A DNA stretch of 64,000 bases from Pseudoflavitalea sp. G-6-1-2. Lineage in GTDB: Bacteria > Bacteroidota > Bacteroidia > Chitinophagales > Chitinophagaceae. Numbering within the stretch: position 1 is the stretch's first letter; every line of letters begins with the position of its first letter. Below, in pieces: positions 1 to 64,000 of this stretch. The position numbers and the translations under genes were made by a program. The stretch spans positions 310,001-374,000 of the forward strand of contig NZ_JABBGB010000002.1 of NCBI RefSeq assembly GCF_012927185.1. The letters run 5' to 3'. Below the pieces are notes generated by a model. The model worked only from the letters and a program-made list of their open reading frames with translations. It ran no database searches and was not told the origin of the DNA.

Positions 1-424
1 CCTTATTCACTGCTTCCCAGGCCCGTTGATAATTATCTTCTTCCATTCCTCCATTGTAATTGGGACCAAGCACAAAAGCAAATCCCCAGAAAGCCATGGC
101 GCAGCTGCTATCGAGCCGGCCAGCTTCAAAGAAAGATCTTGCTGCTTCCGCATGATTGAAACCATATGCCAGCATCATACCCTGATTAAAATACTCCTGT
201 GCTTCCGGAGAAGTTGTTGTAACTGTAAATTCAATGCCATCGAGCCCTTTGAATTTCGGTGCTTTTTTTCCCGATAAATACCATTGCTTATCGGTTGTGT
301 TGGGGTTATAACAGCCAATTGCCTGTGATGATTTTCCGGATGACTCTGCTGGTTTCTTCTCCTCCCCGTTATTGCATCCGGACAACACCAGCAATGCGAT
401 AGCCGACAAATAAATCTGCCTCAT
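1..424 (-). CDS. TPR-type lipoprotein, 3' end cut by window edge
   Basis: The 5' part (about 141 codons) of a minus-strand gene runs off the left edge. The ATG at 424 opens a signal peptide ending in the lipobox LVLSGC, so the product should be an outer-membrane or periplasmic lipoprotein. After a Ser/Lys/Glu linker the sequence reads like the first helical repeat of TPR lipoproteins (AQEYFNQGMML, AYGFNHAEAARSFFEA, CAMAFWGFAFVLGPN). The function of this family is not known to me. The upstream region carries an A-rich leader and no clear promoter. The call as a TPR lipoprotein is by resemblance; the missing C-terminus could hold other domains. Confidence 0.75.
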   Translation of the reverse strand, partial: MRQIYLSAIALLVLSGCNNGEEKKPAESSGKSSQAIGCYNPNTTDKQWYLSGKKAPKFKGLDGIEFTVTTTSPEAQEYFNQGMMLAYGFNHAEAARSFFEAGRLDSSCAMAFWGFAFVLGPNYNGGMEEDNYQRAWEAVNK

Positions 425-670
425 AATTGTATTGGTTTGAGTTGCTAATAGGCAAAATCAATATGGCAAGCCACAGGGAGGCTCTTCATCAAAAAAAGGA
501 CAGCTATTCCGAGGGTAGCATTCAACACTGTTCGGGGAGTGGAAAAACAGATTTCTAATATACGGAAAAGCACCGGTTTCTACACAAAAATATTTATTTT
601 AGACCCCATCCATAAGCTCTGCCACAACCGCTGCCCCGCCCTTTTTTTTATCGTTTAATATCGACAAACA

Positions 671-1147
671 ATGAAAAAAACAGTGATATTTTTGGCATTG
701 GCAACATCCTTCGGATTTGGCTTTGCATTCAATTCCGTCTTAACCGGAACAACCCAAAAACAAAACACCATGAAAAGAGTAACAGGTATCGGAGGCATTT
801 TCTTTAAATGCCAGGACCCCGAAAAAACCAAAGAATGGTACCAGACCCATCTCGGACTGGAAACAGATCCATACGGTACCAGGTTCGAATGGCGCGAAGC
901 TGTAGATTCTACTAAAACCGGCTACACTATCTGGAGTCCTTTCTCAGATAAAACGAAATACTTCGAACCTTCAACAAAAGATTTTATGATCAACTACAGA
1001 GTTGATAACCTCGAAGCGCTGGTAGCGGAACTGAAGAAAGAAGGCGTGACTATTCTGGATGAGATCGAGAGTTACGACTATGGAAAATTCGTTCATATTC
1101 TCGATCCCGAAGGCAATAAGATTGAACTGTGGGAGCCTGCCGTTTAG
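671..1147 (+). CDS. VOC (glyoxalase/bleomycin-resistance fold) protein with export signal
   Basis: The 158-residue product starts with a hydrophobic export-like segment (residues 4-25) followed by one vicinal-oxygen-chelate domain from about residue 35 (MKRVTGIGGIFFKC) to the end (DPEGNKIELWEP). The closing Glu in KIELWEP is the usual C-terminal metal ligand, while the first strand lacks an obvious His ligand, so metal binding is uncertain. An internal ATG at 770 would give a cytosolic version lacking the signal; the longer start is preferred because the N-terminus looks like a genuine signal. The substrate is unknown. The gene stands alone and converges on the DUF2200 gene 12 bases away. Confidence 0.85.
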   Translation: MKKTVIFLALATSFGFGFAFNSVLTGTTQKQNTMKRVTGIGGIFFKCQDPEKTKEWYQTHLGLETDPYGTRFEWREAVDSTKTGYTIWSPFSDKTKYFEPSTKDFMINYRVDNLEALVAELKKEGVTILDEIESYDYGKFVHILDPEGNKIELWEPAV

Positions 1148-1159
1148 AAGCCATGCAGA

Positions 1160-1510
1160 TTATTTTCGTAGGATCTTCTCCATGGCCTTTCCCTTGGCCA
1201 GTTCATCGATCAGCTTATCCATGTACCGGATCTTTTGCATGAGTTTGTCCTGAATCTCTTCCACCCGGTATCCACAAATAACACCTTTAATGAGCGATGC
1301 ATTGGGATTCATTTGTGGCGCCTGGGCAAAGAAGGTTTCGAGATCCACCTTGCTGTCGATCTGCTTTTGCAGGCCTGCCTGATCATAACCGGTAAGCCAG
1401 CAGAGTATGGTATCCAGCTCTGCTTTTGTATGTCCCTTTGTTTCAGTTTTCTTTAGATACAAAGGATAGATGCTCGCAAATACCAGTTTGTAAACTCTTG
1501 CATTATCCAT
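1160..1510 (-). CDS. DUF2200 family protein
   Basis: The 116-residue product matches the DUF2200 pattern: an N-terminal [37 protein letters not shown] block, then a helical tail with [19 protein letters not shown] near residues 69-87. Length equals the family norm. No enzymatic role is established. There is no signal peptide, so it should be cytosolic. It converges on the VOC gene and lies upstream of the serine-hydrolase-like gene on the same strand only by chance, since that gene reads toward it from 2685 and ends 62 bases away. Confidence 0.85.
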
Positions 1511-1572
1511 AGTTATTGTATTGGGTTTCTGAAGTTACAATATTCTGCGGATGTCTCCTGTAACGGGTTCCA

Positions 1573-2685
1573 TCAATTGTGAGACCTTTGTTTGCTGCGC
1601 CTTGATACATTCTTCTGATATTTCTTTTCTATTGCCGCATGCAATACAGCAAGTCCCTTTTCTGCCTCCGGTGTTTGTGCGTTCGCAAATATCACAAAGG
1701 CAATATTGTTGGATGTATCGATCTGTACGTCCGATAAAAATGTACCGGGGTTCCCGAAATTCCATGCGATCTTATTACCGTTCTTATCCTCCCGGTTGAA
1801 CCAGCCGATAGAAAATGAAGGTTGTCCAAACAACAGAAACTCAAAATCAGTTTTTGTCAGCTCGGAAAGCTGGCCTTTCAGACCTGCCTGTATCCATTGC
1901 AGGTATTTCACATAATCCCCCAGGGAGATATTGATATTGCCTGCCGCACATAGCCAGTTGAGTTTGTAATGAGCTCCCGGTGGATCCGGAATCAATTGTG
2001 CATTATGTCCCCATGTTTGCAGACTGTCCGAATTGTTTGGATTGTCAAGACCAAAGCTGATATGCAATTGTGCGCCCAGTGCGGCTACCAGCTCTTCATA
2101 AGATTGGTGGGTGGCCCTTTCGAGCATCAGTCCTGCTCCCACATATCCCATGTTCGTAAGGTTCATGTCAGGTTTAATTACCGGCGGCTGTTTCAACGCC
2201 CATGTAAAGAATGCCAGCCTTTGTGCAATGTTATCGCCGCTGAATTGTTCCGGGCGCGGTTCTTCATTGGTGTAGGTATAACCGGGAAGCGGGCTGCGCA
2301 TCGATAACATTTGCAGGAGGTTCATATTGTAATATGCCGTATCGCTCTGAGACCTCAGCTCTGGAAAAAGGTCGAAGAATTTTGTCTCCCAGCTTATTAT
2401 GCCTTTATGTACAAGCATGGCCGCCAGCACGCCTGTAATTGCTTTGGTGTTGGATCCAATGCGAAACCTGTCTCCTGACGCTGCCTTTTGCAGGCTCCCT
2501 GCTTTTTTGTATCCTGATAAATTGATTTCATACACAGTATCGGCAGCAACAACAGCATAGCCGAGTTCCGGTATATGGTATTTAAGCCTTATCCTTTCTG
2601 CCGTGGAACGTAAGCTCTGACTATGACTGCGCTGTGCCGCAATCAACAATAGGAGCGTAACAATAACTCTTGGAAAGCTAAACAT
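1573..2685 (-). CDS. Beta-lactamase/PBP4-fold serine hydrolase, probably inactive
   Basis: The 370-residue product has a signal peptide (residues 1-22, ending SHSQ) and the beta-lactamase (class C/esterase) fold. The SxxK nucleophile motif is present as SNTK in RIGSNTKAITGVLAAML. The YxN motif position reads NLTNMGYVGAGLMLE, with Leu where the catalytic Tyr normally sits, and the HxG position reads WNFGNPGTF, with Trp in place of His. Two of three active-site motifs are therefore altered. Family members hydrolyse peptides or esters outside the cytoplasm; this one may be a binding protein or pseudoenzyme. Alignment of the second and third motifs was done by eye. Confidence 0.8.
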   Translation of the reverse strand: MFSFPRVIVTLLLLIAAQRSHSQSLRSTAERIRLKYHIPELGYAVVAADTVYEINLSGYKKAGSLQKAASGDRFRIGSNTKAITGVLAAMLVHKGIISWETKFFDLFPELRSQSDTAYYNMNLLQMLSMRSPLPGYTYTNEEPRPEQFSGDNIAQRLAFFTWALKQPPVIKPDMNLTNMGYVGAGLMLERATHQSYEELVAALGAQLHISFGLDNPNNSDSLQTWGHNAQLIPDPPGAHYKLNWLCAAGNINISLGDYVKYLQWIQAGLKGQLSELTKTDFEFLLFGQPSFSIGWFNREDKNGNKIAWNFGNPGTFLSDVQIDTSNNIAFVIFANAQTPEAEKGLAVLHAAIEKKYQKNVSRRSKQRSHN

Positions 2686-2743
2686 CTGTATCGAAAATAA
2701 ATATTAACCGGGGGATAAATCACAATCAACGCATGAATGTACA

Positions 2744-2766
2744 ATAAAAAAAGCCTGCACAGGCTT
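2744..2766 (-). terminator. Rho-independent terminator
   Basis: A perfect 7-bp stem AAGCCTG/CAGGCTT with a 2-base loop at 2751-2766 is followed on the minus strand by six Ts (2745-2750). It lies 33 bases beyond the stop of the membrane protein gene that ends at 2799. Confidence 0.75.
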
Positions 2767-2798
2767 CTATGCAGGCACTGAATATGCTCGATCTGAAA

Positions 2799-3830
2799 TT
2801 AATAGAGTTGGATAATCTTTCTGGAACCATTCGCCCCTTCTACATCATACCTGTGTTCATTGTTCAATGTATCCAATACAGTAAGCTGAATCTTGAATCT
2901 GCCTATCTCTCCTGGTTTGCTGAGTTTGCCTTTCAGGTAAAGCTGTGCAGTACGGTCGTCCATGTTTTGTGCTGTTCTGATCGGTTGTGGCAATGCAGTC
3001 TCCCATTCGTATCCGCCATAGATATTGGTTATCCTTGTGAGAATTCCCGGCGTACCAAGGTTTACCAGATCGAAACCAATTTCTTTTTCCTGAAACATAG
3101 AATTACCGCGGCTGAACAAAGCAGGACCGGCAGGCTGGAAGATCTCATGCAATGCATAATTTACGCCATCACCACGTATATCTGTTCCTTTACCCGGCTC
3201 CTTGATGTCGCTGGGCACGGCAGCAACCAGCTTTTGAATATCCACTTCCAGCTTCTCCGGGTTTTCCTTCATGCGGAATAAAGATTCAATTTTTTCATGG
3301 GACAATTCATACTGCGCCAATCCTGAAGTTATCATGCTGAAACTCACTTTGTCGCCATTTCTTTCGCCTGTTTTAAGTAACAGCTGAGTGCCTACGGAGC
3401 TGTTATCCTGCAACCACACATAATCTCCGGGGCGTATGGCAGCCACTTTCGATTTAAGGTTTGCTGCTTCATTATCGAAGCTTCGCTTCCATGAAATGGC
3501 CTCCCGCATGCTTTCCGCCTTCTCGTACCAGCTGTATATCAGCAAGCTTGCAACAATCAGCAGCGGACCGGCAAATGTGTACCAGGGCGTACCTGCTCTC
3601 ACCTGCTGCTGCTCTATATGCGCTACGAAATCCGCAGGCATTTCATAGAGTTCTCCGTTCTTTCTCAGTACCCATTTCTTCCCGATACCGAAAAAGGGTA
3701 TCCAGAATAAATGAAAATACTTTTGCCGCCGCTCGATAGTGAATTTCTGTTCTTCCGTTGTAGAAATTCTAAGATCAGATGGATTGAAAGATTTGATCTT
3801 AAAATGATTCCATCCATAGACAATACGCAT
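2799..3830 (-). CDS. Unknown membrane-anchored protein
   Basis: I do not recognise the family. The 343-residue product opens with a short domain (MRIVYGWNHFKIKSF) resembling the start of small zinc-ribbon-type proteins of Bacteroidota but without the cysteines, then a Trp/Phe-rich stretch (YFHLFWIPFFGIGKKWVL, about 38-55), one clear transmembrane segment near residues 83-101 (FAGPLLIVASLLIYSWY), and a 240-residue soluble region that begins with a coiled-coil-like stretch (AESMREAISWKRSFDNEAANLKS). A SH3-like PGDYVWLQ segment follows. The soluble part is probably periplasmic or cytosolic; topology cannot be fixed by eye. It stands alone between two terminators. Confidence 0.75.
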   Translation of the reverse strand: MRIVYGWNHFKIKSFNPSDLRISTTEEQKFTIERRQKYFHLFWIPFFGIGKKWVLRKNGELYEMPADFVAHIEQQQVRAGTPWYTFAGPLLIVASLLIYSWYEKAESMREAISWKRSFDNEAANLKSKVAAIRPGDYVWLQDNSSVGTQLLLKTGERNGDKVSFSMITSGLAQYELSHEKIESLFRMKENPEKLEVDIQKLVAAVPSDIKEPGKGTDIRGDGVNYALHEIFQPAGPALFSRGNSMFQEKEIGFDLVNLGTPGILTRITNIYGGYEWETALPQPIRTAQNMDDRTAQLYLKGKLSKPGEIGRFKIQLTVLDTLNNEHRYDVEGANGSRKIIQLY

Positions 3831-3968
3831 GTGCGTGGGTTTAGGTGTTTTACTAGAGAGGCTGCTGGTTCTGTTGCGACAAGATAATAATATTTCCCGG
3901 CAGGCAAAAGCTTCGGCATTTTTTTGAACATGGACGGCATTCTATCGAAACGAAGTTGAACGCCAATA

Positions 3969-3997
3969 ACAAAACCCGCTGCAGGAGCGGGTTTTGT
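3969..3997. terminator. Bidirectional terminator
   Basis: A perfect 12-bp stem (ACAAAACCCGCT / AGCGGGTTTTGT) with loop GCAGG gives A/T tracts on both strands. It lies 31 bases past the stop of the lipoprotein gene ending at 4028 and should close the sigma/FecR/TonB receptor operon. Confidence 0.85.
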
Positions 3998-4027
3998 ATC
4001 ATCTAAAACTATGCTGCAGTGTATGTT

Positions 4028-4792
4028 CTAATTCAGATACTGAGTGAGTTCAACAGCCGAAATGCCGTCGAATGTTCCGTTTGCGTCTGTTACTTCCTTT
4101 ACGTAAAACAGGTATCCCTTATCTGCTTTCGGATTCATCAATGTAAAACTATTGGTCATTGCATCCGGCGTGTATTTCTGAGAAGGATTGGCCGGGTTCA
4201 CCAGCTTGAAAGAAAAATACTGATAGTCCGGAGGAAAATAAGTGTCTATGAATACTGTGCCATCTTCCCTGAAGGTATGCAAGCTTGAAATGGTAGGTTT
4301 TCCTCTTTTCATGATCGATACGCTCAGCGCAATATCTTTCAGTGCCATATTGCTGATGATCCTTTCCGGAAAGTTTACGAGTATCCCTACATTGCCGGCA
4401 GCGGGTTTGGGCATACCCGGTATCTTATCTAAGATGCTCACTCCATCGTAATAAAATTTGATGATATTGGTGAGTGTGGTAGTTTCGATCTTTCGTTCGA
4501 GCATCAGTTTACCCTTGCCATCTGTGATAGTTAATGTGGTTGCTCCATTCGATACCTGATCTGAGTAAACACTCCCGGAAAAATAGGCTGCATCTCCTTC
4601 TTCACTGGGTTTAATGATCCTGTTTCCCAGCTTTATCTGCAACGAATCCTGCGCAATATATCCCTGGATGCGTACATCTATGATCTTATGCTCCGGATAA
4701 AATTCTTTCTGCGATTTGGTACAACCGACAAGTGAACAAGCCGCCAGTATCAGCAATGCAAACTGCAGTGTTGTTGTATGTAAGAACTTCAT
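4028..4792 (-). CDS. Lipoprotein encoded with the STN-TonB receptor
   Basis: The 254-residue product has a signal peptide and lipobox LVGC (residues 21-24), so it is predicted to be lipidated and probably to sit at the outer membrane. The mature part is beta-rich and matches no family I can name. It starts 21 bases after the stop of the TonB-dependent receptor gene and before a strong terminator, so it is the last gene of the operon. By analogy with other Bacteroidota receptor operons it could be a surface ligand-binding partner of the receptor, but it is far too short and lacks the TPR features to be SusD. The ligand is unknown. Confidence 0.85.
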   Translation of the reverse strand: MKFLHTTTLQFALLILAACSLVGCTKSQKEFYPEHKIIDVRIQGYIAQDSLQIKLGNRIIKPSEEGDAAYFSGSVYSDQVSNGATTLTITDGKGKLMLERKIETTTLTNIIKFYYDGVSILDKIPGMPKPAAGNVGILVNFPERIISNMALKDIALSVSIMKRGKPTISSLHTFREDGTVFIDTYFPPDYQYFSFKLVNPANPSQKYTPDAMTNSFTLMNPKADKGYLFYVKEVTDANGTFDGISAVELTQYLN

Positions 4793-4813
4793 GTTTCTTG
4801 TATTTATGAAGAT

Positions 4814-7800
4814 TTAGAACTTGTAATTTATGCTCAGTGAAAACCTGCGACCAGACTGAGATTGATAGGTAACCTGATCACCTTTATCGTAGTTGTCGGA
4901 TTTCCCCGGTTTCAGTACAATATGTTTTGTATAGAAAGTTGGATTGTCTAATCGGGGGTCCATCTTGTTGTTCTCGTTCTTCACTTCTGCATCGAATCCG
5001 TAGCTGTCGTGATTATTGTAGAACAGCAGCTTTTCGTTGAAGAGATTAGAGATATTGAGCACCAATTCCAGATTGCGGTTTTTCAGAAACCGGTAACTGA
5101 GTTGTGCATCCACTTTACCATATGGGTTCTGCAATTCCGAGAAGCGCATGGCTGAACCTACCAGCATATATTTTCTTCCGGATTTATTGTACAGCGCATT
5201 GATGCCCCATCTCTCTGTAATGTAAGCCAGTCCTATATTGTAGCTGTAAGGTGATTGTCCGTACAATGGGCGGTTATCGCGGTAAACCACTTCTTTGGAT
5301 ACGGGTTTTCCTGCCTCATCGAGCTCAATCGGGTTGCCATTTTCGTCGATGCTGGTTCTGCTGTACGCATCCACTTTGCTGTTGTTGAGAGAAAGGTTAC
5401 CGGAAAACCGGAGGTATTTCAATTGTTCGTGAATGAAACCGAAGTTTTTCTGAATGTCTATTTCGAGGCCATAGATCTGTGCACGCTTTGAGTTCTTCAA
5501 AGTGAACTCACTTTTATTGGTGGCAGAATAAGCATTGTACAGCTCAATGGGATCTGCGATGTTTCTGTAGTAAACGCCGGCTGAAAGAATATCGCCGGGC
5601 TCCGGATACCATTCCGCTTTGAAATCATATCCGTCTGTTACGGATGATACCACAGGCATATTCCACACGTAAGCGGAATATACAGGATCATAATAAGAGA
5701 ACCTGTTGCGCTCTGCAAACTGCGGCCTCGATACCGTTTTTGCATACGCTATGCGGAAATTGAAATCTGTCCATGGACTGTAAGTGAAGTTCGCAGAAGG
5801 AAGATATTGCCATTTCTTTTCTTTCGGCAGTGGTGCGTCGTTTGGACCATAGCGTCCGTCGTTGGGGTTGGAGATCTCCTCGTATTTGAAATACTCCGCA
5901 CGCACTCCCCATACCAGTCTGAACTTCCCAAAACGGTTATCGAACATGGCGAAAGGAGAATGCTGGTATACTTTCCCTTCATATTTCGAATTGCCACCCA
6001 TCGTAGGAAGCCATGCCAGTCCGTCTTTGCGGTAGTTTTCCGGTCTCAGCAGTTCTGCTGCTGTAGCATACTGAAACTCTCTCGGCAGATTGTTGGTGAG
6101 GTTGAAGAGACCGGCTTCAAAATACTCCTGCATGCCGGTTTTAGTTGCACCAAAATAACCAATTTTGAAGAGCTGTTTTGCTGAGTTGATCTTAAAAGGA
6201 TAAGCCAGTGAAGCATTCCAGTTCAGGTCTTTTCCTCTGTATGCATAGTTGCCACGGCTGAATGGAAAACGATTGGTAGAGATGGATGTATTGGTGGCGG
6301 GATAATCGATCACTTCTCCGTTTACCATCACATTGGAATAACCGAGATAGGTAACATCGCGTTGTTCTCTGCTGATCTCCGTTCTGGCAATCCCCCACTC
6401 TGCTTTGATATTGCCGAGCTGATGACGACCTTCCAGTTTGTTCTGAATAAAATCGGTGAAGAGTGGTCTGTTCACTTCCTCGATGGAAGGAATATCGTTT
6501 CCGAAATTCGTCTGGTCTTTGTTATATCCGCGGATGCGGGTGAAATCCTGATTGAAAATATGCGAATAGATATTGCGGAATGCAAACCTGTGCTTGCCCA
6601 CCTGCAATCCCATATTCAGCAATCCACCCCAGGTGGTATTGAAATTGTAATTGTTGCCGGTATTGTAGTATTTATGTCCGGGTTCTTTTTCTTCTACATT
6701 CGGGCCTATTGCATTCTGCCAGCCTCCTCGCGAAATGAAATCGATCTGCTCAGTTTCCTGCTGATTCTTGAAACTTACGGCAGCGGTGAATCCAAACTTG
6801 CTGGTATTGTCTTTTCCGAATCGATAGAGTTTACCCCCCGCAAGTTTCACGTTCAGTCCCAGTGGCGCTGTGCTGGTGTAGGTGGTAAAGTTGTCGTTTT
6901 TGAAGAGTCTCGATTGCTCGTACAGTTTCGGGTTATCGGTTGGGTTGTTGCCGAGTTCCAGCATGGTTTCTATCTGATCACGCTTTGGCAGTTTTCTGCG
7001 TCCGTCATCAAAACCCAGGAAATCGGTGCTGCCGTTTTTACGACCCAGTTGTGCTTTGAAAGTGCTGAGATCGTTGTATGAAGTGCCGAGTGATACGTTG
7101 AAGAAATCCTGATCGGGAATATCCTTTGTATTCACCTGCACATAACCGCCGGTGAAGTTGGCGTTCATGTCTGGTGTGGGTGTTTTGCTCACCACAATAT
7201 TGTCGATGATGCTGGCAGGGATCAGATCGAAAGAAAATGATTTCTTCAATGGTTCTGTGCTCGGCTGAGTGATGCCATCTATGGCAGTTTCGTTCCAGCG
7301 CTCTCCCATTCCGCGTACCACCACGTATTTCTTATCGATGGTGGTGAGACCTGTTACACGGCCCAGTGCGTCTGCCGCATTGTTATCCGGACTTCTCGCT
7401 ATTTGCTCTGCAGCTATGCCATCGGATAATTCTGCTGCATTCTTTTGTTGCGTGAGCAATCCTGATATGCTTGCTTTTTTATACCCGGATGTTACCACAA
7501 CCTGACTGAGCGTATTCTGCTCAGGTTTCATAGCAATGGTGAGTGATGTATTGCTGTTGGCTTTTACAACAATATCTGTAATGCGCTGGGGCTGATAAGA
7601 AGTGAAGCTGATCTCCAGCGTGTAGGTGCCTGGTTTCAGATTGAGCGTATAACTTCCGTCCAGCGCAGATTGTGTGGCCTGAGTGCTGCCTGCAATATGG
7701 ATGGATGCTCCGGTCAATGGCTGATTCCGGTGGTCTATCACAATACCGGTGATGCTGCCTGGTTGCTGGGATTGACTATTGGTCAGATCTTTTTTCGGGG

Positions 7801-8158
7801 CAGGTACAGCAGCAGAAGGTTTTTCTTCGATCACCAGATAACCATCTACATTCACCGCCCTGAGGTTGGTGTTTTTGAGAATATGTGTGATGGCTTCTGA
7901 AACGGTAACGTTGCTGCCACTGTAGGTTACTTTAACATCAGCGTATTTGTTCAGATCCTGCCCGTAAGTGATTTTTACATTGCCGAGTTTCTGAACCTGC
8001 ATCAGAGCAGCCTTGATGCTGGTTTCTTTCAGAGAAACAGAAATGTGCTGGTTCTGTGCAAAACTCACAGAAGCCAATAAAATAATGAATACTAAGAGGA
8101 AACTTTGTTTTGTTACAGTCTGCTTTTTACCCAGATACGGGGTAATCAACTTTTGCAT
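4814..8158 (-). CDS. TonB-dependent receptor/transducer with STN domain
   Basis: The 1114-residue product has a signal sequence (about 17-34), an STN domain (about 36-112: QHISVSLKETSIKAALMQVQKLGN ...), a carboxypeptidase-D-like beta-sandwich (about 133-215, SITGIVIDHRNQPLTGASIHIAGS), a plug domain (about 230-345, with RSPDNNAADALGRVTGL and VVVRGMG), and a long 22-strand-type barrel ending in SLSINYKF. The terminal aromatic residue fits outer-membrane assembly. STN domains pass ligand occupancy to FecR in the periplasm, and fecR and sigma genes lie directly upstream, so this is a signalling receptor that drives its own expression. No SusD gene follows; the substrate cannot be read from sequence. 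Confidence 0.92.
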   Translation of the reverse strand: MQKLITPYLGKKQTVTKQSFLLVFIILLASVSFAQNQHISVSLKETSIKAALMQVQKLGNVKITYGQDLNKYADVKVTYSGSNVTVSEAITHILKNTNLRAVNVDGYLVIEEKPSAAVPAPKKDLTNSQSQQPGSITGIVIDHRNQPLTGASIHIAGSTQATQSALDGSYTLNLKPGTYTLEISFTSYQPQRITDIVVKANSNTSLTIAMKPEQNTLSQVVVTSGYKKASISGLLTQQKNAAELSDGIAAEQIARSPDNNAADALGRVTGLTTIDKKYVVVRGMGERWNETAIDGITQPSTEPLKKSFSFDLIPASIIDNIVVSKTPTPDMNANFTGGYVQVNTKDIPDQDFFNVSLGTSYNDLSTFKAQLGRKNGSTDFLGFDDGRRKLPKRDQIETMLELGNNPTDNPKLYEQSRLFKNDNFTTYTSTAPLGLNVKLAGGKLYRFGKDNTSKFGFTAAVSFKNQQETEQIDFISRGGWQNAIGPNVEEKEPGHKYYNTGNNYNFNTTWGGLLNMGLQVGKHRFAFRNIYSHIFNQDFTRIRGYNKDQTNFGNDIPSIEEVNRPLFTDFIQNKLEGRHQLGNIKAEWGIARTEISREQRDVTYLGYSNVMVNGEVIDYPATNTSISTNRFPFSRGNYAYRGKDLNWNASLAYPFKINSAKQLFKIGYFGATKTGMQEYFEAGLFNLTNNLPREFQYATAAELLRPENYRKDGLAWLPTMGGNSKYEGKVYQHSPFAMFDNRFGKFRLVWGVRAEYFKYEEISNPNDGRYGPNDAPLPKEKKWQYLPSANFTYSPWTDFNFRIAYAKTVSRPQFAERNRFSYYDPVYSAYVWNMPVVSSVTDGYDFKAEWYPEPGDILSAGVYYRNIADPIELYNAYSATNKSEFTLKNSKRAQIYGLEIDIQKNFGFIHEQLKYLRFSGNLSLNNSKVDAYSRTSIDENGNPIELDEAGKPVSKEVVYRDNRPLYGQSPYSYNIGLAYITERWGINALYNKSGRKYMLVGSAMRFSELQNPYGKVDAQLSYRFLKNRNLELVLNISNLFNEKLLFYNNHDSYGFDAEVKNENNKMDPRLDNPTFYTKHIVLKPGKSDNYDKGDQVTYQSQSGRRFSLSINYKF

Positions 8159-8265
8159 AAGTTTGTAGACAATTGTGGATTATTGTAATTCATAATGAGA
8201 TTCCGGAGCAATCCGGCAGCGAACAAATTCCGCCGATCGCCAAATCTGGAATTTGCAGCTGTGAG

Positions 8266-8294
8266 GCGTTCCCCGAAAACGGGAACGCTTTTTT
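8266..8294 (+). terminator. Hairpin with T-tract on the strand opposite the operon
   Basis: A perfect 8-bp stem (GCGTTCCC/GGGAACGC, loop CGAAAAC) is followed by six Ts on the plus strand, although the fecR and receptor genes around it read on the minus strand. On the minus strand it is a hairpin without U-tract between fecR and the receptor, where it could stabilise the downstream mRNA. On the plus strand it would stop antisense transcription. Confidence 0.5.
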
Positions 8295-8315
8295 ATTCAA
8301 TATTAGCTGGTCATT

Positions 8316-9359
8316 TTACCTCCCTGCTTTTGGTGTTACGCGATAATCTTTTTTGTTAGCGGAATTATAGCTGAACTTTCCTGATACGGAAAGCACTTTC
8401 ATTATCTGCTGCAGCGTTTCATTGGCGGGGAACATGCCACTGATTCTGTAGTTGCCCAATGTTGCATCCGACAGTTGAATGGTGCAGCTGTACCGAGTTT
8501 CAAGTTCCCTGAAAACGATGCCCAGCGGCTGTTCGTCGAAGATGAGGTCTCCGGATTTCCATTGTTCAAGTGCAGCTGTTTCCACTGCTTCTTCTGCTGA
8601 TTTTCCGGTGCGCACATCCCAGGTGATTTTTCTTCCCGGATTGAGTATCGCCGGGCGTTGCTGCGAATCTGATTTGCTTACACTCACCTTTCCGCTTGCT
8701 ACTGCTACAACCACAGGTTCTCCGGCAAATGCATCTACTTTGAATGATGTGCCGAGCACAATGGTTTCCACCTGTCCTGTGCTAACTGTGAATGGAAGAT
8801 TCTTATCTGCACGTACATCAAAGAATGCCTGCCCCTGCAATGTGAGTGTACGATTGGTTTTACCAAAGTCCGATGCATAACGGATGCTCGCCCCTGCGCC
8901 AAGATGCACCACAGAGTTGTCTGGTAATATGTAGGATTGCGGAATGGTACTATTGTTGACCTGTCCGGCATACATCGTTTCTTCCGTAGCTGATGTATCC
9001 GATCTTAACTGCCACCAGGTTAATCCTCCTAAAAAAATAAGTCCAGAGCAGACTGCTGCATTTCTCCAGTTGCGGAATAACCATACCGGTTTTCTTTGCT
9101 GCGGTTGATCCTCTATAGCAGGCAGCGATTCTATGGCCTGTTGATGCAACTGATGTTTCATCTGCTCTGTGTCTACAGGCAACTGCGTTCCCGGCTGCTC
9201 AGCCTGCTCCCATTGCTTTGCATATAATTCATCCATGAGATTGTTCAGTACAAACTGGCTGCCGTTCCGTTGCAGCAGTAAATGTACCTGTTCGAGCTCT
9301 TCAGGTGTACAGTTTCCCTGAAGATGTTTTTTCAGTAAGGCTATTTCTGCTTCTTTCAT
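8316..9359 (-). CDS. FecR-family anti-sigma regulator
   Basis: The 347-residue product is a Bacteroidota FecR: a cytosolic N-terminal helical region (1-90) that would hold the sigma factor, one transmembrane segment (about 98-118, NAAVCSGLIFLGGLTWWQL), the periplasmic FecR domain (about 140-240, with LPDNSVVHLGAGASIRY and GQAFFDV), and a C-terminal DUF4974/STN-like domain (about 268-345, GDLIFDEQPLGIVFRELE). It lies between the ECF sigma gene and the STN receptor gene, the classic order for cell-surface signalling. It should release the sigma factor when the receptor binds ligand. The 162-base gap to the sigma gene is unusually wide for this arrangement. Confidence 0.92.
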   Translation of the reverse strand: MKEAEIALLKKHLQGNCTPEELEQVHLLLQRNGSQFVLNNLMDELYAKQWEQAEQPGTQLPVDTEQMKHQLHQQAIESLPAIEDQPQQRKPVWLFRNWRNAAVCSGLIFLGGLTWWQLRSDTSATEETMYAGQVNNSTIPQSYILPDNSVVHLGAGASIRYASDFGKTNRTLTLQGQAFFDVRADKNLPFTVSTGQVETIVLGTSFKVDAFAGEPVVVAVASGKVSVSKSDSQQRPAILNPGRKITWDVRTGKSAEEAVETAALEQWKSGDLIFDEQPLGIVFRELETRYSCTIQLSDATLGNYRISGMFPANETLQQIMKVLSVSGKFSYNSANKKDYRVTPKAGR

Positions 9360-9521
9360 GTGAGATATGGCTTCTGAGTATATAGTGACAAATCAGACAG
9401 GGGTACCTGGTGTTGACCTGCACTTTTTTTAAAAATATTTTTTGGGAGAAAAAAGCATGCGGATACAATGCAATACAATGCTATTGCAGGTATTGCGGAA
9501 GTTGAGGAAGTAATTGTCCTA

Positions 9522-10103
9522 TCAGATCGACAAGCAGCCCAAAGTCAGCAGCAGCAGGCATTCTGCATTGCTGTAATGTTTGCGCAGATGTGCGAGTGCG
9601 TACACCATATAGCTTTCCACTGTTTTTACGGAAAGGCTCATCCGCTCGGCGATCTCTTTGTAGGAGAGGTTTTCGTTGCGGCTTAATTCGAATGTTCTGC
9701 GTATTTGAGGACTTAACTGATGAAGCTTATGTGTAAACTCTTTTTCGGCTTCTCTGTAGCGTAAGCGATAGTCCGATGTACCGGCAGGCAGTTCTTCTTC
9801 CAGCGCATCGATATCGATTGTTTGAGGAAGCGCATTACGCAGATGCCGGATGGTCATGTATTTGAATGCGCGGAAAAGATAGGCAGAAACGTTCTCTCTG
9901 ATCTGAAGGGTATGTCTTTTTTGCCAGAGGCTGAAAAGCAGGTCCATTACCAGTTCTGTGGTAACGAAAGGATCTTTGACAATATTGTGGGTGATCCGGC
10001 TGAGACGGGGAATATATCGGGCTACCAGTTCATTGTATGCCTTCACGTCGTCTTGCTGACATCCATGCCATAGTTCCATGTCAGTTGCCTGTTTGTAGTT
10101 CAT
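9522..10103 (-). CDS. ECF RNA polymerase sigma factor (FecI-like)
   Basis: The 193-residue product has region 2 (about 24-90: AYNELVARYIPRLSRITHNIVKDPFVTTELVMDLLFSLWQKR) and region 4 (about 125-180: FTHKLHQLSPQIRRTFELSRNENLSYKEIAERMSLSVKTVESYMVYALAHLRK), the layout of Bacteroidota ECF sigma-70 factors. The hydrophobic tail CLLLLTLGCLSI is common among such sigmas. It heads the operon with fecR, the STN receptor and a lipoprotein, and should transcribe that operon when freed from FecR. The target promoter sequence cannot be deduced here. Confidence 0.92.
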   Translation of the reverse strand: MNYKQATDMELWHGCQQDDVKAYNELVARYIPRLSRITHNIVKDPFVTTELVMDLLFSLWQKRHTLQIRENVSAYLFRAFKYMTIRHLRNALPQTIDIDALEEELPAGTSDYRLRYREAEKEFTHKLHQLSPQIRRTFELSRNENLSYKEIAERMSLSVKTVESYMVYALAHLRKHYSNAECLLLLTLGCLSI

Positions 10104-10211
10104 CCGGATACAATAATTACGGATGCAAATTTGCAGGTTTGAATGTTATTGAAGCATTAAGTTATTGTAACCACCGTTTGCAGTACTAGGAAGCATGAAT
10201 GCAATTATGCA

Positions 10212-10248
10212 ATAAAAAATGAAACCCGCTCTTTGCAGGAGCGGGCTT
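10212..10248 (-). terminator. Rho-independent terminator
   Basis: An 11-bp stem (GAAACCCGCTC / GAGCGGGCTTC) forms fully only on the minus strand, where the single imperfect pair becomes a G-U wobble, and is followed there by TTTTTTATT. It closes the alpha/beta hydrolase gene ending at 10267. Confidence 0.8.
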
Positions 10249-10266
10249 CGTATGATTGTTTTAGTA

Positions 10267-11205
10267 TCAGAAAGATGGTGGTGCTGTATTCAGATCCGAA
10301 TCGAGAAAATCTGTGATCATGGGCGCCAGCCAGTTCATATGCTGCATCATGCCTACATGCGTAGTGCCGGGAACAATAGCCAGCCTTGATTTCGGGAGAC
10401 CATAAATATCACCCATCTTGCCACCGCCTTTTGCACGGAACAGCTCAAGTGCATGTTCGTAACGGACTCCATCCGCATCACCAATTGCGATGAACATGGG
10501 AGCTTTGATGCTTTTTGCATCTTTCGTCCAGTCATAAGGTTTCAGATCTACACTCATTACTTTTTTTACGAATGCGGGGAACTTCGTCATGTCGTTACCG
10601 AGACTATCATGTTGTTTTTCGATGGGTGATCCTTTGAATGCGTCAGCAGTAATTTGAGGATACATCGCTTCCACATCGGGCCACCAGCCATCGTGCGCGT
10701 AGGTACCGGAAAGCACCATCAACCGGCGAACCTGTTGAGGATGACGAATAGCAGTTTGAAACGCTACTCCCCCTCCCATGCTGTAACCGAGAATATCTGC
10801 ACTGTCGATCTTCAGGTGTTTGAGCAGTTCAGAAATATCATCTGCCATTGCTTCATAAGCAAATGGTCTGTCGGTATCTCTTGTGCGGCCATGGCCCTGC
10901 ATTTCGGCAACAATTACTTTTCTGTCTTTGGCAAAGAGCGGGATCACATTTGCCCAGTTTAATGGAATGGTCATAAATGCTCCGTGTATCAGCACGAGTG
11001 GTTTTCCTTGTCCGTATACTTCATAATATAATTTCAATCCGTTTACAGGAGCATAACCGGATTCCACTGGTTTCGCGGATGCTGTGATGGAGCTGTCTTT
11101 TGCAATAGCTGTTTTTGCGGGTTCTTTCTGAGATTGAGTTTGGCAGGATAAGGCAAGTGCAGCGCCGAAGGCAAATGCTACAGGAATGATCAGGTACTTG
11201 TTCAT
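10267..11205 (-). CDS. Alpha/beta hydrolase lipoprotein
   Basis: The 312-residue product starting at ATG 11205 has a signal peptide with lipobox LALSC, so the enzyme is predicted to be lipid-anchored outside the cytoplasm. The hydrolase domain shows the oxyanion HGAF motif (LVLIHGAF), the nucleophile elbow GYSMGG (Ser), an acid in the IAIGDADGV segment, and the catalytic His in PGTTHVGMM. The Ala after HG and the small cap suggest an esterase or similar; substrate unknown. A longer frame back to 11232 exists but the lipobox fits the ATG at 11205. It diverges from the ArsR-type gene. Confidence 0.88.
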   Translation of the reverse strand: MNKYLIIPVAFAFGAALALSCQTQSQKEPAKTAIAKDSSITASAKPVESGYAPVNGLKLYYEVYGQGKPLVLIHGAFMTIPLNWANVIPLFAKDRKVIVAEMQGHGRTRDTDRPFAYEAMADDISELLKHLKIDSADILGYSMGGGVAFQTAIRHPQQVRRLMVLSGTYAHDGWWPDVEAMYPQITADAFKGSPIEKQHDSLGNDMTKFPAFVKKVMSVDLKPYDWTKDAKSIKAPMFIAIGDADGVRYEHALELFRAKGGGKMGDIYGLPKSRLAIVPGTTHVGMMQHMNWLAPMITDFLDSDLNTAPPSF

Positions 11206-11335
11206 ATTTGTTTGCTGTTTTTTACAATGCAAATCTGCGCCACATTTTTATTTCAGAGGCTGTGTGCCTGCGACAATGAAAGGGTTAATTGCGGCGCGCT
11301 GTAAAAAGGGATCTCTGCAAAAAAAGTACAAATAT

Positions 11336-11382
11336 TTTGCGCAACCAAATAGTTGCACGTATATTTGCAACCGAATAGTTGC
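11336..11382 (+). promoter_or_regulatory. Promoter of the ArsR-type operon with twin operators
   Basis: A Bacteroidota -33 TTTG (11336-11339) and -7 box TATATTTG (11360-11367) are spaced by 20 bases. Two near-identical palindromes, GCAAC-N6-GTTGC at 11341-11356 and 11367-11382, sit between the boxes and over the start site. They are 26 bases apart and fit binding by the ArsR-type repressor encoded next. Confidence 0.7.
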
Positions 11383-11398
11383 TAATAAAAGTATCGTC

Positions 11399-11719
11399 AT
11401 GAGGAGAGATCCGTTTCAGGCAATTGCCGACCCTACCCGCAGGGCCATTCTTGTGCTGATTGCAGTACAGGCCATGACTCCCAATGCCATTGCCGAGCAC
11501 TTCGACACAACAAGGCAAGCTGTTTCAAAACACCTGAAAATATTAACAGAATGCGACCTGGTGAAACAGCAATCACAGGGCCGTGAAATATACTATCAAC
11601 TCGAAGTTGATAAAATGAAAGAAATAGACAAATGGTTGGAGCAATTCAGGAAGATCTGGGAAACCCGCTTCCAGCAACTCGATCAGCTTCTGTCAACAAT
11701 CAAAAAACAAAAAAAATGA
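11399..11719 (+). CDS. ArsR-family winged-helix repressor
   Basis: The 106-residue product is a compact winged helix: DPFQAIADPTRRAILVLIAVQAMTPNAIAEHFDTTRQAVSKHLKILTECDLVKQQSQGREIYYQLE, with recognition helix TRQAVSKHLKIL at about residues 38-49. It lacks the CxC metal site of classic ArsR. This subfamily is typically linked to AHSA1/SRPBCC genes, and here its stop overlaps the start of such a gene (ATGA). ATG 11399 is chosen over an upstream frame because it follows the promoter directly and begins at the conserved domain. The palindromes at 11341-11382 suggest autorepression. Confidence 0.9.
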   Translation: MRRDPFQAIADPTRRAILVLIAVQAMTPNAIAEHFDTTRQAVSKHLKILTECDLVKQQSQGREIYYQLEVDKMKEIDKWLEQFRKIWETRFQQLDQLLSTIKKQKK

Positions 11720-12621
11720 AACACAATCTGCAGTTCGACTTCCTTGTTGACAAGGAAAAAAACACCCTCACCATCAGACGCGAATTTCTTGCAGGCCGCC
11801 AACTGGTTTGGGATTGCTATACCAAAAGTGAATTGCTCGATCAATGGTTTGCTCCCAAACCTTTAACAACCAAAACCAGATCGATGGATTTTCGCGAAGG
11901 CGGCCACTGGCACTATGCAATGGTTGAACCAAACGGTACCGAGCACTGGGGTTATACAGAATACCGAACCATTAAAGCCATCGATTTTTATACGGCGCTC
12001 GATGCCTTCTCCAATGCATCCGGAAAGATCAATACCGACCTGCCACGTGCAGACTGGCGCGTTACTTTCACGGATAAAGGAGACAACGCTATCGTTGAAA
12101 CCGTAGTAACCTACAAGTCGCTGTCCGATCTCGAAACTGTTATTCAGATGGGCATGGAACAGGGCATGCTGGCCACACTCGAAAAACTCGACGAGTTACT
12201 GGAAGTGCTCAGCAAAAAGATCACTGTTACAACTACCATCGATGCCGGTATCGAAAAGGTATGGAACTTCTACACCAATCCTGATCATATCACCAAATGG
12301 AACTTTGCCGATCCATCCTGGCATTGCCCAAGTGCCAGCAACGATATGCGCCCAGGCGGAAAATACGTTGCAAGAATGGAAGCGAAAGACGGAAGTTTCG
12401 GCTTCGATTTCGAAGCAGTGTACGACAGAGTTGTAGATGGCGAAAGCTTTGCCTATACTATGCCGGATGGCAGACGCGTGGATGTACGCTTCAGCAAGAA
12501 CGGTCAGCAAACCGAAGCTGTGGTGAGTTTTGATCCTGAATCGGAGAATCCTGCGGATATGCAGAAAGGTGGATGGCAGGCGATTCTCAACAGCTTCAAA
12601 CAATATGCAGAAGCAAACTGA
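11716..12621 (+). CDS. Tandem AHSA1/SRPBCC-domain protein
   Basis: The 301-residue product holds two AHSA1-like START-fold domains: residues about 8-155 (RREFLAGRQLVWDCYTKSELLDQWFAP ... DFREGGHWHYAM) and about 160-298 (ITVTTTIDAGIEKVWNFYTNPDHITKWNFA ... MRPGGKYVARMEA ... GWQAILNSFKQYAE). Each domain alone is a usual full protein, so this is a duplication fused in one chain. The fold binds hydrophobic ligands or acts as Hsp90-cochaperone-like module; the ligand is unknown. The gene overlaps the ArsR-type gene by 4 bases and ends at a perfect terminator, so the two form one operon. Confidence 0.9.
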   Translation: MKHNLQFDFLVDKEKNTLTIRREFLAGRQLVWDCYTKSELLDQWFAPKPLTTKTRSMDFREGGHWHYAMVEPNGTEHWGYTEYRTIKAIDFYTALDAFSNASGKINTDLPRADWRVTFTDKGDNAIVETVVTYKSLSDLETVIQMGMEQGMLATLEKLDELLEVLSKKITVTTTIDAGIEKVWNFYTNPDHITKWNFADPSWHCPSASNDMRPGGKYVARMEAKDGSFGFDFEAVYDRVVDGESFAYTMPDGRRVDVRFSKNGQQTEAVVSFDPESENPADMQKGGWQAILNSFKQYAEAN

Positions 12622-12649
12622 TTGGTATAATTTTGCAATGCAAGCCTAT

Positions 12650-12687
12650 AATAAAGAACCCTGCTGTCATTGGCAGGGTTCTTTATT
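12650..12687 (+). terminator. Rho-independent terminator
   Basis: A perfect 15-bp stem (AATAAAGAACCCTGC and its complement at 12673-12687) closes the ArsR/AHSA1 operon. The stem is A/T-rich at the base, giving tracts on both strands. Confidence 0.85.
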
Positions 12688-12814
12688 TTGCCGAATGTAT
12701 AAATCGCTGGAATTGAAACCAGACAATCTTAACCTGAGTATTTATTTGACAAAGAATATCTGGGAAAAAGACAAAGCTTGGGCCTAAGCATTGATTGCAT
12801 GCGCAAAATCTGCT

Positions 12815-12970
12815 ATGATGAATGTTCCCAAATCTGCTAAATATGTGGCTGTGGCTGATAATATTGCTGCATCGCTCGACAAAGGAATATTCCCAGATAA
12901 TAAACAAATCGGTCAGTGGTATAAGAGACCAATAAATAAAGTGTTTTTGACAAGCTCAAAAAGCACATAA
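12815..12970 (+). pseudogene. Possible GntR winged-helix fragment, 51 codons
   Basis: A short frame from ATG 12815 to TAA 12970 reads MNVPKSAKYVAVADNIAASL then DKGIFPDNKQ. The segment KYVAVADNIAASLDKGIF resembles the start of GntR-family DNA-binding domains (KY..IAD.I...I..G.L), but the rest of the domain (LPS...) is missing. It lies in a 375-base stretch (12622-12996) that otherwise holds the operon terminator and AT-rich DNA. It may be a decayed gene or chance; support is weak. Confidence 0.25.
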
Positions 12971-12996
12971 ATCATGCAACATAGCCATGATTTAGC

Positions 12997-13953
12997 TTAC
13001 GCTTTGTACAAGGTTTCTGTAAGCCTGATTGAAAGATCATCAATATCTTTTCTTCTTGCAATTGCGTCAATCCAATGCTGAGGAATATTATCGTATCCAT
13101 ACAACAATGCACACAATGCGCCGGTTACCGCACCTGTTGTATCTGTGTCTGATCCCAGATTCACAGCTTTCAATACTGCATCATGATAATTATCGGAGGT
13201 AAGCAGGCTCCATACAGAAGCTTCGAGCGTATGAAGCACGTAGCCGGAACTGAATATCTGCTCATTGGGAAGTTCGTAGATATTGCCTTTAAGTAATCGG
13301 TCGAACAACATAACTTCTTCCGTATTGATGCGCAATTGAATGAGATGAGCTGTAATGCTTCCTTTCAGGTTTTCGTAAACAGTGAATTTGTTTTCTCCTT
13401 TCATCAGTTGGAGACAAAATTCTATATAGTAAAAACAGGCAATCACCGATCGGATATGTGCATGGGTAATGGATGAAACAAGTTTGATGGTTTCATACCG
13501 TTTGTCGATCTCCATTCCGGAAACATAGAATGCAAGCGGTGCAATGCGCATCAAAGAACCATTGCCATTGGAAGACGTATCGAACCCGCCTGCGAGATCA
13601 GGCCTTGTCCCACTTTTTAAGGTAGTGATGGCTTCATTGGTTGCATTGCCAATGTCAAAAACATTTCCTCTTGCTGTCCAGTAATTGTGATCCCGCCATT
13701 GAATGAAATTATCAGCTATCTGTTGAAGACTAAACGGAAGAGTCAGGGCTTCGGCCAGACAGAATGTGAGTGAGCTGTCGTCAGACCAGGTTCCGGGAGG
13801 TTGATTATGTGTGCCGTATCCAATCATATCCGAAACAGGATTTTGCGATATCCCTTCACGGCTTCTGAATTCAACAGGCACTCCCAATGCATCTCCAACT
13901 GCTACGCCAAACAGAACAGACTTTACTAATCCAGATAACTCTTCTTTATTCAT
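12997..13953 (-). CDS. ADP-ribosylglycohydrolase (DraG/ARH) family protein
   Basis: The 318-residue product shows the ADP-ribosyl-glycohydrolase signatures: GVAVGDALGVPVEF (about 16-29), the first metal-binding motif WSDDSS (about 57-62), SSNGNGSLMRIAPLAF (about 127-142), and the second metal cluster NLGSDTDTTGAVTGALCALLYG (about 266-287). These Asp clusters bind two Mg ions and position ADP-ribose for release from proteins or small molecules. No signal peptide is seen, so it is cytosolic. No dinitrogenase system or ADP-ribosyltransferase lies nearby, so the substrate is open. Confidence 0.92.
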   Translation of the reverse strand: MNKEELSGLVKSVLFGVAVGDALGVPVEFRSREGISQNPVSDMIGYGTHNQPPGTWSDDSSLTFCLAEALTLPFSLQQIADNFIQWRDHNYWTARGNVFDIGNATNEAITTLKSGTRPDLAGGFDTSSNGNGSLMRIAPLAFYVSGMEIDKRYETIKLVSSITHAHIRSVIACFYYIEFCLQLMKGENKFTVYENLKGSITAHLIQLRINTEEVMLFDRLLKGNIYELPNEQIFSSGYVLHTLEASVWSLLTSDNYHDAVLKAVNLGSDTDTTGAVTGALCALLYGYDNIPQHWIDAIARRKDIDDLSIRLTETLYKA

Positions 13954-14036
13954 TGCAGGGGTATTTAGAATTGTTCAAGATATGTAAAAAATCTGTTCCT
14001 TTTTCGTATGAATATAGTGGTTATATAAGTTGTACT

Positions 14037-14072
14037 AAAATGCCTGTAAGCGCTGATGCTTACAGGCATTTT
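14037..14072. terminator. Bidirectional terminator
   Basis: A perfect 15-bp stem (AAAATGCCTGTAAGC and its complement at 14058-14072, 6-base loop) lies downstream of the monooxygenase-like gene that ends at 14188. Confidence 0.8.
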
Positions 14073-14187
14073 GTTTTCTGGCAATTATGTTATTGAAGAG
14101 TCTTTTTAGAATTATTGGCTTCTTCATCGAGCTGTATCTAAATTCATTCACATAATGCCTTGTATATTTTCAGGCTACCAATCGTTT

Positions 14188-14601
14188 TTATTTCGCAAAC
14201 AGCAACTGTCCTGCATGCACTTCTGGTTTGCCTTCAATCAGCGATTCCAGTTTTGCCATGAATGCTTTCAGATAAGGCTGCTGCCAGTGTTGATCGAGAT
14301 CTGGTTGCGAGCGCCATACTTCGTACAGGAATATAGTGCCATCTTTTTCTTCATGAAGATTGTAGAAGATACTGCCTGGTTCTGCCTTTGTTTGTTTGGC
14401 CAGCGCAATGAGTGCCGAACGAAGCTCATCTGCTTTACCTTCCTTTGGTCGCAGAAATCCATAAATACTCACTGATTTTGCTGTATCGATGCTCGTGGTC
14501 TGTGCTTTTTTAGCGTTGTGTTTTGCAGCAATACCCTTTTGTGCATAGGTAGCTGAGAGAACAAATAAAGCCGTTACGGTTAAAGCTAATCTGGGGAACA
14601 T
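14188..14601 (-). CDS. Exported antibiotic-biosynthesis-monooxygenase (ABM)-type protein
   Basis: The 137-residue product has a signal peptide (MFPRLALTVTALFVLSATYAQ) and a ferredoxin-like ABM domain at about 45-130: VSIYGFLRPKEGKADELRSALIALAKQTKAEPGSIFYNLHEEKDG, then FLYEVWRSQPDLDQHWQQPYLKAF. The xYEVW strand and HW..PYL helix are typical of this family (quinol monooxygenases such as YgiN), which act without cofactor on quinones or polyketides. Export is unusual for cytosolic YgiN relatives but seen in Bacteroidota. The gene stands alone. Confidence 0.88.
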   Translation of the reverse strand: MFPRLALTVTALFVLSATYAQKGIAAKHNAKKAQTTSIDTAKSVSIYGFLRPKEGKADELRSALIALAKQTKAEPGSIFYNLHEEKDGTIFLYEVWRSQPDLDQHWQQPYLKAFMAKLESLIEGKPEVHAGQLLFAK

Positions 14602-14793
14602 GATTTGTTGTTTATTTCACCTCAAAGATAATGTGGTTGGAAATTGAAAAAACAACCTGGAAGGATGGCGGGCTCCCGCAATGGGATAAACGCTACCGTC
14701 TTACGGTGTTGGTTTACCAGATTACTCATTATTAACATTCCCTTCCGGAATTGACCTTGTGGTTTTCGGTAGATTATATACAAATCATTTTAT

Positions 14794-15618
14794 ATGGCTA
14801 TCCTTACAGGTAAAATCAAATTCACCGGCAGATGCGGAGATCTGATTGGTTACAAGCGCAATGGAGTATCATGCTTACGCAGCATGCCGATGGAAGTAAA
14901 GCAAACGAATGCCACAAAAAAAGCTGCAAAACGTTTTGGCGAAGCCAGCCATACCGGCAAACTCATCAGGAATGCTTTGGCGCCCTATCTGTATGGAAAG
15001 AAAGACAGAGAACACGTCAATCGGCTCAATAAAACACTCATTCAGTCAGGTGTGGCAGGACTCAGCGGTTATCGTTTTAATCGGCTAACGTCTGCCTCGC
15101 AATTCATGCAATCTCTCCTGCCTGGAGAAGATAACATACTCCGCATCACCAGCATCATAGCGCCTCGACATTTAAAGGTTACTCATATGGAATACAAACT
15201 CATTTCTATGCGATTGGATATCACCACCGGTGAAGTTCTTCAATCGCGTGAGCGATCTTACACCCATAAACTGGTGGCGTGGACAGAAGATTTTACACCT
15301 GTTGAATTAGATGGCAACCTCCCCGGAAAAGGCACACTGATTGTTGTGTTGCAGGTTAATCCGTATCAGGGAAAATACCCTTTATATGATAAACGATACC
15401 ATGCTACAGACATCATTAAAGTAGAGGTGCCCTCAACAAATACACTCTCTAAAAAGCAGCGAAGAAGGCAACAAAAAATCGTGCATTCAAAACCACAACC
15501 GGCACAGAATTCGCTGCATACAAGCGACAAGCAGGAGTTGCAATCTGTGTCGGATTTAGTTACGGCAACAAGCAACCCTGTTACTCAAAATTATCGTCTG
15601 AAAGAACAGCGGGAATAA
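14794..15618 (+). CDS. Unknown protein with DUF6266-like N-terminus
   Basis: The 274-residue product begins LTGKIKFTGRCGDLIGYKRNGVSCLRSMP, which resembles the N-terminal motif of DUF6266 proteins (G..sG..G..v.Y.R.G...vR..P) common in Bacteroidota. A following stretch (NATKKAAKRFGEASHTGKLIRNALAPYL) also fits. The middle is beta-rich and the C-terminal 60 residues are basic and low in complexity (KKQRRRQQK). Function is unknown; the motif gives the protein a virion- or surface-structure flavour but no phage gene is near. No signal peptide is seen. Confidence 0.7.
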   Translation: MAILTGKIKFTGRCGDLIGYKRNGVSCLRSMPMEVKQTNATKKAAKRFGEASHTGKLIRNALAPYLYGKKDREHVNRLNKTLIQSGVAGLSGYRFNRLTSASQFMQSLLPGEDNILRITSIIAPRHLKVTHMEYKLISMRLDITTGEVLQSRERSYTHKLVAWTEDFTPVELDGNLPGKGTLIVVLQVNPYQGKYPLYDKRYHATDIIKVEVPSTNTLSKKQRRRQQKIVHSKPQPAQNSLHTSDKQELQSVSDLVTATSNPVTQNYRLKEQRE

Positions 15619-15660
15619 TAATCTGAAATCGTACTTATTCACTATTTCATTTTTTCACTC

Positions 15661-15675
15661 CGAAGCATGGCTTCG
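15661..15675 (+). terminator. Weak hairpin after the DUF6266-like gene
   Basis: A 6-bp stem CGAAGC/GCTTCG with loop ATG lies 43 bases past the stop at 15618; only a loose T-rich run follows. The rest of the stretch 15619-16031 is pyrimidine-rich with no convincing gene; it ends in the hairpin at 15982. Confidence 0.35.
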
Positions 15676-15981
15676 CGGACTGTTATTTTCTCTACCCTCG
15701 TTTTTCTGCAATTTCTACACTAATTGTATTCCTCGTGTTACCTCTATCATTATCTAATCCACTTCAAATGCTGTTGCCCACTCTCCGCAACAACAAAACC
15801 ACCTCTTCATTCCTCGATAACATCATGTACAACACACCTGCAGACCGTTTCCGGATCAAGTCCACATCAACAGCACTAAAACAGGCACCCTACCCGCTCC
15901 ATACTGCCTCTTCAGCTACTTAATACCTGCTCTGCTATCTATGCAAGGTCCGCTTTGTGTGTACCTGTCACAGGGATAATA

Positions 15982-16007
15982 AGCCCCGCTACATACATAG
16001 CGGGGCT
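15982..16007 (-). terminator. Terminator hairpin
   Basis: A perfect 10-bp GC-rich stem (AGCCCCGCTA/TAGCGGGGCT) lies 25 bases past the stop of the lipoprotein gene ending at 16032; the minus-strand U-tract is short (TTATTAT). Confidence 0.65.
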
Positions 16008-16031
16008 GCCATTGTTTTTCTATAAGACCTT

Positions 16032-16898
16032 TTAGAACACAGGCGCTTCCGCAATATTTTTTACAGGCACCGGCCATACCCCGGGCGCAGGAAACGACAC
16101 TCCCTTATTTGCACCCTGTACCTTGTTATCCTGCCCAAAATAATAGAGAGGCCATCCCTTGTAAGTCAGCTGCTTCTTTCCAAATACATCGATTGTACCA
16201 AACAATGTTTTATCCAATACAGAAGGCACTGCACCGACTGCACCCTCAAACACTGGCCACACGCCGTTATTCGAAAAATCTGGTTTAGTAAAATTATTCT
16301 TGTCTTTTTTGTCTTTGGAAAATGCATACAATGTAATGCCATTGGCATCGGTGAAGTAAATGGTTTTGCCAACTCCTTCAACATATGCTGATGTATAGGA
16401 TTTACCATCGTGGCCTATCAATTGTGCATTTGCGAGCATAATGCTGTAATCTGGTTTAGCCACAAACCAAACGCCATTCACTCCTTCGCCACCAGTAGCG
16501 CCGGCAGCCTCCTGCTGATTGGTACCTCCTGTTGCAGGAGCATAGTAGTACAATGGATGTCCTTTGTAGCTAAGCTGTTTCTTTCCGCTGGTTGTAGTGA
16601 TCTGTTTGAAATCATTTGCATCAAGCCCTTTGCCGATAACACTGGCTGTTAAATTATCTGCATTGAAAACCGGCCAAACCAGTTCGCATCCGCCTGTGCA
16701 GGTATTGGCGCCTGCCGCATCATTGGCGAAATAATAGAGAGAACGACCATCCCCATCCACCAATATGGAGCCTAATGTACTATTGGCAGATAACTTTACA
16801 GACAGTTTTGTTTCTGGTGTTTCATTGTTATTGTCTTTACTGCAGCTGACAAAAGATATTGCCAGCGCCGGCAACAGCGCTAATAATGTAAGTTTCAT
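16032..16898 (-). CDS. Lipoprotein with PF03640-type secreted repeats
   Basis: The 288-residue product has a signal peptide with a lipobox-like FVSC and then repeated units of the secreted repeat family (PF03640, COG4315): GRSLYYFANDAAGANTCTGGCELVWPVF, KQLSYKGHPLYYYAPA, KTIYFTDANGITLYAFSKDKK ... NGVWPVFEG, KKQLTYKGWPLYYFGQDNK ... PGVWPVPV. Each unit has the LYxF...C...WPxF pattern, arranged as two pairs. The family is envelope-associated and of unknown biochemical role; electron-transfer or structural roles have been suggested. It is a single-gene unit between terminators. Confidence 0.88.
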   Translation of the reverse strand: MKLTLLALLPALAISFVSCSKDNNNETPETKLSVKLSANSTLGSILVDGDGRSLYYFANDAAGANTCTGGCELVWPVFNADNLTASVIGKGLDANDFKQITTTSGKKQLSYKGHPLYYYAPATGGTNQQEAAGATGGEGVNGVWFVAKPDYSIMLANAQLIGHDGKSYTSAYVEGVGKTIYFTDANGITLYAFSKDKKDKNNFTKPDFSNNGVWPVFEGAVGAVPSVLDKTLFGTIDVFGKKQLTYKGWPLYYFGQDNKVQGANKGVSFPAPGVWPVPVKNIAEAPVF

Positions 16899-17024
16899 GT
16901 AATGATTGATTAATTGTGACGGTAGAATTGATCCGTGGTTTCTTTACACTTCAATCTTACGCGACAGCATTAACGTCGGTTGCTTCTGTATAAAAATTTA
17001 TTTTTGATATGAAACGGTCATAAT

Positions 17025-17055
17025 GATGAAACCCGCTCCAAAGGCGGGTTTCATC
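17025..17055. terminator. Bidirectional terminator
   Basis: A perfect 12-bp stem (GATGAAACCCGC/GCGGGTTTCATC, 7-base loop) lies 45 bases past the stop of the large secreted protein gene ending at 17100. Confidence 0.8.
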
Positions 17056-17099
17056 TGTTTTACCTCTATTCTTAAATGACGTTCTTCGGATAAGCAACT

Positions 17100-20000
17100 T
17101 TATTGCTTCACTATTATTCTTACCAGCTGCTCTTCGCCATTGGTTGCATACAGGTAATACGTTCCGTTTGGTTGATTAAACAAATTGAAATGCGCTACAC
17201 TCACCAGACTATTCCCTGCAATGATGCAGGAACTGATCACTCGTCCATTCTGATCGCAAAGCCTGAACGTATACTGCTTGTCCCGCATCTTGTTCAGAAT
17301 AAGCACCGTCAATGGTCCGCGTGTAGGGTTCGGCGCAATCACCAGTTTGAATTTCTCCGTTTTGCTTTCTGTTCCGTACACTATGAACCTGCGATCTGCC
17401 GTATCTGCTGCGAGATAGTTTTCATTTCCCGGCTGAACCGCCTTCAACACCACTTCACCTTCTCCATTGAATCGGATGGCATCACCCCATACACTTGCCG
17501 GGCCTGATGCTACAAAGTAACTTACCGGTAAGCCGGAACTGGCCGTTGCACCTGGTGTAAGTGTGGCTGTTCTCAATTGACTGCTGATATACGGGAAGTT
17601 GATCTGCTGAGCAGCTTTGGCAATATTGAAACTTATTTCTGCCGAGGCGGCAAGATAGTTTTCATTGCCGGCCTGTGAAGCTTTCAGCGTTACGCCACCC
17701 GCTCCGTTGATGCTCAGTAATCCTTCAGCATTCAATGAAACAGATCCGGATACCACTTCAATGGTAACCGGGAGATGTGCGTCAGAAGCGGCTTGCGGAG
17801 TAAATGCCGCATCTCCGTAAGTTCTGTCGCTGATCGGCTCGAATGTAACGGTCTGTGTTGCCTTCTCTACAGCAATGATGCGCTCAACCGGTGCTGCCGG
17901 AAAATAATTGGTGTCTCCCGCTTGTGTAGCCCGAAGTACGATCTCTCCTGCCCCATTCACGGTGAGTATGCCTTCTTCATTCACTGTAGCATTTCCCGAA
18001 ACAACCTCCAGCGTAACAGGCAATGCTGAACTGGAACTTACCGTGAGTTCTACAGGATCATCTCCGAATGTGATGGCAGGAATATCCCCAAAGGAGATCG
18101 TCTGCAATTTTCGTTGCCATAACTCCCACTCTGCAAATTGCGTATTGTTGTTATTGCCATTTGAGAGTATGTTGAGTCTGTAATAACGATAGGCTGTTGT
18201 GTTGCTGATTTCAAATGTTCGGGTGAGCAGCCGCGTGGGGAAGTCTTCGTTCGTACGGGTATCGATGGTCGTCCAGCTGGTGCCGTTATTGGAGCCCTGC
18301 AGATTCCAGTCTTTCGGATCTCTTTCTTCCACATCATTGGCTGATGTGATGGTGTATCTTGTAACAATGGCCGGAACCGTTGAACGGTACTGCACCCACA
18401 GCGCTTTCTTTCCGTTCTGATAATACTTCGTATTGATATCGTTATCGATGATATTCGGGAAATTCTCCAGCGGTCTGTTGCTCACAAACTGTGCTGTTAC
18501 CACACCGCCGTTATCGGTGATATCGAATGCTGCTGTATTTCCGCCGGGAATCTCCGGCAGGTACACTTTTGCTTCATTTGCAATTTGCGCTATGCGTGTG
18601 CGCAAAAGCGCCCGCAGCGTATTGTTCAGCTGATCTGCTGTTGCAATGTTCTGTACTGCTGCTGCTCCCAGACGCTCTTCGAGCTGTTGCAGATAAAGGC
18701 TTCTTGGCAGCAGGTGTGTGCCCCAGCTTTCCCAGTATCCCGTCCCGTTCTTAGCGGTGCCGATACATCCGATTCCCCAGTTCATGGCTGCAGCAGGACT
18801 CTCCACTTTGATGCCACTCTTAGTGGATTGCAAATTCCAGAACATGATCTGCGCCCCTGCCCATCCATGTCCGCTTCCCATGGCTTTTCGGTTCTGCACC
18901 TGAATTTGTCCGCCATAAATATTATCATACAACTGACCGGTGGCCCATCTGTGATGCGGACCAATATCCGATTGTGTATTTTCTGAAACGCAATCCAGAA
19001 AAACATTCGGGCCAGGCACTTTCGATCCGCTCACATAATCGTGACGGCCTCCCCAGGTGATGCAACGCTGAAACAAATTGGAAGTAGCATTGCCCTCCAG
19101 ATTGAAAGAATATTTTCTGCCGCCTGTTGTTACCGACTTAGGATCGATCATTGCGCAATCCTGCACGGTATTGAAACGGCTCATATTTGAAAGGCTTACA
19201 GCTGCATATCCGAAATACTTTACCACCACATCGCGCACCCAGCAGTTTTCAGCGCGATTGAACTGAATGCCGTTCCAGCCGTGGTTTTCATCGCTGTCGC
19301 CTTCAAAGTCTGATTCCAGACGCATGTTCTCTACGCCGCTTTCTGCAATGCGACCGGTGATATTCGATTTAAATACTTCGCCTCCGCCATATTGAATTTC
19401 CATCGGGTCCATTACGGGAATATCAATGGTGATGGTGTTTCCGTTCACTGCTGTGATCTTTCTTTCGAAGGTGGTCTTGTATCCGGATGCTGCCCATCCG
19501 TATTGCGCCATATCCAGCAGCGTGATCCATGCATCATTGGGCGTGCGTTGAATCACTACGTTATCGCCGGGCGCAAATGTATGTCCGGCTGCTACTTCAA
19601 AACTTTTGTCGCCGGTGGCTACATAGTTCTGTGTTATGCGTGCCTTGGTGCCGGCTATCTCTCCATAGCCGCTGCCGCTGCCCTGCAAAACAATGAGGGT
19701 GTGTTGTGATTTCTGTGTTGCATCGAGCACGGTGCCATCGATGCCATTGCCTTCGCCGCGCAAATACAACGCCGGAGGCGCGGATAGTGATTGTACCTTC
19801 AATAAGATACAATCCTTTTTTCAGCAGCACAGCGCCGCGGAACCCGCTGGCATCGGGCGTTAGCGCCGATACGCGATCGATCGCAGCCTGAATCAGCGCC
19901 CGGCAATCTCCCTGCTGCGGATTTACGGTTTCTGCAACTGGAATATCCGGAAGTTGTACGCCGCCACCGCGATAACCTGCATTGGAAAAATCTGGAACAT

Positions 20001-20160
20001 GATTGACTGCCTCAGTCTGTCCCTGGTTTGCGTAAGGAGTGTAAACCAGTTTGCCGTTTTGAAGATAGAGCAACGGTGTTTGTGCCGATGCATTGAAAGA
20101 AGAATACAGTAAAATGATGACAAGCAATAGCCGCCACATTGGTGTAGTGGTTTTCTGCAT
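17100..20160 (-). pseudogene. Secreted beta-helix/discoidin/MBG protein with T9SS tail, frameshifted
   Basis: Two overlapping minus-strand frames encode one protein of about 1,015 residues. The first (from ATG 20160) has a signal peptide and the start of a pectate-lyase-superfamily beta-helix, ending in frame at TITIRASGVV. The second resumes with LRGEGNGIDGTVLD and carries the beta-helix (to about residue 420), an F5/8 type C discoidin-like domain (ITSANDVEERDPKDWNLQGSN), three Ig-like MBG repeats (VTFEPISDRTYGDAAFTP type), and a type IX secretion tail (VIAPNPTRGPL ... VRIIVKQ). Removing one base of the AAA run at 19762-19764 restores a single frame. It could be a true mutation or a sequencing error. 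The intact product would be a cell-surface polysaccharide-binding or -cleaving protein. Confidence 0.85.
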
Positions 20161-20252
20161 ACAGTATGTTTTGGTGCAGGCATTAAACTACTACCAATCA
20201 AGTTATCCTGACTAAGCGATTATTGCATTGTGTTGAGTTATTTGTACACCAA

Positions 20253-20294
20253 ACAAAAAGGCCATGCCGGATATTCGTACCCCGCATGGCCTTT
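20253..20294 (-). terminator. Rho-independent terminator
   Basis: An 11-bp stem (AAAGGCCATGC/GCATGGCCTTT) with a 16-base loop is followed on the minus strand by TTTTTG. It lies 14 bases past the stop of the amidohydrolase gene. Confidence 0.8.
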
Positions 20295-20308
20295 GGTTAC
20301 ATCATTGG

Positions 20309-21994
20309 TTATTTTTTGTACACGCTCTTGCCTTCTTTGATGGTTTCCAGCACTACAATGTCTTTGATATCATCCATCGGAACCTTCAGTGGATTTTTAT
20401 CCAGTACAACAAAATCAGCCAGCTTGTCTCTGGTGATGGTTCCCTTTCTGCTTTCTTCAAAATGCTGATATGCGCTCCAGTCTGTGATGCACTTCAGTGC
20501 TTCGTAAGGCGTCAATCGCTCCTGTTCTCCGATGATGGCGCCCGATCTGGATGTTCGTGCAACTGCCGTCCAGATCACGCGCATGAGATTGGGAAGCGCT
20601 ACGGGTGCATCTGTATGAATGGTAAGGTGTAATCCTTTTTTGAGTGCTTTTCTGGTTGGACTGATGAGATTCCCAAGCGAATCTCCAATCAGTTGCTTAT
20701 GCCAGTCGCCCCAGTAGAATGTATGCAATGGAAACAACGATGCCATGATATTCCATTTCTTCAGCGAGTCCAGCTGGTCTTCACGGACATACTGTCCGTG
20801 TATCATCACATCTCTTCTTTTAGCGTTCCCATATTGCTGAATGCTGGGTTTGATGCATCGGATCATCTGATCCACCGCCGCATCTCCATTGGTATGTGTG
20901 ATGATCTGCCAGCCATTTTTAAAGGCAGAATCATAAATGGCCGCTACATCGGCATCGTTGGGTATGGCAGGATAACCTTTATAGGAACTGTCCTGCCCCG
21001 GAGGAGGCAGCAGATAGGGAATGGTGCGCCATGCAGTCCGCCCCTGCGGAGACCCATCCAGCGTGAGTTTCAGCCCGGCTATGCGATAGTGGTTCTGATA
21101 GTTGCTGTCGTACCATTTCGTATGCATGTATTTGGAGTAGGCATAATCGATATAAGCAACCACATCAAGTTTGAAGAACTTGTTTTCTGCTGCCTGTGCA
21201 AGCAGTTGATGACTATCCATCGCTCTTCCTTCCTGTGCGGTGGTATAGCCGTAACTCAGCGCCATATCCTGACCAGCAGTGAGAAATCTCGCAGCCGCTT
21301 CCGGTGTTTTTGGAGCCATGGCTACCTGAAAATTCGGAATGGCTGCGAGTTCTTCCAGCACACCATTGGGTTCCAGTGAGCCCGGCATCCTTCTGATTAC
21401 ACCACCCGCAGGGTCTGGCGTTGAAGCAGTGATGTTAAGCGCTTTCAATCCGGCTGAGTTCACTGCACAGAAATGTCCGGATATATGGATCACCATTATC
21501 GGAATGTCTTTTGAAACCGAATCGAGATCGAGTTTGGTGGGATGTCTGCGTTCTTCGAGTTGCGAATCATCGTATCCCATTCCGAAGATCCATCCGGTAA
21601 GAGAAAGGTTGTCGGGAGTATTCCACTCCCGCAGGGTTTGCAGCAGCTGCGGAATATTGGTCACTTTGGCATCGGGCGGAGGAAGTATCTGCGCACCGAT
21701 GGCCTGTGCCTGAAATCCTCCGAAATGCGCATGCCCGTCGATGAATCCGGGAAACATGGCATGATGGTTCAGATCGAACATGGCCGTTGAATCATCTTTG
21801 TATTTTTCGGTCTCTGATTGTTTTCCTGCAAAAATTATTTTTCCGTCTTTAACAGCAACGGCTTCAACATAGACAGCGGAATCCCCTTCCATTGTTACAA
21901 TTTCTCCATTGTAGTAAATGCTGTCTGCCTTTATGTTGTTGCAGCTGGCTGCAAACAAACCACAGCATGCGATTGCCCAAAGAATTGATTTCAT
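20309..21994 (-). CDS. YtcJ-type amidohydrolase (Amidohydro_3), lipoprotein
   Basis: The 561-residue product has a signal peptide with lipobox FAASC and the amidohydrolase-3 layout: N-terminal beta-sandwich (YYNGEIVTMEGDSAVYVEAVAVKDGKIIFAG), the metal motif GFIDGHAHF (HxH, about 84-92), LDGSPQGRTAW in the middle, HTNGDAAVDQMI, and the late metal-site HTDAPV (about 460). YtcJ relatives hydrolyse amide or carbamate-type bonds in small molecules; the substrate is not evident. Lipid anchoring implies action outside the cytoplasm. The gene is monocistronic. Confidence 0.9.
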   Translation of the reverse strand: MKSILWAIACCGLFAASCNNIKADSIYYNGEIVTMEGDSAVYVEAVAVKDGKIIFAGKQSETEKYKDDSTAMFDLNHHAMFPGFIDGHAHFGGFQAQAIGAQILPPPDAKVTNIPQLLQTLREWNTPDNLSLTGWIFGMGYDDSQLEERRHPTKLDLDSVSKDIPIMVIHISGHFCAVNSAGLKALNITASTPDPAGGVIRRMPGSLEPNGVLEELAAIPNFQVAMAPKTPEAAARFLTAGQDMALSYGYTTAQEGRAMDSHQLLAQAAENKFFKLDVVAYIDYAYSKYMHTKWYDSNYQNHYRIAGLKLTLDGSPQGRTAWRTIPYLLPPPGQDSSYKGYPAIPNDADVAAIYDSAFKNGWQIITHTNGDAAVDQMIRCIKPSIQQYGNAKRRDVMIHGQYVREDQLDSLKKWNIMASLFPLHTFYWGDWHKQLIGDSLGNLISPTRKALKKGLHLTIHTDAPVALPNLMRVIWTAVARTSRSGAIIGEQERLTPYEALKCITDWSAYQHFEESRKGTITRDKLADFVVLDKNPLKVPMDDIKDIVVLETIKEGKSVYKK

Positions 21995-22180
21995 TATGTG
22001 TTGATTAGTGATTGATCGAAATGCAATCAGTCTAAGGCAGGCGGGGCGCTGATAGAACGTCTAACGCAATCAGATACACTAATGTAGGCAGAAATGAGAA
22101 TCTGTAAATGGATGAAGAATGAAATTTAAGACCTGCTGCCCATTTCAGGAAATACCGGGCAGGAACATTGTGATATCAGT

Positions 22181-22663
22181 TCACTGTTTCTCCCAGTGAC
22201 CCGTATCTGAAGTGCAGTAAAAATAAGCCAGATTGTTGCTCTCCTCCCCTCCCATTTGTTTTTCGCTGATAATGCTGATGCCGAGATCTTTGAATGAGTA
22301 CGAACCTTCTTCCTGCTCTGTAATGGCAACATGCGCAGACAGCTCTTCAGCAATAAGATCCACATCATCCGTAAATCCGAATTCAATATCGAATACCCTG
22401 ATCTTTTTGCAATGATGCATTTCCACTTCTTTCAGCAGATCATTGCGGTCGTAAAGCAGAAAGAAATATTCTCCGGATGCATCCATTCTGTTGTACACAT
22501 CCCTTCGTTGATTGATGGGCTCTTCGTCGGGAAAGTGAAACTCTTCGTTCTCTTCTTTGTGAGTATTGCCGAGCAATACGCGTGCAATCTCTCTGGAGAT
22601 GCCGAATGGCAGCCGCACTGTATCGAGTATCACTTCTCTTTTGGGATTGTATTGCAGTATCAT
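22181..22663 (-). CDS. Unknown 160-residue acidic protein
   Basis: I do not recognise the family. The product has no signal peptide or membrane segment, is rich in Glu/Asp (KEENEEFHFPDEEPINQRRD, EQEEGSYSFKDLG) and looks like a mixed alpha/beta cytosolic domain of the size of small immunity or adaptor proteins. It diverges from the two-gene unit beginning at 22774 with 110 bases between starts, which raises a possible but unproven link. Confidence 0.7.
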   Translation of the reverse strand: MILQYNPKREVILDTVRLPFGISREIARVLLGNTHKEENEEFHFPDEEPINQRRDVYNRMDASGEYFFLLYDRNDLLKEVEMHHCKKIRVFDIEFGFTDDVDLIAEELSAHVAITEQEEGSYSFKDLGISIISEKQMGGEESNNLAYFYCTSDTGHWEKQ

Positions 22664-22773
22664 AACGGAGGGAAGGTACGATAATCATGAAACAAGGAAG
22701 AATTGCCGCAAAGCATTTTTCTTTTACGGTTATTTAAGTAATTTCCAGCCTGGATTTGTAAATATTAACATAC

Positions 22774-23379
22774 ATGCCGGATACCCCTGTTCCATTTGAG
22801 CTGCATATTACCACCGTTCCGCTTTCTCCTGCAGAAATACCGGCATTCACTGATTTTTGCATAGATCGAAATGCAAAACCACTCCTGATTGAATTGGAAA
22901 GAGGAGAATTTATTGAACAGCCAATGTTCAACAAGGTGGTGGTTTGTGCCAATCTTCAGGAGGCCTTAATTATTGCAACATCATATTCGGAAGAACTGAT
23001 AGAAAAAAGCTGGCTGGTAAAAAGATTGAAGATCGAAATCCCTGCCTATTGTTTTGAAACATGGAAACAACCTGCATCTAATCATCAACCTTATTTTGAG
23101 TGGCATGGAAAGATAAAAGGAGAAGTATCCCGAAATCTTCAAGAGTTATGCGAACAGCATAAAGCACATCTTTCTCTGAATGCGTTGAATAAAAAAGGAA
23201 ATATCCGGTTCATTACACTGCGTGAGTTCGGCTCCAGGCTTAAGTTTGAAAAAAGAGTACATGGGCTGATACAGGATATTCATGCGTCAGAATTGCCATT
23301 GCTCAAACACATTTCAGAGTACTGTGTGTACGACAATAATGTTTTTCTCGATAACGGATGGTTACCCTCCCCAAAATAA
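22774..23379 (+). CDS. Unknown protein with paired HxT/HxS motifs, partner of AbiEii-like gene
   Basis: The 201-residue product is a conserved-looking cytosolic protein I cannot assign. Blocks stand out: FELHITT (residues 8-14), AKPLLIELERGEFIEQPMFNK (35-55), LVKRLKIEIPA (81-91), FEWHGKI (108-114), AHLSLNAL (131-138) and IRFITLR (144-150). The pair H11-I-T13 and H132-L-S134, about 120 residues apart, recalls the two HxT/S motifs of 2H phosphoesterases; this is inference only. Its stop lies six bases before the start of the nucleotidyltransferase gene, so the two are co-transcribed and probably act together. Confidence 0.75.
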   Translation: MPDTPVPFELHITTVPLSPAEIPAFTDFCIDRNAKPLLIELERGEFIEQPMFNKVVVCANLQEALIIATSYSEELIEKSWLVKRLKIEIPAYCFETWKQPASNHQPYFEWHGKIKGEVSRNLQELCEQHKAHLSLNALNKKGNIRFITLREFGSRLKFEKRVHGLIQDIHASELPLLKHISEYCVYDNNVFLDNGWLPSPK

Positions 23380-23385
23380 TTTATT

Positions 23386-24306
23386 ATGATATTTAATCCG
23401 GACAGGAAACATATTGAGATCATTGCATATGAAGCTTTTCTACGAAGGGCTGCCAGTACTGATCTGCCTTTTATGCTTAAAGGCAGTTATCTGACACGGC
23501 AATATTTCGCAAACCCTGAAGATAGAATTCCCAACGACATTGATTGGGTGTATATTAATGGACGACTCGATCACAAAGAGGAAGCTGTGGCTTCATTTGA
23601 AAAATGGGTTACAGACATCAGCGAATTACATGGAAACGATGGTGTAAAATTCAGGAGTTTCAGAGAGAACCCATTCTGGAGACAGATCGATTATGCTATG
23701 GATGATGATTTTCCAACAACCAGTACCGATCTCGATTGTGAAGTTGACGGAGAAACAGGTCCACCCTGCCGCATCGATATTTCCTTCAATCTGCCAATAA
23801 ATATAGACGGTGTATTTTTGCAGTATAAACCATTGAGAGGTACAGCATTTAACATTGAAAACACTGCACCGCTTGCATTGCAGGTTTCATGGAAACTACA
23901 TCAGACTTTGGTCAGACCCAGATACAAAGATCTTTTTGATCTGATGCATCTGGTAATCCATCCGGCATTTACTGCCGATACCCTGCAAATAACATTGCGT
24001 GAACTCGAACGGGAATGCGCACTCGATAATACAGATCCTTTAAGGCTCAACTATCTTTTGAATGGGGGCTGGGATGAATTGTTTTATCAAAACTCTTCTG
24101 CAAGAACATGGGAAATATGGAGACATGGTCAACTTCATTTGCTGGAAGGCTACGATGTTTACAATGATATAGCTATTGAGATCACCAATCCCGATAAACT
24201 TCCCGAAACATTAACTGAATTCAAAGAGCTGTTTTCAGCAGCCTTCCGCCGCGCTGGTTTTTATTCCGTAGATTTCAATCAGGTTTTCGGATTGGGGCTG
24301 CTCTAA
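23386..24306 (+). CDS. AbiEii/AbiGii-like nucleotidyltransferase
   Basis: The 306-residue product has the polymerase-beta-type nucleotidyltransferase core of the AbiEii toxin superfamily: LKGSYLTRQY (G33-S34) followed by PNDIDWVYI (D51-x-D53), the third carboxylate in CRIDISF (D131), and the C-terminal family signature with QVSWKLHQTLVRPRYKDLFDL (K170, R177-R179, K181-D182). AbiEii proteins are the toxins of type IV toxin-antitoxin and abortive-infection systems, transferring nucleotides to RNA. The usual AbiEi antitoxin is absent; instead the gene follows an unrecognised HxT/HxS protein by six bases. A terminator lies just after. Confidence 0.8.
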   Translation: MIFNPDRKHIEIIAYEAFLRRAASTDLPFMLKGSYLTRQYFANPEDRIPNDIDWVYINGRLDHKEEAVASFEKWVTDISELHGNDGVKFRSFRENPFWRQIDYAMDDDFPTTSTDLDCEVDGETGPPCRIDISFNLPINIDGVFLQYKPLRGTAFNIENTAPLALQVSWKLHQTLVRPRYKDLFDLMHLVIHPAFTADTLQITLRELERECALDNTDPLRLNYLLNGGWDELFYQNSSARTWEIWRHGQLHLLEGYDVYNDIAIEITNPDKLPETLTEFKELFSAAFRRAGFYSVDFNQVFGLGLL

Positions 24307-24312
24307 ACGGAA

Positions 24313-24341
24313 AAGCCTGCGTGCAAAGCGCACACAGGCTT
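24313..24341. terminator. Terminator between convergent genes
   Basis: A stem AAGCCTG/CAGGCTT enclosing an inner GTGC/GCAC-type pairing lies between the plus-strand nucleotidyltransferase gene (ends 24306) and the minus-strand hydrolase gene (ends 24359), so it can serve both. Confidence 0.7.
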
Positions 24342-24358
24342 CCTCCTGAAAAAGCAAC

Positions 24359-25144
24359 TTATTTTGATATTGCCTTCGCTGCTGCGTCGATCACTGCCGC
24401 TACCTTAGCTGGTTGAGATATGAATACCACATGGCTTCCTTTGATCTCCGTTACTTTGGTATTTGAACGTTTGTACATAGCCCGTTGAATTTCCGGAACA
24501 ATGCTTTTATCCTCTGTGGCCACTACTGCGTAGCTCGGTTTTGTTCTCCAGGCAGCTTCTGTGAGTTTGGTTGCAAATCCTTTGGCATAGAAAGCGCCTT
24601 GCGATGCATACATGAAATCTGCTGCTGCTTTGCGAAGGTCTGCGCAGAATCCTGCATGGAATTTTTCTTTGCTGTAGTAAACAATGCCTTTATCATCCGG
24701 TGCAAGCACTCCGTTCTCCGGTGCTGGAGGCGCTGTCTGCAACCATTGGCCTGCTGTTTCGCCTTTGTCTGGCTGGAGGGCCGCAATGTATACGAGTCCG
24801 GCTACTTTGGGGTGATTGCCTGCTTCTGTGATCACCGCTCCGCCCCATGAGTGGCCGGCGAGTATGGCTGGTCCGTCGAGTTTGTCGAGCGCTGACTGAG
24901 TAGCTTTCACATCATCTTCGAGTGAAGAAAGCGGATTCTGCATCACCACTACATTATAGCCTTTCTTTACGAGCTGCTCATACAGACCTCTGTAACCCGA
25001 TCCGTCTGCAAATGCTCCGTGAACCAATACCACATTCTTTACCTGTTGCGCCGATGCTTCTGCAGGATTGGCGATGGCTGAGGCTCCGATGGCTACTGCG
25101 ATTGCTGCTGATTTGATCCGGTTGCTGATAGTTTGCTTTTTCAT
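24359..25144 (-). CDS. Exported alpha/beta hydrolase
   Basis: The 261-residue product from ATG 25144 has a signal peptide (ending ASAQQ) and an alpha/beta hydrolase domain: NVVLVHGAFADGSGY with the HGAF oxyanion motif, nucleophile elbow GHSWGG, and catalytic His in KGSHVVFISQP. Similar proteins are annotated as salicylate-esterase-like or EstC-type hydrolases. The longer frame to 25177 lacks a better signal, so the inner ATG is chosen. It lies upstream-downstream of an AraC gene on the same strand with 65 bases between, but each appears to have its own start region. Substrate unknown. Confidence 0.88.
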   Translation of the reverse strand: MKKQTISNRIKSAAIAVAIGASAIANPAEASAQQVKNVVLVHGAFADGSGYRGLYEQLVKKGYNVVVMQNPLSSLEDDVKATQSALDKLDGPAILAGHSWGGAVITEAGNHPKVAGLVYIAALQPDKGETAGQWLQTAPPAPENGVLAPDDKGIVYYSKEKFHAGFCADLRKAAADFMYASQGAFYAKGFATKLTEAAWRTKPSYAVVATEDKSIVPEIQRAMYKRSNTKVTEIKGSHVVFISQPAKVAAVIDAAAKAISK

Positions 25145-25209
25145 CTTTTTAGCTGTTGAGTTGTTTGTTTTAATCAACAGTACAAAGTTGCGATGAAAAA
25201 GCCCCCTGG

Positions 25210-26100
25210 CTAATGCGTGGATTTCCCGGACACTTGCAATTTTTTCCCTTCTTCAGCAATTGCAATGGTATTTCTGAAATCGAGTGGCGATTGGCGGGTC
25301 AGTTTCTTGAAGAAATTGGAGAAGTGAGACATATCCTCAAATCCCAGATCATACCCTATCTCTTTCACAGGCAGGTCGGTAAATGTCAGCTGCCGTTTGG
25401 CTTCGATGAGTATGCGCTCCTGAATCACCTGCGAGGGAGATTTATCGTTATAGATGGCAAACAGGTTCGATAATGTTTTGGGCGATTTGAAGAGCTGTTT
25501 CGCATAAAAACTCACTGCGTGTTCCGTTCTGAAATTGGCTTCCACCAACAGATTGAATTTCCTTACCAGATGGAATTTCTCATCCTTCATTTTGGTTTCG
25601 GGTATGTAGGCGGAACGGGCCAGCTTCGTTACCAGTATGATCAGCCTTTTGAGCAGCACCAGCAACATCTCGTGCTGTATGCGGTCTGCAGTTTTGAATT
25701 CTTCTATGAATACATCCAGCAACAATTGAAGCCGGTGCAGGTCCGATTCTGCCGGCTTAATGAAAAGATGCTCCGTTGTTCCGAATAGAAAACCCACACA
25801 GCTCACTTCACTGTCGTGATCGATGATGCAATAGAACTCCCGGTTGAACTGCCAGGCCACAATGTTCTTCGCATCCTCAAATTGGTAACTCTGGTCGAAT
25901 AACAACGTGAGTATGCAATCCTGAGGAAACTCATATGGATTGCCATCGATGGTGATGGTCTGTTTCGGCCCCCGGTTCCAGGCTATGGTGAAATATTTAT
26001 TGGCTCTGTCCCGGCCAAACCAGTTGCGGTGAAGGTTCTCTTCCCCGGCAAAAAGCAGCATGGCAGCGCCTGTTTTCTCATTATCGATCCTGAATTTCAT
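25210..26100 (-). CDS. AraC-family transcriptional regulator
   Basis: The 296-residue product has an N-terminal cupin-like sensing domain (about 20-120, with WNRGPKQTITIDGNPYEFPQDCILTLLF) and a C-terminal double helix-turn-helix (about 185-280: FYAKQLFKSPKTLSNLFAIYNDKSPSQVIQERILIEAKRQL, then EIGYDLGFEDMSHFSNFFKKLTRQSPLDFR). A promoter with -33 TTTG and -7 TACATTTG (spacing 20) lies 24 bases upstream of the ATG. It may regulate the hydrolase gene just downstream. Confidence 0.93.
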   Translation of the reverse strand: MKFRIDNEKTGAAMLLFAGEENLHRNWFGRDRANKYFTIAWNRGPKQTITIDGNPYEFPQDCILTLLFDQSYQFEDAKNIVAWQFNREFYCIIDHDSEVSCVGFLFGTTEHLFIKPAESDLHRLQLLLDVFIEEFKTADRIQHEMLLVLLKRLIILVTKLARSAYIPETKMKDEKFHLVRKFNLLVEANFRTEHAVSFYAKQLFKSPKTLSNLFAIYNDKSPSQVIQERILIEAKRQLTFTDLPVKEIGYDLGFEDMSHFSNFFKKLTRQSPLDFRNTIAIAEEGKKLQVSGKSTH

Positions 26101-26123
26101 GCGAGTGTTATCTGATGAGTCAA

Positions 26124-26155
26124 CAAATGTATCGATTCACACTTCTTTCTGCAAA
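26124..26155 (-). promoter_or_regulatory. Promoter of the AraC gene
   Basis: On the minus strand TTTG (26155-26152) and TACATTTG (26131-26124) are separated by 20 bases, a match to the Bacteroidota -33/-7 promoter; the ATG follows at 26100. Confidence 0.65.
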
Positions 26156-26338
26156 TAGTTGCAGAAGCCCGGGAAAGCAGTATCTTACACCCCGGAAACG
26201 CTTAGTCCCGCTAAGCATCCATCTTCCGCCTCATCCTCTGAAATCCCGCACCGATCTCCGCTGAAGCAGATCTCCTCCAATACGATATGATCCCTAATTG
26301 CACTATCCCTAGACAATCAAAGATCCTGCAACCATATC

Positions 26339-27550
26339 ATGAAAGAGTCTGGCGTATATTTCAAAGGACTGAATGGCCTCCGCTTTTTTGCTGCTTTTCT
26401 TGTGCTGATGATGCACGGAGAAATGATGAGAAACAACTACAATCTCTTCAACCTGCAAGGGGTAACATTATTTTCTTCCGGAGCCATTGCCGTTGAGTTT
26501 TTCTTTGTGCTGAGCGGTTTTCTCATTACTTATCTGCTGTTGGTTGAGCACAAAAAAACATCCACCATCAGCATCAGGCATTTCTACTGGAGGCGCGTTC
26601 TGCGCATCTGGCCGCTCTACTACATTGTACTTATTTTGGGTATGGCCGTAATTCCCATTGTTTCGAAATACCTGCATCTCGATTTCGATCAGCCCTACCC
26701 TGTTGTAGGAGGCGCATTGCTCTTTGCCTTCTTCCTTCCCAATCTGGCGGTTAGTCTATGGGGCTTCAATTTCATCGGACCACTCTGGTCCATTGGTGTG
26801 GAAGAACAGTTCTATTTCTTCTGGGCTCCACTGATGAAATATTTCAAGCGATATGCTTTGCAGTTGTTTATCGGCATCATCGTTATACGTTTTGCGTTCT
26901 ATGCTTTTACGCATCATATCAAAGATGCTTTTGAAGGAACCGGACTGGTGGTGGCCTTTCTCAGAACCCTGAAATTCGAAGCCATGGCCATGGGTGGACT
27001 CGGTGCCTGGCTGCTCTTTCATCACAAAGAGCGGTTGATGAAGCAGCAGATCTTCAGCATCGGCATTCAATGCTTATTCCTTGGATTGATCGTACTTCGT
27101 TTTACACTTCATAAAACATTGGTGGAAACTGATAATGTTGCAGGAATCATTTACAGCGCACTCTTCAATCAGTTCTATTCCTTCTTACTATTGGAAGGAT
27201 TGTTTCTCTGGCTGATTCTCAATGTAAGCAGCAATCCACGAACCATCATCCGCACAGAGAACATGGTTTTGAATTTCCTTGGCAATATTTCTTACGGCAT
27301 CTATATGTATCACACCATTGTGCTGCTGGCAATGATCAGGGTTTTGCAGAACGTGCTGCGGCCATTGTCGCCCGTTGTATCCACCATTGTGCTGTATGTG
27401 CTGGCAGGAAGTTGCACCGTTTTGGTGGCATGGCTGAGTTACAGACTGATTGAATCGAGGTTCCTGAAACTGAAAAACACATTTGCACCCAAAGGGGGAA
27501 AACCGGCAGCAGCGCCGGTTCCCGCGGCTGAGCCTGTTTTGCCGGAATAG
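26339..27550 (+). CDS. Acyltransferase-3 family membrane enzyme
   Basis: The 403-residue product is an integral membrane O-acyltransferase: FKGLNGLRFFAAFLVLMMHG (TM1, with the catalytic His of the R/H motif region), VEFFFVLSGFLITYLLL, RHFYWRRVLRIWPLYYIVLI (family signature), then SLWGFNFIGPLWSIGVEEQFYFFWAPLM and at least six further membrane helices to about residue 380. The tail is Pro/Ala-rich and cytosolic. These enzymes acylate sugars or lipids of the cell surface. The gene appears monocistronic; no glycosyltransferases are near, so its acceptor is unknown. Confidence 0.92.
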   Translation: MKESGVYFKGLNGLRFFAAFLVLMMHGEMMRNNYNLFNLQGVTLFSSGAIAVEFFFVLSGFLITYLLLVEHKKTSTISIRHFYWRRVLRIWPLYYIVLILGMAVIPIVSKYLHLDFDQPYPVVGGALLFAFFLPNLAVSLWGFNFIGPLWSIGVEEQFYFFWAPLMKYFKRYALQLFIGIIVIRFAFYAFTHHIKDAFEGTGLVVAFLRTLKFEAMAMGGLGAWLLFHHKERLMKQQIFSIGIQCLFLGLIVLRFTLHKTLVETDNVAGIIYSALFNQFYSFLLLEGLFLWLILNVSSNPRTIIRTENMVLNFLGNISYGIYMYHTIVLLAMIRVLQNVLRPLSPVVSTIVLYVLAGSCTVLVAWLSYRLIESRFLKLKNTFAPKGGKPAAAPVPAAEPVLPE

Positions 27551-27653
27551 CCCCACACAAGAATGCTGGCATAAGATTTTTACTCTTTTGCAGGGAGCAG
27601 GAACTATTTTTGTTGTTCCACTTCCATCATTTCTTCATCCTAATGTATTGTTT

Positions 27654-28571
27654 ATGCAAAAGATCATCCCGCATTTGTGGTACGATAAAGAAGCAAAAGA
27701 AGCAGTAGCGTTCTACACATCTATATTTCCTGAGTCCAAAGTACTGCACAGTATTGTGCTGCGCGATACGCCTTCCGGAGACTGTGATGTAATCGGATTT
27801 ACATTATGGAACCAGGAGTTCATGGCCATCAGTGCAGGTCCGTATTTCAAACTCAATCCCAGCATTTCTTTCATCGTAAATTTCGATCCGTTGTTCTTTT
27901 CCGGGTCGCCTGACAAAGAAAAAGCTGCCGGTGATAAGTTGGAAGAAATATGGAATAAGCTCTCCGATGGTGGCACGGCGCTGATGCCGCTCAACGAATA
28001 TCCGTTCAGCAAAAAGTATGGGTGGATACAGGATAAGTACGGTCTCTCCTGGCAGTTGATGCTGGGCAAACCCGATGGAGATCCGCGCCCTGCCATTGTT
28101 CCCGCATTCATGTTCATCAAAGAAAATTACGGACGTGCAGATGAGGCCATCGACTACTATCTCGCTGCATTCAAAAATTCGAAGGATGGCTTCCGGGTTC
28201 GTTATCCTGCCGGTACACCAAATGAAAAAGAGAATGCAGTGATGTATTCGGATTTCATGCTCGGGAATCATTGGTTCGCTCTCATGGAAAACAACTATGA
28301 GCACAACTTCAATTTCAACGAAGCCGTGTCTTTCATCATCAACTGCGAAGATCAGCAGGAGATCGATTACTACTGGGAGAAGCTTTCCAAAGTACCGGAG
28401 TCGGAGCAGTGCGGATGGGTGAAAGATCAGTTCGGAGTATCCTGGCAGATCAGCTATGCCGCTATGGAACAGGCTTTCGCTACCGGCTCACAGGAGCAGA
28501 TCGACAGACTCACCAAAGCATTTATGCCCATGAAGAAGCTTGATGTAGAAAAACTGAAAGCAGCCATGTAA
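27654..28571 (+). CDS. Tandem PhnB-like VOC protein
   Basis: The 305-residue product from ATG 27654 has two domains of the PhnB/3-demethylubiquinone-methyltransferase-like VOC type. Domain one (1-145) shows IIPHLWYDKEAKEAVAFYTSIFPESKV and DKYGLSWQLML; domain two (about 150-290) shows PAFMFIKENYGRADEAIDYYLAAF and DQFGVSWQISYAAM. Each domain ends in the family's WQI/L signature. The fold can bind metals, but no enzymatic activity is established for these Bacteroidota proteins. An upstream extension of the frame is rejected because the conserved domain begins right at this ATG. Confidence 0.9.
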   Translation: MQKIIPHLWYDKEAKEAVAFYTSIFPESKVLHSIVLRDTPSGDCDVIGFTLWNQEFMAISAGPYFKLNPSISFIVNFDPLFFSGSPDKEKAAGDKLEEIWNKLSDGGTALMPLNEYPFSKKYGWIQDKYGLSWQLMLGKPDGDPRPAIVPAFMFIKENYGRADEAIDYYLAAFKNSKDGFRVRYPAGTPNEKENAVMYSDFMLGNHWFALMENNYEHNFNFNEAVSFIINCEDQQEIDYYWEKLSKVPESEQCGWVKDQFGVSWQISYAAMEQAFATGSQEQIDRLTKAFMPMKKLDVEKLKAAM

Positions 28572-28594
28572 TGAACAGGTTGCATCGAAATATT

Positions 28595-28623
28595 ACAAAA
28601 CCCGCTATCAAAGCGGGTTTTGT
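28595..28623. terminator. Bidirectional terminator
   Basis: A perfect 12-bp stem (ACAAAACCCGCT/AGCGGGTTTTGT, loop ATCAA) lies between the convergent PhnB-like gene and the small membrane protein gene. Confidence 0.85.
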
Positions 28624-28637
28624 TGTCAGAGCAAGGG

Positions 28638-28889
28638 TCATGTAGTTCTCCCGATAGATTCCTTTTCTGTGGATTCTTTCTTCGCTGAAGCGAACCGGAT
28701 GACCGATTCCAGGAATGGCAATCCCACAAATACAACCCAGGGTACCAGACACAGGGTAATAAGCATGGTCCTCAGGGGTAGTGGCAATGCAGACAGCTTT
28801 TCGCCGAACGCGGCCATAAATAAAGTAATGGATGGATATAGAACACTCCAGATTTTGAGCGATAGTATTATCCTGGCTTTTGGTTTCAT
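28638..28889 (-). CDS. Small two-helix membrane protein
   Basis: The 83-residue product from ATG 28889 has two membrane helices (about 6-26 and 39-62: ALPLPLRTMLITLCLVPWVVFVGLPFL) and a charged C-terminal tail. The second helix with its PLRTMLITLCLVPWMVF-like pattern is shared by small membrane proteins of Bacteroidota that often lie near AraC or monooxygenase genes; function unknown. An upstream extension overlapping the AraC gene is rejected as it has no conserved sequence. Confidence 0.75.
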   Translation of the reverse strand: MKPKARIILSLKIWSVLYPSITLFMAAFGEKLSALPLPLRTMLITLCLVPWVVFVGLPFLESVIRFASAKKESTEKESIGRTT

Positions 28890-28965
28890 GCAATTCAATT
28901 TTATGAATGCAAAGCTAGTTTCGCCAAAAGCCGGGAAACAGGACAAAAATCGAATTCCGTAGTAC

Positions 28966-29823
28966 TTATCTGAAACTGTTTCTGAAATCTGCGGGCGAGT
29001 AACCGGTATGTTTTTTGAAGAAGCGGACAAAGTACGAAGGGTCTTCGTAACCCAGTTGCCAGGCTATTTCCTTAATCTGACTATCGGTGGCAAGCAGGTA
29101 CCGTTTAGATTCGAGTATCACATAATCGTTGAGCACTTCCGAACTGTTCTTTCCCAGCATTTGACGAGTGATGGAATTGAGTTGATAAGGCGAAAGATTC
29201 ATCATGCCCGCATATGCTGAAACCTGCTTCACTTCAGTGATATTGGCTTCGAGCAGTTCGAGGAATTTATCCAGCTGCTCCTGCTGCAGACTGTTTTCTG
29301 AAGTGGTGGTGGGATTGTTTTGCATTCTGAGCAACGAGATCAGCAATACATCGAGGTTGGCACGGATCACATCTTCGTACCGGCTATTCTTATCCGTGTA
29401 TTCCTGCAAAGTTTCACCTAGCAGATTGGAGAGCTTGCTGAAACTGGCAGCATCCAGTTGATAATAACTTTTATTGCTGGCGCTGCGAAGCAGTTTGCCG
29501 GCGGCTTTTTCGCGGCCACTGGTGAATTCTGCTCCAAACTGCAACATATATCCTGTGCTGTCTGCTTTCAGTTGCAGCTGATGCACCTGACCCGGACGAA
29601 TAAAGAAGATGGTTCTGTTGGTTATTTTATGCGAATTGAAATCGATCTCATGCACACCTTCTCCACGTTCAATTACCATCATATGATAATAATCGTGGCG
29701 ATGCAGATGCTGTTTCATGTCTGCTCCTTTCAGCATTTGCTGAATGCTGCGAATGCTGAAGCTACCTGTAATGCGGGCCCGTTGAAAAGAAGATTTGAGC
29801 GTTCTGACCGGGATCTTAGTCAT
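28966..29823 (-). CDS. AraC-family transcriptional regulator
   Basis: The 285-residue product from ATG 29823 has an N-terminal cupin (HLHRHDYYHMMVIERGEGVHEIDF ... FFIRPGQVHQLQL) and a C-terminal AraC double helix-turn-helix (about 190-283: AYAGMMNLSPYQLNSITRQMLGKNSSEVLNDYVILESKRYL, then EIAWQLGYEDPSYFVRFFKKHTGYSPADFR). It is 11 bases downstream of the HxlR gene, so the two regulators form an operon. It probably controls the adjacent small membrane protein gene or an unlinked target. Confidence 0.93.
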   Translation of the reverse strand: MTKIPVRTLKSSFQRARITGSFSIRSIQQMLKGADMKQHLHRHDYYHMMVIERGEGVHEIDFNSHKITNRTIFFIRPGQVHQLQLKADSTGYMLQFGAEFTSGREKAAGKLLRSASNKSYYQLDAASFSKLSNLLGETLQEYTDKNSRYEDVIRANLDVLLISLLRMQNNPTTTSENSLQQEQLDKFLELLEANITEVKQVSAYAGMMNLSPYQLNSITRQMLGKNSSEVLNDYVILESKRYLLATDSQIKEIAWQLGYEDPSYFVRFFKKHTGYSPADFRNSFR

Positions 29824-29834
29824 TAACCAATTAT

Positions 29835-30233
29835 TTAGTTCAAAGTGGCATCCAGCATCTGCCTGATGGTGAGTACGTTGTTGAGATGAAGCATTCCCCA
29901 ATCCTGCAACTGATTCAGCAGCGGCAGCAATGAGCGGCCTTTCTCCGTGAGTGCATAATCTACTTTCTGGCGTTTGGGATCGTATTGCGTGCGGGTGATC
30001 ACTTCATCGCGTTCCAGTTCTCGCAGGTGTTCCGACAGTATTTTTCTGCTGATATTCGGAATGATGCGGTAGAGATCGTTGTAGCGCAACGGCCCTTCAG
30101 ACAAATAACAGAGTATGCAGGGCTTCCATTTGGTAGCAAATAATTTCAGCGTTGCAATTACTGAACACTGTTCGTTTAAAACGATGCTCGTTCTTTTTCT
30201 GGCCGGTAACCTTTTCGTAACCTCTTGTTCCAT
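29835..30233 (-). CDS. HxlR-family winged-helix regulator
   Basis: The 132-residue product carries the HxlR domain at about 22-115: CSVIATLKLFATKWKPCILCYLSEGPLRYNDLYRIIPNISRKILSEHLRELERDEVITRTQYDPKRQKVDYALTEKGRSL. The two cysteines (C23 and C40) could act in redox or aldehyde sensing as in other HxlR/HypR proteins. It is divergent from the DUF3291 gene and leads an operon with the AraC gene. HxlR repressors usually control the divergent neighbour; a -7 box TAGATTTG lies at 30263-30256. Confidence 0.92.
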   Translation of the reverse strand: MEQEVTKRLPARKRTSIVLNEQCSVIATLKLFATKWKPCILCYLSEGPLRYNDLYRIIPNISRKILSEHLRELERDEVITRTQYDPKRQKVDYALTEKGRSLLPLLNQLQDWGMLHLNNVLTIRQMLDATLN

Positions 30234-30281
30234 GATTTCGCCGGGTTTAATTTTACAAATCTATCGTCAAATTTATTCATA

Positions 30282-30749
30282 ATGGAATTTCATCTCGCAC
30301 AAATCAATATCGCCAAAATGCTGGCACCGGCCGATAGTCCGGTTATGGCTGAATTCATGGATAATCTCGACAGGATCAATGCCATTGCCGATCAGAGCGA
30401 AGGTTTCGTCTGGAGACTACAGGAAGAAGCCGGCAATGCCACTTCCGTTCGGGTATACAACGACGACTTTATTTTAGTGAATATGTCCGTATGGACCAAC
30501 GCGGATACCCTGCACCAGTTCACGTATCAGACCGCACATTCAGACATCATGCGGAAGCGTAGGCAGTGGTTTGAGAAGATGCAGCAGATGCATATGGTGT
30601 TATGGTACATCCCTGCCGGAACCACACCCTCCGTTGAGGAAGCTGTAGCCCGCCTCGATCATGTAAGGCAGCATGGAGATACGCCTTATGCATTTGGATT
30701 CAGAAGCAGGTTTACACCGGAGCAAGCAAGAGAATACATCAATGCATAA
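30282..30749 (+). CDS. DUF3291 family protein
   Basis: The 155-residue product from ATG 30282 is a DUF3291 protein: FHLAQINIAKMLAPADSPVMAEFMDNLDRINAIADQSEGFVWRLQ and later VNMSVWTNADTLHQFTYQTAHSDIMRKRRQWFEKMQQMHMVLWYIPAGTTPS. The dimeric alpha/beta-barrel (ABM-like) fold is implied. It is divergent from hxlR-type and araC-type genes and is the likely target of HxlR. Function unknown. Confidence 0.88.
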   Translation: MEFHLAQINIAKMLAPADSPVMAEFMDNLDRINAIADQSEGFVWRLQEEAGNATSVRVYNDDFILVNMSVWTNADTLHQFTYQTAHSDIMRKRRQWFEKMQQMHMVLWYIPAGTTPSVEEAVARLDHVRQHGDTPYAFGFRSRFTPEQAREYINA

Positions 30750-30827
30750 AGTGTTGATATTACACTGCCTTACGGTTAACCAAAACCCTTGGCACGACTG
30801 CCATTCAACGATTATTTTTAATTTGTC

Positions 30828-30868
30828 AGGTTAAGGTTTATCGGTATCTTCGGTATCTACCTTAACCT
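30828..30868 (+). promoter_or_regulatory. 5' leader hairpin of the RRM gene with tandem repeat in the loop
   Basis: A perfect 10-bp stem (AGGTTAAGGT at 30828-30837, ACCTTAACCT at 30859-30868) encloses a 21-base loop containing two exact tandem copies of TCGGTATCT (30841-30849 and 30850-30858). It ends 10 bases before the ATG of the RNA-binding protein gene and would cover part of the ribosome landing site. Confidence 0.6.
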
Positions 30869-30878
30869 CAATATTTCT

Positions 30879-31115
30879 ATGAAAATTGCTATTACAAACC
30901 TGAACAGCCGCACAACGGTTGATCATTTGAAAAGGCTACTGTTTCCATTCGGAAATGTAAGGTCGGTTACCATCGAAGGCAGAGATCCCGCCGGCAGATC
31001 CAGTTGTACAGGAATCGTGAGAATCGACTACCGCGCAGGCCTGATGGCCATTGAAAGATTGAACAATCTCCTGTTCATGAACTTTTATCTCGAAGTATAC
31101 GAACTCACAGATTAA
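30879..31115 (+). CDS. Single RRM-domain RNA-binding protein
   Basis: The 78-residue product is one RNA-recognition motif: beta-1 KIAITNLNSRTT (RNP2 region), helix VDHLKRLLFPFG, beta-2/3 VRSVTIEGRDPAGRSSCTGIVRIDYR (RNP1 position, where the usual aromatic pair is partly replaced), helix AGLMAIERLNNLLF, beta-4 FYLEVYEL. Bacterial RRM proteins of this size occur in cyanobacteria and Bacteroidota and bind mRNA. No other domain is present. Its leader holds a striking hairpin that could be its own binding site, an inference from position and repeat structure. Confidence 0.88.
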   Translation: MKIAITNLNSRTTVDHLKRLLFPFGNVRSVTIEGRDPAGRSSCTGIVRIDYRAGLMAIERLNNLLFMNFYLEVYELTD

Positions 31116-31205
31116 GCTTACTCCACTTCAGTAATTGAAAAATATAGTATTCCCACTGCTAGTAAAACAGCTGTTGCATCATTAATGCACTAAACAAAAG
31201 CAGCC

Positions 31206-31247
31206 TACTGATTTTTTGTTTCTTCATAAATCAGTACCTTACTGGTA
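31206..31247 (+). promoter_or_regulatory. Competing leader hairpins before the TfoX-N gene
   Basis: TACTGATTT (31206-31214) pairs with AAATCAGTA (31228-31236) in a 9-bp hairpin. The CAGTA of the second arm can instead pair with TACTG at 31240-31244, right before the ATG at 31247. The two folds exclude each other, so the leader could switch access to the start codon. Confidence 0.4.
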
Positions 31248-31585
31248 TGGCTTACAACGAAAAACTCGCCGCCAGGGTAAGGGAATATCTTGCAGACATT
31301 CCTGCATTGAAACTGGAGGAAAAGAAAATGTTCAAAGGCCTCGCCTTTCTGGTGAATGGGAAAATGTGCATCAATATCAGCGGAGAAAACCTGATGTGCC
31401 GTTTCGATAAAGCGTTGCAGGAAGAAGTTGCAGGCAGACGCGGCTTCGAGCCCATGATCATGAAAGGAAAAGAACTCGCCGGATACTGCTACGTAAATGC
31501 AGAAGGCTACAAAACAAAGAAGGATTTTGACTGGTGGATGAATATCTGCCTCGAGTTCAACCCCAAAGCAAAGGCGTCTAAATAA
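31247..31585 (+). CDS. TfoX N-terminal-domain protein
   Basis: The 112-residue product matches the stand-alone TfoX/Sxy N-terminal domain: LAARVREYLADIPALKLEEKKMFKGLAFLVNGKMCINISGENLMCRFDK, then GFEPMIMKGKELAGYCYVNAEGYKTKKDFDWWMNICLEF. The C-terminal TfoX domain is lacking, as is usual in Bacteroidota. These small proteins have no proven role in competence here. The gene has its own leader with alternative hairpins and is followed by a terminator of the opposing gene. Confidence 0.88.
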   Translation: MAYNEKLAARVREYLADIPALKLEEKKMFKGLAFLVNGKMCINISGENLMCRFDKALQEEVAGRRGFEPMIMKGKELAGYCYVNAEGYKTKKDFDWWMNICLEFNPKAKASK

Positions 31586-31627
31586 TCCCACTGCATCACT
31601 GCTCAGTAACTATTCCCAAAAACAAAA

Positions 31628-31654
31628 GAACCCTTCAGCATAGCCAAAGGGTTC
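31628..31654 (-). terminator. Rho-independent terminator
   Basis: An 8-bp stem (GAACCCTT/AAGGGTTC) is followed on the minus strand by TTTTGTTTTT. It closes the Bax-inhibitor-1 gene that ends at 31678 and may also serve the convergent TfoX-N gene. Confidence 0.75.
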
Positions 31655-31677
31655 ACGAATATTCTTACTAAACAATA

Positions 31678-32424
31678 TTAGTCTCTTCTGCTTCCGAACA
31701 ATCTCAGCAGGAACAGGAAGATATTGATGAAGTCGAGGTACAAAGTGAGTGCACCAAGAATAGACAATTTCTTGCCTTCAGATGCAGGCACATCTCCGTA
31801 TTCGATACCAGCGCCGATGCGTTTCAGTTTCTGAACGTCGTAAGCGGTAAGACCAGTGAATACCATCACACCAATGATGCTGATCACATAACCCATGGTA
31901 TCGCTTTTCAGGAACATATTGATCAGCATTGCGATCACTATTCCGATGAGCGCCATCATCAGGATGCGTCCGAATGAAGTGAGGTCTTTTTTGGTAGTAT
32001 ATCCCATCACTGCCATCACACCAAACATGGCGGATGCTGACAGGAAGCAACCCAGTACTGAATTGGCAGTATAAGCCAGCAGAATGAAGCTGAAGCTGAT
32101 ACCATTAATAGCTGCATACAACATGAAGAGCAGTGTGAGCATGGGGGCTGATAATCTGCTGTAAGCAAAAGACATCAGCAACACAAAGCCCAGTGGAGCG
32201 AACATAACGATCCAGCCAAGTATATTCAGTTTGCCTGTTTCAAAACTGATGAGATAAGACAGCAGGCTCAGATTGTTCGAGAATAAGAAAGCGAACACAG
32301 CAGAAATGCCGAGCGCTACAAACATCCACATAAATACATTCGCCATGAAGCTTCTGGCAACAGTTTGTGAAGCTGCCTGCTCCTGCGTAGTGAAAAAAGA
32401 AGAATTCTGATTGAAATTATCCAT
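31678..32424 (-). CDS. Bax-inhibitor-1/YccA family membrane protein
   Basis: The 248-residue product from ATG 32424 has seven predicted membrane helices and BI-1 family signatures: FMANVFMWMFVALGISAVFAF, LFMLYAAINGISFSFILLAYT, SAMFGVMAVMGYTTKKDLTSFGRILMMALIGIVIAMLINMFL, VFTGLTAYDVQKLKRI, and the C-terminal LTLYLDFINIFLFLLRLFG with the conserved Asp involved in calcium leak in family members. It acts in the inner membrane. A frame extension of two codons would use TTG and is not preferred. Monocistronic. Confidence 0.94.
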   Translation of the reverse strand: MDNFNQNSSFFTTQEQAASQTVARSFMANVFMWMFVALGISAVFAFLFSNNLSLLSYLISFETGKLNILGWIVMFAPLGFVLLMSFAYSRLSAPMLTLLFMLYAAINGISFSFILLAYTANSVLGCFLSASAMFGVMAVMGYTTKKDLTSFGRILMMALIGIVIAMLINMFLKSDTMGYVISIIGVMVFTGLTAYDVQKLKRIGAGIEYGDVPASEGKKLSILGALTLYLDFINIFLFLLRLFGSRRD

Positions 32425-32516
32425 ATACAATCGGTTGATTTACGTAAAAATAGGAAATTCCCTGATATTGGAACTCCGTACCGGCCGAATATAGAAAGGA
32501 GATTCCATATAAGCAA

Positions 32517-32543
32517 GAAACCGCATCTCCCGGATGCGGCTTC
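32517..32543 (-). terminator. Terminator hairpin
   Basis: An 11-bp stem GAAACCGCATC/GATGCGGCTTC (one G-U on the minus strand, loop TCCCG) with a TTTCTT tract lies 90 bases past the SDR gene stop at 32633. Confidence 0.65.
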
Positions 32544-32632
32544 GCTCGTGATTTTCACTCAAAATTGATTATCAGGATTAAAAAGCGATAAAAGTTTTGT
32601 TAACAATCTGCCAGCGGCCTGATCATGATTGA

Positions 32633-33376
32633 TTATCTGAATGCATGCCCGGCAACCGTTCCGCCATCGACATTGATGATCTCCCCCGTGATGAAATTGC
32701 TGAGCGCAACCGTGCGCACCACTTCGGCAATATCTTCCGGCTCACCGATGCGATTAAGCAAAGCAAGACTTCCCAATGAATCAGCGTCCGTTATACCGTT
32801 CTTTCCCTGCAACGGAGACCTGATGATTCCGGGAGCAATGGTATTCACACGAATATTCTGTGCGCCGAACTCTGCTGCCAGCTGTACGGTAAGCGCATGT
32901 ATCCCTCCTTTACTTACCACTGGTGCCGTAGCAGGAAAACCTGCAATGGCATGATTTACCAGCACTGTACCGATATTGATTACCGAACCGCCACCATTTT
33001 GCACCATTGTCCTGATGGCAGCCTGGCTCGTGAAAAAAGTGCCTTTCAGATTGGTGCCTAAGTATCGATCCAGATCGCTTTCTTCCACATCGAGAAATGG
33101 TTTTGCTTCAAAAACACCTGCATTGTTAACGAGTATATCCAACCGCCCGAATGCACTCACTGCGAGCGACACCAGCGCTTCTCCTGTTTCCTTCCTCCCC
33201 ACATCCCCTGCCAGCATTCTTGCATTGGACGGAGCGCCCAGTTCCTCAAACGTTTTGGAAAGATTTTCTTTGCTCACGGAATTCAGCACTACATTATGTC
33301 CTGCTTCGATGAATGATTTGGCAATGGCTTTTCCTATTCCTGTTGATGCGCCTGTTACAATTACTGTCCGTTTCAT
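32633..33376 (-). CDS. Short-chain dehydrogenase/reductase lacking the usual Tyr
   Basis: The 247-residue product has the classical SDR Rossmann fold: TGASTGIGKAIA (8-19), NNAG (about 88-91), NIGTVLVNH, PG..R in APGIIRSPL, and C-terminal GEIINVDGGT. At the YxxxK site the sequence reads APVVSKGGIHAL, so Lys is kept but the catalytic Tyr is replaced by Pro (by-eye alignment), and the Ser before it is also not obvious. The protein may bind NAD(P) without normal oxidoreductase activity. It lies two bases after a tautomerase gene, so they form an operon, divergent from an AraC gene. Confidence 0.88.
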   Translation of the reverse strand: MKRTVIVTGASTGIGKAIAKSFIEAGHNVVLNSVSKENLSKTFEELGAPSNARMLAGDVGRKETGEALVSLAVSAFGRLDILVNNAGVFEAKPFLDVEESDLDRYLGTNLKGTFFTSQAAIRTMVQNGGGSVINIGTVLVNHAIAGFPATAPVVSKGGIHALTVQLAAEFGAQNIRVNTIAPGIIRSPLQGKNGITDADSLGSLALLNRIGEPEDIAEVVRTVALSNFITGEIINVDGGTVAGHAFR

Positions 33377-33378
33377 AA

Positions 33379-33585
33379 TTATGCTTTTGATTGTTTTCTT
33401 TTTTCGGTTACCTGAATGCCTGAAAGTCCCCAGTTATCGGTTTCCACTTCGCGGATGATCACATGCGTGAGATCAGGGTCTTTTTGCAATACATCGAGCA
33501 GCAGTTTTGTTACGCCGCTGATCAGTTGTGCTTTTTGCTCTCTGGTAACTCCGTCTTTGGTTACATCTATTTGTACGAAAGGCAT
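33379..33585 (-). CDS. 4-oxalocrotonate tautomerase family protein
   Basis: The 68-residue product starts MPFVQIDVTKDGVTREQKAQLISGVTKLLLDVL and ends with HVIIREVETDNWGLSG. Pro2 is the catalytic base once Met is removed, and the Arg of IIRE and the Trp region fit the family. It is the first gene of an operon with the SDR gene, two bases apart, suggesting joint action on an aromatic or keto substrate. It diverges from the AraC gene that starts at 33788. Confidence 0.92.
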   Translation of the reverse strand: MPFVQIDVTKDGVTREQKAQLISGVTKLLLDVLQKDPDLTHVIIREVETDNWGLSGIQVTEKRKQSKA

Positions 33586-33787
33586 ATTCTATTGTTTACG
33601 ATGATTGAATGATTGACTATGCAAAGTTGAAAAGTTCATCGCCGCGGGTAAATGGATAAAAGATCATATCACTTGCATTTTTATACCATCTTCCGGCATC
33701 ATGTAGGAATTGTGCAAGTAAAAGGTGGTTTTGTCCATCCCGCGGGCAGAAGAACCTATGTATCTTAGCAGCAGTAAATCCGGGATC

Positions 33788-34702
33788 ATGGCAAAGAAAG
33801 AAGCGCCTGTATTTCATATCGGGCAACAATGCGAGAGTATCATCGATAATATGAAAGTAACTTCATTCACCAATGAAAGTTGCACGATGGTTGAGTTTGA
33901 AGAAAATCACCGCCATCAATACTATGAGATCATCTGGTTGAGAAGAGGAAAGGGCGTGCATATGATCGATATGGTGAACTATCCTTATTCCGGATCGGTA
34001 TTCTTTCTGCTTTCACCCGGACAAATACACCAGATCAGTCCGGAAGAAAAAGCCGATGGCTTTCTCATTAAATTCCTACCTGCCCTTTTCAAAGACACGA
34101 GAGATATGGAGGATACTTTGATCGGCAGCCACCTGTTCGATAATATTCAGGCTAAGCCAATGCTCACTATTCCTGCTGCCATGCATACAGTTTTTGAAGA
34201 GTTGTTGCACAAGATGGAGATCGAATACAATTCAAATGAAGAAGACAAAGAAGTGGTGCTGCACTCCTATCTGAAGATTTTGCTCACACAGATACAAAGA
34301 CTCAAACGCACGCAAATAACACAGGAGCATGCGCGCGTCGATGCAGGATATCTGCTGTTCACCAAATACAAATCGGCTATCGAGCATAACTTTAAAAAAT
34401 TGCACGGCGTTCAGGAATATGCAGACATGCTTTCCACACAGGCGCGTAACCTGAATGCAATTTGCAGAAAGTTCGCGGGCAAAACTGCAGGTGGATTGAT
34501 TGCAGACCGCATACTGCTCGAAGCCCGGCGGGAACTGTATTACAGCACGGATAACATCAAAGGCATCGGGTATTCGCTGGGCTTTGAAGATCCGGCCTAC
34601 TTCACCAGATTCTTTAAGAAACATGCCGGCATAAGTCCGCAGGAATACAAAGAAAATAATCCGAAAGCCGGACCATCGTACCTGCTGCAGGCCGGGAGTT
34701 AA
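33788..34702 (+). CDS. AraC-family transcriptional regulator
   Basis: The 304-residue product from ATG 33788 has a cupin sensor (HRHQYYEIIWLRRGKGVHMIDMV ... FFLLSPGQIHQISP) and a C-terminal AraC domain (VQEYADMLSTQARNLNAICRKFAGKTAGGLIADRILLEARREL, then GIGYSLGFEDPAYFTRFFKKHAGISPQEYKE). It is divergent from the tautomerase/SDR operon, which is its most likely target. The upstream frame to 33725 is not used because the sensor domain starts after the inner ATG. Confidence 0.92.
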   Translation: MAKKEAPVFHIGQQCESIIDNMKVTSFTNESCTMVEFEENHRHQYYEIIWLRRGKGVHMIDMVNYPYSGSVFFLLSPGQIHQISPEEKADGFLIKFLPALFKDTRDMEDTLIGSHLFDNIQAKPMLTIPAAMHTVFEELLHKMEIEYNSNEEDKEVVLHSYLKILLTQIQRLKRTQITQEHARVDAGYLLFTKYKSAIEHNFKKLHGVQEYADMLSTQARNLNAICRKFAGKTAGGLIADRILLEARRELYYSTDNIKGIGYSLGFEDPAYFTRFFKKHAGISPQEYKENNPKAGPSYLLQAGS

Positions 34703-34711
34703 TTCATCATC

Positions 34712-35134
34712 TTACATATTCTTCGGCCATTTCACAGCAGTCACCAGAATAGTGATGGCGAGTATAGTTTCTGTTAATGCAAGAAAAACATAGAATAATC
34801 TCCATTCAGAGAAAGAGGTAACTGCAATCAGCAGCATCAGCGCTGCATAAAAAGCACCCCACACAATATTGAGCATCCTGTTGACGCGCGGCTTCAGTAA
34901 AAGCGAAAGACAGATCATCAGCGAAGGGATGGTCAGCAGCAATGTGGCTGCAAACAATTTAGCCGGACTATCCAATAGATTCTTTCCGTTTACCAGCCCT
35001 TCAGTTTTACCCGGCACATAGAGTTCAAAATAATCTCCATAGATATAGCAGAACATGAGCGAGGCCCAAAGGCCTGCGAGCTTGATTTTTACATTGACAG
35101 TAAAATCCTGTAAACCGGTTGATGTGCCTGGCAT
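34712..35134 (-). CDS. DUF6326-like four-helix membrane protein
   Basis: The 140-residue product has four hydrophobic helices and the block KIKLAGLWASLMFCYIYGDYFELYVPGKTEG near its start, a pattern I associate with DUF6326. The remaining helices (LFAATLLLTIPSLMICLSLLL, NIVWGAFYAALMLLIAV, FYVFLALTETILAITIL) complete a small inner-membrane protein. Function is unknown. It converges on the AraC gene with nine bases between stops. Confidence 0.82.
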   Translation of the reverse strand: MPGTSTGLQDFTVNVKIKLAGLWASLMFCYIYGDYFELYVPGKTEGLVNGKNLLDSPAKLFAATLLLTIPSLMICLSLLLKPRVNRMLNIVWGAFYAALMLLIAVTSFSEWRLFYVFLALTETILAITILVTAVKWPKNM

Positions 35135-35218
35135 GCTAAGTTAGTTTAGGGTACTACGAATGCAGCAGGCAATATGTTACAGGGTGCTGAAAATTTAGCT
35201 GCGGTTTATCCGAAATTG

Positions 35219-35305
35219 CCCCAACTGTCTGGGGACCAGTACCGTGATCTTACCGATTCCGGACCATAGCGCTCTATGGAAACAGCAATTGAAGGCCGGT
35301 AAGAT
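35219..35305 (+). other. Clustered inverted repeats, possible structured RNA
   Basis: In the 305-base gap between divergent genes, CCCCA-N6-TGGGG (35219-35234) is followed by a 9-bp outer stem ATCTTACCG/CGGTAAGAT (35247-35255, 35297-35305) that encloses CCATAG-N4-CTATGG (35264-35279). The rest of the gap holds a -7 box and no gene. Confidence 0.35.
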
Positions 35306-35364
35306 ATGTGGAAGTATGAACCATTTTTACGGCAATTACGATTACGCATCTCCGGTAAACACAT

Positions 35365-35372
35365 TAAATTTG
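35365..35372 (+). promoter_or_regulatory. -7 promoter box of the lipoprotein gene
   Basis: TAAATTTG matches the Bacteroidota -7 consensus TAnnTTTG 69 bases before the ATG at 35441; no clear -33 TTG was seen at the right distance. Confidence 0.45.
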
Positions 35373-35440
35373 AGTACATACATTCTCTTCCCGCTATCCC
35401 ACCCTCATCATTCATTTCTTCCACAGCTAAAACCAAATGT

Positions 35441-36379
35441 ATGAAGCAAATCAACCTTGCTTTGATGGCTGCTGCTATGCTATTGCTAGCCGCCTGTCAA
35501 AAAAAGAATTCCGGCGATAACCTGCCGGTAAATGATGATGCAGCTGCCAATGCCATTACAGCCGCTGCTGCCTGTCAACCAGTGTATTTCGGTCTCATTG
35601 TAGATCCGGGTACTGGTTTCAGTTATCTGTTCAAAGTGGTAGGATCGCCATCTGCCGGTCCGGTAAGTCTTTCGCCCGTGATTGGTTCTGCCGGTAGCAA
35701 TCAGCTTACTACCTGCTCCGGTGCTCCAATCAAGTTTGCAACCGGTATTTCTTATGAACCAGCATCAGGTACATTCTATGGAACAACAGGGCTTCCACCC
35801 AGTTCACCTGTGAACAATATCCTGAAGTTCAACGATCCCAACTGCGTATCTCCTGCCGCAGCCGTTGTTTCAGGTTGCGCACTTTCACTCAACCTCAGCG
35901 ATATCGAGCGGGATCCTGTAACCGGCGCCTACTACGCCATTAACCGTGGTACTGCCAATCCCAACAATCGTGTAGTGAAACTGGGATTACCCGGCAGTCC
36001 AACGGTGAGCTGTCTGCCTAACTTCCTTTCACCAAGTCTTTACATCCGTGGCCTCACCGTTACCTTGTCGGGCAAACTGTATGTAATGGCAGTGAATGGA
36101 ACAGGGGGAAGATTGCTGGAGATCAGCACTGCATCCGGATCGATTGTGAATACGTATTCTTATCCGGGACCAATCACTCCTTCACCAGGTGTGAATATTC
36201 CTGAAATGGGGCTGCACCACGATTCGCTTTGCATCAAGCGTTTCATCACAGGAAACTATGATCCTGTAGGTCCTGCAACATTGCTCACCGACGGTATTCC
36301 TTCGGGATTGCCTGGTGGACCGGTTTATACACCATTGAGTGGTGCGATAAAACCCGTTGTGGACTTCTCTCGCCCATAA
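35441..36379 (+). CDS. Unknown lipoprotein, possibly beta-propeller
   Basis: The 312-residue product from ATG 35441 has a signal peptide with lipobox LLAAC. The mature region is Gly/Ser/Pro-rich and beta-rich, with recurring pieces such as ATGISYEPASGTFYGTTG, LSDIERDPVTGAYYAINRG and LTVTLSGKLYVMAVNGTGG, each resembling a propeller blade motif (domain..G.lya). Five or so Cys residues could form disulfides. I cannot name a family. It is monocistronic and ends at a strong terminator; the longer upstream frame has no signal peptide and is rejected. Confidence 0.78.
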   Translation: MKQINLALMAAAMLLLAACQKKNSGDNLPVNDDAAANAITAAAACQPVYFGLIVDPGTGFSYLFKVVGSPSAGPVSLSPVIGSAGSNQLTTCSGAPIKFATGISYEPASGTFYGTTGLPPSSPVNNILKFNDPNCVSPAAAVVSGCALSLNLSDIERDPVTGAYYAINRGTANPNNRVVKLGLPGSPTVSCLPNFLSPSLYIRGLTVTLSGKLYVMAVNGTGGRLLEISTASGSIVNTYSYPGPITPSPGVNIPEMGLHHDSLCIKRFITGNYDPVGPATLLTDGIPSGLPGGPVYTPLSGAIKPVVDFSRP

Positions 36380-36414
36380 AAATTCTTAGTTCAGTTATCG
36401 TCTGATGTAGTACG

Positions 36415-36451
36415 GGAGCTGGTTTCATCGATTGAAGCCGGCTCCTTTTTT
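36415..36451 (+). terminator. Rho-independent terminator
   Basis: A 13-bp stem with two G-U pairs (GGAGCTGGTTTCA / TGAAGCCGGCTCC, loop TCGAT) is followed by six Ts, closing the lipoprotein gene. Confidence 0.85.
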
Positions 36452-36454
36452 CAA

Positions 36455-37276
36455 TCAGTACTCGTATGTTCTGTAAATGGTTGCATGGGCTTCACTCCTT
36501 TTCATCCGTCCCTTTCCCCGCACCTTGAACATACTTATCTCAGCTGGGTTACCGAATTCATCGTATCGATAGAAAATTTCCAGAACAGCTTTTCCTTTGA
36601 ATGGTTTATAATTTTCGCTTCGAATGAGATCGCCGCGATCATTATAAGTTTCTCCCGCTGCTGCATATTTTGCTGCATAACGTTTATCGATGTCGATAGA
36701 ATCTGTTCTCGGTTCCGATCCATCAGTTTTCACCTGCCTGATCAGTATCTTATTTCTTTCAGGCAGATAACGGGCATATTCTGCAGATAACAGATTGCCA
36801 CGATTATCGTAAAAATTACTTTCTATGGGATTGCCAATGCTGTCGCAGGTGATGAAGGCCTGACGAAGCAATGTATTCTGATCGTTCTTGAGTATCACCT
36901 CATTCAAAAACCCTTTGCTGTCGTAATGAAAAAGAGCAGAATCGCTGCTGAACTTTCCGGCACTCCACACATTACCGGCCAGATATTTCAATTGCCTGCC
37001 GGGTTGTTCAAAATGCCAGACCATGCGGCCGGTTACTTTACCGGAATCATCATATTCGATTTTTTCAGTTTGCAATCCGGTACTGTCAAAATGAAGTGCT
37101 GTTAACTCTTTCACCGCATATTCGTCGTAGAAAGTGACTAAGCGCTGATATATTACTTTGGGAATTCTGTCTTTGAATATGCCTGGGCGGGTCTCTGTAT
37201 AATATCTGTAGATCAGCTGGGCGTTGGCTGCAAATCCGAGAAGCAGTAAAAGGATGAAGGTAGATAATTGTTTCAT
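36455..37276 (-). CDS. Exported YD-repeat-like protein of unknown function
   Basis: The 273-residue product has a signal peptide (cleaved near AANAQ) and several segments of the Y-D/RHS-like type: IEYDDSGKVTGRMVWHF, FHYDSKGFLNEVILK, NFYDNRGNLLSAEYARY, ETYNDRGDLIRSENYK, FYRYDEFGNPAEISMF. Each is about 30-45 residues apart. Such short beta repeats occur in many exported proteins; no toxin domain or partner is present, so this is not a polymorphic toxin. It converges on the plus-strand lipoprotein gene. Confidence 0.8.
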   Translation of the reverse strand: MKQLSTFILLLLLGFAANAQLIYRYYTETRPGIFKDRIPKVIYQRLVTFYDEYAVKELTALHFDSTGLQTEKIEYDDSGKVTGRMVWHFEQPGRQLKYLAGNVWSAGKFSSDSALFHYDSKGFLNEVILKNDQNTLLRQAFITCDSIGNPIESNFYDNRGNLLSAEYARYLPERNKILIRQVKTDGSEPRTDSIDIDKRYAAKYAAAGETYNDRGDLIRSENYKPFKGKAVLEIFYRYDEFGNPAEISMFKVRGKGRMKRSEAHATIYRTYEY

Positions 37277-37458
37277 GCACTACCGGCTTTGGAACATGAA
37301 AATATCGAATCCGATGCTATGGGCGGACATACTGGTCGATTTTCACAAATTCTTGGGGCTCCAAAGCACTGCCCTCACAATAAAACATTTGACCAATTTC
37401 AACGTTACTGTCCTGAACCATTCACTTTTACGCATCTAACTAACCCTTTGACCCCATT

Positions 37459-38721
37459 ATGTCAAAAAACCTATTCCTCCTGTGCTGCCTGTTTGTGACG
37501 CAGCATGGTTTCTCCCAGTCCCTGGATTTTACTGCCCTCCTGGACAGTGGAAAGGCAGAGTTCAAGAGACAGGCAGTAGCTGATTCACCTGATTTCTCCA
37601 ACGCTTATTCATTGCTGAGCCAGGCTGTAAAGAAACAACCCGGCAATACGGAAGGACGCTATTTTCTCGCGCATGTAATCGACAGAATCAACAGCAGTGA
37701 TGGCAAAGAAATGTACCTCAGCAAGAAGAGACTGACCATCGAAGCAAGCCAGCATCTCGAAGCCATCAATAAACTAACACCTTCTTACAGCGGTGAGATG
37801 TGGTTACTGGATCCCTACTCCAAAATCAGCGCTATCTGGAGTGGACAGGCAATGGCCTATCTGTATGCAGGCAAATCCGATTCCGCCATTTATGCATTCA
37901 GAGAAGGCAGGCAACGCGGAGGATTTATCAACCCAGTGCTGGATTATAACCGGCATCTGCTGAACAGCTGCCAGAAAAATGCTTTCCTCATCAGCTCCGG
38001 CGACATGGTAACTTTTCCATTGCTTTATTTGCAAAGCATCGAAAAACTCAGACCCGATGTAACTATCATCGATTGCAACCTGCTCAATACTGCCTGGTAC
38101 GTTAGATACCTCAATCAGAAGCAACACCTGAAACTCAGTTACAACAATAATGATATCGATACGCTGGTATACAAAGAGTGGACTCCCACCGAGGTAAGCC
38201 TCGCAGACCCTGACAATCCGGGCAATGGCATTAAATGGACGCTGCGCCCGACATACGGCGAAAGGTACGTTCTCAAAAGTGATCTGATGCTGCTGGATAT
38301 TTTAAAGCAAAACCTTCACAGCAGGCCGTTGCATTATACCACTGGTCCGGATACAACCAGCAGTCTTTTTCTGGATTCTTTCCTCCAACCGGATGGATTG
38401 CTCTTCACACTTGTAAGAAACGATGCTGATCTTGCCAGACTTGTTGAAGCTGCTCCCGGCAAACTGCAAACATATTCCATCGAAAAGATCAACGACGAAG
38501 ACATCAGAAAGTCGCAGGATGCAGTGTTCCTGCTCAACGAATACCGCAGAGCTTACCTCACCTGTATCGCTTATATTCATTCCAGATCTCAGTTTGCAAA
38601 TGCGATGAAACTGATGAATGAAATGGACAGGAAATTCAATGTAAACAAACTTCCCTGGTCTTCCGAACAGCAACAGCAGTACAGCGACCAGCTGAGGGAA
38701 ACGATCAGGAAACAGTTATAG
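37459..38721 (+). CDS. Exported TPR-like protein related to the DUF2723 tail
   Basis: The 420-residue product has a signal peptide (ending HGFSQ) and helical TPR-like repeats at both ends. The centre, SSGDMVTFPLLYLQSIEKLRPDVTIIDCNLLNTAWYVRYL, resembles the segment after the membrane domain of DUF2723 glycosyltransferase-like proteins (GDNDTFPLWY.QEVEG.RPDV...N.SLL...WY). Thus it looks like a soluble, periplasmic stand-alone version of that tail. Function unknown. The gene ends in a hairpin that overlaps the end of prfH on the other strand. Confidence 0.75.
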   Translation: MSKNLFLLCCLFVTQHGFSQSLDFTALLDSGKAEFKRQAVADSPDFSNAYSLLSQAVKKQPGNTEGRYFLAHVIDRINSSDGKEMYLSKKRLTIEASQHLEAINKLTPSYSGEMWLLDPYSKISAIWSGQAMAYLYAGKSDSAIYAFREGRQRGGFINPVLDYNRHLLNSCQKNAFLISSGDMVTFPLLYLQSIEKLRPDVTIIDCNLLNTAWYVRYLNQKQHLKLSYNNNDIDTLVYKEWTPTEVSLADPDNPGNGIKWTLRPTYGERYVLKSDLMLLDILKQNLHSRPLHYTTGPDTTSSLFLDSFLQPDGLLFTLVRNDADLARLVEAAPGKLQTYSIEKINDEDIRKSQDAVFLLNEYRRAYLTCIAYIHSRSQFANAMKLMNEMDRKFNVNKLPWSSEQQQQYSDQLRETIRKQL

Positions 38722-38744
38722 AAAAACATATTCCGGAGAAAACT

Positions 38745-38784
38745 ATCAGGGATGATCACAAAAGATCATCCCTGATTATTTTTA
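38745..38784 (+). terminator. Terminator overlapping the 3' end of prfH
   Basis: A perfect 13-bp stem (ATCAGGGATGATC/GATCATCCCTGAT, loop ACAAAA) with a following TATTTTTA serves the plus-strand TPR gene and contains the last codons of prfH on the minus strand. Confidence 0.75.
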
Positions 38785-39373
38785 CTTCATTGCCGCGCTC
38801 GAGCGAATCATGCTCCTGCCAGCGGCTCTGCTGCTGCATTACAAGCTGGCTTGTTTGCCAGGCCAGGTATTTTGCTTCAAGCCTTTCGAGACAAAGTTTT
38901 TTATTCTGATGTTGCGAACGGCTGTCCATCGCCAGCACCTGAATGCCGGATGGAATATGGATGCCACGCACAGCAGATTCTACCTTGTTTACGTTCTGCC
39001 CACCCGGCCCGGAAGCGCGGCAGGTTTCAAACCGTACATCTTTTTCATTCCAGGCCATCAGGTCTTTCACATCAAAGATCTCGATACCGGCGAACCAGTT
39101 CTTTCTTTTGTGAAACTTCCTGTAAGGGCTTTGTGCAATCCATCGGATAGTTCCCCGCCATTCCTGAACGAACGCCTGCATATTGCTGCCTTTGGCGAGA
39201 ATGGTGGCGGAATGCAATGTGCCTGAAATATCGCCAGGCATAGTTTCCAGCACTTCCATGTCGAAGCCCTGTTGACGCCCTTGTTTCAGCAGCAATTGCT
39301 GCAATTTGGCTACCACCCTGCAACATTCCGCAGGGCCGCGGCCCGAAGTAATTTGTATGATGATCTTGTCCAT
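38756..39373 (-). CDS. prfH: Release-factor homologue PrfH
   Basis: The 205-residue product is PrfH: an N-terminal domain starting IIIQITSGRGPAECCRVVAKL and a class-I release-factor domain with the GGQ loop RASGPGGQNVNKVESAVR (GGQ at 124-126) followed by SRSQHQNKKLCLERLEAK. It lacks the stop-codon-reading domains. PrfH is known to hydrolyse peptidyl-tRNA on ribosomes cut in the 16S decoding centre, normally together with the RNA ligase RtcB2 encoded next to it. Here no rtcB is present; an unrecognised basic protein gene precedes it by 11 bases. Confidence 0.92.
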   Translation of the reverse strand: MDKIIIQITSGRGPAECCRVVAKLQQLLLKQGRQQGFDMEVLETMPGDISGTLHSATILAKGSNMQAFVQEWRGTIRWIAQSPYRKFHKRKNWFAGIEIFDVKDLMAWNEKDVRFETCRASGPGGQNVNKVESAVRGIHIPSGIQVLAMDSRSQHQNKKLCLERLEAKYLAWQTSQLVMQQQSRWQEHDSLERGNEVKIIRDDLL

Positions 39374-39384
39374 CGTTTTGTTTT

Positions 39385-40119
39385 TTATGCTTCAGTGAGA
39401 TAGGCTTGCAGCCTGTCACTGAAAGATCTGTTTTTGTAAGGATCAATAACCGGTGGTTTCCCACATCTGCTATAGGTCCGTTTTTTACCTTTGGTTAGTT
39501 TGTTCAGTTTCTGCCGGAGATCGTAGTTTCGGATATGATTGTCCACCAGTTGCTTTTTACTCTCCAATACAGGATCTGCCAGCTGAACCTGTGTGATCAT
39601 GCGGGGTTGTACCACTAATACAAACCGCCATGGTTCAGAGAAAACGTAGTGTGTTACAAACCTGCGTTTCCGTGTGCACCAGCTGGTTCTGGGGTAAAAG
39701 AACTGTTTCTGTAAATCGGTCAGTTTACACTTTCCGCTCTTCCATCCATATTCATCGATCTCTCTGAGTGGCTGCGCAATTGAATATGTTTTTCTCCGGC
39801 GGTTTCTCTTCTTTGCCCGGAAGTCTTTGTCCCTGTTGAATTGCACGTTGTTGATTCTGCTGAGAATGGAAGAAAAGAAAGCAGCATGCTTGCTTTTTTG
39901 TACATCTTCTCTCAGCACATAGGTCCGGATCCAGCCGCTTTGATACGGTGTTTCCAAAGGCAAAAAAGGACGGTCCGACCATTGACGCCACAATTCATTC
40001 TGTAGTTTATCCAGCGCTATCAGCTGTTTTTCGCGATCCGTTTTTGCCCATCGCTTTCTGGTACGGGCAGACCTCAGCCTGTATCCCTGGAACTCATCGG
40101 TTCCATGATGTAAATGCAT
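39385..40119 (-). CDS. Unknown basic protein in operon with prfH
   Basis: I do not recognise this 244-residue protein. It is strongly basic (clusters RSARTRKRWAKTDREK, FRAKKRNRRRKTYS, KLTKGKKRTYSR) with several aromatic residues and three Cys, no signal peptide and no membrane helix, all consistent with RNA or ribosome binding. It ends 11 bases before the prfH start and a promoter lies about 230 bases upstream, so it is the first gene of a prfH operon. By position it takes the place normally held by rtcB2, which makes a role in ribosome repair or rescue a reasonable but untested idea. Confidence 0.75.
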   Translation of the reverse strand: MHLHHGTDEFQGYRLRSARTRKRWAKTDREKQLIALDKLQNELWRQWSDRPFLPLETPYQSGWIRTYVLREDVQKSKHAAFFSSILSRINNVQFNRDKDFRAKKRNRRRKTYSIAQPLREIDEYGWKSGKCKLTDLQKQFFYPRTSWCTRKRRFVTHYVFSEPWRFVLVVQPRMITQVQLADPVLESKKQLVDNHIRNYDLRQKLNKLTKGKKRTYSRCGKPPVIDPYKNRSFSDRLQAYLTEA

Positions 40120-40349
40120 GATTATTCAGTTGCAGTTGAAATACTGGCTGCATCCGGGTTTCATGCACAACGAAGCGTTCGTTCAGTCAGGTGCAACTAA
40201 TTGCATCCAATGCTGAATCCACGTTTTCTCCATTAACTAAAAGGAAATCCGGAGCAACCTATTGCTCGGTAGTGGGGTGTGATGATATGAAAGTATATTC
40301 TGTCATTGATTCCTTTGATTTATGTGTGAAAGAATAAAGGAATGCGATG

Positions 40350-40379
40350 CAAAATTAGATAAATATTTCAACCGGCAAA
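40350..40379 (-). promoter_or_regulatory. Promoter and long leader of the prfH operon
   Basis: On the minus strand TTTG (40379-40376) and TAATTTTG (40357-40350) are 18 bases apart, a Bacteroidota promoter. The leader to the ATG at 40119 is about 225 bases and contains a hairpin GAGCAA-N4-TTGCTC (40252-40267) and a few very short frames. The 40120-40485 gap holds nothing else besides the terminator at 40436. Confidence 0.5.
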
Positions 40380-40435
40380 ATAAGTGATGCAGAAATATTA
40401 TTGATGCATAATACTGAACCTGCTGAAAGCAGCAA

Positions 40436-40459
40436 GGGGACAGCCTTTCAGCCATCCCC
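40436..40459 (-). terminator. Probable terminator
   Basis: GGGGA/TCCCC with an inner GC pair encloses a 6-base loop, 26 bases past the SRPBCC gene stop at 40486; the minus-strand T-tract is weak. Confidence 0.5.
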
Positions 40460-40485
40460 ATGCTTACGCAGATAAAAAATCACTG

Positions 40486-40998
40486 CTATTTTGAAAACCT
40501 GTTGCTCATTCCCTGCAGGTAGCTGGCCATTTCTTTCCTCAGATGCGGAAGCATTTTTTCTTTATCGGCTTTGTTTCCCTGCATGATAACCCCGATATGG
40601 AATTCTGCCGTACAGCTTTCTTCCGGTGTGCGGATAACGAACATCAATGTACAATCTTTCACAGACGGCTCCATCGGCTCGCTCATTTTGAACACTATCA
40701 TTTTGTACTCAGGCTGATACTGTGTAACCATATCTTTTCGCTGAGTTCCATCGGTGAATTGTATGGTTCTTTTCTGATTCTCCTTCTCCCCTGTTACCTC
40801 GATCGACTGCACAAATCCGTTGCTGAATGCCGCCCATGCTGCCGGATCTTTAATGGCATCCCAGAGCGCTATAACAGACGTTTTGTATACAACGCCGGTA
40901 TCGATATCGAGATGTACTTTCTGTGCTGCTTCCATTTGCGCATTTGCCAGCGACGCAACAAACAAACATGCAGCAAACGCTGCTATCTTCCTGAACAT
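40486..40998 (-). CDS. Exported SRPBCC/polyketide-cyclase-like protein
   Basis: The 170-residue product has a signal peptide (cleaved near LANAQ) and a START-like fold: VVYKTSVIALWDAIKDPAAWAAFSNGFVQSIEVTGEKENQKRTIQF ... CTLMFVIRTPEESCTAEFHIGVIMQGNK and a long C-terminal helix (KMLPHLRKEMASYLQGMSNRF). The fold binds hydrophobic ligands; ligand unknown. It begins 27 bases after the stop of the TlpA-like gene, so the two are probably co-transcribed. Confidence 0.85.
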   Translation of the reverse strand: MFRKIAAFAACLFVASLANAQMEAAQKVHLDIDTGVVYKTSVIALWDAIKDPAAWAAFSNGFVQSIEVTGEKENQKRTIQFTDGTQRKDMVTQYQPEYKMIVFKMSEPMEPSVKDCTLMFVIRTPEESCTAEFHIGVIMQGNKADKEKMLPHLRKEMASYLQGMSNRFSK

Positions 40999-41025
40999 TT
41001 TGATTGAATTAATGATGAAGTAATT

Positions 41026-42249
41026 TTACATGCGGGTCATTGGAATGGCCTTCATGGGTTGTGCGTCTTTCTTTTCTGTTGCTTTCTTTTCAGCTGCGAT
41101 GGGAACCGTTTTTCCGAAAATGGATGCCAGTTTCTTCTCCATCTCGCCACCGCCTTTGGGATCGAAGCCCACTTCACTCGCAAGGATCACTCCATCCGGA
41201 CCTATCAGAAATGTAGACGGAACACCGGTTACAGCAAACTGACGCTGAGAAATATTCTTGTTATCGAGCGACTGCAGCCATGGATTATGTTCATCTGCCA
41301 CAGCTTTCAACCAGGCAGATTTGCTTTCATCGATGGAAATGCTGTAGATCTCGAAGTTCTGATCTTTGTAAGCAGCATATACTTCACGCATGCGTGGAAA
41401 GCTCTGGCGGCAGGGAGCACACCAGCTGGCCCAGAAATCGATCAGTACATATTTGCCTTTCAGGTTACTGAATGTTACATCCTTTTCTTTGGGATCTGGC
41501 AATACAAAGTCTGCCACTTTCTTGCCTACACCCGCACTTTTGATCCCCTGAATATGATCTGCAAATTTCTTTGCCGCATCGGACTTTCGGATTTTTTTGC
41601 CCAGCATCGCAAGCAATTGCTCCTTCTTTTCAATGGAAGAAATCTGCCTGCCATTGCCTGCCAGTACAAATGCTGTCGCATAGGATTCTGGATGATTCTT
41701 CAGCAATTTTTCAAGCAATGGAACGGTATAGATATTCTGCAAAGAATCCCTGCTTTTCTGATATGCAGCATAACGAACGTCTTTTTCGTCCATGCGGTAC
41801 CAATCCTTACCATATAAATCTCCCAGCGCATAATTTACTTTCACGGATGCTGCATTATTCTCCAATTCAAAAGTACGATAGAGCTCTGCGGCCTCAGGGC
41901 CTTTCACTTCAGAAGACTGGTACATTCCTTTGGCAATATCAGAACTTACGTAGTAGGTACCCGGGCCCGCAATCAGTACTCCAAACGGTTGATACATCTG
42001 ACGCGTTTTTGTGATGTACTCAGGAAGAAACATCTTCAGTGCCGGCTCAGTAAAAGGGAAACTAAAAGTGTATTCTCCGTTTTTGATTTCCGCAGAATCA
42101 TTACTGGTACGCGTATACAGTTTGATTTTATTGTATCCTTTGAGATCACCTTTGATAGTGCCTTTGATGATCACCATCGAGTTGGGATTTTGAGCAAAGG
42201 CGAGCATACCCGCCAAAACAGCCGCTAAGCTGAAGAGTATTTTTTTCAT
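41026..42249 (-). CDS. TlpA-like thioredoxin with DUF4369 domain
   Basis: The 407-residue product has a signal peptide, an N-terminal DUF4369-type beta domain (about 25-125: VIIKGTIKGDLKGYNKIKLYTR ... GEYTFSFPF), a helical linker, and a C-terminal TlpA/ResA thioredoxin domain (about 245-375) with active site WASWCAPCRQSFPRM and cis-Pro in TGVPSTFLIGPDG. A Lys-rich tail follows (AEKKATEKKD). Such periplasmic oxidoreductases reduce or rearrange disulfides in cell-envelope proteins. It leads an operon with the SRPBCC gene. Confidence 0.93.
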   Translation of the reverse strand: MKKILFSLAAVLAGMLAFAQNPNSMVIIKGTIKGDLKGYNKIKLYTRTSNDSAEIKNGEYTFSFPFTEPALKMFLPEYITKTRQMYQPFGVLIAGPGTYYVSSDIAKGMYQSSEVKGPEAAELYRTFELENNAASVKVNYALGDLYGKDWYRMDEKDVRYAAYQKSRDSLQNIYTVPLLEKLLKNHPESYATAFVLAGNGRQISSIEKKEQLLAMLGKKIRKSDAAKKFADHIQGIKSAGVGKKVADFVLPDPKEKDVTFSNLKGKYVLIDFWASWCAPCRQSFPRMREVYAAYKDQNFEIYSISIDESKSAWLKAVADEHNPWLQSLDNKNISQRQFAVTGVPSTFLIGPDGVILASEVGFDPKGGGEMEKKLASIFGKTVPIAAEKKATEKKDAQPMKAIPMTRM

Positions 42250-42421
42250 ATTGAAACATTAGGTGTTGCTGGTGCTGAAATTATCCAATACCAAAACAAC
42301 ACTGCCTGCCATTGGACCAACAGCCAAAACAAATTGACCAACCGGGCTCAGACCGGCTCTATTCAGGTGCTCAATAAACGGGAATCATCGGCTGCACATC
42401 CGGATCGATGTGTGATCAATC

Positions 42422-42889
42422 TCAGCGTTTGCTTATGAGGTCGTTGATGGCTTTCGCCATGCGATCGATTCGTGTAGATTCGTTCTTTGCAGAGAAGATG
42501 TATTCGATCATTGCTTTCTGTTCGCCATTCGACATTGCCCGAAAGGCGATATGAGCATCGGGTTCATCGGTTAGGCAGATAGCGAACTCTTCGGGCAGTT
42601 CCACCGGCATATTATCTTCGTACAATACTATGCGCACTTTGTCTCCCTCCTTCTTTTTGATCTGTTTTCTTATGGCAGCTTTCACGGGAAGAAAGAGTCC
42701 CCCTTTTCCATCGGGCATCAGATGGGCAGCCGTGAATGAAAAAGAATCGATGGTTCCGCGAACTCTCAGCAATCCAAATGCAGCCTTGCTTTTGGGGATT
42801 TCGGGAATGCGGGCGAAGGTCCAGCCACCTTTGCTCTGAAATTTTTCCAGTACATATTCCTTGTCAACGAGAGGAAGTTCTTTTTTCAT
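42422..42889 (-). CDS. DUF1905/YdeI-like protein
   Basis: The 155-residue product combines a DUF1905 beta-barrel (about 5-100: VLEKFQSKGGWTFARIPEIPKSKAAFGLLRVRGTIDSFSF ... LPVKAAIRKQIKKKEGDKVRIVLYED) and a short C-terminal YdeI/OmpD-associated helix region (FRAMSNGEQKAMIEYIFSAKNESTRIDRMAKAINDL). Both are widespread in Bacteroidota and of unknown biochemical function, sometimes named bacteriocin-protection protein. Cytosolic; monocistronic. Confidence 0.9.
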   Translation of the reverse strand: MKKELPLVDKEYVLEKFQSKGGWTFARIPEIPKSKAAFGLLRVRGTIDSFSFTAAHLMPDGKGGLFLPVKAAIRKQIKKKEGDKVRIVLYEDNMPVELPEEFAICLTDEPDAHIAFRAMSNGEQKAMIEYIFSAKNESTRIDRMAKAINDLISKR

Positions 42890-42973
42890 TATGCAGTACT
42901 GATAATTGTTCGATCAGTCTGCTAATGTAATCATTTCCGTTGAGCTGCATTTTGCACACCCATAATGCCGAAA

Positions 42974-42998
42974 CCCTGCCGGAGCGAACTCCGCAGGG
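42974..42998 (-). terminator. Terminator of the thioredoxin gene
   Basis: CCCTG-GGAG stem with a CGAA tetraloop (one bulge) lies 23 bases past the stop at 43021, with a short TTT on the minus strand. Confidence 0.55.
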
Positions 42999-43020
42999 CA
43001 TCGCAGCTAAGTATCCACTG

Positions 43021-43611
43021 TTATTCCGGAATGAAATCGGCTTTCTCGGCCCAGGTAGTCTCAGGATATTTTTTCCGAAGATCGGCCCAGTAACCAACCA
43101 GGTGATCGAAGCTGTTCTGATGCTGGAAGAATGCAGCAATACCTGCCCAATAAATAGCTTCGGCATGAAGTGCGGGATATTGCGCAGCAAACGGCAGCTG
43201 CTCCAGCAATTCTCCTGCTTCTGCAAAATGCCTTCTGCGCATTTGGTGAGCAGCTCTTCCAATGCCGAGTTCCGTAAGAAACTGTGCGGGGGAAACATAT
43301 CCTACCACAGTTCTCAAAATCACTCCTTCGGGAGAATAGATGTACAGAGATGGCGTCCAGATCACAGCAGTGGTGAGAAATGTTTTGGCGAATGCGCCAT
43401 CCACTGCTGCTACATTGCACTTTAGCACGATGTAGTTTTCCGACAGGTACTCCTGCACCTGTTCGTCTTCATAGGTAAGGGAGTCCATTCTGGCGCAGCC
43501 CTTGCAGTTATGGGCCCAGTAATCGATCAGCAAAGGTTTTTGCGTTGCTTTTGCAGCTGCCAGCGCTTCTGAGGCCTGGCTTTCTGTATAAAACTTTATG
43601 GCTGTTTGCAT
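43021..43611 (-). CDS. Thioredoxin-fold protein with C-terminal helical repeat region
   Basis: The 196-residue product has a thioredoxin-like domain (about 1-112) with the active-site segment LIDYWAHNCKGCARM (CxxC as CKGC) and cis-Pro in VIWTPSLYIYSPEG. The remaining 80 residues are helical (AEAGELLEQLPFAAQYPALHAEAIYWAGIAAFF) like a short TPR. No signal peptide, so it should act in the cytosol. It is divergent from the LysR gene, with mirror-image -7 boxes between, so LysR probably controls it; a redox or electrophile stress role is inferred. Confidence 0.88.
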   Translation of the reverse strand: MQTAIKFYTESQASEALAAAKATQKPLLIDYWAHNCKGCARMDSLTYEDEQVQEYLSENYIVLKCNVAAVDGAFAKTFLTTAVIWTPSLYIYSPEGVILRTVVGYVSPAQFLTELGIGRAAHQMRRRHFAEAGELLEQLPFAAQYPALHAEAIYWAGIAAFFQHQNSFDHLVGYWADLRKKYPETTWAEKADFIPE

Positions 43612-43627
43612 AATTGAAATATTTATT

Positions 43628-43695
43628 CAAAAGTACACCGCCCTGATGCATGATGAAAATGAATTGTTTTTGTACTTTTGATGAAAATCCTTCAT
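43628..43695. promoter_or_regulatory. Mirror-image divergent promoters with a LysR-type box
   Basis: TACTTTTG occurs at 43635-43628 on the minus strand and 43673-43680 on the plus strand, giving facing -7 boxes 16 and 13 bases before the two ATGs. The 9-base arms CAAAAGTAC/GTACTTTTG form one inverted repeat. ATGAA-N5-TTCAT (43681-43695), a T-N11-A LysR-type box, overlaps the LysR start. Confidence 0.55.
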
Positions 43696-44572
43696 GATAA
43701 ACAGCAGCGATCTTTTGCTCGTTCAGCGCATCGTGGAAATGGGCAGCATCACCAAAGCGGCAGACAGCCTCTATCTCACGCAGTCTGCCATCAGCCATCA
43801 GTTGCGTGAACTGGAGCTTCGGGCCGGCATGCAGCTTTTTGAAAGAGTGAATAAGAAACTGCTGCTTACACATGCAGGCAGAAGAGTGATGGAGAGTGCA
43901 TGCAATATCCTCCCGCAGCTAAGCAGGCTTTCCGATGATCTGCATTCACTTAAATACGGGCATCCTCCTGCCCTTCGCATCAGTACGGAATGTTATACCT
44001 GTTATCACTGGTTGCCGGAGATCATCACTAAACTGAGAAAGAAATCAGATGGTGCAGATATCTCCATCGTAGCGGCTGCCACACAACGCCCGATAGATTT
44101 TCTGCTGAACGGAGAACTCGATCTGGCCATCATATCCGAAGTGCCCGGTCAGTCTGGTATCAACAGCACTCCATTGTTTACAGACAATCTGGTGGCGGTA
44201 GTAAATAAACATCATCCGCTGGCAAAACACCGGTCGCTGGTTACTGCCAACGACTTTGCCAATGAGCACATGATCACTTACGACTCCAGAGAGACCAGTA
44301 ATGTTTTTGCAAAAGAATTCTTCAGAGAGGTGCAGCCGAAAAAGACCACGCGCGTACAGCTCACCGAGGCTATTGTTGAAATGATCAATGCCAATATGGG
44401 CATCAGCATTTTCGCCACCTGGGTAATTGAACCTTATCTGAAGAACAGAGACCTGATAACCCTGCCGATCAAATCATCCTTTAAGAAACGCACCTGGCGT
44501 GCAGCCTGGCTTGGGAAGCCGCATCCGCTGCTCCCCGATTTTACGGAAGCAGTAAAAGCGCAATTCAAGTGA
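43694..44572 (+). CDS. LysR-family transcriptional regulator
   Basis: The 292-residue product has the N-terminal LysR winged helix (LLLVQRIVEMGSITKAADSLYLTQSAISHQLRELELRAGMQLFERVNKKLLLTHAGRRVM) and a two-lobed effector domain (about 92-290: ALRISTECYTCYHWLPEIITKL ... DLAIISEVPGQSGINSTPLFTDNLVAVVNKHHPLA). MetR-type regulators share the FERVNKKLLLT pattern and the CYTCYHWLP segment. The cluster of Cys near residue 98-101 could be redox-active. It is divergent from the thioredoxin-like gene and overlaps its own LysR box. Confidence 0.93.
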   Translation: MINSSDLLLVQRIVEMGSITKAADSLYLTQSAISHQLRELELRAGMQLFERVNKKLLLTHAGRRVMESACNILPQLSRLSDDLHSLKYGHPPALRISTECYTCYHWLPEIITKLRKKSDGADISIVAAATQRPIDFLLNGELDLAIISEVPGQSGINSTPLFTDNLVAVVNKHHPLAKHRSLVTANDFANEHMITYDSRETSNVFAKEFFREVQPKKTTRVQLTEAIVEMINANMGISIFATWVIEPYLKNRDLITLPIKSSFKKRTWRAAWLGKPHPLLPDFTEAVKAQFK

Positions 44573-44578
44573 TTGGCA

Positions 44579-45160
44579 TCAGATTTTTGTATCTATCTGG
44601 AGATTGTATTTAAGCAGCAATCCTTCTACGTTATAGATGGAGAACTTCGCTTTTTTCATGCGGTTCTGTTCGGGATCGATGCCGATATTGAGTGCGGTTC
44701 TGAAATCGGCCTTCTCCAGATTGGACTTTACGAAACTTGCATTGGACAGCTCGCAGCGATCGAACACTGCTTCGGTAAGATCGGTTTCCGTGAAGTCGGT
44801 TTCTTTGAGCTGACAGTCGCGGAACAGTGTTTTCTTCAGCTTCCTTTTGAAGAAAGATGCATTGTTGAGCAGACAATTGAAGAAAGTAACAGAAAGACCG
44901 AATTCATTGCATTGATCGAAATGCAGCCCCAGCATTTTGCAGTCCCTGAAAATCACCGACTGAAAAACGGTATTCCCCAATGGCGCCATACTGAGATTGC
45001 AGTGAACAAACTCGCAATCGGTAAAAGAGATCCCGGACAGATTTACGCCCGACAGATCGCAATTCCTGAAAACGCAGGCATCGTAATTGCCACGCTCCAA
45101 TCCGGTAATGCGGAAATCTGTTTTCTCAAAAGTTGCGTCTTCAAAATATTGCTGGCTCAT
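44579..45160 (-). CDS. Pentapeptide-repeat protein (Qnr/McbG-like)
   Basis: The 193-residue product from ATG 45160 is built of pentapeptide repeats of the A(D/N)LXX type: FEDATFEKTDFRITGLERGNYDACVFRNCDLSGVNLSGISFTDCEFVHCNLSMAPLGNTVFQSVIFRDCKMLGLHFDQC, interrupted by a central linker and continued by NASFFKRKLKKTLFRDCQLKETDFTETDLTEAVFDRCELSNASFVKSNLEKADFRTA. Length and two-block layout match Qnr/McbG proteins, which mimic DNA and protect gyrase. The actual target here is unproven. It converges on the LysR gene with six bases between stops. Confidence 0.9.
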   Translation of the reverse strand: MSQQYFEDATFEKTDFRITGLERGNYDACVFRNCDLSGVNLSGISFTDCEFVHCNLSMAPLGNTVFQSVIFRDCKMLGLHFDQCNEFGLSVTFFNCLLNNASFFKRKLKKTLFRDCQLKETDFTETDLTEAVFDRCELSNASFVKSNLEKADFRTALNIGIDPEQNRMKKAKFSIYNVEGLLLKYNLQIDTKI

Positions 45161-45296
45161 GATCTGAATTTCAGGTGGGCAATAATACAACAAATTCCGG
45201 CCTTCCGCTTACAAGCACGTTGAAGCAATCCGTAAAGCTGAAATGCGAAAGAGTGATCCCTTACGACAATGGCGGCGTTCTCATTCAATATTCCGG

Positions 45297-45304
45297 TATC
45301 TTTG
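45297..45304 (+). promoter_or_regulatory. -7 promoter box before the AraC gene
   Basis: TATCTTTG matches TAnnTTTG and lies 18 bases before ATG 45323, supporting that start rather than the upstream frame start at 45269. Confidence 0.5.
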
Positions 45305-45322
45305 ATTGATCAACCCTGCACC

Positions 45323-46216
45323 ATGAGCCGCAGCGTACTCTACAAACTGGACGAACTCAATGCTGATCCTGATTTCCGGCAATTCCCCAATGTATCGGGA
45401 TTGTCACTGGCCGTATCGACCCCCAACATGGATCACAGCATCTTCAAGCAACAGTTCCGTACGGATTATCTCACCATATTGCTTGTAACGAAGGGCGAAG
45501 TTGAATGCTCGGTGAATTTCAAAAAATACCTGCTTCGCAAAAATGACATGCTGCTGTTGGCGCCCGCCAGCATCAAGCAGGTGATGTCGGTATCAGAAGG
45601 AACTGCCGCTACTTATGTGGCCTTCACCCCTGCTTTTCTCAGCCGTATTGGTATGCCGAGGAATCAGATGGAGGTGTTCGAATATTATTCCAGCCGATAC
45701 ACTCCGCTATGGAGGCTGAGTACAAAAGACAGCAATGCTATCAATAAATTTGCGCGGCTGGTGGAAAAGCAGGTAGCCCGTATTACCGAACATCCTTTCG
45801 GAAAAGAAATGCTCACCCATAAATTCTATCTCCTGTTGTATGAGATGGCTGCATTGGGAAGAAAGTATGCAGAACAGGAACCGTTTCAACCATCACGGAA
45901 AGAACACCTGGTGATCAGATTTGTAAACCTGGTACAGCAGCAATGCAAGAGCCACCGCAGTGTTCAGCACTATGCCGGCGAGCTGAATATCACACCCAAA
46001 TACCTCACCGAAACAGTGAAGGAAATTGCAGGCAAAACTGCAGGCGAGATCCTCGACGATTACGTGCTGCTCGAAGCAAAATTATTGCTCGATGATCCAA
46101 CCTACAGCATTTCGCAGATAGCCGACGAATTGAATTTCAGCGACCAGAGTTTCTTCGGAAAATTCTTCAAACGCTTTACCGGATTGAGTCCCAAAGAATA
46201 CCGGCTGTCTCACTAA
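45323..46216 (+). CDS. AraC-family transcriptional regulator
   Basis: The 297-residue product has a cupin-like sensor (about 30-130: LTILLVTKGEVECSVNFKKYLLRKNDMLLLAP) and a C-terminal AraC domain (RSVQHYAGELNITPKYLTETVKEIAGKTAGEILDDYVLLEAKLLL, then SISQIADELNFSDQSFFGKFFKRFTGLSPKEYRLSH). The start at 45323 is favoured by the -7 box just upstream. The TetR gene lies downstream in the same direction with 130 bases between, so they may be independent. Target unknown. Confidence 0.92.
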   Translation: MSRSVLYKLDELNADPDFRQFPNVSGLSLAVSTPNMDHSIFKQQFRTDYLTILLVTKGEVECSVNFKKYLLRKNDMLLLAPASIKQVMSVSEGTAATYVAFTPAFLSRIGMPRNQMEVFEYYSSRYTPLWRLSTKDSNAINKFARLVEKQVARITEHPFGKEMLTHKFYLLLYEMAALGRKYAEQEPFQPSRKEHLVIRFVNLVQQQCKSHRSVQHYAGELNITPKYLTETVKEIAGKTAGEILDDYVLLEAKLLLDDPTYSISQIADELNFSDQSFFGKFFKRFTGLSPKEYRLSH

Positions 46217-46346
46217 AACACGAACCGACTTTTCGACCAATATTGCCGAACTATCAACCTTTCCCGGCTGACGATGCCGTTCTTACTTTGCATACCGACT
46301 CATGTAACCCCTCCGGAATGCACTCCTAAATAAAACATCGTTTGTT

Positions 46347-46958
46347 ATGAAGAACGTAAAAAGCAGCATTTTGCGAACAGCATCTTCGTTGTTCGCCAGG
46401 CAGGGAATCAGGAATGTATCAACCAATGCAGTAGCAAAGGAATGTGGCATTTCAAAGAAAACACTTTACCTTTTTTTCGAGAGCAAGGAAATTCTGTTGC
46501 AGGAAGTAGTAGACTCACAGATTGCAAGAGTAAATCAGTTTATGAGCATGTTCAATGGCATTTCACCGGATGCCATTACCGAACTCAATAATTTCTTTGG
46601 TTGCATCGAAAGCCTGCTGGATGTATTTACTCCGCAGTTCCTCAACGAAACCGCCAAAATCTATCCGGCAGTACACAGCCGCATCAACGGTTTCAGGGAC
46701 GAAGTGGTGGTTCCATTCATCCACCAGAATATCGGCAGAGGCATGGCCGAGGAAACATACCGTACAGATCTCAGCAAAGAAGATGCTTCCGACCTGTATT
46801 GCTGGCAGCTGCAACACGCCATGGAAGGGCATGTAGATCATCCCGGCATGATCAATCAGCTGGTAAGCAATATCAACAATGCATTCCTTCACAGCATCGT
46901 AAACTCCAGAGGAAAAAAGCTGCTGCTGACCAAACCGGCAGAGACCTTAGCCAGCTAA
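46347..46958 (+). CDS. TetR/AcrR-family regulator
   Basis: The 203-residue product has the TetR DNA-binding domain at residues 4-50 (SSILRTASSLFARQGIRNVSTNAVAKECGISKKTLYLFFESKEILLQEVV) and a helical ligand-binding domain. TetR repressors commonly control efflux or lipid genes; no such gene is adjacent, so the target is open. A perfect terminator follows. Confidence 0.92.
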   Translation: MKNVKSSILRTASSLFARQGIRNVSTNAVAKECGISKKTLYLFFESKEILLQEVVDSQIARVNQFMSMFNGISPDAITELNNFFGCIESLLDVFTPQFLNETAKIYPAVHSRINGFRDEVVVPFIHQNIGRGMAEETYRTDLSKEDASDLYCWQLQHAMEGHVDHPGMINQLVSNINNAFLHSIVNSRGKKLLLTKPAETLAS

Positions 46959-47002
46959 ATAATTGACATTTGTCTAATGGCTTTTCCATCCTGGGAAAAA
47001 GC

Positions 47003-47045
47003 AAAGTATCAGCCCCTTTATTATCAAGGGGCTGATACTTTTTCA
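47003..47045 (+). terminator. Rho-independent terminator
   Basis: A perfect 16-bp stem (arms 47003-47018 and 47026-47041, 7-base loop) with a following TTTTTC closes the TetR gene. Confidence 0.9.
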
Positions 47046-47059
47046 TTATATGTTATCGT

Positions 47060-47067
47060 TACTTTTG
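47060..47067 (+). promoter_or_regulatory. -7 promoter box of the metalloprotease gene
   Basis: TACTTTTG matches TAnnTTTG, giving a leader of about 58 bases to ATG 47128; it sits directly after the TetR terminator. Confidence 0.5.
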
Positions 47068-47127
47068 CTTTCCAAACAACTGCGTTTTTGAACCGGATCC
47101 AGATCCTTTATTTCTGAAACAACAACT

Positions 47128-49233
47128 ATGAGAAAACCTTTACATTCTCTCCTGCTGGTTTATGTACTTATATGCCTTTCTTCCATTACTAAAGCACAGC
47201 CTGTCTGCGGCTTCGATAAAGTACACCGACAATTAGAGTTACAGCATCCTGCTTACAAAAACAGGGTTGAACAAAACGAAGTGAAACTCAGGAACTGGCT
47301 CGATGAGCACAAGCCTTCCGGCAATCTGCAGGTGGATGGCAGAGTGCCTAACGGTCCAGAGACCATCTACGAAATTCCGGTTGTTATTCATGTGATTCAC
47401 ACAGGTGGGGCAGTAGGCACCAATTACAATCCGGCAGATGCGCAGCTTACAGGGATGATCGATTATCTCAATCAGTCTTTTCAGGCAACCTGGGCATCCT
47501 ACCCTCTCGCAGGTGCAGGCGGAACCAGGGTTCCATTCAGATTCATACTCGCGCAACGTGCACCTGATTGTACGCCAACCACCGGCATTGTTCGGGTAGA
47601 TGGAAGCAGCATTCCCGGTTATGTTGCCAATGGGGTTTTCTCCCAATCCGCAGGTGCGGATGATTCGCTCGTAAAAGCGATCACACTCTGGCCAGCCAAT
47701 CAATATTACAATGTATATGTAGTGAATAAGATCGATGGCAAAGATGGTTATCCCGGTACTGTAGGTCCGTTTGTTGCAGGCTTTGCGTATTTTCCAGGAG
47801 CGCCGATGTACATCGACGGAACCATCATGCTGGCATCACAGGCTAAATCAGGACAATCAACTTTGCCTCACGAAATGGGACACGCATTCAATCTCTTCCA
47901 TACTTTTCAGGGAGCAACTGGTGCAACCTGTCCTCCCAATGCTAATTGCAATACACAGGGCGACCGGGTCTGCGACACAGATCCCACAAACGAACAGGCA
48001 TTCTTTACCTGCCCACTCTCCACAGACAACAACCCATGCACGGGTACTCCCTGGAGCGACCAGCGGCTCAACTTCATGCACTACACCAGTTGCGCTCAAA
48101 AGAAATTTACACCGGGACAGCGCGACAGAATGATCGCATCCGTAAATGCGCTTCGCAACGGACTCATGACCTCGGCTGCACTCACTCCTCCTCCCGCTAC
48201 CACTGTTACAGCTGCATTATGTCAACCGCTCTCCATCGTTCACCTGAACAATAATAACGACATGGGAGCAACCCGTCTGCAGTTGAATACCCTCGACGAT
48301 TCCACCAACAGTTACACGCCTGATTGGGTGTTCTATGTAGACAACACCTGCAATATGGGCACCAATATGATCATGACACAGAACTACACCATTTCTGTGA
48401 GCACAAATACCAACAGGCAAATTGTAAAAGTGTATATCGATTACAACGACAATGGCAGTTTTGAAGCGGGCGAGCTGGTTATGAATTCCACAACACCCGC
48501 CTCACCAGTAGATTACACGCATACCACGAGTATCACGCCGCCAGTAGGCGCAGTGCTCAATAAGCCACTGCGGATGCGGGTTGTAGCGGATTTCTTTACC
48601 AACTCTTCGATTGGCCCATGCAGCAATCTGCAATACGGGCAAACAAAAGATTATGCAGTGACCATTCTTCCGGCCAGCGCCTTGCCCGTGAAGATCTACG
48701 ACGAATCGATAAAGGTGCGCAACAACAAACTGCAATTCTCATTCAAGGTGGGAGAACAACAGATGGTGAAAACATATGCGTTGCAACGTGCCAACAAAAA
48801 AGGAAATGATTTCATCACCGTGAAAGAATTTGCACCATCCTCCGGAATCAATGGCAATGCAGCTTATGCGGTGGAAGACGATCAATACAACAACTCCTCT
48901 TCGTGGTACAGAATACTTGCCACTGAACTCGACGGAGCAAAATTCTATTCCCGCATACTCGGCACCGGTAATAGCGAAGATGATGCAGCAGGTTACATCA
49001 AAGTATCGCCCAATCCATCGAGAGGAAGTTTTACTGTTGCAGTACCGGTACCACCGGGCACCAATGTACAACTGGTGCTTACCGATGCCTTCGGCAAAAC
49101 TGTGTGGAATGGAAGCCGTATATCGGACAGACCTATCACCATTTCCGGATCATTTCCTGCAGGGCTCTATTTCCTCAGAGCAACTGCCGGTCAACTGAAA
49201 TGGTCGTCGAAGGTGGTGATAACAGGAAACTGA
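47128..49233 (+). CDS. M43 metalloprotease with GEVED domain and T9SS tail
   Basis: The 701-residue product has a signal peptide, a propeptide-like region, and a pappalysin-type (M43) catalytic domain with the zinc motif HEMGHAFNLFH (near 250) and the downstream LNFMHYTSCAQKKFTPGQ Met-turn. A GEVED domain follows (about 390-515: VYIDYNDNGSFEAGELV ... ADFFTNSSIGPCSNLQYGQTKDYAVTI), then a type IX secretion tail (about 625-701: IKVSPNPSRGSFTVAVPV ... AGLYFLRATAGQLKWSSKVVITGN). It should be exported to the cell surface or medium and cleave peptides or proteins; GEVED domains likely aid surface binding. It is monocistronic. Confidence 0.93.
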   Translation: MRKPLHSLLLVYVLICLSSITKAQPVCGFDKVHRQLELQHPAYKNRVEQNEVKLRNWLDEHKPSGNLQVDGRVPNGPETIYEIPVVIHVIHTGGAVGTNYNPADAQLTGMIDYLNQSFQATWASYPLAGAGGTRVPFRFILAQRAPDCTPTTGIVRVDGSSIPGYVANGVFSQSAGADDSLVKAITLWPANQYYNVYVVNKIDGKDGYPGTVGPFVAGFAYFPGAPMYIDGTIMLASQAKSGQSTLPHEMGHAFNLFHTFQGATGATCPPNANCNTQGDRVCDTDPTNEQAFFTCPLSTDNNPCTGTPWSDQRLNFMHYTSCAQKKFTPGQRDRMIASVNALRNGLMTSAALTPPPATTVTAALCQPLSIVHLNNNNDMGATRLQLNTLDDSTNSYTPDWVFYVDNTCNMGTNMIMTQNYTISVSTNTNRQIVKVYIDYNDNGSFEAGELVMNSTTPASPVDYTHTTSITPPVGAVLNKPLRMRVVADFFTNSSIGPCSNLQYGQTKDYAVTILPASALPVKIYDESIKVRNNKLQFSFKVGEQQMVKTYALQRANKKGNDFITVKEFAPSSGINGNAAYAVEDDQYNNSSSWYRILATELDGAKFYSRILGTGNSEDDAAGYIKVSPNPSRGSFTVAVPVPPGTNVQLVLTDAFGKTVWNGSRISDRPITISGSFPAGLYFLRATAGQLKWSSKVVITGN

Positions 49234-49261
49234 TTGGCAGCAATGCCTCCATGAAATAAAC

Positions 49262-49304
49262 AAATGCCGTCTGTAACTGAAGATTCAGCACAGACGGCAT
49301 TTTT
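49262..49304. terminator. Bidirectional terminator
   Basis: A perfect 13-bp stem (AAATGCCGTCTGT/ACAGACGGCATTT) with an inner CTGA/TCAG pairing lies between the convergent metalloprotease and TonB-receptor genes. Confidence 0.85.
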
Positions 49305-49331
49305 ACACCATATACAGATTCTGAGAGTTGC

Positions 49332-51737
49332 CTAGAACTTGTAATTGTATCCAACACGAAACACCTGTGTCTCGAAATAATCGTTGCTCACATACCGGAA
49401 TCCGGCGCCTTTCACTTCCCGCTTGCGGCGAAGTGTATTCGCAATATCCGTAGCATTCACAAACACTTCACCCCTTCCTTTCTGAATGCCACGTTTCACT
49501 CCTGCATCGATAGAAAAACGGGAGAAGGTCTTGCCTTGCGGAACCAGATCGGGCAGGCCATAGATCACTGTTATCTGTGCCTCTGTCTGATTCGGCAGAC
49601 TGAAGATGCCATTGAGTTTGAAGTTGCCTGAAAAGATCTCATCACGCCCTGACGAATACACATTTTCAATCGGATATTTATTTACCACTGTGAAGGAATC
49701 GATGATATTCTTGTATCCCGTAACATTCATATTCAACGTTACTCTTTTCGATAACGTATGTGAGATCATCAGATCGATGCCCGAACTGTAGCTCTTGCCT
49801 GCATTCTGGAAAATATTGTAGATGATATTGCTGCCGGGCACTGTGCTGCCGATTCTCGTAATGGTGGCATCCATCCTTTTATGAAACAGGGAGGAGAAAA
49901 GAAAACCATTGTGCCAGCCGAGTCTGTATCCCAGTTCAAAATTATTGGTGAACTGCGGCCGCAATGCAGGATTGCCCACTTTGATGATCTCCGGATCGTC
50001 GTATTTCGGGAAGATGCGGATATCGCCTTCATTCGGCCGGTCCACTCTCCTGTTGTAAAAAAAGGAAAGCTTATTGCGATCATCGAATTTGTATGCCAGG
50101 CGCAAACTGGGAAATGGCTGCGTGTAATTATATCCATCGCTCTTGTACGTAGGATGGTCGGGGTTCACTTTGTAGTTGAGATTTACATATTCCACACGCA
50201 CGCCTGCTTCCACTTCGTAATGATCGTTCTCGAAAATATAGTTGCCGTAAACTGCCGGAATAGTTTCTGCATAATCTGCCCATCCTCCGGCCTTCACATC
50301 AAGCGGAGAATTTAGTCCGGGTTTGAAGGTCATGTTCACAGGAATGAATCTGCGCCTGAGTTTCAGCCCGGTTTCAAAGCGGCCATGTTTCAGCGGTTGC
50401 ACATAGTCTACATTGAGATCGGCAACATGCTCATCCGAAAGAACTTTGAAAGAATCGAGCCCGGTAAAGGAAGGCATGATGTTGGTGAAAAAATACTTTT
50501 CATCTTCCCGGTGAAAAGTATAATTGAAGCCTACATTCAGTGTTCTTCCCGGCTCATCGAATTTATGTTGCCAGGCTGCGCTGGCGGTAACGGTGGTTTT
50601 TACTTCATCTTCCAGAAACTGCCAGAGCCTGCTTCTGTTTTTGAGATCGGCATCAAAGAAAGGCTCATCGCCTCTGTCTATGATTTTTTCGCTGCTGAAT
50701 AAACCGGATAACGTGAAAGTATTGGCGCTGTTCTGAAACCAGTCTACGCCCGACCGTAACGTTACGATATTGGTGTTGCGATTGCGTTTGGTTTGCTGAC
50801 GCACAGTTTCACCTTTATCGTAAAACCGGTCTACGAATTCATTTTTATTGAGCGTTTTGGTATACAGATTATCTCCCTGAAAGAACAGGTTCACTTTCTT
50901 CTTCCGGTAATTCAATGAGATGCTGGGATTGATCTTCGGTGTGGCCTGATATTGCGGGCGTATACCTGGAAAGTTCTCCTTTCTGATCCATAAAGCGCCC
51001 AAACCCGCTGCCATTCCTACTTTTCCGTTAAAACCTTCTCTTTTCTCTTTCTTGAAAATGATATTGATGATGCCCGCATTTCCATTGGCATCGAATTTTG
51101 AAGAAGGATTATTGATGATCTCTACACGCTCGATGGCTGATGCCGGGATATTATCGAGACTGCTTTGTCCACCAAAACCAGTGAGGGCTGTTTGTTTTCC
51201 ATCGATGAGCACCATCACTTTGTCGCTGCCCCGCAGCAATACTTTTCCGTTGTCGACAGAAATGCCGGGCAGGTTCTTCATAGCTTCCAGCACAGAAGCG
51301 CCGGCCTGACTGATATTGTCCGATACCGTAAAAGTTTTCTTATCCATTCTGGCCGATACAGGGTCTTTGCCGCCAGTCACAATCACTTCTTTCAGCATAT
51401 TCGAATCGGGTCGCAGATCTATATTACCGAGATCGAGAAAATTGCTGAGATAGCCAACTGTTACTGATTGTATTTTCGTTTGGTAACCGGTATAGGAAAT
51501 CACCAGCAGGTAATTGCCGGTTTTCACATCAGCCAATTGAAAACGACCATCATCTCCGGAAATAGTGCCGGCAATGAAAGCGCTGTCTTTTTGAGATTTC
51601 AGCAGCAAATTAACGAAAGCGAGATTTGATGAGGACGCAGCATCGCGTACTACGCCTGAGAGATTCACTTTAATGGATTGGGCTTCAGAAGCAGTTGCAA
51701 CAAAAAACAAAATCAGAACAGATAACCAACGGTGCAT
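49332..51737 (-). CDS. TonB-dependent receptor, OMP beta-barrel type (no STN)
   Basis: The 801-residue product has a signal peptide, an N-terminal carboxypeptidase-D-like domain (about 24-112: VNLSGVVRDAASSSNLAFVNLLLKS), a TonB plug domain (about 120-215: MLKEVIVTGGKDPVSARMDKKTFTVSDN ... GASVLEAMKNLPGISVDNGKVLLRGSDKVMVLIDGK) and an outer-membrane barrel ending in VGYNYKF. It lacks the STN signalling domain. A sensor kinase and response regulator gene pair lies just upstream on the same strand (54 bases), so expression may depend on that two-component system. Ligand unknown. Confidence 0.9.
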   Translation of the reverse strand: MHRWLSVLILFFVATASEAQSIKVNLSGVVRDAASSSNLAFVNLLLKSQKDSAFIAGTISGDDGRFQLADVKTGNYLLVISYTGYQTKIQSVTVGYLSNFLDLGNIDLRPDSNMLKEVIVTGGKDPVSARMDKKTFTVSDNISQAGASVLEAMKNLPGISVDNGKVLLRGSDKVMVLIDGKQTALTGFGGQSSLDNIPASAIERVEIINNPSSKFDANGNAGIINIIFKKEKREGFNGKVGMAAGLGALWIRKENFPGIRPQYQATPKINPSISLNYRKKKVNLFFQGDNLYTKTLNKNEFVDRFYDKGETVRQQTKRNRNTNIVTLRSGVDWFQNSANTFTLSGLFSSEKIIDRGDEPFFDADLKNRSRLWQFLEDEVKTTVTASAAWQHKFDEPGRTLNVGFNYTFHREDEKYFFTNIMPSFTGLDSFKVLSDEHVADLNVDYVQPLKHGRFETGLKLRRRFIPVNMTFKPGLNSPLDVKAGGWADYAETIPAVYGNYIFENDHYEVEAGVRVEYVNLNYKVNPDHPTYKSDGYNYTQPFPSLRLAYKFDDRNKLSFFYNRRVDRPNEGDIRIFPKYDDPEIIKVGNPALRPQFTNNFELGYRLGWHNGFLFSSLFHKRMDATITRIGSTVPGSNIIYNIFQNAGKSYSSGIDLMISHTLSKRVTLNMNVTGYKNIIDSFTVVNKYPIENVYSSGRDEIFSGNFKLNGIFSLPNQTEAQITVIYGLPDLVPQGKTFSRFSIDAGVKRGIQKGRGEVFVNATDIANTLRRKREVKGAGFRYVSNDYFETQVFRVGYNYKF

Positions 51738-51791
51738 GAGCTAAAGATTTGTAAGCACAAGGTTACCATGCAATTTGGAAGGAAATCTGAA

Positions 51792-52835
51792 TCAGTATTT
51801 CAGTGTGAAATGGTGTTGATGATTATCAAAACTATAGTCGATGGCCCAGCCATACCGCGTACTGATCTGTTTTATCAAAGCCAGTCCCAGTCCGGTTCCT
51901 GGCGAATCAGCAGAAGTGGCGCTGAACCTTCTGAACAGATGCTCTCTTATCAATGGCGTATTTCCCGCATTCGATACCGTGAGCGTATTTTCTGCAAGGC
52001 GTATGCGGATAACTGCACCATTACTACTGTACCTGATAGCATTATTGATGAGATTGTTCAATAATATTTCGAGAAGTATTTTGTTGGCGCGGATCGAAAT
52101 ACCCGGATGGATATCCTCTTCAAAAACAAGTTGTTTGTCGTCTGCAAATACAGTGAAGGTTTGAATGGTGTGATGGAGCAAGGCCGACAGATCGATATTG
52201 TCTTCCTCCATGTACTGGCTGTTCTCGATCTTGGTGAGCAGCAGCAGATTTTTGTTGATGCGTGTAACACGCGAAAGCGCCTTACTGGCATCTTCAATCA
52301 ACTGATACTGTTCATTGCTCAGGTTGCTGGTCTGCATCAGCAGATCGAGCTTAAATTGAATGATGGCAAGGGGTGTCTGCAATTCATGCGAAGCATTGTC
52401 GGCAAATTCTTTCTGCTGGCTGTAAGCCGCAACGTTACCGGCAATGAGCTTGCGCAGGTGCTGGTTCATTTCAGAAAATTCGGTGATATTGGTTTGTTCA
52501 AATTGCACCGACTGCTGACTGCTCAGATCGAAATGTTTTATCTGATCCATGCTTTTGTAAAATGGTTGCCAGAGTTTTCCGGAGATCCGGCGGTTGAGCA
52601 AAATAAAACCGAACATCAGCAGCACAAAGAATACCAGTGTTACGGAAGTAACGGCGAGTATGATGAGGTAGCTGTCTTCCCTCCCCTCGGCATCATCCAG
52701 CACAATATTGTGCTCGGTCATTTCGTACTGCCATAGCCTGTTTAAAGCCAGATAATAGACAGGTACGCTGCAAACCAGCACCAGTGCGGCATACAGCAGA
52801 AACCTTTTCATGGTGAGATTGAGCAGTTTATTCAT
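51792..52835 (-). CDS. Sensor histidine kinase
   Basis: The 347-residue product has two membrane helices (about 10-30 and 56-80), a short periplasmic loop of about 25 residues, a HisKA domain with QKEFADNASHELQTPLAIIQ (phospho-acceptor His150) and an HATPase domain with N-box NNLINNAIRYSS and G-box PGTGLGLALIKQ. The small sensor region suggests membrane or intramembrane sensing. The ATG at 52835 overlaps the response-regulator stop (ATGA), so start 52835 is preferred over an alternative three codons upstream. The pair forms an RR-HK operon, probably followed by the TonB receptor gene. Confidence 0.93.
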   Translation of the reverse strand: MNKLLNLTMKRFLLYAALVLVCSVPVYYLALNRLWQYEMTEHNIVLDDAEGREDSYLIILAVTSVTLVFFVLLMFGFILLNRRISGKLWQPFYKSMDQIKHFDLSSQQSVQFEQTNITEFSEMNQHLRKLIAGNVAAYSQQKEFADNASHELQTPLAIIQFKLDLLMQTSNLSNEQYQLIEDASKALSRVTRINKNLLLLTKIENSQYMEEDNIDLSALLHHTIQTFTVFADDKQLVFEEDIHPGISIRANKILLEILLNNLINNAIRYSSNGAVIRIRLAENTLTVSNAGNTPLIREHLFRRFSATSADSPGTGLGLALIKQISTRYGWAIDYSFDNHQHHFTLKY

Positions 52836-53506
52836 ACTTCCCATTTATAGCCGGTTCCGTACAATGTTTTGAGGTAGTTGTCACACCCGGCTTCTGCGAG
52901 TTTTTTCTTGAGGTTCTTTATGTGCACGTAAACAAAATCGTAATTATCGAACATGCCTGCAATATCTCCGGAAAGATGTTCTGCCAAAGCTGTTTTGGAT
53001 ACCACTTTGTTTTTGTTGCTAATGAAATACAGCAGCAGATCGAATTCTTTGCGTGTGAGGTTTACAGGTTGATCGTTAACGGTTACTGTTTTGGCAGGAA
53101 TATCGATGCGCAGCTCGTGCTGCTCTACAATATTTGCATTGCTGAATTGCTTGCGGCGGATCACAGAATAGATGCGTGCAGCGAGCTCTGAAAGATGAAA
53201 GGGTTTGGTGAGATAATCGTCTGCCCCGATTTGCAGTCCTTTTATTTTATCGTCGAGTGAATCTTTGGCGGAGATGATGATAACGCCATCCTGTTTGTTA
53301 TTGGCTTTGAGCTCGGAGAGTATCTTCAGCCCATCCCCTCCGGGCAGCATCAGATCGAGCAGAATGCAATCATAAACATAGACTTCGGTCTTTTCCATAG
53401 CCTCACTGAAGCTGGTGGCGTACTCGCAGCGGTAGTGTGCATCGGAAAGATAAGCGCCAATGCTTTTTGCGAGGGCTTCTTCGTCTTCTATGATCAGGAT
53501 TTTCAT
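52832..53506 (-). CDS. OmpR/RprY-type response regulator
   Basis: The 224-residue product from ATG 53506 has a receiver domain (KILIIEDEEALAKSIGAYL, phospho-acceptor D51 in LLDLMLPGGDG, and the conserved Lys in YLTKPFH) and an OmpR-type winged helix (about 125-222: DIPAKTVTVNDQPVNLTRKEFDLLLYFISNKNKVVSKTALAEHL ... VYVHIKNLKKKLAEAGCDNYLKTLYGTGYKW). The -7 box TACTTTTG at 53518-53511 is so close to this ATG that the mRNA may be nearly leaderless. It is translationally coupled to the kinase gene. Confidence 0.94.
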   Translation of the reverse strand: MKILIIEDEEALAKSIGAYLSDAHYRCEYATSFSEAMEKTEVYVYDCILLDLMLPGGDGLKILSELKANNKQDGVIIISAKDSLDDKIKGLQIGADDYLTKPFHLSELAARIYSVIRRKQFSNANIVEQHELRIDIPAKTVTVNDQPVNLTRKEFDLLLYFISNKNKVVSKTALAEHLSGDIAGMFDNYDFVYVHIKNLKKKLAEAGCDNYLKTLYGTGYKWEV

Positions 53507-53656
53507 TCGGCAAAAGTATCGGCCTGATTTTGAAAACATTCTGAAGCAGGCCGCAGACTGAAAATTAGGATTTTGTTGAAACAACGCGCTTCAGAATTTC
53601 TTCAGATCCGGAAAATAATTTGCGGAAGTATTGCTCATTCCCAAACCGCAAAGTAT

Positions 53657-54430
53657 ATGATGCGTTTTTTGCTGCTGCTATCGATGGTTTGCTGCACTAT
53701 TCAGACCTGGTCTCAAACCGACACCATGCCCCGGATTCCGGATTCCGCAGCCCTTCAGCTGCATCTGCCGGAGCGCCCGGTACTGAAAGCCACCCAATTG
53801 CTGATCCCTGCAACCCTCATCGGATACGGTATCTGGAGCCTCGATAACGGCCAGCTGGAAAGCTTCAATGCGCAAGTGAAAGAAGAACTTTATACCGAAA
53901 AGCCACACCGGCAATTGCATATAGACAATTACCTGCAATGGACGCCTGCCCTCGCCGTGTATGCGCTCAATGCAGCGGGCATCAAAGGAGCGCACAATCT
54001 TAAAGATCGCAGCATCATCTATGGATTATCACTTGCCATTATGAATACCACCGTGTTTGCATCGAAGCATCTCACCAAACAATGGCGGCCCGATCTTTCC
54101 AATGACCTGTCTTTTCCATCCGGGCATACGGCCAATGCATTTGCAGCAGCTGAGTTTCTACGGAAAGAATACAAAGACGTTAGCATCTGGTACGGCGTTG
54201 GAGGATATGCAGTGGCCGCATTTACCGGTTATCTGCGCATGTACAATAACAGGCACTGGCTGAGTGATGTGGTAGCTGGTGCGGGTGTGGGCATTCTCTC
54301 AACAGATCTTGCTTATTTTCTATATCCGCGGTTGCAGTCTATGTTTAAAGGCAATAAAATGAAGAACACTGCTGTGGCTCCGTTTTATTCGAATGGTGCG
54401 GTTGGCTTAAACCTCGTAAAACGCTTTTGA
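53657..54430 (+). CDS. PAP2-family phosphatase
   Basis: The 257-residue product from ATG 53657 has a signal peptide and the lipid phosphate phosphatase motifs: KHLTKQWRPD (KxxxxxxRP), FPSGHTANAFAAAEF (PSGH), and YNNRHWLSDVVAGAGVG (RxxxxxHxxxD). It should dephosphorylate lipid phosphates or undecaprenyl pyrophosphate at the outer face of the membrane. It is divergent from the response-regulator gene, which likely controls it together with the TonB receptor. Upstream frame extension to 53573 lacks a signal peptide. Confidence 0.9.
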   Translation: MMRFLLLLSMVCCTIQTWSQTDTMPRIPDSAALQLHLPERPVLKATQLLIPATLIGYGIWSLDNGQLESFNAQVKEELYTEKPHRQLHIDNYLQWTPALAVYALNAAGIKGAHNLKDRSIIYGLSLAIMNTTVFASKHLTKQWRPDLSNDLSFPSGHTANAFAAAEFLRKEYKDVSIWYGVGGYAVAAFTGYLRMYNNRHWLSDVVAGAGVGILSTDLAYFLYPRLQSMFKGNKMKNTAVAPFYSNGAVGLNLVKRF

Positions 54431-54444
54431 TATCACTACTTTAT

Positions 54445-55470
54445 TTATCGGATTTTGCTGAATAGTATCTGCTGTACGCTTACATTGTAGATAGCAAAAC
54501 CTGTGATCTTACCTCTTTTGTTTCGCTGAAAAACAATATGCTCTACCGGCCAGTCCTCAGAAAGCACATCATCAACTCCCACAAATTTGAAACGGTGGAA
54601 CCATGTACCTGCTATCGACATTTCAATATTGCCTTTCCAGATTATTCTGCAATGTATTCCCAACTCTTTGCTGAAATAGGTGCCCTGATATTGTCTGATG
54701 TCTTCAGACTGTGGAGTGGTCAATTGAATTGGCCGAAAGATACGCTCCTCGCCTCTCGTGTACTTTCTGATGCGCAGTGAGCCGGACTTTTTTGTTGCAT
54801 GCTGAAATACCAGTGTTGTTTGTGGACGATTAACCACCACCAAACTGTCTGCACGCAATTCTTTCAGCAGCAGATCTTCGCCAAATGAACGCCAGTAGAT
54901 GCGTCCATTCTTTGCAATGATGCTGCATTGCACGCCATTGTCTGCGATATAATCTTTGCCGATGAAATTATTGTAGCAGGATAAACAGGCAGGCTCCGCA
55001 TTGTTGCTGTCGATTGTTGGCAATGATGCAGGTGGAATATAGTCTGGATGCGGCTTCAGCAACAACGATGATAACTCAATGGCTTTATCGGCAGGTTTCA
55101 TATCACTTCTGTTGCAGAAGATGGCGATGCCTAAATTTTGTTCAGGATAAACAAACATGGTTGTTCTGAATGCTGCATCGGAACCGCTATGCGCATACAA
55201 TTTCCAACCGAGATAGCTGCCTTCTCCAATGCCCAATGCATACTTCAGTTGGGTGCCATTGTTCAGAGAACCGTTGGTAGTGAGCATATCAAGTGTTTGG
55301 CTGTTGCCAGACAACGGATAAAAGAAGTTGCGCATCCAGCTGGCAAATTCCGTAGCGGACGTTTGCAAACCAGTTGCACCTGTGCAAGAGCAAAGATGAA
55401 ACCCGTCGTTATGGAGTGCAATTGGTCGGGTTATGCATCCGGCCGCCGGAAACTGCCTGTACGTTGGCAT
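54445..55470 (-). pseudogene. 5'-truncated serine hydrolase (beta-lactamase fold)
   Basis: The frame (from about ATG 55470) encodes only the second half of a PBP/beta-lactamase-fold serine hydrolase: HNDGFHLCSCTGATGLQTSATEFASW, the late motif HSGSDAAFRTTMFVYP (HxG) and a C-terminal YQGTYFSKELG lipocalin-like domain of the DUF3471 type. The SxxK nucleophile and YxN region, about 200 residues, are missing; upstream DNA instead holds an unrelated small plus-strand gene starting at 55502. The remnant is probably a pseudogene left by a deletion or replacement. Confidence 0.75.
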
Positions 55471-55501
55471 GCATGCCGCTATCTTTCTGAAAAAAATACA
55501 C

Positions 55502-55783
55502 ATGAAACGATTCAGTCTGCTTTTAGCACTGACCTTCTTTGCATTAGGCAACAGCTTTGCGCAGGACAAGCCCGCTGCTCCGCAGCGCGGACCAGTATCC
55601 GGACCAGCACAGGAACATCAGCTATTCAAGATATTCCGGGGCAATGGCCGTTTTCTGGTCTATGCGATGGTGGCGCATCCCGACGATCTTTATCAGTTTC
55701 TCAAAAGGTTCGGAAAAGGCGAATACATCTGTGTTCCAATGAATACGGAAGAAGTGGCAGAGCGCAGGATCATCGTATACTAG
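55502..55783 (+). CDS. Small exported protein of unknown function
   Basis: The 93-residue product from ATG 55502 has a signal peptide (MKRFSLLLALTFFALGNSFAQ) and a mature part of about 70 residues (HQLFKIFRGNGRFLVYAMVAHPDDLYQFLKRFGKGEYICVPMNTEEVAERRIIVY) that matches no family I know. It lies divergently next to the truncated hydrolase gene and 66 bases before the MarR gene. It may be part of the material that replaced the missing 5' half of the hydrolase. Confidence 0.65.
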   Translation: MKRFSLLLALTFFALGNSFAQDKPAAPQRGPVSGPAQEHQLFKIFRGNGRFLVYAMVAHPDDLYQFLKRFGKGEYICVPMNTEEVAERRIIVY

Positions 55784-55811
55784 CAGCGGGAAACCAGTTC
55801 ACAGAACTGAG

Positions 55812-55844
55812 TTTTGAATATCCGTAGCTGACTACGTATATTTG
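55812..55844 (+). promoter_or_regulatory. MarR promoter with GTAG-N4-CTAC operator
   Basis: -33 TTTTG (55812-55816) and -7 TATATTTG (55837-55844) are 20 bases apart. GTAG-CTGA-CTAC (55824-55835) sits one base before the -7 box. The same operator in the same place occurs at the GNAT promoter. ATG 55850 follows so closely that the mRNA may be leaderless. Confidence 0.7.
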
Positions 55845-55849
55845 ATGGA

Positions 55850-56356
55850 ATGAATATCATCAACCAGGCAGGCATACTGGCTATTTCCACAAGATTGCAG
55901 CGTCTTTCTGAACAGCTCAGAAAAGACGGTACGCTTATTTACAAAGAAAATGGGATTGAGTTTGAGCCCAAGTGGTTCCCCGTGATCTATGTGCTGCATA
56001 ACAAGCCCCTGCTTGGTGTGGTGGAGATCGCCAATGAGATCGGTTATACGCATCCCAGCACCATTACATTGCTGAAGGAACTGGAGAAAGAGAAGCTGAT
56101 CCGTTCGAAGAAAGACAAAACCGATGAGCGTAAAAGGCTGATCCAGCTTACTGAGAAAGGATCGCAACTGGTTTCCGAGATGGAGCCTGTCTGGAATATC
56201 ATGATCAAAGCGCTTACAGAAATCACGGATACAACCAATAATCTCATGCAGGCTATCGAAGAGGTAGAAGCTGCTCTCAGGAAAAAAGGGTTTGCAGAAA
56301 GAGCCGAGGAGATCAAAATATCAGGCAATAAAAAAAAGGGCAGACGTACGGAATGA
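55850..56356 (+). CDS. MarR-family winged-helix regulator
   Basis: The 168-residue product carries the MarR domain at about 40-120: FPVIYVLHNKPLLGVVEIANEIGYTHPSTITLLKELEKEKLIRSKKDKTDERKRLIQLTEKGSQLVSEMEPVW, with wing residues DKTDERKR. It converges on the GNAT gene. Its own promoter and the GNAT promoter share a GTAG-N4-CTAC element in identical position, so it very likely represses both genes. Its last codons lie inside the shared terminator. Confidence 0.93.
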   Translation: MNIINQAGILAISTRLQRLSEQLRKDGTLIYKENGIEFEPKWFPVIYVLHNKPLLGVVEIANEIGYTHPSTITLLKELEKEKLIRSKKDKTDERKRLIQLTEKGSQLVSEMEPVWNIMIKALTEITDTTNNLMQAIEEVEAALRKKGFAERAEEIKISGNKKKGRRTE

Positions 56357-56379
56357 TGTTTCCGGACGCCTGCCCTTTT
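56334..56379. terminator. Terminator overlapping the MarR stop
   Basis: A 10-bp outer stem (AAAAGGGCAG/CTGCCCTTTT) with an inner GTACGG-type pairing lies between convergent MarR and GNAT genes; the MarR stop codon (56354-56356) is in its loop. Confidence 0.75.
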
Positions 56380-56389
56380 GCCGTATCAG

Positions 56390-56890
56390 TTATTGCGCAG
56401 CAATGCTGAATTTGTAAAACAAGGTATCCACCTTCATCCTTGGAAAGTAATCCGGAAGATCGTCTGCTTCCACTTTCTCAAATCCGTTTCTCTCGTAAAA
56501 TCTTTGTGCAGCTTTCAACGCTTCGACTGTACCCAGATAGAGATGATCGATTTGTTTATCTGCACAGTAAGCAAATAAAGTATCGAGCAGGGCCTGGGCA
56601 ATGCCGAACTCTTTTCCCCTGAATTCTTTTTTCACAAACATCTTTCGGATGGCGCCGCTTTTATGGCCTGTGTTCAGCAATGCAATAGTGCCTACCAGCT
56701 CGCCCTTGTGAAAAGCGCCCCAGAAACCGCCGCCGGCTGCAAAGTAAGCCTGATCGATGTCGAGCAGGTCTGGCTGCGCATCCAGCGTTACCGGCACATT
56801 GAATTCGATCTGCTGAATGGGCAGTATCAGATCTACCACCTGCTGGCAATATTTGTTATGAACCTGTTCTATAGTAAATGCCTTCTCCAT
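56390..56890 (-). CDS. GNAT-family N-acetyltransferase
   Basis: The 166-residue product shows the GNAT fold: VVDLILPIQQIEFNVP, beta strands GGFWGAFHKGELVGTIALLN, the acetyl-CoA P-loop MFVKKEFRGKEFGIAQALLDTLF (RGxxG/A variant RGKEFG), and YLGTVEALKAAQRFYERNGFEKV. Substrate unknown. The gene converges on the MarR gene and has a promoter with the MarR operator, so it is the probable MarR target. Confidence 0.92.
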   Translation of the reverse strand: MEKAFTIEQVHNKYCQQVVDLILPIQQIEFNVPVTLDAQPDLLDIDQAYFAAGGGFWGAFHKGELVGTIALLNTGHKSGAIRKMFVKKEFRGKEFGIAQALLDTLFAYCADKQIDHLYLGTVEALKAAQRFYERNGFEKVEADDLPDYFPRMKVDTLFYKFSIAAQ

Positions 56891-56910
56891 GTGTTATGTT
56901 CATTTACGTA

Positions 56911-56945
56911 CAAAAGTACGTAGTTAACTACATATATTGCGCAAA
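56911..56945 (-). promoter_or_regulatory. GNAT promoter with the shared MarR operator
   Basis: On the minus strand -7 TACTTTTG (56918-56911) follows a GTAG-TTAA-CTAC element (56920-56931) by one base, as at the MarR promoter; a TTTG at 56945-56942 gives a -33 at 23 bases. Confidence 0.65.
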
Positions 56946-56970
56946 TGATTTGATAAATGGTATCAGGCAA

Positions 56971-57005
56971 TAAAAACCCGACTAACAGCAAGCTGCCAGC
57001 CGGGT
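56971..57005 (-). terminator. Rho-independent terminator
   Basis: An outer ACCCG/CGGGT stem extended by wobble pairs is followed on the minus strand by TTTTTATT, 42 bases past the dipeptide epimerase stop; it closes the malQ operon. Confidence 0.7.
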
Positions 57006-57046
57006 ACCTGGGAAAACCGCAAATGTCTTAGGAATCAGTAAAAAAA

Positions 57047-58060
57047 TTATGCCAGGGTGGTAATGCCCAGTCCGAAACCTTCACTCACTCCTACTCTGCC
57101 GTTGCTGTATTCGAGGCCTGTTGCCAGGTCTTGGGACAATAGCATTGGTCCGTCTGCATCCATGTAATCGAGCAGTGGACTGAGGTGTGCGATGGCAGCC
57201 GATCCGATAGTGCTTTCGTTCATGCTTCCCACCATCACTTTCATGCCGAGTTCGCGTGCTTTGGTGATCATGCGGCGCGCAGGTGTGATGCCGCTGCATT
57301 TGGTGAGTTTGATATTGATGCCGTGGAAGTGGCCATGACATTTTTCTACATCCTGCTCCAGCACACAGCTTTCGTCTGCGATGAGTGGAACCGGGCTAAC
57401 GTCGATGAGTTGTTTCATCCCCTCCCAATTGTCTTTGGCGAGTGGTTGCTCGATCATTTCAACACCCAGAGATGCAAGCACGGGAATTTTTTCCAGCGCT
57501 TCTTCCGTTGTCCATGCAGCATTGGCATCTACGCGGAATATGGCATCGGTATGCCTGCGTAATGATTCAACAATCTGAATGTCTTCGGATGTACCGAGTT
57601 TGATTTTGTAAATGGGCCATGGTTTCTCCTGCATCTTCTCTACCATTTTTTCGATGGTATCGATGCCGATGGTATAATCGGTGAGTGGTGCATTGGCCAT
57701 ATCGAGGTCCCAGAGTTTGTACAGGGGCAAACGCCGGATCTTTCCGTAGAGATCCCAGGCAGCAATGTCGAGTGCACAAACGAGGAAATTATTGGCGGGA
57801 TACAAATGATGCAGGTAATGCCAGTAACGTTCTGGTTCCATGAAGGCGAACTGCTCTACGAAGCGTTGTTTGCGTTGCAGATCTTCCACCATTTTCTCTA
57901 CAGGGATATTGTAGTAAGCAATGGCCGGTGCTTCTCCGTAACCGATGATGCCGCGAAAATCGAGTGAAACCGTCAGCGATGGCTGATGTGTTTTTGTTCC
58001 TTTGGAAATGGTAAAGGGATAACGGAATGGCAGATTCTGCGTCTGGTACGTAACTTTCAT
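57047..58060 (-). CDS. Dipeptide epimerase (enolase superfamily)
   Basis: The 337-residue product is an enolase-superfamily epimerase of the L-Ala-D/L-Glu type. Seen are the capping domain (FRYPFTISKGTKTHQPSLTVSL), the KxK motif IYKIKLGTSED, metal ligands in FRVDANAAW, MIEQPL and IADESC, the second catalytic Lys in NIKLTKCSG, MVGSMNES, and the C-terminal DADGP characteristic of dipeptide epimerases. These enzymes invert the L-Ala-D-Glu dipeptide from recycled peptidoglycan. It starts 14 bases after the malQ stop, so the two share a transcript, a functionally surprising pairing. Confidence 0.9.
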   Translation of the reverse strand: MKVTYQTQNLPFRYPFTISKGTKTHQPSLTVSLDFRGIIGYGEAPAIAYYNIPVEKMVEDLQRKQRFVEQFAFMEPERYWHYLHHLYPANNFLVCALDIAAWDLYGKIRRLPLYKLWDLDMANAPLTDYTIGIDTIEKMVEKMQEKPWPIYKIKLGTSEDIQIVESLRRHTDAIFRVDANAAWTTEEALEKIPVLASLGVEMIEQPLAKDNWEGMKQLIDVSPVPLIADESCVLEQDVEKCHGHFHGINIKLTKCSGITPARRMITKARELGMKVMVGSMNESTIGSAAIAHLSPLLDYMDADGPMLLSQDLATGLEYSNGRVGVSEGFGLGITTLA

Positions 58061-58074
58061 GATTGTAAAATTGG

Positions 58075-60768
58075 CTAAGCCCGCCCACTGGCTTCAACAG
58101 CCTGCTCCAGTGCTTCGTTAAATTGTTTTTCCCCGATCAGATCCTCCAAAGTGAGGTGCATTCTGTATTTCCAGTAGTGACCGGTGATGGCCGGGATGTT
58201 GATGCGCTCTTCTTCGGGGTTGTCCCTGCGGAGCATGGCATCCATTCCCAACAGATCCTGCAACTGAAAAATGGCCCACATGGCCGGTGATTGCAGGTGC
58301 TGCATCACAATGGCTTTGTTGATCCAGGGTTCACAAAAATACGGCGCATCACCCCACTGTTCCAATTCCTGCTGAAAGAAATGTTGGGTGCGCACTTTGT
58401 CTTCTTCCCACCATCCGCGGAGGGTGCTCATATCGTGCGTACCGGGCGTTACTACGGAGAGATAAGGCACTGCAGCGAGTTTCAGGAATTCATTGGCGGA
58501 ATCTTTGGGCATCCGCTGTATTTCGAGACTGAGTATGCCGAGTTGCTTCATAGCATCGGGCACGCAGTGTGGCACCATGCCAAGATCTTCGCCGCAGATG
58601 AGCATATTGGTGCTGCGTTTGAGTGCAGGGAGCTTTTTCATGGCTTCGAGCATCCAGCCTTCGTCCTGACGATGATAGAAATAATCTACGTAAAGCTCTT
58701 TGAGCTGCTGTTGTGTGTTCCCGTCGAGATGACGGAAACTATATGTCTGCTCTACGGCTATTCTGCAATGCAGTCCGCTGCCATTGGCATCGGTCTTTTC
58801 GAAGAAGATCACATTGGAGAGCAGATCATAGAGCCCCTGACGGATATTGTTGTTCTCAGTATTGTTGTCGAGTTTGCTGAAGTAATGTTCTACCTGGCGT
58901 TGTGTGCCGAATTCGGGCAGTAGCTCGAAATGCCCGTCTGCAGTGGATTGCAGGAATGGACGGATCTTATCGTGATTAGGGCCGAACATTTCCCAGAGCA
59001 CGGTGTCGGTGATATAGGGCTTGCAGTAACGATCATGATCATACGCAATACCGCGCCGGTTCAGCTCTTCGATGCTGATGGGGATGGCCGGAGAAAAAGT
59101 TCCCATGATGCCTTCCACTGCGTGAACGGGAATGCTCCAGATACGGAAGAATCCGAGGATATGATCGATACGGAATGCATCGAAGTAATTGCCCATTTGC
59201 AGAAAACGGCGATGCCACCATTCGAAACCGTCCTCGGCCATGCGTGTCCAGTTGTAGGTGGGGAATCCCCAGTTCTGTCCTTTTACAGCGAAGTCGTCGG
59301 GCGGCGCACCGGCCTGCTGATCCATATGATAGAGTTCGGGCTCCATCCAGGCATCGCAGCCATAGCGATACACGCCGATGGGGATATCGCCTTTAAGGAT
59401 CACGCCCTGCTTGTGCGCGTATTCTGCTGCATCTTTCAGTTGAAGATGCAGGTGGTATTGTGTGAAGTAGTGAATGGCTACTTCGTCATAATGTTTAGTA
59501 TCGGCGGCCACCAGTTGCTGGATGGCTTCTTTATTGTAAATGCGGTGTGTACTCCATTTGCTGAAGTCTACCGTGTTGTTTTTATCGCGGAGATAAGAGA
59601 ACGCAGCGTAAGGCACCAGCCAGTGCTGGTTGTCGGTAAAGAATTGCTGGTAGTCTTTATCGTTGAGCCATTCTTCTTTCTGTAACAGATAAAGCTCTTT
59701 GATGGCGCCCAGCTTGAATTTCATCACTTCATCGTAATTCATATCGGGCAGCGCATTGAGCTCCTGCTGTTTTTTCTTCAGCGGCTTGAGAATGGCGGCA
59801 TGTTTCTTTCCTGCCATCTCATACAGATTGAGATAGAGCGGATGCAAAGCGAATGCAGAAATGGCTGCATACGGATAGGTATCGATAAAGGTATGTGTAG
59901 CGATGGTATCGTTCACCGGAAGAATCTGAATCAGCCTGAGTCCGCATTTGCCAGCCCAGTCTGCCAGCAGCTTCAGGTCGGTGAATTCACCGGCGCCGAA
60001 CGAATTGTTGCTGCGAAGACTGAATACAGGAATAGATACGCCGGCTGCTTTCCAGGTATCGTTGGGTATCTGCACAAATCCATCGTGCACCTGTGTAAGC
60101 GAGTACTGGTGCGCATCTCCGAAGAGGGAGCGATTTTCTCCATCCTCATATCGTACAAAAGTTTTTTCTTTCGTATTGTAGATGCCGTATTTGTAGTGGA
60201 GCGGAAACTCGTCTTTGGAGAGTTCTGGTTTTGCTGTCCACCAACCATTCTCGCGCGCGAGCAGGATGGGATTTTCGGTGGTCCATTCACCGGTGGAAAT
60301 GCTGCTACCGATGAGGCAGATCACTTCGTGTTTGGCCAGCAAAGGCGCTTTTACTTTGAAGATATGTGTAAACTGCTTCGACCATTTGGTATGGCTGGCC
60401 GGTTTGTTTTGTTTCAGCAATACCTGCTGAAACGGATCGGTGTAGAAAGCGTTCTCGTATTCGCCGGCATGGTTCCAGGTATCGATCACCTGTACTTCGT
60501 CCATATTGTTGTGATGGATTTCCAGTATGCGGTCCTCCCCCCATTCCATAATGGACTGACCGTTTGTATCGTGCAGAATGTATTTGTATCGGAGTGCTGA
60601 TCCTTTGGTGAGAGGCAGCTCAACAACGCCATGCCAGAATTGGTTATTCAGGTAAGTGAGTGGAATGGCCTGTTCAATCGTATCGTTCCCCAGCTCTTCC
60701 GCATTGCCCGTCACTGATAATTGCTGACCATAACGGGTAGAGAAGCGGATATAAAAATGAATCTTCAT
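58075..60768 (-). CDS. malQ: 4-alpha-glucanotransferase (GH77, DPE2-like) with two CBM20-like domains
   Basis: The 897-residue product from ATG 60768 begins with two starch-binding CBM20-like domains (MKIHFYIRFSTRYGQQLSVTGNAEELG ... and IFKVKAPLLAKHEVICLIGSSISTGEWTTENPILLARENGWW) and a GH77 catalytic domain: PVFSLRSNNSFGAGEFTDL, nucleophile Asp in FDAFRIDHILGFF, acid/base Glu in ICGEDLGMVP, and VTPGTHDMSTLRGWW. Domain order matches plant DPE2, which works on maltose and branched glucan. It transfers maltooligosaccharide units in maltose/glycogen use. It is first in an operon with the epimerase. Confidence 0.94.
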   Translation of the reverse strand: MKIHFYIRFSTRYGQQLSVTGNAEELGNDTIEQAIPLTYLNNQFWHGVVELPLTKGSALRYKYILHDTNGQSIMEWGEDRILEIHHNNMDEVQVIDTWNHAGEYENAFYTDPFQQVLLKQNKPASHTKWSKQFTHIFKVKAPLLAKHEVICLIGSSISTGEWTTENPILLARENGWWTAKPELSKDEFPLHYKYGIYNTKEKTFVRYEDGENRSLFGDAHQYSLTQVHDGFVQIPNDTWKAAGVSIPVFSLRSNNSFGAGEFTDLKLLADWAGKCGLRLIQILPVNDTIATHTFIDTYPYAAISAFALHPLYLNLYEMAGKKHAAILKPLKKKQQELNALPDMNYDEVMKFKLGAIKELYLLQKEEWLNDKDYQQFFTDNQHWLVPYAAFSYLRDKNNTVDFSKWSTHRIYNKEAIQQLVAADTKHYDEVAIHYFTQYHLHLQLKDAAEYAHKQGVILKGDIPIGVYRYGCDAWMEPELYHMDQQAGAPPDDFAVKGQNWGFPTYNWTRMAEDGFEWWHRRFLQMGNYFDAFRIDHILGFFRIWSIPVHAVEGIMGTFSPAIPISIEELNRRGIAYDHDRYCKPYITDTVLWEMFGPNHDKIRPFLQSTADGHFELLPEFGTQRQVEHYFSKLDNNTENNNIRQGLYDLLSNVIFFEKTDANGSGLHCRIAVEQTYSFRHLDGNTQQQLKELYVDYFYHRQDEGWMLEAMKKLPALKRSTNMLICGEDLGMVPHCVPDAMKQLGILSLEIQRMPKDSANEFLKLAAVPYLSVVTPGTHDMSTLRGWWEEDKVRTQHFFQQELEQWGDAPYFCEPWINKAIVMQHLQSPAMWAIFQLQDLLGMDAMLRRDNPEEERINIPAITGHYWKYRMHLTLEDLIGEKQFNEALEQAVEASGRA

Positions 60769-60955
60769 CAATGCAGTTTTTTCACAACAGACATTGCGAT
60801 AAAGAACAATATGTTCCTTCAAACGCAGGTCTGCCCAGCGAATTTATCACAAAGTGTATTAATTACACAATATAGTTTTACTGAATTCTCTTGCCGGGAA
60901 AAGTCAGGGGGTGAGTGAAATTAATATAAACAGCGAATAATTAACACTTTCCCCT

Positions 60956-60963
60956 TATTTTTG
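60956..60963 (+). promoter_or_regulatory. -7 promoter box of the small membrane protein gene
   Basis: TATTTTTG matches TAnnTTTG and lies 18 bases before ATG 60982. Confidence 0.5.
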
Positions 60964-60981
60964 CACAAATTTTTACGCAAC

Positions 60982-61137
60982 ATGACAACATCCAGAAAAT
61001 ACAGAGGCATATATTGGTTGTTATTCTTCGTTTTCACTATCCTGTTTCTCTACGCCATTGTAGCCCGTTGGGAGTACCTGACAATGATTCTTCCTTTTGT
61101 GTGCACGTTCTTTGTGTTGGCGATGGATATCATCTGA
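60982..61137 (+). CDS. 51-residue two-helix membrane protein
   Basis: ATG 60982 opens a frame of 51 codons: a positively charged start (MTTSRKYRG) and two hydrophobic helices (IYWLLFFVFTILFLYAIVA and LTMILPFVCTFFVLAMDII) separated by RWEY. It has a -7 box 18 bases upstream and a strong terminator 28 bases downstream, which together support it as a real gene. Function unknown; it could be a regulator or accessory of a membrane complex. Confidence 0.65.
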   Translation: MTTSRKYRGIYWLLFFVFTILFLYAIVARWEYLTMILPFVCTFFVLAMDII

Positions 61138-61164
61138 GTTGACATTACAACATCTTTATAAATC

Positions 61165-61200
61165 AAATGCCCCGCTTTTCAGCAGGGCATTTGTGTTTTT
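61165..61200. terminator. Terminator between convergent genes
   Basis: An 8-bp stem AAATGCCC/GGGCATTT with a plus-strand TGTGTTTTT follows the small membrane protein gene and faces the convergent DpaA-like gene. Confidence 0.75.
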
Positions 61201-61219
61201 CTTATGTCCTTCAAGTAAA

Positions 61220-62392
61220 TCACTTTTCTATGAAGATCGATTGCTTGAGTTTTACCGCCACCTTCGTCTCTTTGTATTTGTCCAGACGCATGGCCGGGGT
61301 CCAGAGCGGCATTTTCTCAAAGGCTTCAGCTAACCGGTAGTTGATCTCATCGTTCCCTCCCTTCAGTACTTTCACTGCGTGAACCTGGCCGGCGCTGTCG
61401 ATCACGAATTCCATCATTACATATGTTTTGGCCTGATCTTCTTCGAGATGTTCGGCCATTTCTTTGCTCAGTTTATCGAGGAATTGCTGGAATTGCTGAT
61501 TGCCGCCGGGATACACAGGCAGGTTATTCACCACAGGCGCTATTTCGCCGGTGAATTCTTCCACTTTGCGGGCTGGTCTTTTTTTCACCACTTTCACTTC
61601 TTTCACAGGAAGCGGCGGCAGTTCGCTTTCCATTTTGTACTCCCCTTTCTTATTCACTACCACAATGGGGAGCTGCTGTGTACGGTCGAAATAATCATAC
61701 ACGTCTTTCAGTTCTGCAGCGAGATTGCGATACTCGGGGAAGTCTTTCAGAAAACGGCCGAGATAGTCCACACTCTTCTGATTGCTGAAGGCAACGGGAA
61801 AGATATGTACGGGGATGAAATCCTGTCCCTGACTGCGTGCCACGGATGCCAGGATGTAGATCTCTTCGATCTGATCGTCGGTTACAGGAATGCAGCCGGT
61901 TGTTACACAGCTGCCGTGAATATAGATATCACCTCCGGGCTGAAGGGAATCTGACAATATTTTATCGGATGCGTTGGGATAATTGAGGCCGAGCGACAAA
62001 TGGTAATTGCTGCGCGGATTGAATTCGTTGATGTAGTAGAACCCTTCGGGAACCTGAAAATCGCCCATCATTCGCTTGGGACCGAGGGTGCCGGCGAGCG
62101 CACAGACTTTATAGGTTTTGAAAAGCTGGAACTTGTCTTTTCTGTCCGCTTTCACCCACACTTCCATTTTACTGTCGTACTTGAAACTGCGGACATACAT
62201 ATATTTGAAGGGGAACTTCAGTCCTTTCTGCTGAAACTGACGCATCAGCGTATCTTCTTTGCGTTTCCAGGCATCGCCAGAGCGGGGGAAAGATTTCTGG
62301 TATTCAACGAAGTTGAAGGTTGATGCAGCTGCCTGACTCTTCGCTGTTTCGGTGAGAAACAGTGCTGCTGCTACAATCAGGAGGTATCTCAT
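61220..62392 (-). CDS. YafK/DpaA-type L,D-transpeptidase-fold protein fused to a TonB C-terminal domain
   Basis: The 390-residue product from ATG 62392 has a signal peptide and a YafK/DpaA-type catalytic domain (about 60-240): LGLNYPNASDKILSDSLQPGGDIYIHGSCVTTGCIPVTDDQIEEIYIL with H159 and catalytic Cys167 in the GCIPVTD form typical of that subfamily. E. coli DpaA (YafK) detaches lipoprotein Lpp from peptidoglycan. After a Pro/Lys-rich linker (VKEVKVVKKRPARKVEEF) the C-terminus (about 300-390) is a TonB/TolA C-terminal domain (MMEFVIDSAGQVHAVKVLKGGNDEINYRLAEAFEKMPLWTPA). This fusion is unusual and suggests wall remodelling linked to an outer-membrane partner. Confidence 0.88.
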   Translation of the reverse strand: MRYLLIVAAALFLTETAKSQAAASTFNFVEYQKSFPRSGDAWKRKEDTLMRQFQQKGLKFPFKYMYVRSFKYDSKMEVWVKADRKDKFQLFKTYKVCALAGTLGPKRMMGDFQVPEGFYYINEFNPRSNYHLSLGLNYPNASDKILSDSLQPGGDIYIHGSCVTTGCIPVTDDQIEEIYILASVARSQGQDFIPVHIFPVAFSNQKSVDYLGRFLKDFPEYRNLAAELKDVYDYFDRTQQLPIVVVNKKGEYKMESELPPLPVKEVKVVKKRPARKVEEFTGEIAPVVNNLPVYPGGNQQFQQFLDKLSKEMAEHLEEDQAKTYVMMEFVIDSAGQVHAVKVLKGGNDEINYRLAEAFEKMPLWTPAMRLDKYKETKVAVKLKQSIFIEK

Positions 62393-62504
62393 GGTTCTTA
62401 CTCGCACGGTGATATAACGTTTTCAGGCCTCGAATATTGGTTGGAACCGGATAAAATTAGCACAAATAGCCACACGAACCGCACCCGCGCTTGTTAACAA
62501 TGTG

Positions 62505-62545
62505 GAAAAACAAAGGCCGCTGCCCGCTTTCGCGGCAACGGCCTT
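62505..62545 (-). terminator. Rho-independent terminator
   Basis: AAGGCCG/CGGCCTT with an inner GC-rich stem is followed on the minus strand by TTTGTTTTT, 66 bases past the HPPD stop. Confidence 0.8.
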
Positions 62546-62611
62546 CAATAAGGTGAGGGGTTATGTGCCAGGATCGTCTGCTCACCGGAACATCACCCCA
62601 TTGAACAAAAA

Positions 62612-63742
62612 CTAGAGATTACCTCTGAGTTCCTGCTCACGCTCAATTGCTTCGAAGAGGGCTTTGAAATTACCCTTACCAAAGCTCTTGGCGCCTTTGC
62701 GCTGTATTATCTCAAAAAACAAAGTTGGTCTGTCTTCAACTGGTTTGGTGAAGATCTGGAGCAGATAGCCTTCGTCGTCGCGGTCTACCAGAATGCCCAG
62801 TTCTTTCAGCGGCTCGATATCTTCGTCGATCTTCCCTACTCTGTCCTGCAGTTCGTCGTAGTAAGAAGTAGGTACTATGAGGAACTCAACACCGCGGCTG
62901 CGCAGATCGGTAACGGTTTCCACGATATTGTTGGTAGCGAGCGCTACGTGCTGACAACCTTCTCCATCATAAAAATCGAGGTACTCTTCTACCTGAGATT
63001 TTTTCTTTCCTTCGGCAGGTTCGTTGATAGGGAATTTCACGAAGCCGTTTCCGTTGCTCATCACTTTACTCATGAGGGCAGAGTACTCGGTAGAAATATC
63101 GTTATCGTCGAAGCTGAGGATGTTACGGAAGCCCATCACATCTTCATAGAATTTCACCCATGGGTTCATTTGATTCCAGCCTACGTTCCCTACGCAATGG
63201 TCTACATACAGCAGCCCTGTTGGCGCTGGGTTGTAGAGGCTGTTCCAGGGTTTGTATCCGGGCATGAAGGCGCCGGTATAGTTCTTACGCTCGATGAAGA
63301 GGTGCACGGTATCGCCGTAAGTATGGATGCCGCTCATTACCACTTCACCATGTTCGTCGTTTGTACGAACGGGTTCCATATAACTTTTAGCACCGCGTTT
63401 GGTGGTTTCTTCCCATGCGCTGGTAGCGTCGTCTACACGGAGGGCCAGCATCTTCACACCATCGCCGTGTTTGGCGATATGATCAGCAATGGCATTGCCT
63501 GCGCGCAGTGGCGTAGTGAAAACGAAAGTGAGTTTTTCCTGACGAACCGCATAGCTGGCTCTGTCTTTTACACCTGTTTCAGGACCAGCATAAGCGAGGC
63601 TCTGAAAACCGAAAGCTGTTTTGTAAAAGTGTGCGGCCTGTTTGGCGTTGCCTACATAGAACTCTACATAATCGGTACCCTGCAATGGCAGGAAATCTAC
63701 ATTGGTTGATGCATTTGCATTAACAGCAGAAAGCGTTGACAT
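62612..63742 (-). CDS. hpd: 4-hydroxyphenylpyruvate dioxygenase
   Basis: The 376-residue product from ATG 63742 is HPPD: two VOC-type halves, the first starting GTDYVEFYVGNAKQAAHFYKTAFGF, the second with the three iron ligands in VDHCVGNV, GCQHVALAT and LFFEIIQRKGAKSFGKGNFKALFEAIEREQ. It converts 4-hydroxyphenylpyruvate to homogentisate in tyrosine breakdown. No homogentisate dioxygenase or fumarylacetoacetase gene lies in the window, though the next gene may be beyond the right edge. The inner ATG is chosen because the upstream frame to 63781 adds no conserved residues. Confidence 0.95.
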   Translation of the reverse strand: MSTLSAVNANASTNVDFLPLQGTDYVEFYVGNAKQAAHFYKTAFGFQSLAYAGPETGVKDRASYAVRQEKLTFVFTTPLRAGNAIADHIAKHGDGVKMLALRVDDATSAWEETTKRGAKSYMEPVRTNDEHGEVVMSGIHTYGDTVHLFIERKNYTGAFMPGYKPWNSLYNPAPTGLLYVDHCVGNVGWNQMNPWVKFYEDVMGFRNILSFDDNDISTEYSALMSKVMSNGNGFVKFPINEPAEGKKKSQVEEYLDFYDGEGCQHVALATNNIVETVTDLRSRGVEFLIVPTSYYDELQDRVGKIDEDIEPLKELGILVDRDDEGYLLQIFTKPVEDRPTLFFEIIQRKGAKSFGKGNFKALFEAIEREQELRGNL

Positions 63743-63965
63743 ATTCAAATGATTTAGATCTGCGAATAATATTTGATCCATACACGGATCGGCCAGTAAA
63801 GAAAATTGAACAGTAAAAGGTTGTGGAGAACAGTCAGTGTTCAGAAAGAAGTTATGCTGCAGTTGCAGTCATGGCGAGCGCCTCCATCAACAGGCAGTAG
63901 TTGTGGCGCTTATCGTCGAAAATTTTATGCGGGTAATCTGGTCGCATGGTGCTCCTACAAAGATA
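63743..63965 (-). promoter_or_regulatory. Promoter and long leader of hpd
   Basis: A minus-strand -7 box TATCTTTG (63965-63958) starts a leader of about 210 bases. A 31-codon frame begins at ATG 63947 (MRPDYPHKIFDDKRHNYCLL ...) almost at the expected start site and ends at 63852. GAACA-N5-TGTTC (63828-63842) lies between it and hpd. The frame could be a leader peptide or a truncated small gene. Confidence 0.4.
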
Positions 63966-64000
63966 AAGTATTTCGGAGGCAATTTCCAAGAGTTTGGACC

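Follow-up and report, generated by a model that had tools for sequence, protein, structure and literature searches.

The closest described relatives of the locus analysed here are the two-gene rtcB-prfH operons, as far as the passages used of PMC1586002 (2006) and PMC9223846 (2022) describe them. According to the same passages of the later paper, PrfH of E. coli releases the peptide when a ribosome has been cleaved in its decoding centre, and the chromosomal RtcB of E. coli failed to replace RtcB2 against colicin E3 (PMC9223846). A larger gene set around RFH-RtcB, consisting of TPR, NTase and ZnR proteins and a protein termed "highly charged", is listed in the sections considered of Burroughs and Aravind, 2019 (PMC6514570).

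The window, a stretch of 64,000 nucleotides from Pseudoflavitalea sp. G-6-1-2 (genome label G000; family Chitinophagaceae), contains prfH together with a neighbouring gene that is called X in the following:

38756-39373, minus strand, prfH, peptide chain release factor H (TIGR03072), 205 aa, GGQ at residues 124-126
39385-40119, minus strand, X, open reading frame for a basic protein of 244 aa from a Bacteroidota family accompanying RtcB

According to the ORF coordinates, X lies upstream of prfH with a spacing of 11 bases. The prfH product scored 244.3 bits with TIGR03072 (curated cut-off 166.65) and its GGQ motif is intact; coordinates, family and motif agree with the first-pass annotation of the pair at 38756-40119. 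The absence of a ligase noted there was reproduced with an RtcB profile built for this analysis, which detected no RtcB among the window ORFs of at least 40 aa. The prfH gene with its GGQ motif is the likeness to the RtcB2-PrfH module as the excerpts of PMC1586002 and PMC9223846 present it, and in the relatives of the window locus rtcB stands before prfH, close to it or overlapping with it. The window operon differs in that rtcB is lacking and X comes first. A further difference concerns the length of RtcB, which in the Bacteroidota operons is read as 463-502 aa (longest frame) as against 379 aa for RtcB2 of E. coli. With moderate confidence, we read the window locus as a reduced X-rtcB-prfH ribosome-repair operon in which X is accessory to RtcB rather than to PrfH alone, i.e., as an eroding variant of the RtcB-PrfH repair operon whose partner protein belongs to RtcB.

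X was found by single-sequence search in 5 of 59 genomes, the window genome included, and by profile in 38 of 394 genomes of Chitinophagaceae and 12 of 395 genomes of a phylum sample, two of the latter being weak matches (G500 and G716, E 1e-5 to 1e-4). As the genome searches scored at most 6 or 7 candidates per genome, distant X may be missed, and the assemblies G338, G138 and G002 are less than 90% complete. A search of GTDB contigs with the single window X sequence gave no locus; an alignment-based query then gave 111, of which the best 80 were examined. These originate from Flavobacterium, Pedobacter, Mucilaginibacter, Taibaiella and MAGs, are rich in Flavobacterium and overlap with the genome set (L104 is G006, L118 is G002). 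Among mobile elements, no relative of X was found in IMG/VR (two peptide patterns), plasmids or phages (Flavobacterium X as query).

Among the best 80 of the 111 loci, 71 have rtcB as the gene immediately after X, in one case broken (L115), and prfH lies within 3.2 kb in 61 of these 71. The other nine have neither gene, and three of the nine end less than 3.2 kb after X. The gap between X and rtcB in these loci has a median of 3 bases, with an 11-base overlap in 16 of 70 (longest-frame starts). In Flavobacterium sp. DG2-3 (L050:7929-10103), X and RtcB form one frame of 724 aa, for which a lost stop codon would suffice and an assembly error is possible. For eight solo-X loci (seven Pedobacter, one MAG), two of which sit at contig ends (L106, L107), RtcB was present in all eight genomes tested. 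At the level of family genomes, RtcB was found in 37 of 38 with X vs 18 of 42 lacking it (Fisher 7.5e-8, with no correction for kinship; the 42 comparison genomes were chosen by label, mostly one per genus). X is therefore very probably a functional companion of RtcB. Since X goes with rtcB in this way and the window genome encodes two RtcBs outside the window (see below), the "ligase-independent partner" proposed in the first-pass annotation is not supported.

The 38 family loci differ in their arrangement. rtcB is present in the fetched stretch of 26 of them: seven have the order X-rtcB-prfH, one has rtcB-prfH with a degenerate X (G104), ten have rtcB adjoining X with no prfH beside (G338 at a contig end; rtcB first in G066), and in eight rtcB lies a few genes from X. 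rtcB was located about 6 kb (G391) and about 10 kb (G129) from X on the same contig in two genomes, while in five loci X occurs with an RNase H-like gene and no rtcB was seen nearby (G263, G381, G401, G283, G188). Neither rtcB nor prfH stands beside X in three loci (G002, G003, G137). X-prfH without rtcB was found twice, in the window and in G001, two species of one genus, which could be taken to mean that X works with PrfH alone there, as a rescue pair needing no ligase, where X makes up for what PrfH lacks, for example with a domain-1-like helical part. As 25 of the 38 family genomes with X have an RtcB and gave no prfH over the search threshold, we regard such a pair as most improbable.

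prfH was identified in 30 of the 394 family genomes (E up to 1e-40). In 26 of these loci rtcB is located upstream of prfH in the same direction, the exceptions being G000, G001, G004 and G140. An intact X is present in nine of the 30, namely the window and G001 without rtcB and seven with rtcB; the 26 rtcB-prfH loci thus contain an intact X in seven cases and a degenerate X in one. In the phylum sample, prfH was found in 28 of 395 genomes. Outside the family, X lies near prfH in 11 of 26 phylum prfH genomes, 20 of whose loci were read while the other six were judged by coordinates (X within 3 kb); among the 20 read, rtcB is part of the operon in all and X in five. In these samples, prfH and X each often occur without the other, and prfH seldom occurs without rtcB. 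Two observations count against the reading of X as an accessory of RtcB: X is dispensable for the core operon, as most rtcB-prfH operons are without it, and X associates with prfH as well, which occurs in 12 of 38 family genomes with X vs 18 of 356 others (p 2.9e-6) and in all 12 phylum genomes with X. The recurrence of X beside prfH and rtcB in many genomes of several genera indicates that the pairing is more than chance; to this extent the first-pass reading is supported.

Locus L226 (3998-10204) holds tandem divergent copies of X (profile E about 1e-4 to 1e-5), followed by RtcB, a Zn-ribbon-like protein, an NTase-like protein, PrfH and a TPR protein, where the Zn-ribbon and NTase labels were assigned by eye and have no Pfam match. 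Flavobacterium operons with X also carry ZnR-like (by eye) and TPR genes, so this wider set is shown by relatives and not by the window itself. Because L226 holds the same set, X probably corresponds to the "highly charged" accessory protein of Burroughs and Aravind (2019), the two being compared by description only; X fits that protein, as described in the sections considered, in its charge and in its lack of homologues among the libraries searched. The X family has thus probably been mentioned once in the literature. In the part of PMC6514570 considered, neither an X-RtcB pair lacking PrfH nor a fusion nor a second context is mentioned. In a search of the open-access literature, no title or abstract opening was about the X family, and the texts covered gave no description of the second context, the X-RtcB single frame, X without prfH or a model of X.

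The genus of the window genome shows a graded pattern. X-prfH is present in G000 and G001, and G004 has prfH alone. G002 (640-contig assembly) has X and a 28-base prfH remnant that agrees with the end of the G001 prfH in 25 of 28 bases. In G003, whose genome is listed as 100% complete, X was kept (L018:6011-6772) and neither RtcB nor prfH was found; in G005 none of X, prfH and RtcB was found by the genome searches. That G003 keeps X with no RtcB found counts against X being accessory to RtcB. Trees were calculated with FastTree and midpoint rooted, using sequences non-redundant at 85% (X, PrfH) or 82% (RtcB). In the tree of X, the copies from the genus (window, L015, L016, L018) fall into a large clade (0.919) that also holds rtcB-prfH-linked X of Flavobacterium, Taibaiella and Mucilaginibacter, and in the PrfH tree the window and G001 PrfH lie among rtcB-linked PrfH (0.892); several inner nodes are weak, and the node with the genus X copies has 0.508. 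Because X and PrfH nest among RtcB-linked relatives and the loss in the genus is piecemeal, rtcB was most likely deleted from the operon in the window's genus. Deletion of rtcB followed by further loss would be the simplest account of the genus pattern.

The same piecemeal loss could mean that the window locus is a relic, i.e., an operon decaying after the loss of its ligase, with X and PrfH as leftovers without present function. The case of Mucilaginibacter gossypiicola, where the rtcB that separates X from prfH is broken and shortened (L115:8722-9490), fits such decay, and E. coli offers a similar case: of 5426 genomes, 1990 have one place that covers 80% or more of the truncated K-12 allele. 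However, the reading frames of X and prfH in the window are uninterrupted throughout, GGQ is kept, and the dN/dS values speak for constraint. For prfH, dN/dS is 0.09 between G001 and G004 (dS 0.58) and 0.13 between the window and G001, the latter at a dS of 2.03 and near saturation. For X, it is 0.19 between G001 and G002 (dS 1.74) and 0.08-0.12 in six further pairs, three from Flavobacterium and three of solo X from Pedobacter (Pedobacter dS 1.0-1.9), while the window-G001 X pair is saturated and its dN/dS uninformative. The relatives of X and prfH are under purifying selection, and we consider a functionless relic unlikely.

Returning to X as companion of RtcB, the protein itself has a pI of 10.42, with 54 K+R vs 24 D+E. 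The earlier description "strongly basic, three-Cys" holds for the charge and for the number of cysteines; however, the cysteines at 131, 148 and 219 are kept in 9%, 11% and 2% of the rows of the 66-row alignment A3 and are therefore not a motif of X. The 26 nearly invariant columns of A3 are mostly hydrophobic, aromatic or Arg/Lys and include R19, R23, K31, Q60, G62, W63, R65, W164, R165 and P172; acidic residues among them are E137, E162 and D182, and there is no His. An RNA- or ribosome-binding role, as suggested in the first-pass annotation, would fit the charge. Instead of serving as a repair adaptor, X could act as a regulator or could be a nuclease whose cleavage products are repaired by RtcB: it is conserved, basic and often first in the operon, and regulators do occur in some RtcB operons (in K-12, RtcR next to rtcB). 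The few acidic residues and the lack of His among the invariant columns argue against this, as does the single X-RtcB frame of L050, which favours a partner. Furthermore, constraint is seen in Pedobacter on solo X, which has neither rtcB nor prfH as a neighbour (dN/dS 0.08-0.11), and this makes an unopposed toxin unlikely. Overall, a regulator or nuclease is very improbable, if slightly less so than the ligase-free pair with PrfH.

For X, no Pfam or NCBIfam family was found above cut-off and no convincing match among PDB sequences (best E 0.4). Searches with X, PrfH and the L017 RtcB against the anti-phage defence profiles of PADLOC gave 0 families at E up to 0.01, and PHROGs gave nothing usable for X; a divergent member matched one lipoprotein family there at E 0.053. 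A weak Med14 match (E 0.093) was taken as noise. Archease is a small activator of some RtcBs, and X would likewise be a small protein partner of RtcB; the difference is that archease is not among the 24 Pfam families matched by any of the 66 X members (E up to 0.1).

The AlphaFold model of X from 66 sequences (mean pLDDT 90.2, pTM 0.69) replaced an earlier one from 5 sequences (pLDDT 68). The predicted fold has a long, Arg/Lys-rich N-terminal helix (18-48), strands at 52-69, 141-148, 153-160 and 166-179, and C-terminal helices. Profile and structure searches, proposed in the first-pass annotation, thus yielded a confident model, yet no clear family or structural match: no entry of PDB or the viral structures was found at E up to 0.001 (Foldseek best E 0.21 in PDB, 0.13 in viral structures), and the fold searches gave no homologue of known function. 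In the structural search with VIA, where Z below 8 (for long helices, below about 13) may reflect no more than a common arrangement, class-I release factors make up five of the top 12 rows (1rq0_B with Z 5.0 over 64 residues at 3.6 A, 7oj0_8 4.5, 4v63_AX 4.3, 1zbt 4.1, 4v9n_AY 3.7). The chain ranges matched in them were taken as domain 1, a lead only, which would suit a role of X with PrfH alone. Against this, V-ATPase entries account for another five of the 12 rows, including the best (Z 5.2).

X also accompanies RtcB in a second context, which lacks prfH. An RNase H-like gene lies near X in 15 of the 38 family loci, in seven genera, this call resting on PF04308 for L138 and on phmmer matches to the L138 protein for the rest. 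The locus that represents the context is:

L138:2116-8465, second-context locus with SPFH/Band 7 gene; also L141, L146, L148, L149 and L152 (same genus)

In these six loci of the genus g93, genes for AAA, RNase H-like, X, SPFH, DinB-like and RtcB proteins stand in this order and are accompanied by a converging metallophosphoesterase gene; the SPFH match of L149 is a fragment only, because the neighbours leave too little room. Two loci of other genera have the order X, RNase H-like, AAA, SPFH, RtcB. Judged by its gene content, the AAA-RNase H-like-X-SPFH-DinB-like-RtcB locus is a candidate RNA-repair locus. The rtc locus of P. aeruginosa (PaFlo8, PMC13086221) likewise has an SPFH gene near rtcB, whereas the passage describing it names no X, AAA, RNase H-like or DinB-like genes, all of which the Bacteroidota locus has.

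A look for rtcB elsewhere in the window genome, as the first-pass annotation had advised, revealed two RtcBs outside the window, one of 487 aa at C1:495120 and one of 394 aa at C1:1222525. In an alignment inspected by eye, the usual Asp, Cys and His positions look kept in both. Neither RtcB has prfH or X within the surrounding 12-13 kb, and the genome has a single prfH over the TIGR03072 cut-off, so an rtcB2 elsewhere with its own prfH copy, a refuting outcome named in the first-pass annotation, was not encountered. The 487-aa RtcB is 72-74% identical to the RtcBs of the second context and shares their metallophosphoesterase neighbour, while the RNase H-like gene of the window genome sits elsewhere with no X nearby. 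In the RtcB tree, a genus copy of 87% identity stands for the 487-aa RtcB and pairs with L138 (0.824); the wider clade around this pair (0.998) has X-linked members and no prfH-linked member. The 394-aa RtcB (L014:6157-7341) belongs to a distant subfamily common to G001 (74% identity), with 28-34% identity to the other RtcBs compared.

In the full operon, PrfH would release the peptide from ribosomes with a cut decoding centre, X would recognise or hold the damaged particle and RtcB would reseal the cut RNA. X is tentatively viewed as a basic RNA- or ribosome-binding adaptor that may bring RtcB to cut RNA, both the binding and the contact with RtcB being inferred. In the window's genus, where rtcB was most likely deleted from the operon and X and PrfH persist, the two probably use a ligase in trans, for which the 487-aa RtcB is the likeliest and the 394-aa RtcB the second choice. 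Such a ligase may not do, given that the chromosomal RtcB of E. coli did not replace RtcB2 in the passages cited (PMC9223846). A further-reaching version, in which X serves the RtcB ligases of Bacteroidota as a dedicated subunit for substrate targeting in two separate RNA-repair contexts and a general RtcB takes over the repair of cut ribosomes in trans in the genus, is rather doubtful. As X follows RtcB between operon types and is once joined with it in one frame, it is a concrete candidate for an RtcB targeting factor and makes the question of how RtcB ligases find their RNA testable. The window also cautions against taking a prfH with no rtcB next to it as a sure sign of a ligase-free system.

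Two signals flank the gene pair:

40350-40379, minus strand, match to the Bacteroidota-type promoter pattern TTTG-N18-TAATTTTG, about 230 bases ahead of the X ATG
38745-38776, no strand assigned, terminator-like hairpin of 13 pairs over the prfH stop codon, common to the converging gene at 37459-38721

The pattern TTTG-N18-TAATTTTG, which we take to be the Bacteroidota-type consensus, has five matches in the window vs 1.53 expected, and 3 of 100 shuffles reach five. For this reason, an own promoter and long leader for the pair, as stated in the first-pass annotation, are plausible only. Within 38600-40700, three terminator-like sites were found vs 2.6 expected, and Rfam gave nothing at E up to 1. 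With no visible link to the pair, a gene for a protein with DUF1905 and OmdA (Pfam) lies near the locus at 42422-42889 of the window and is transcribed in the same direction.
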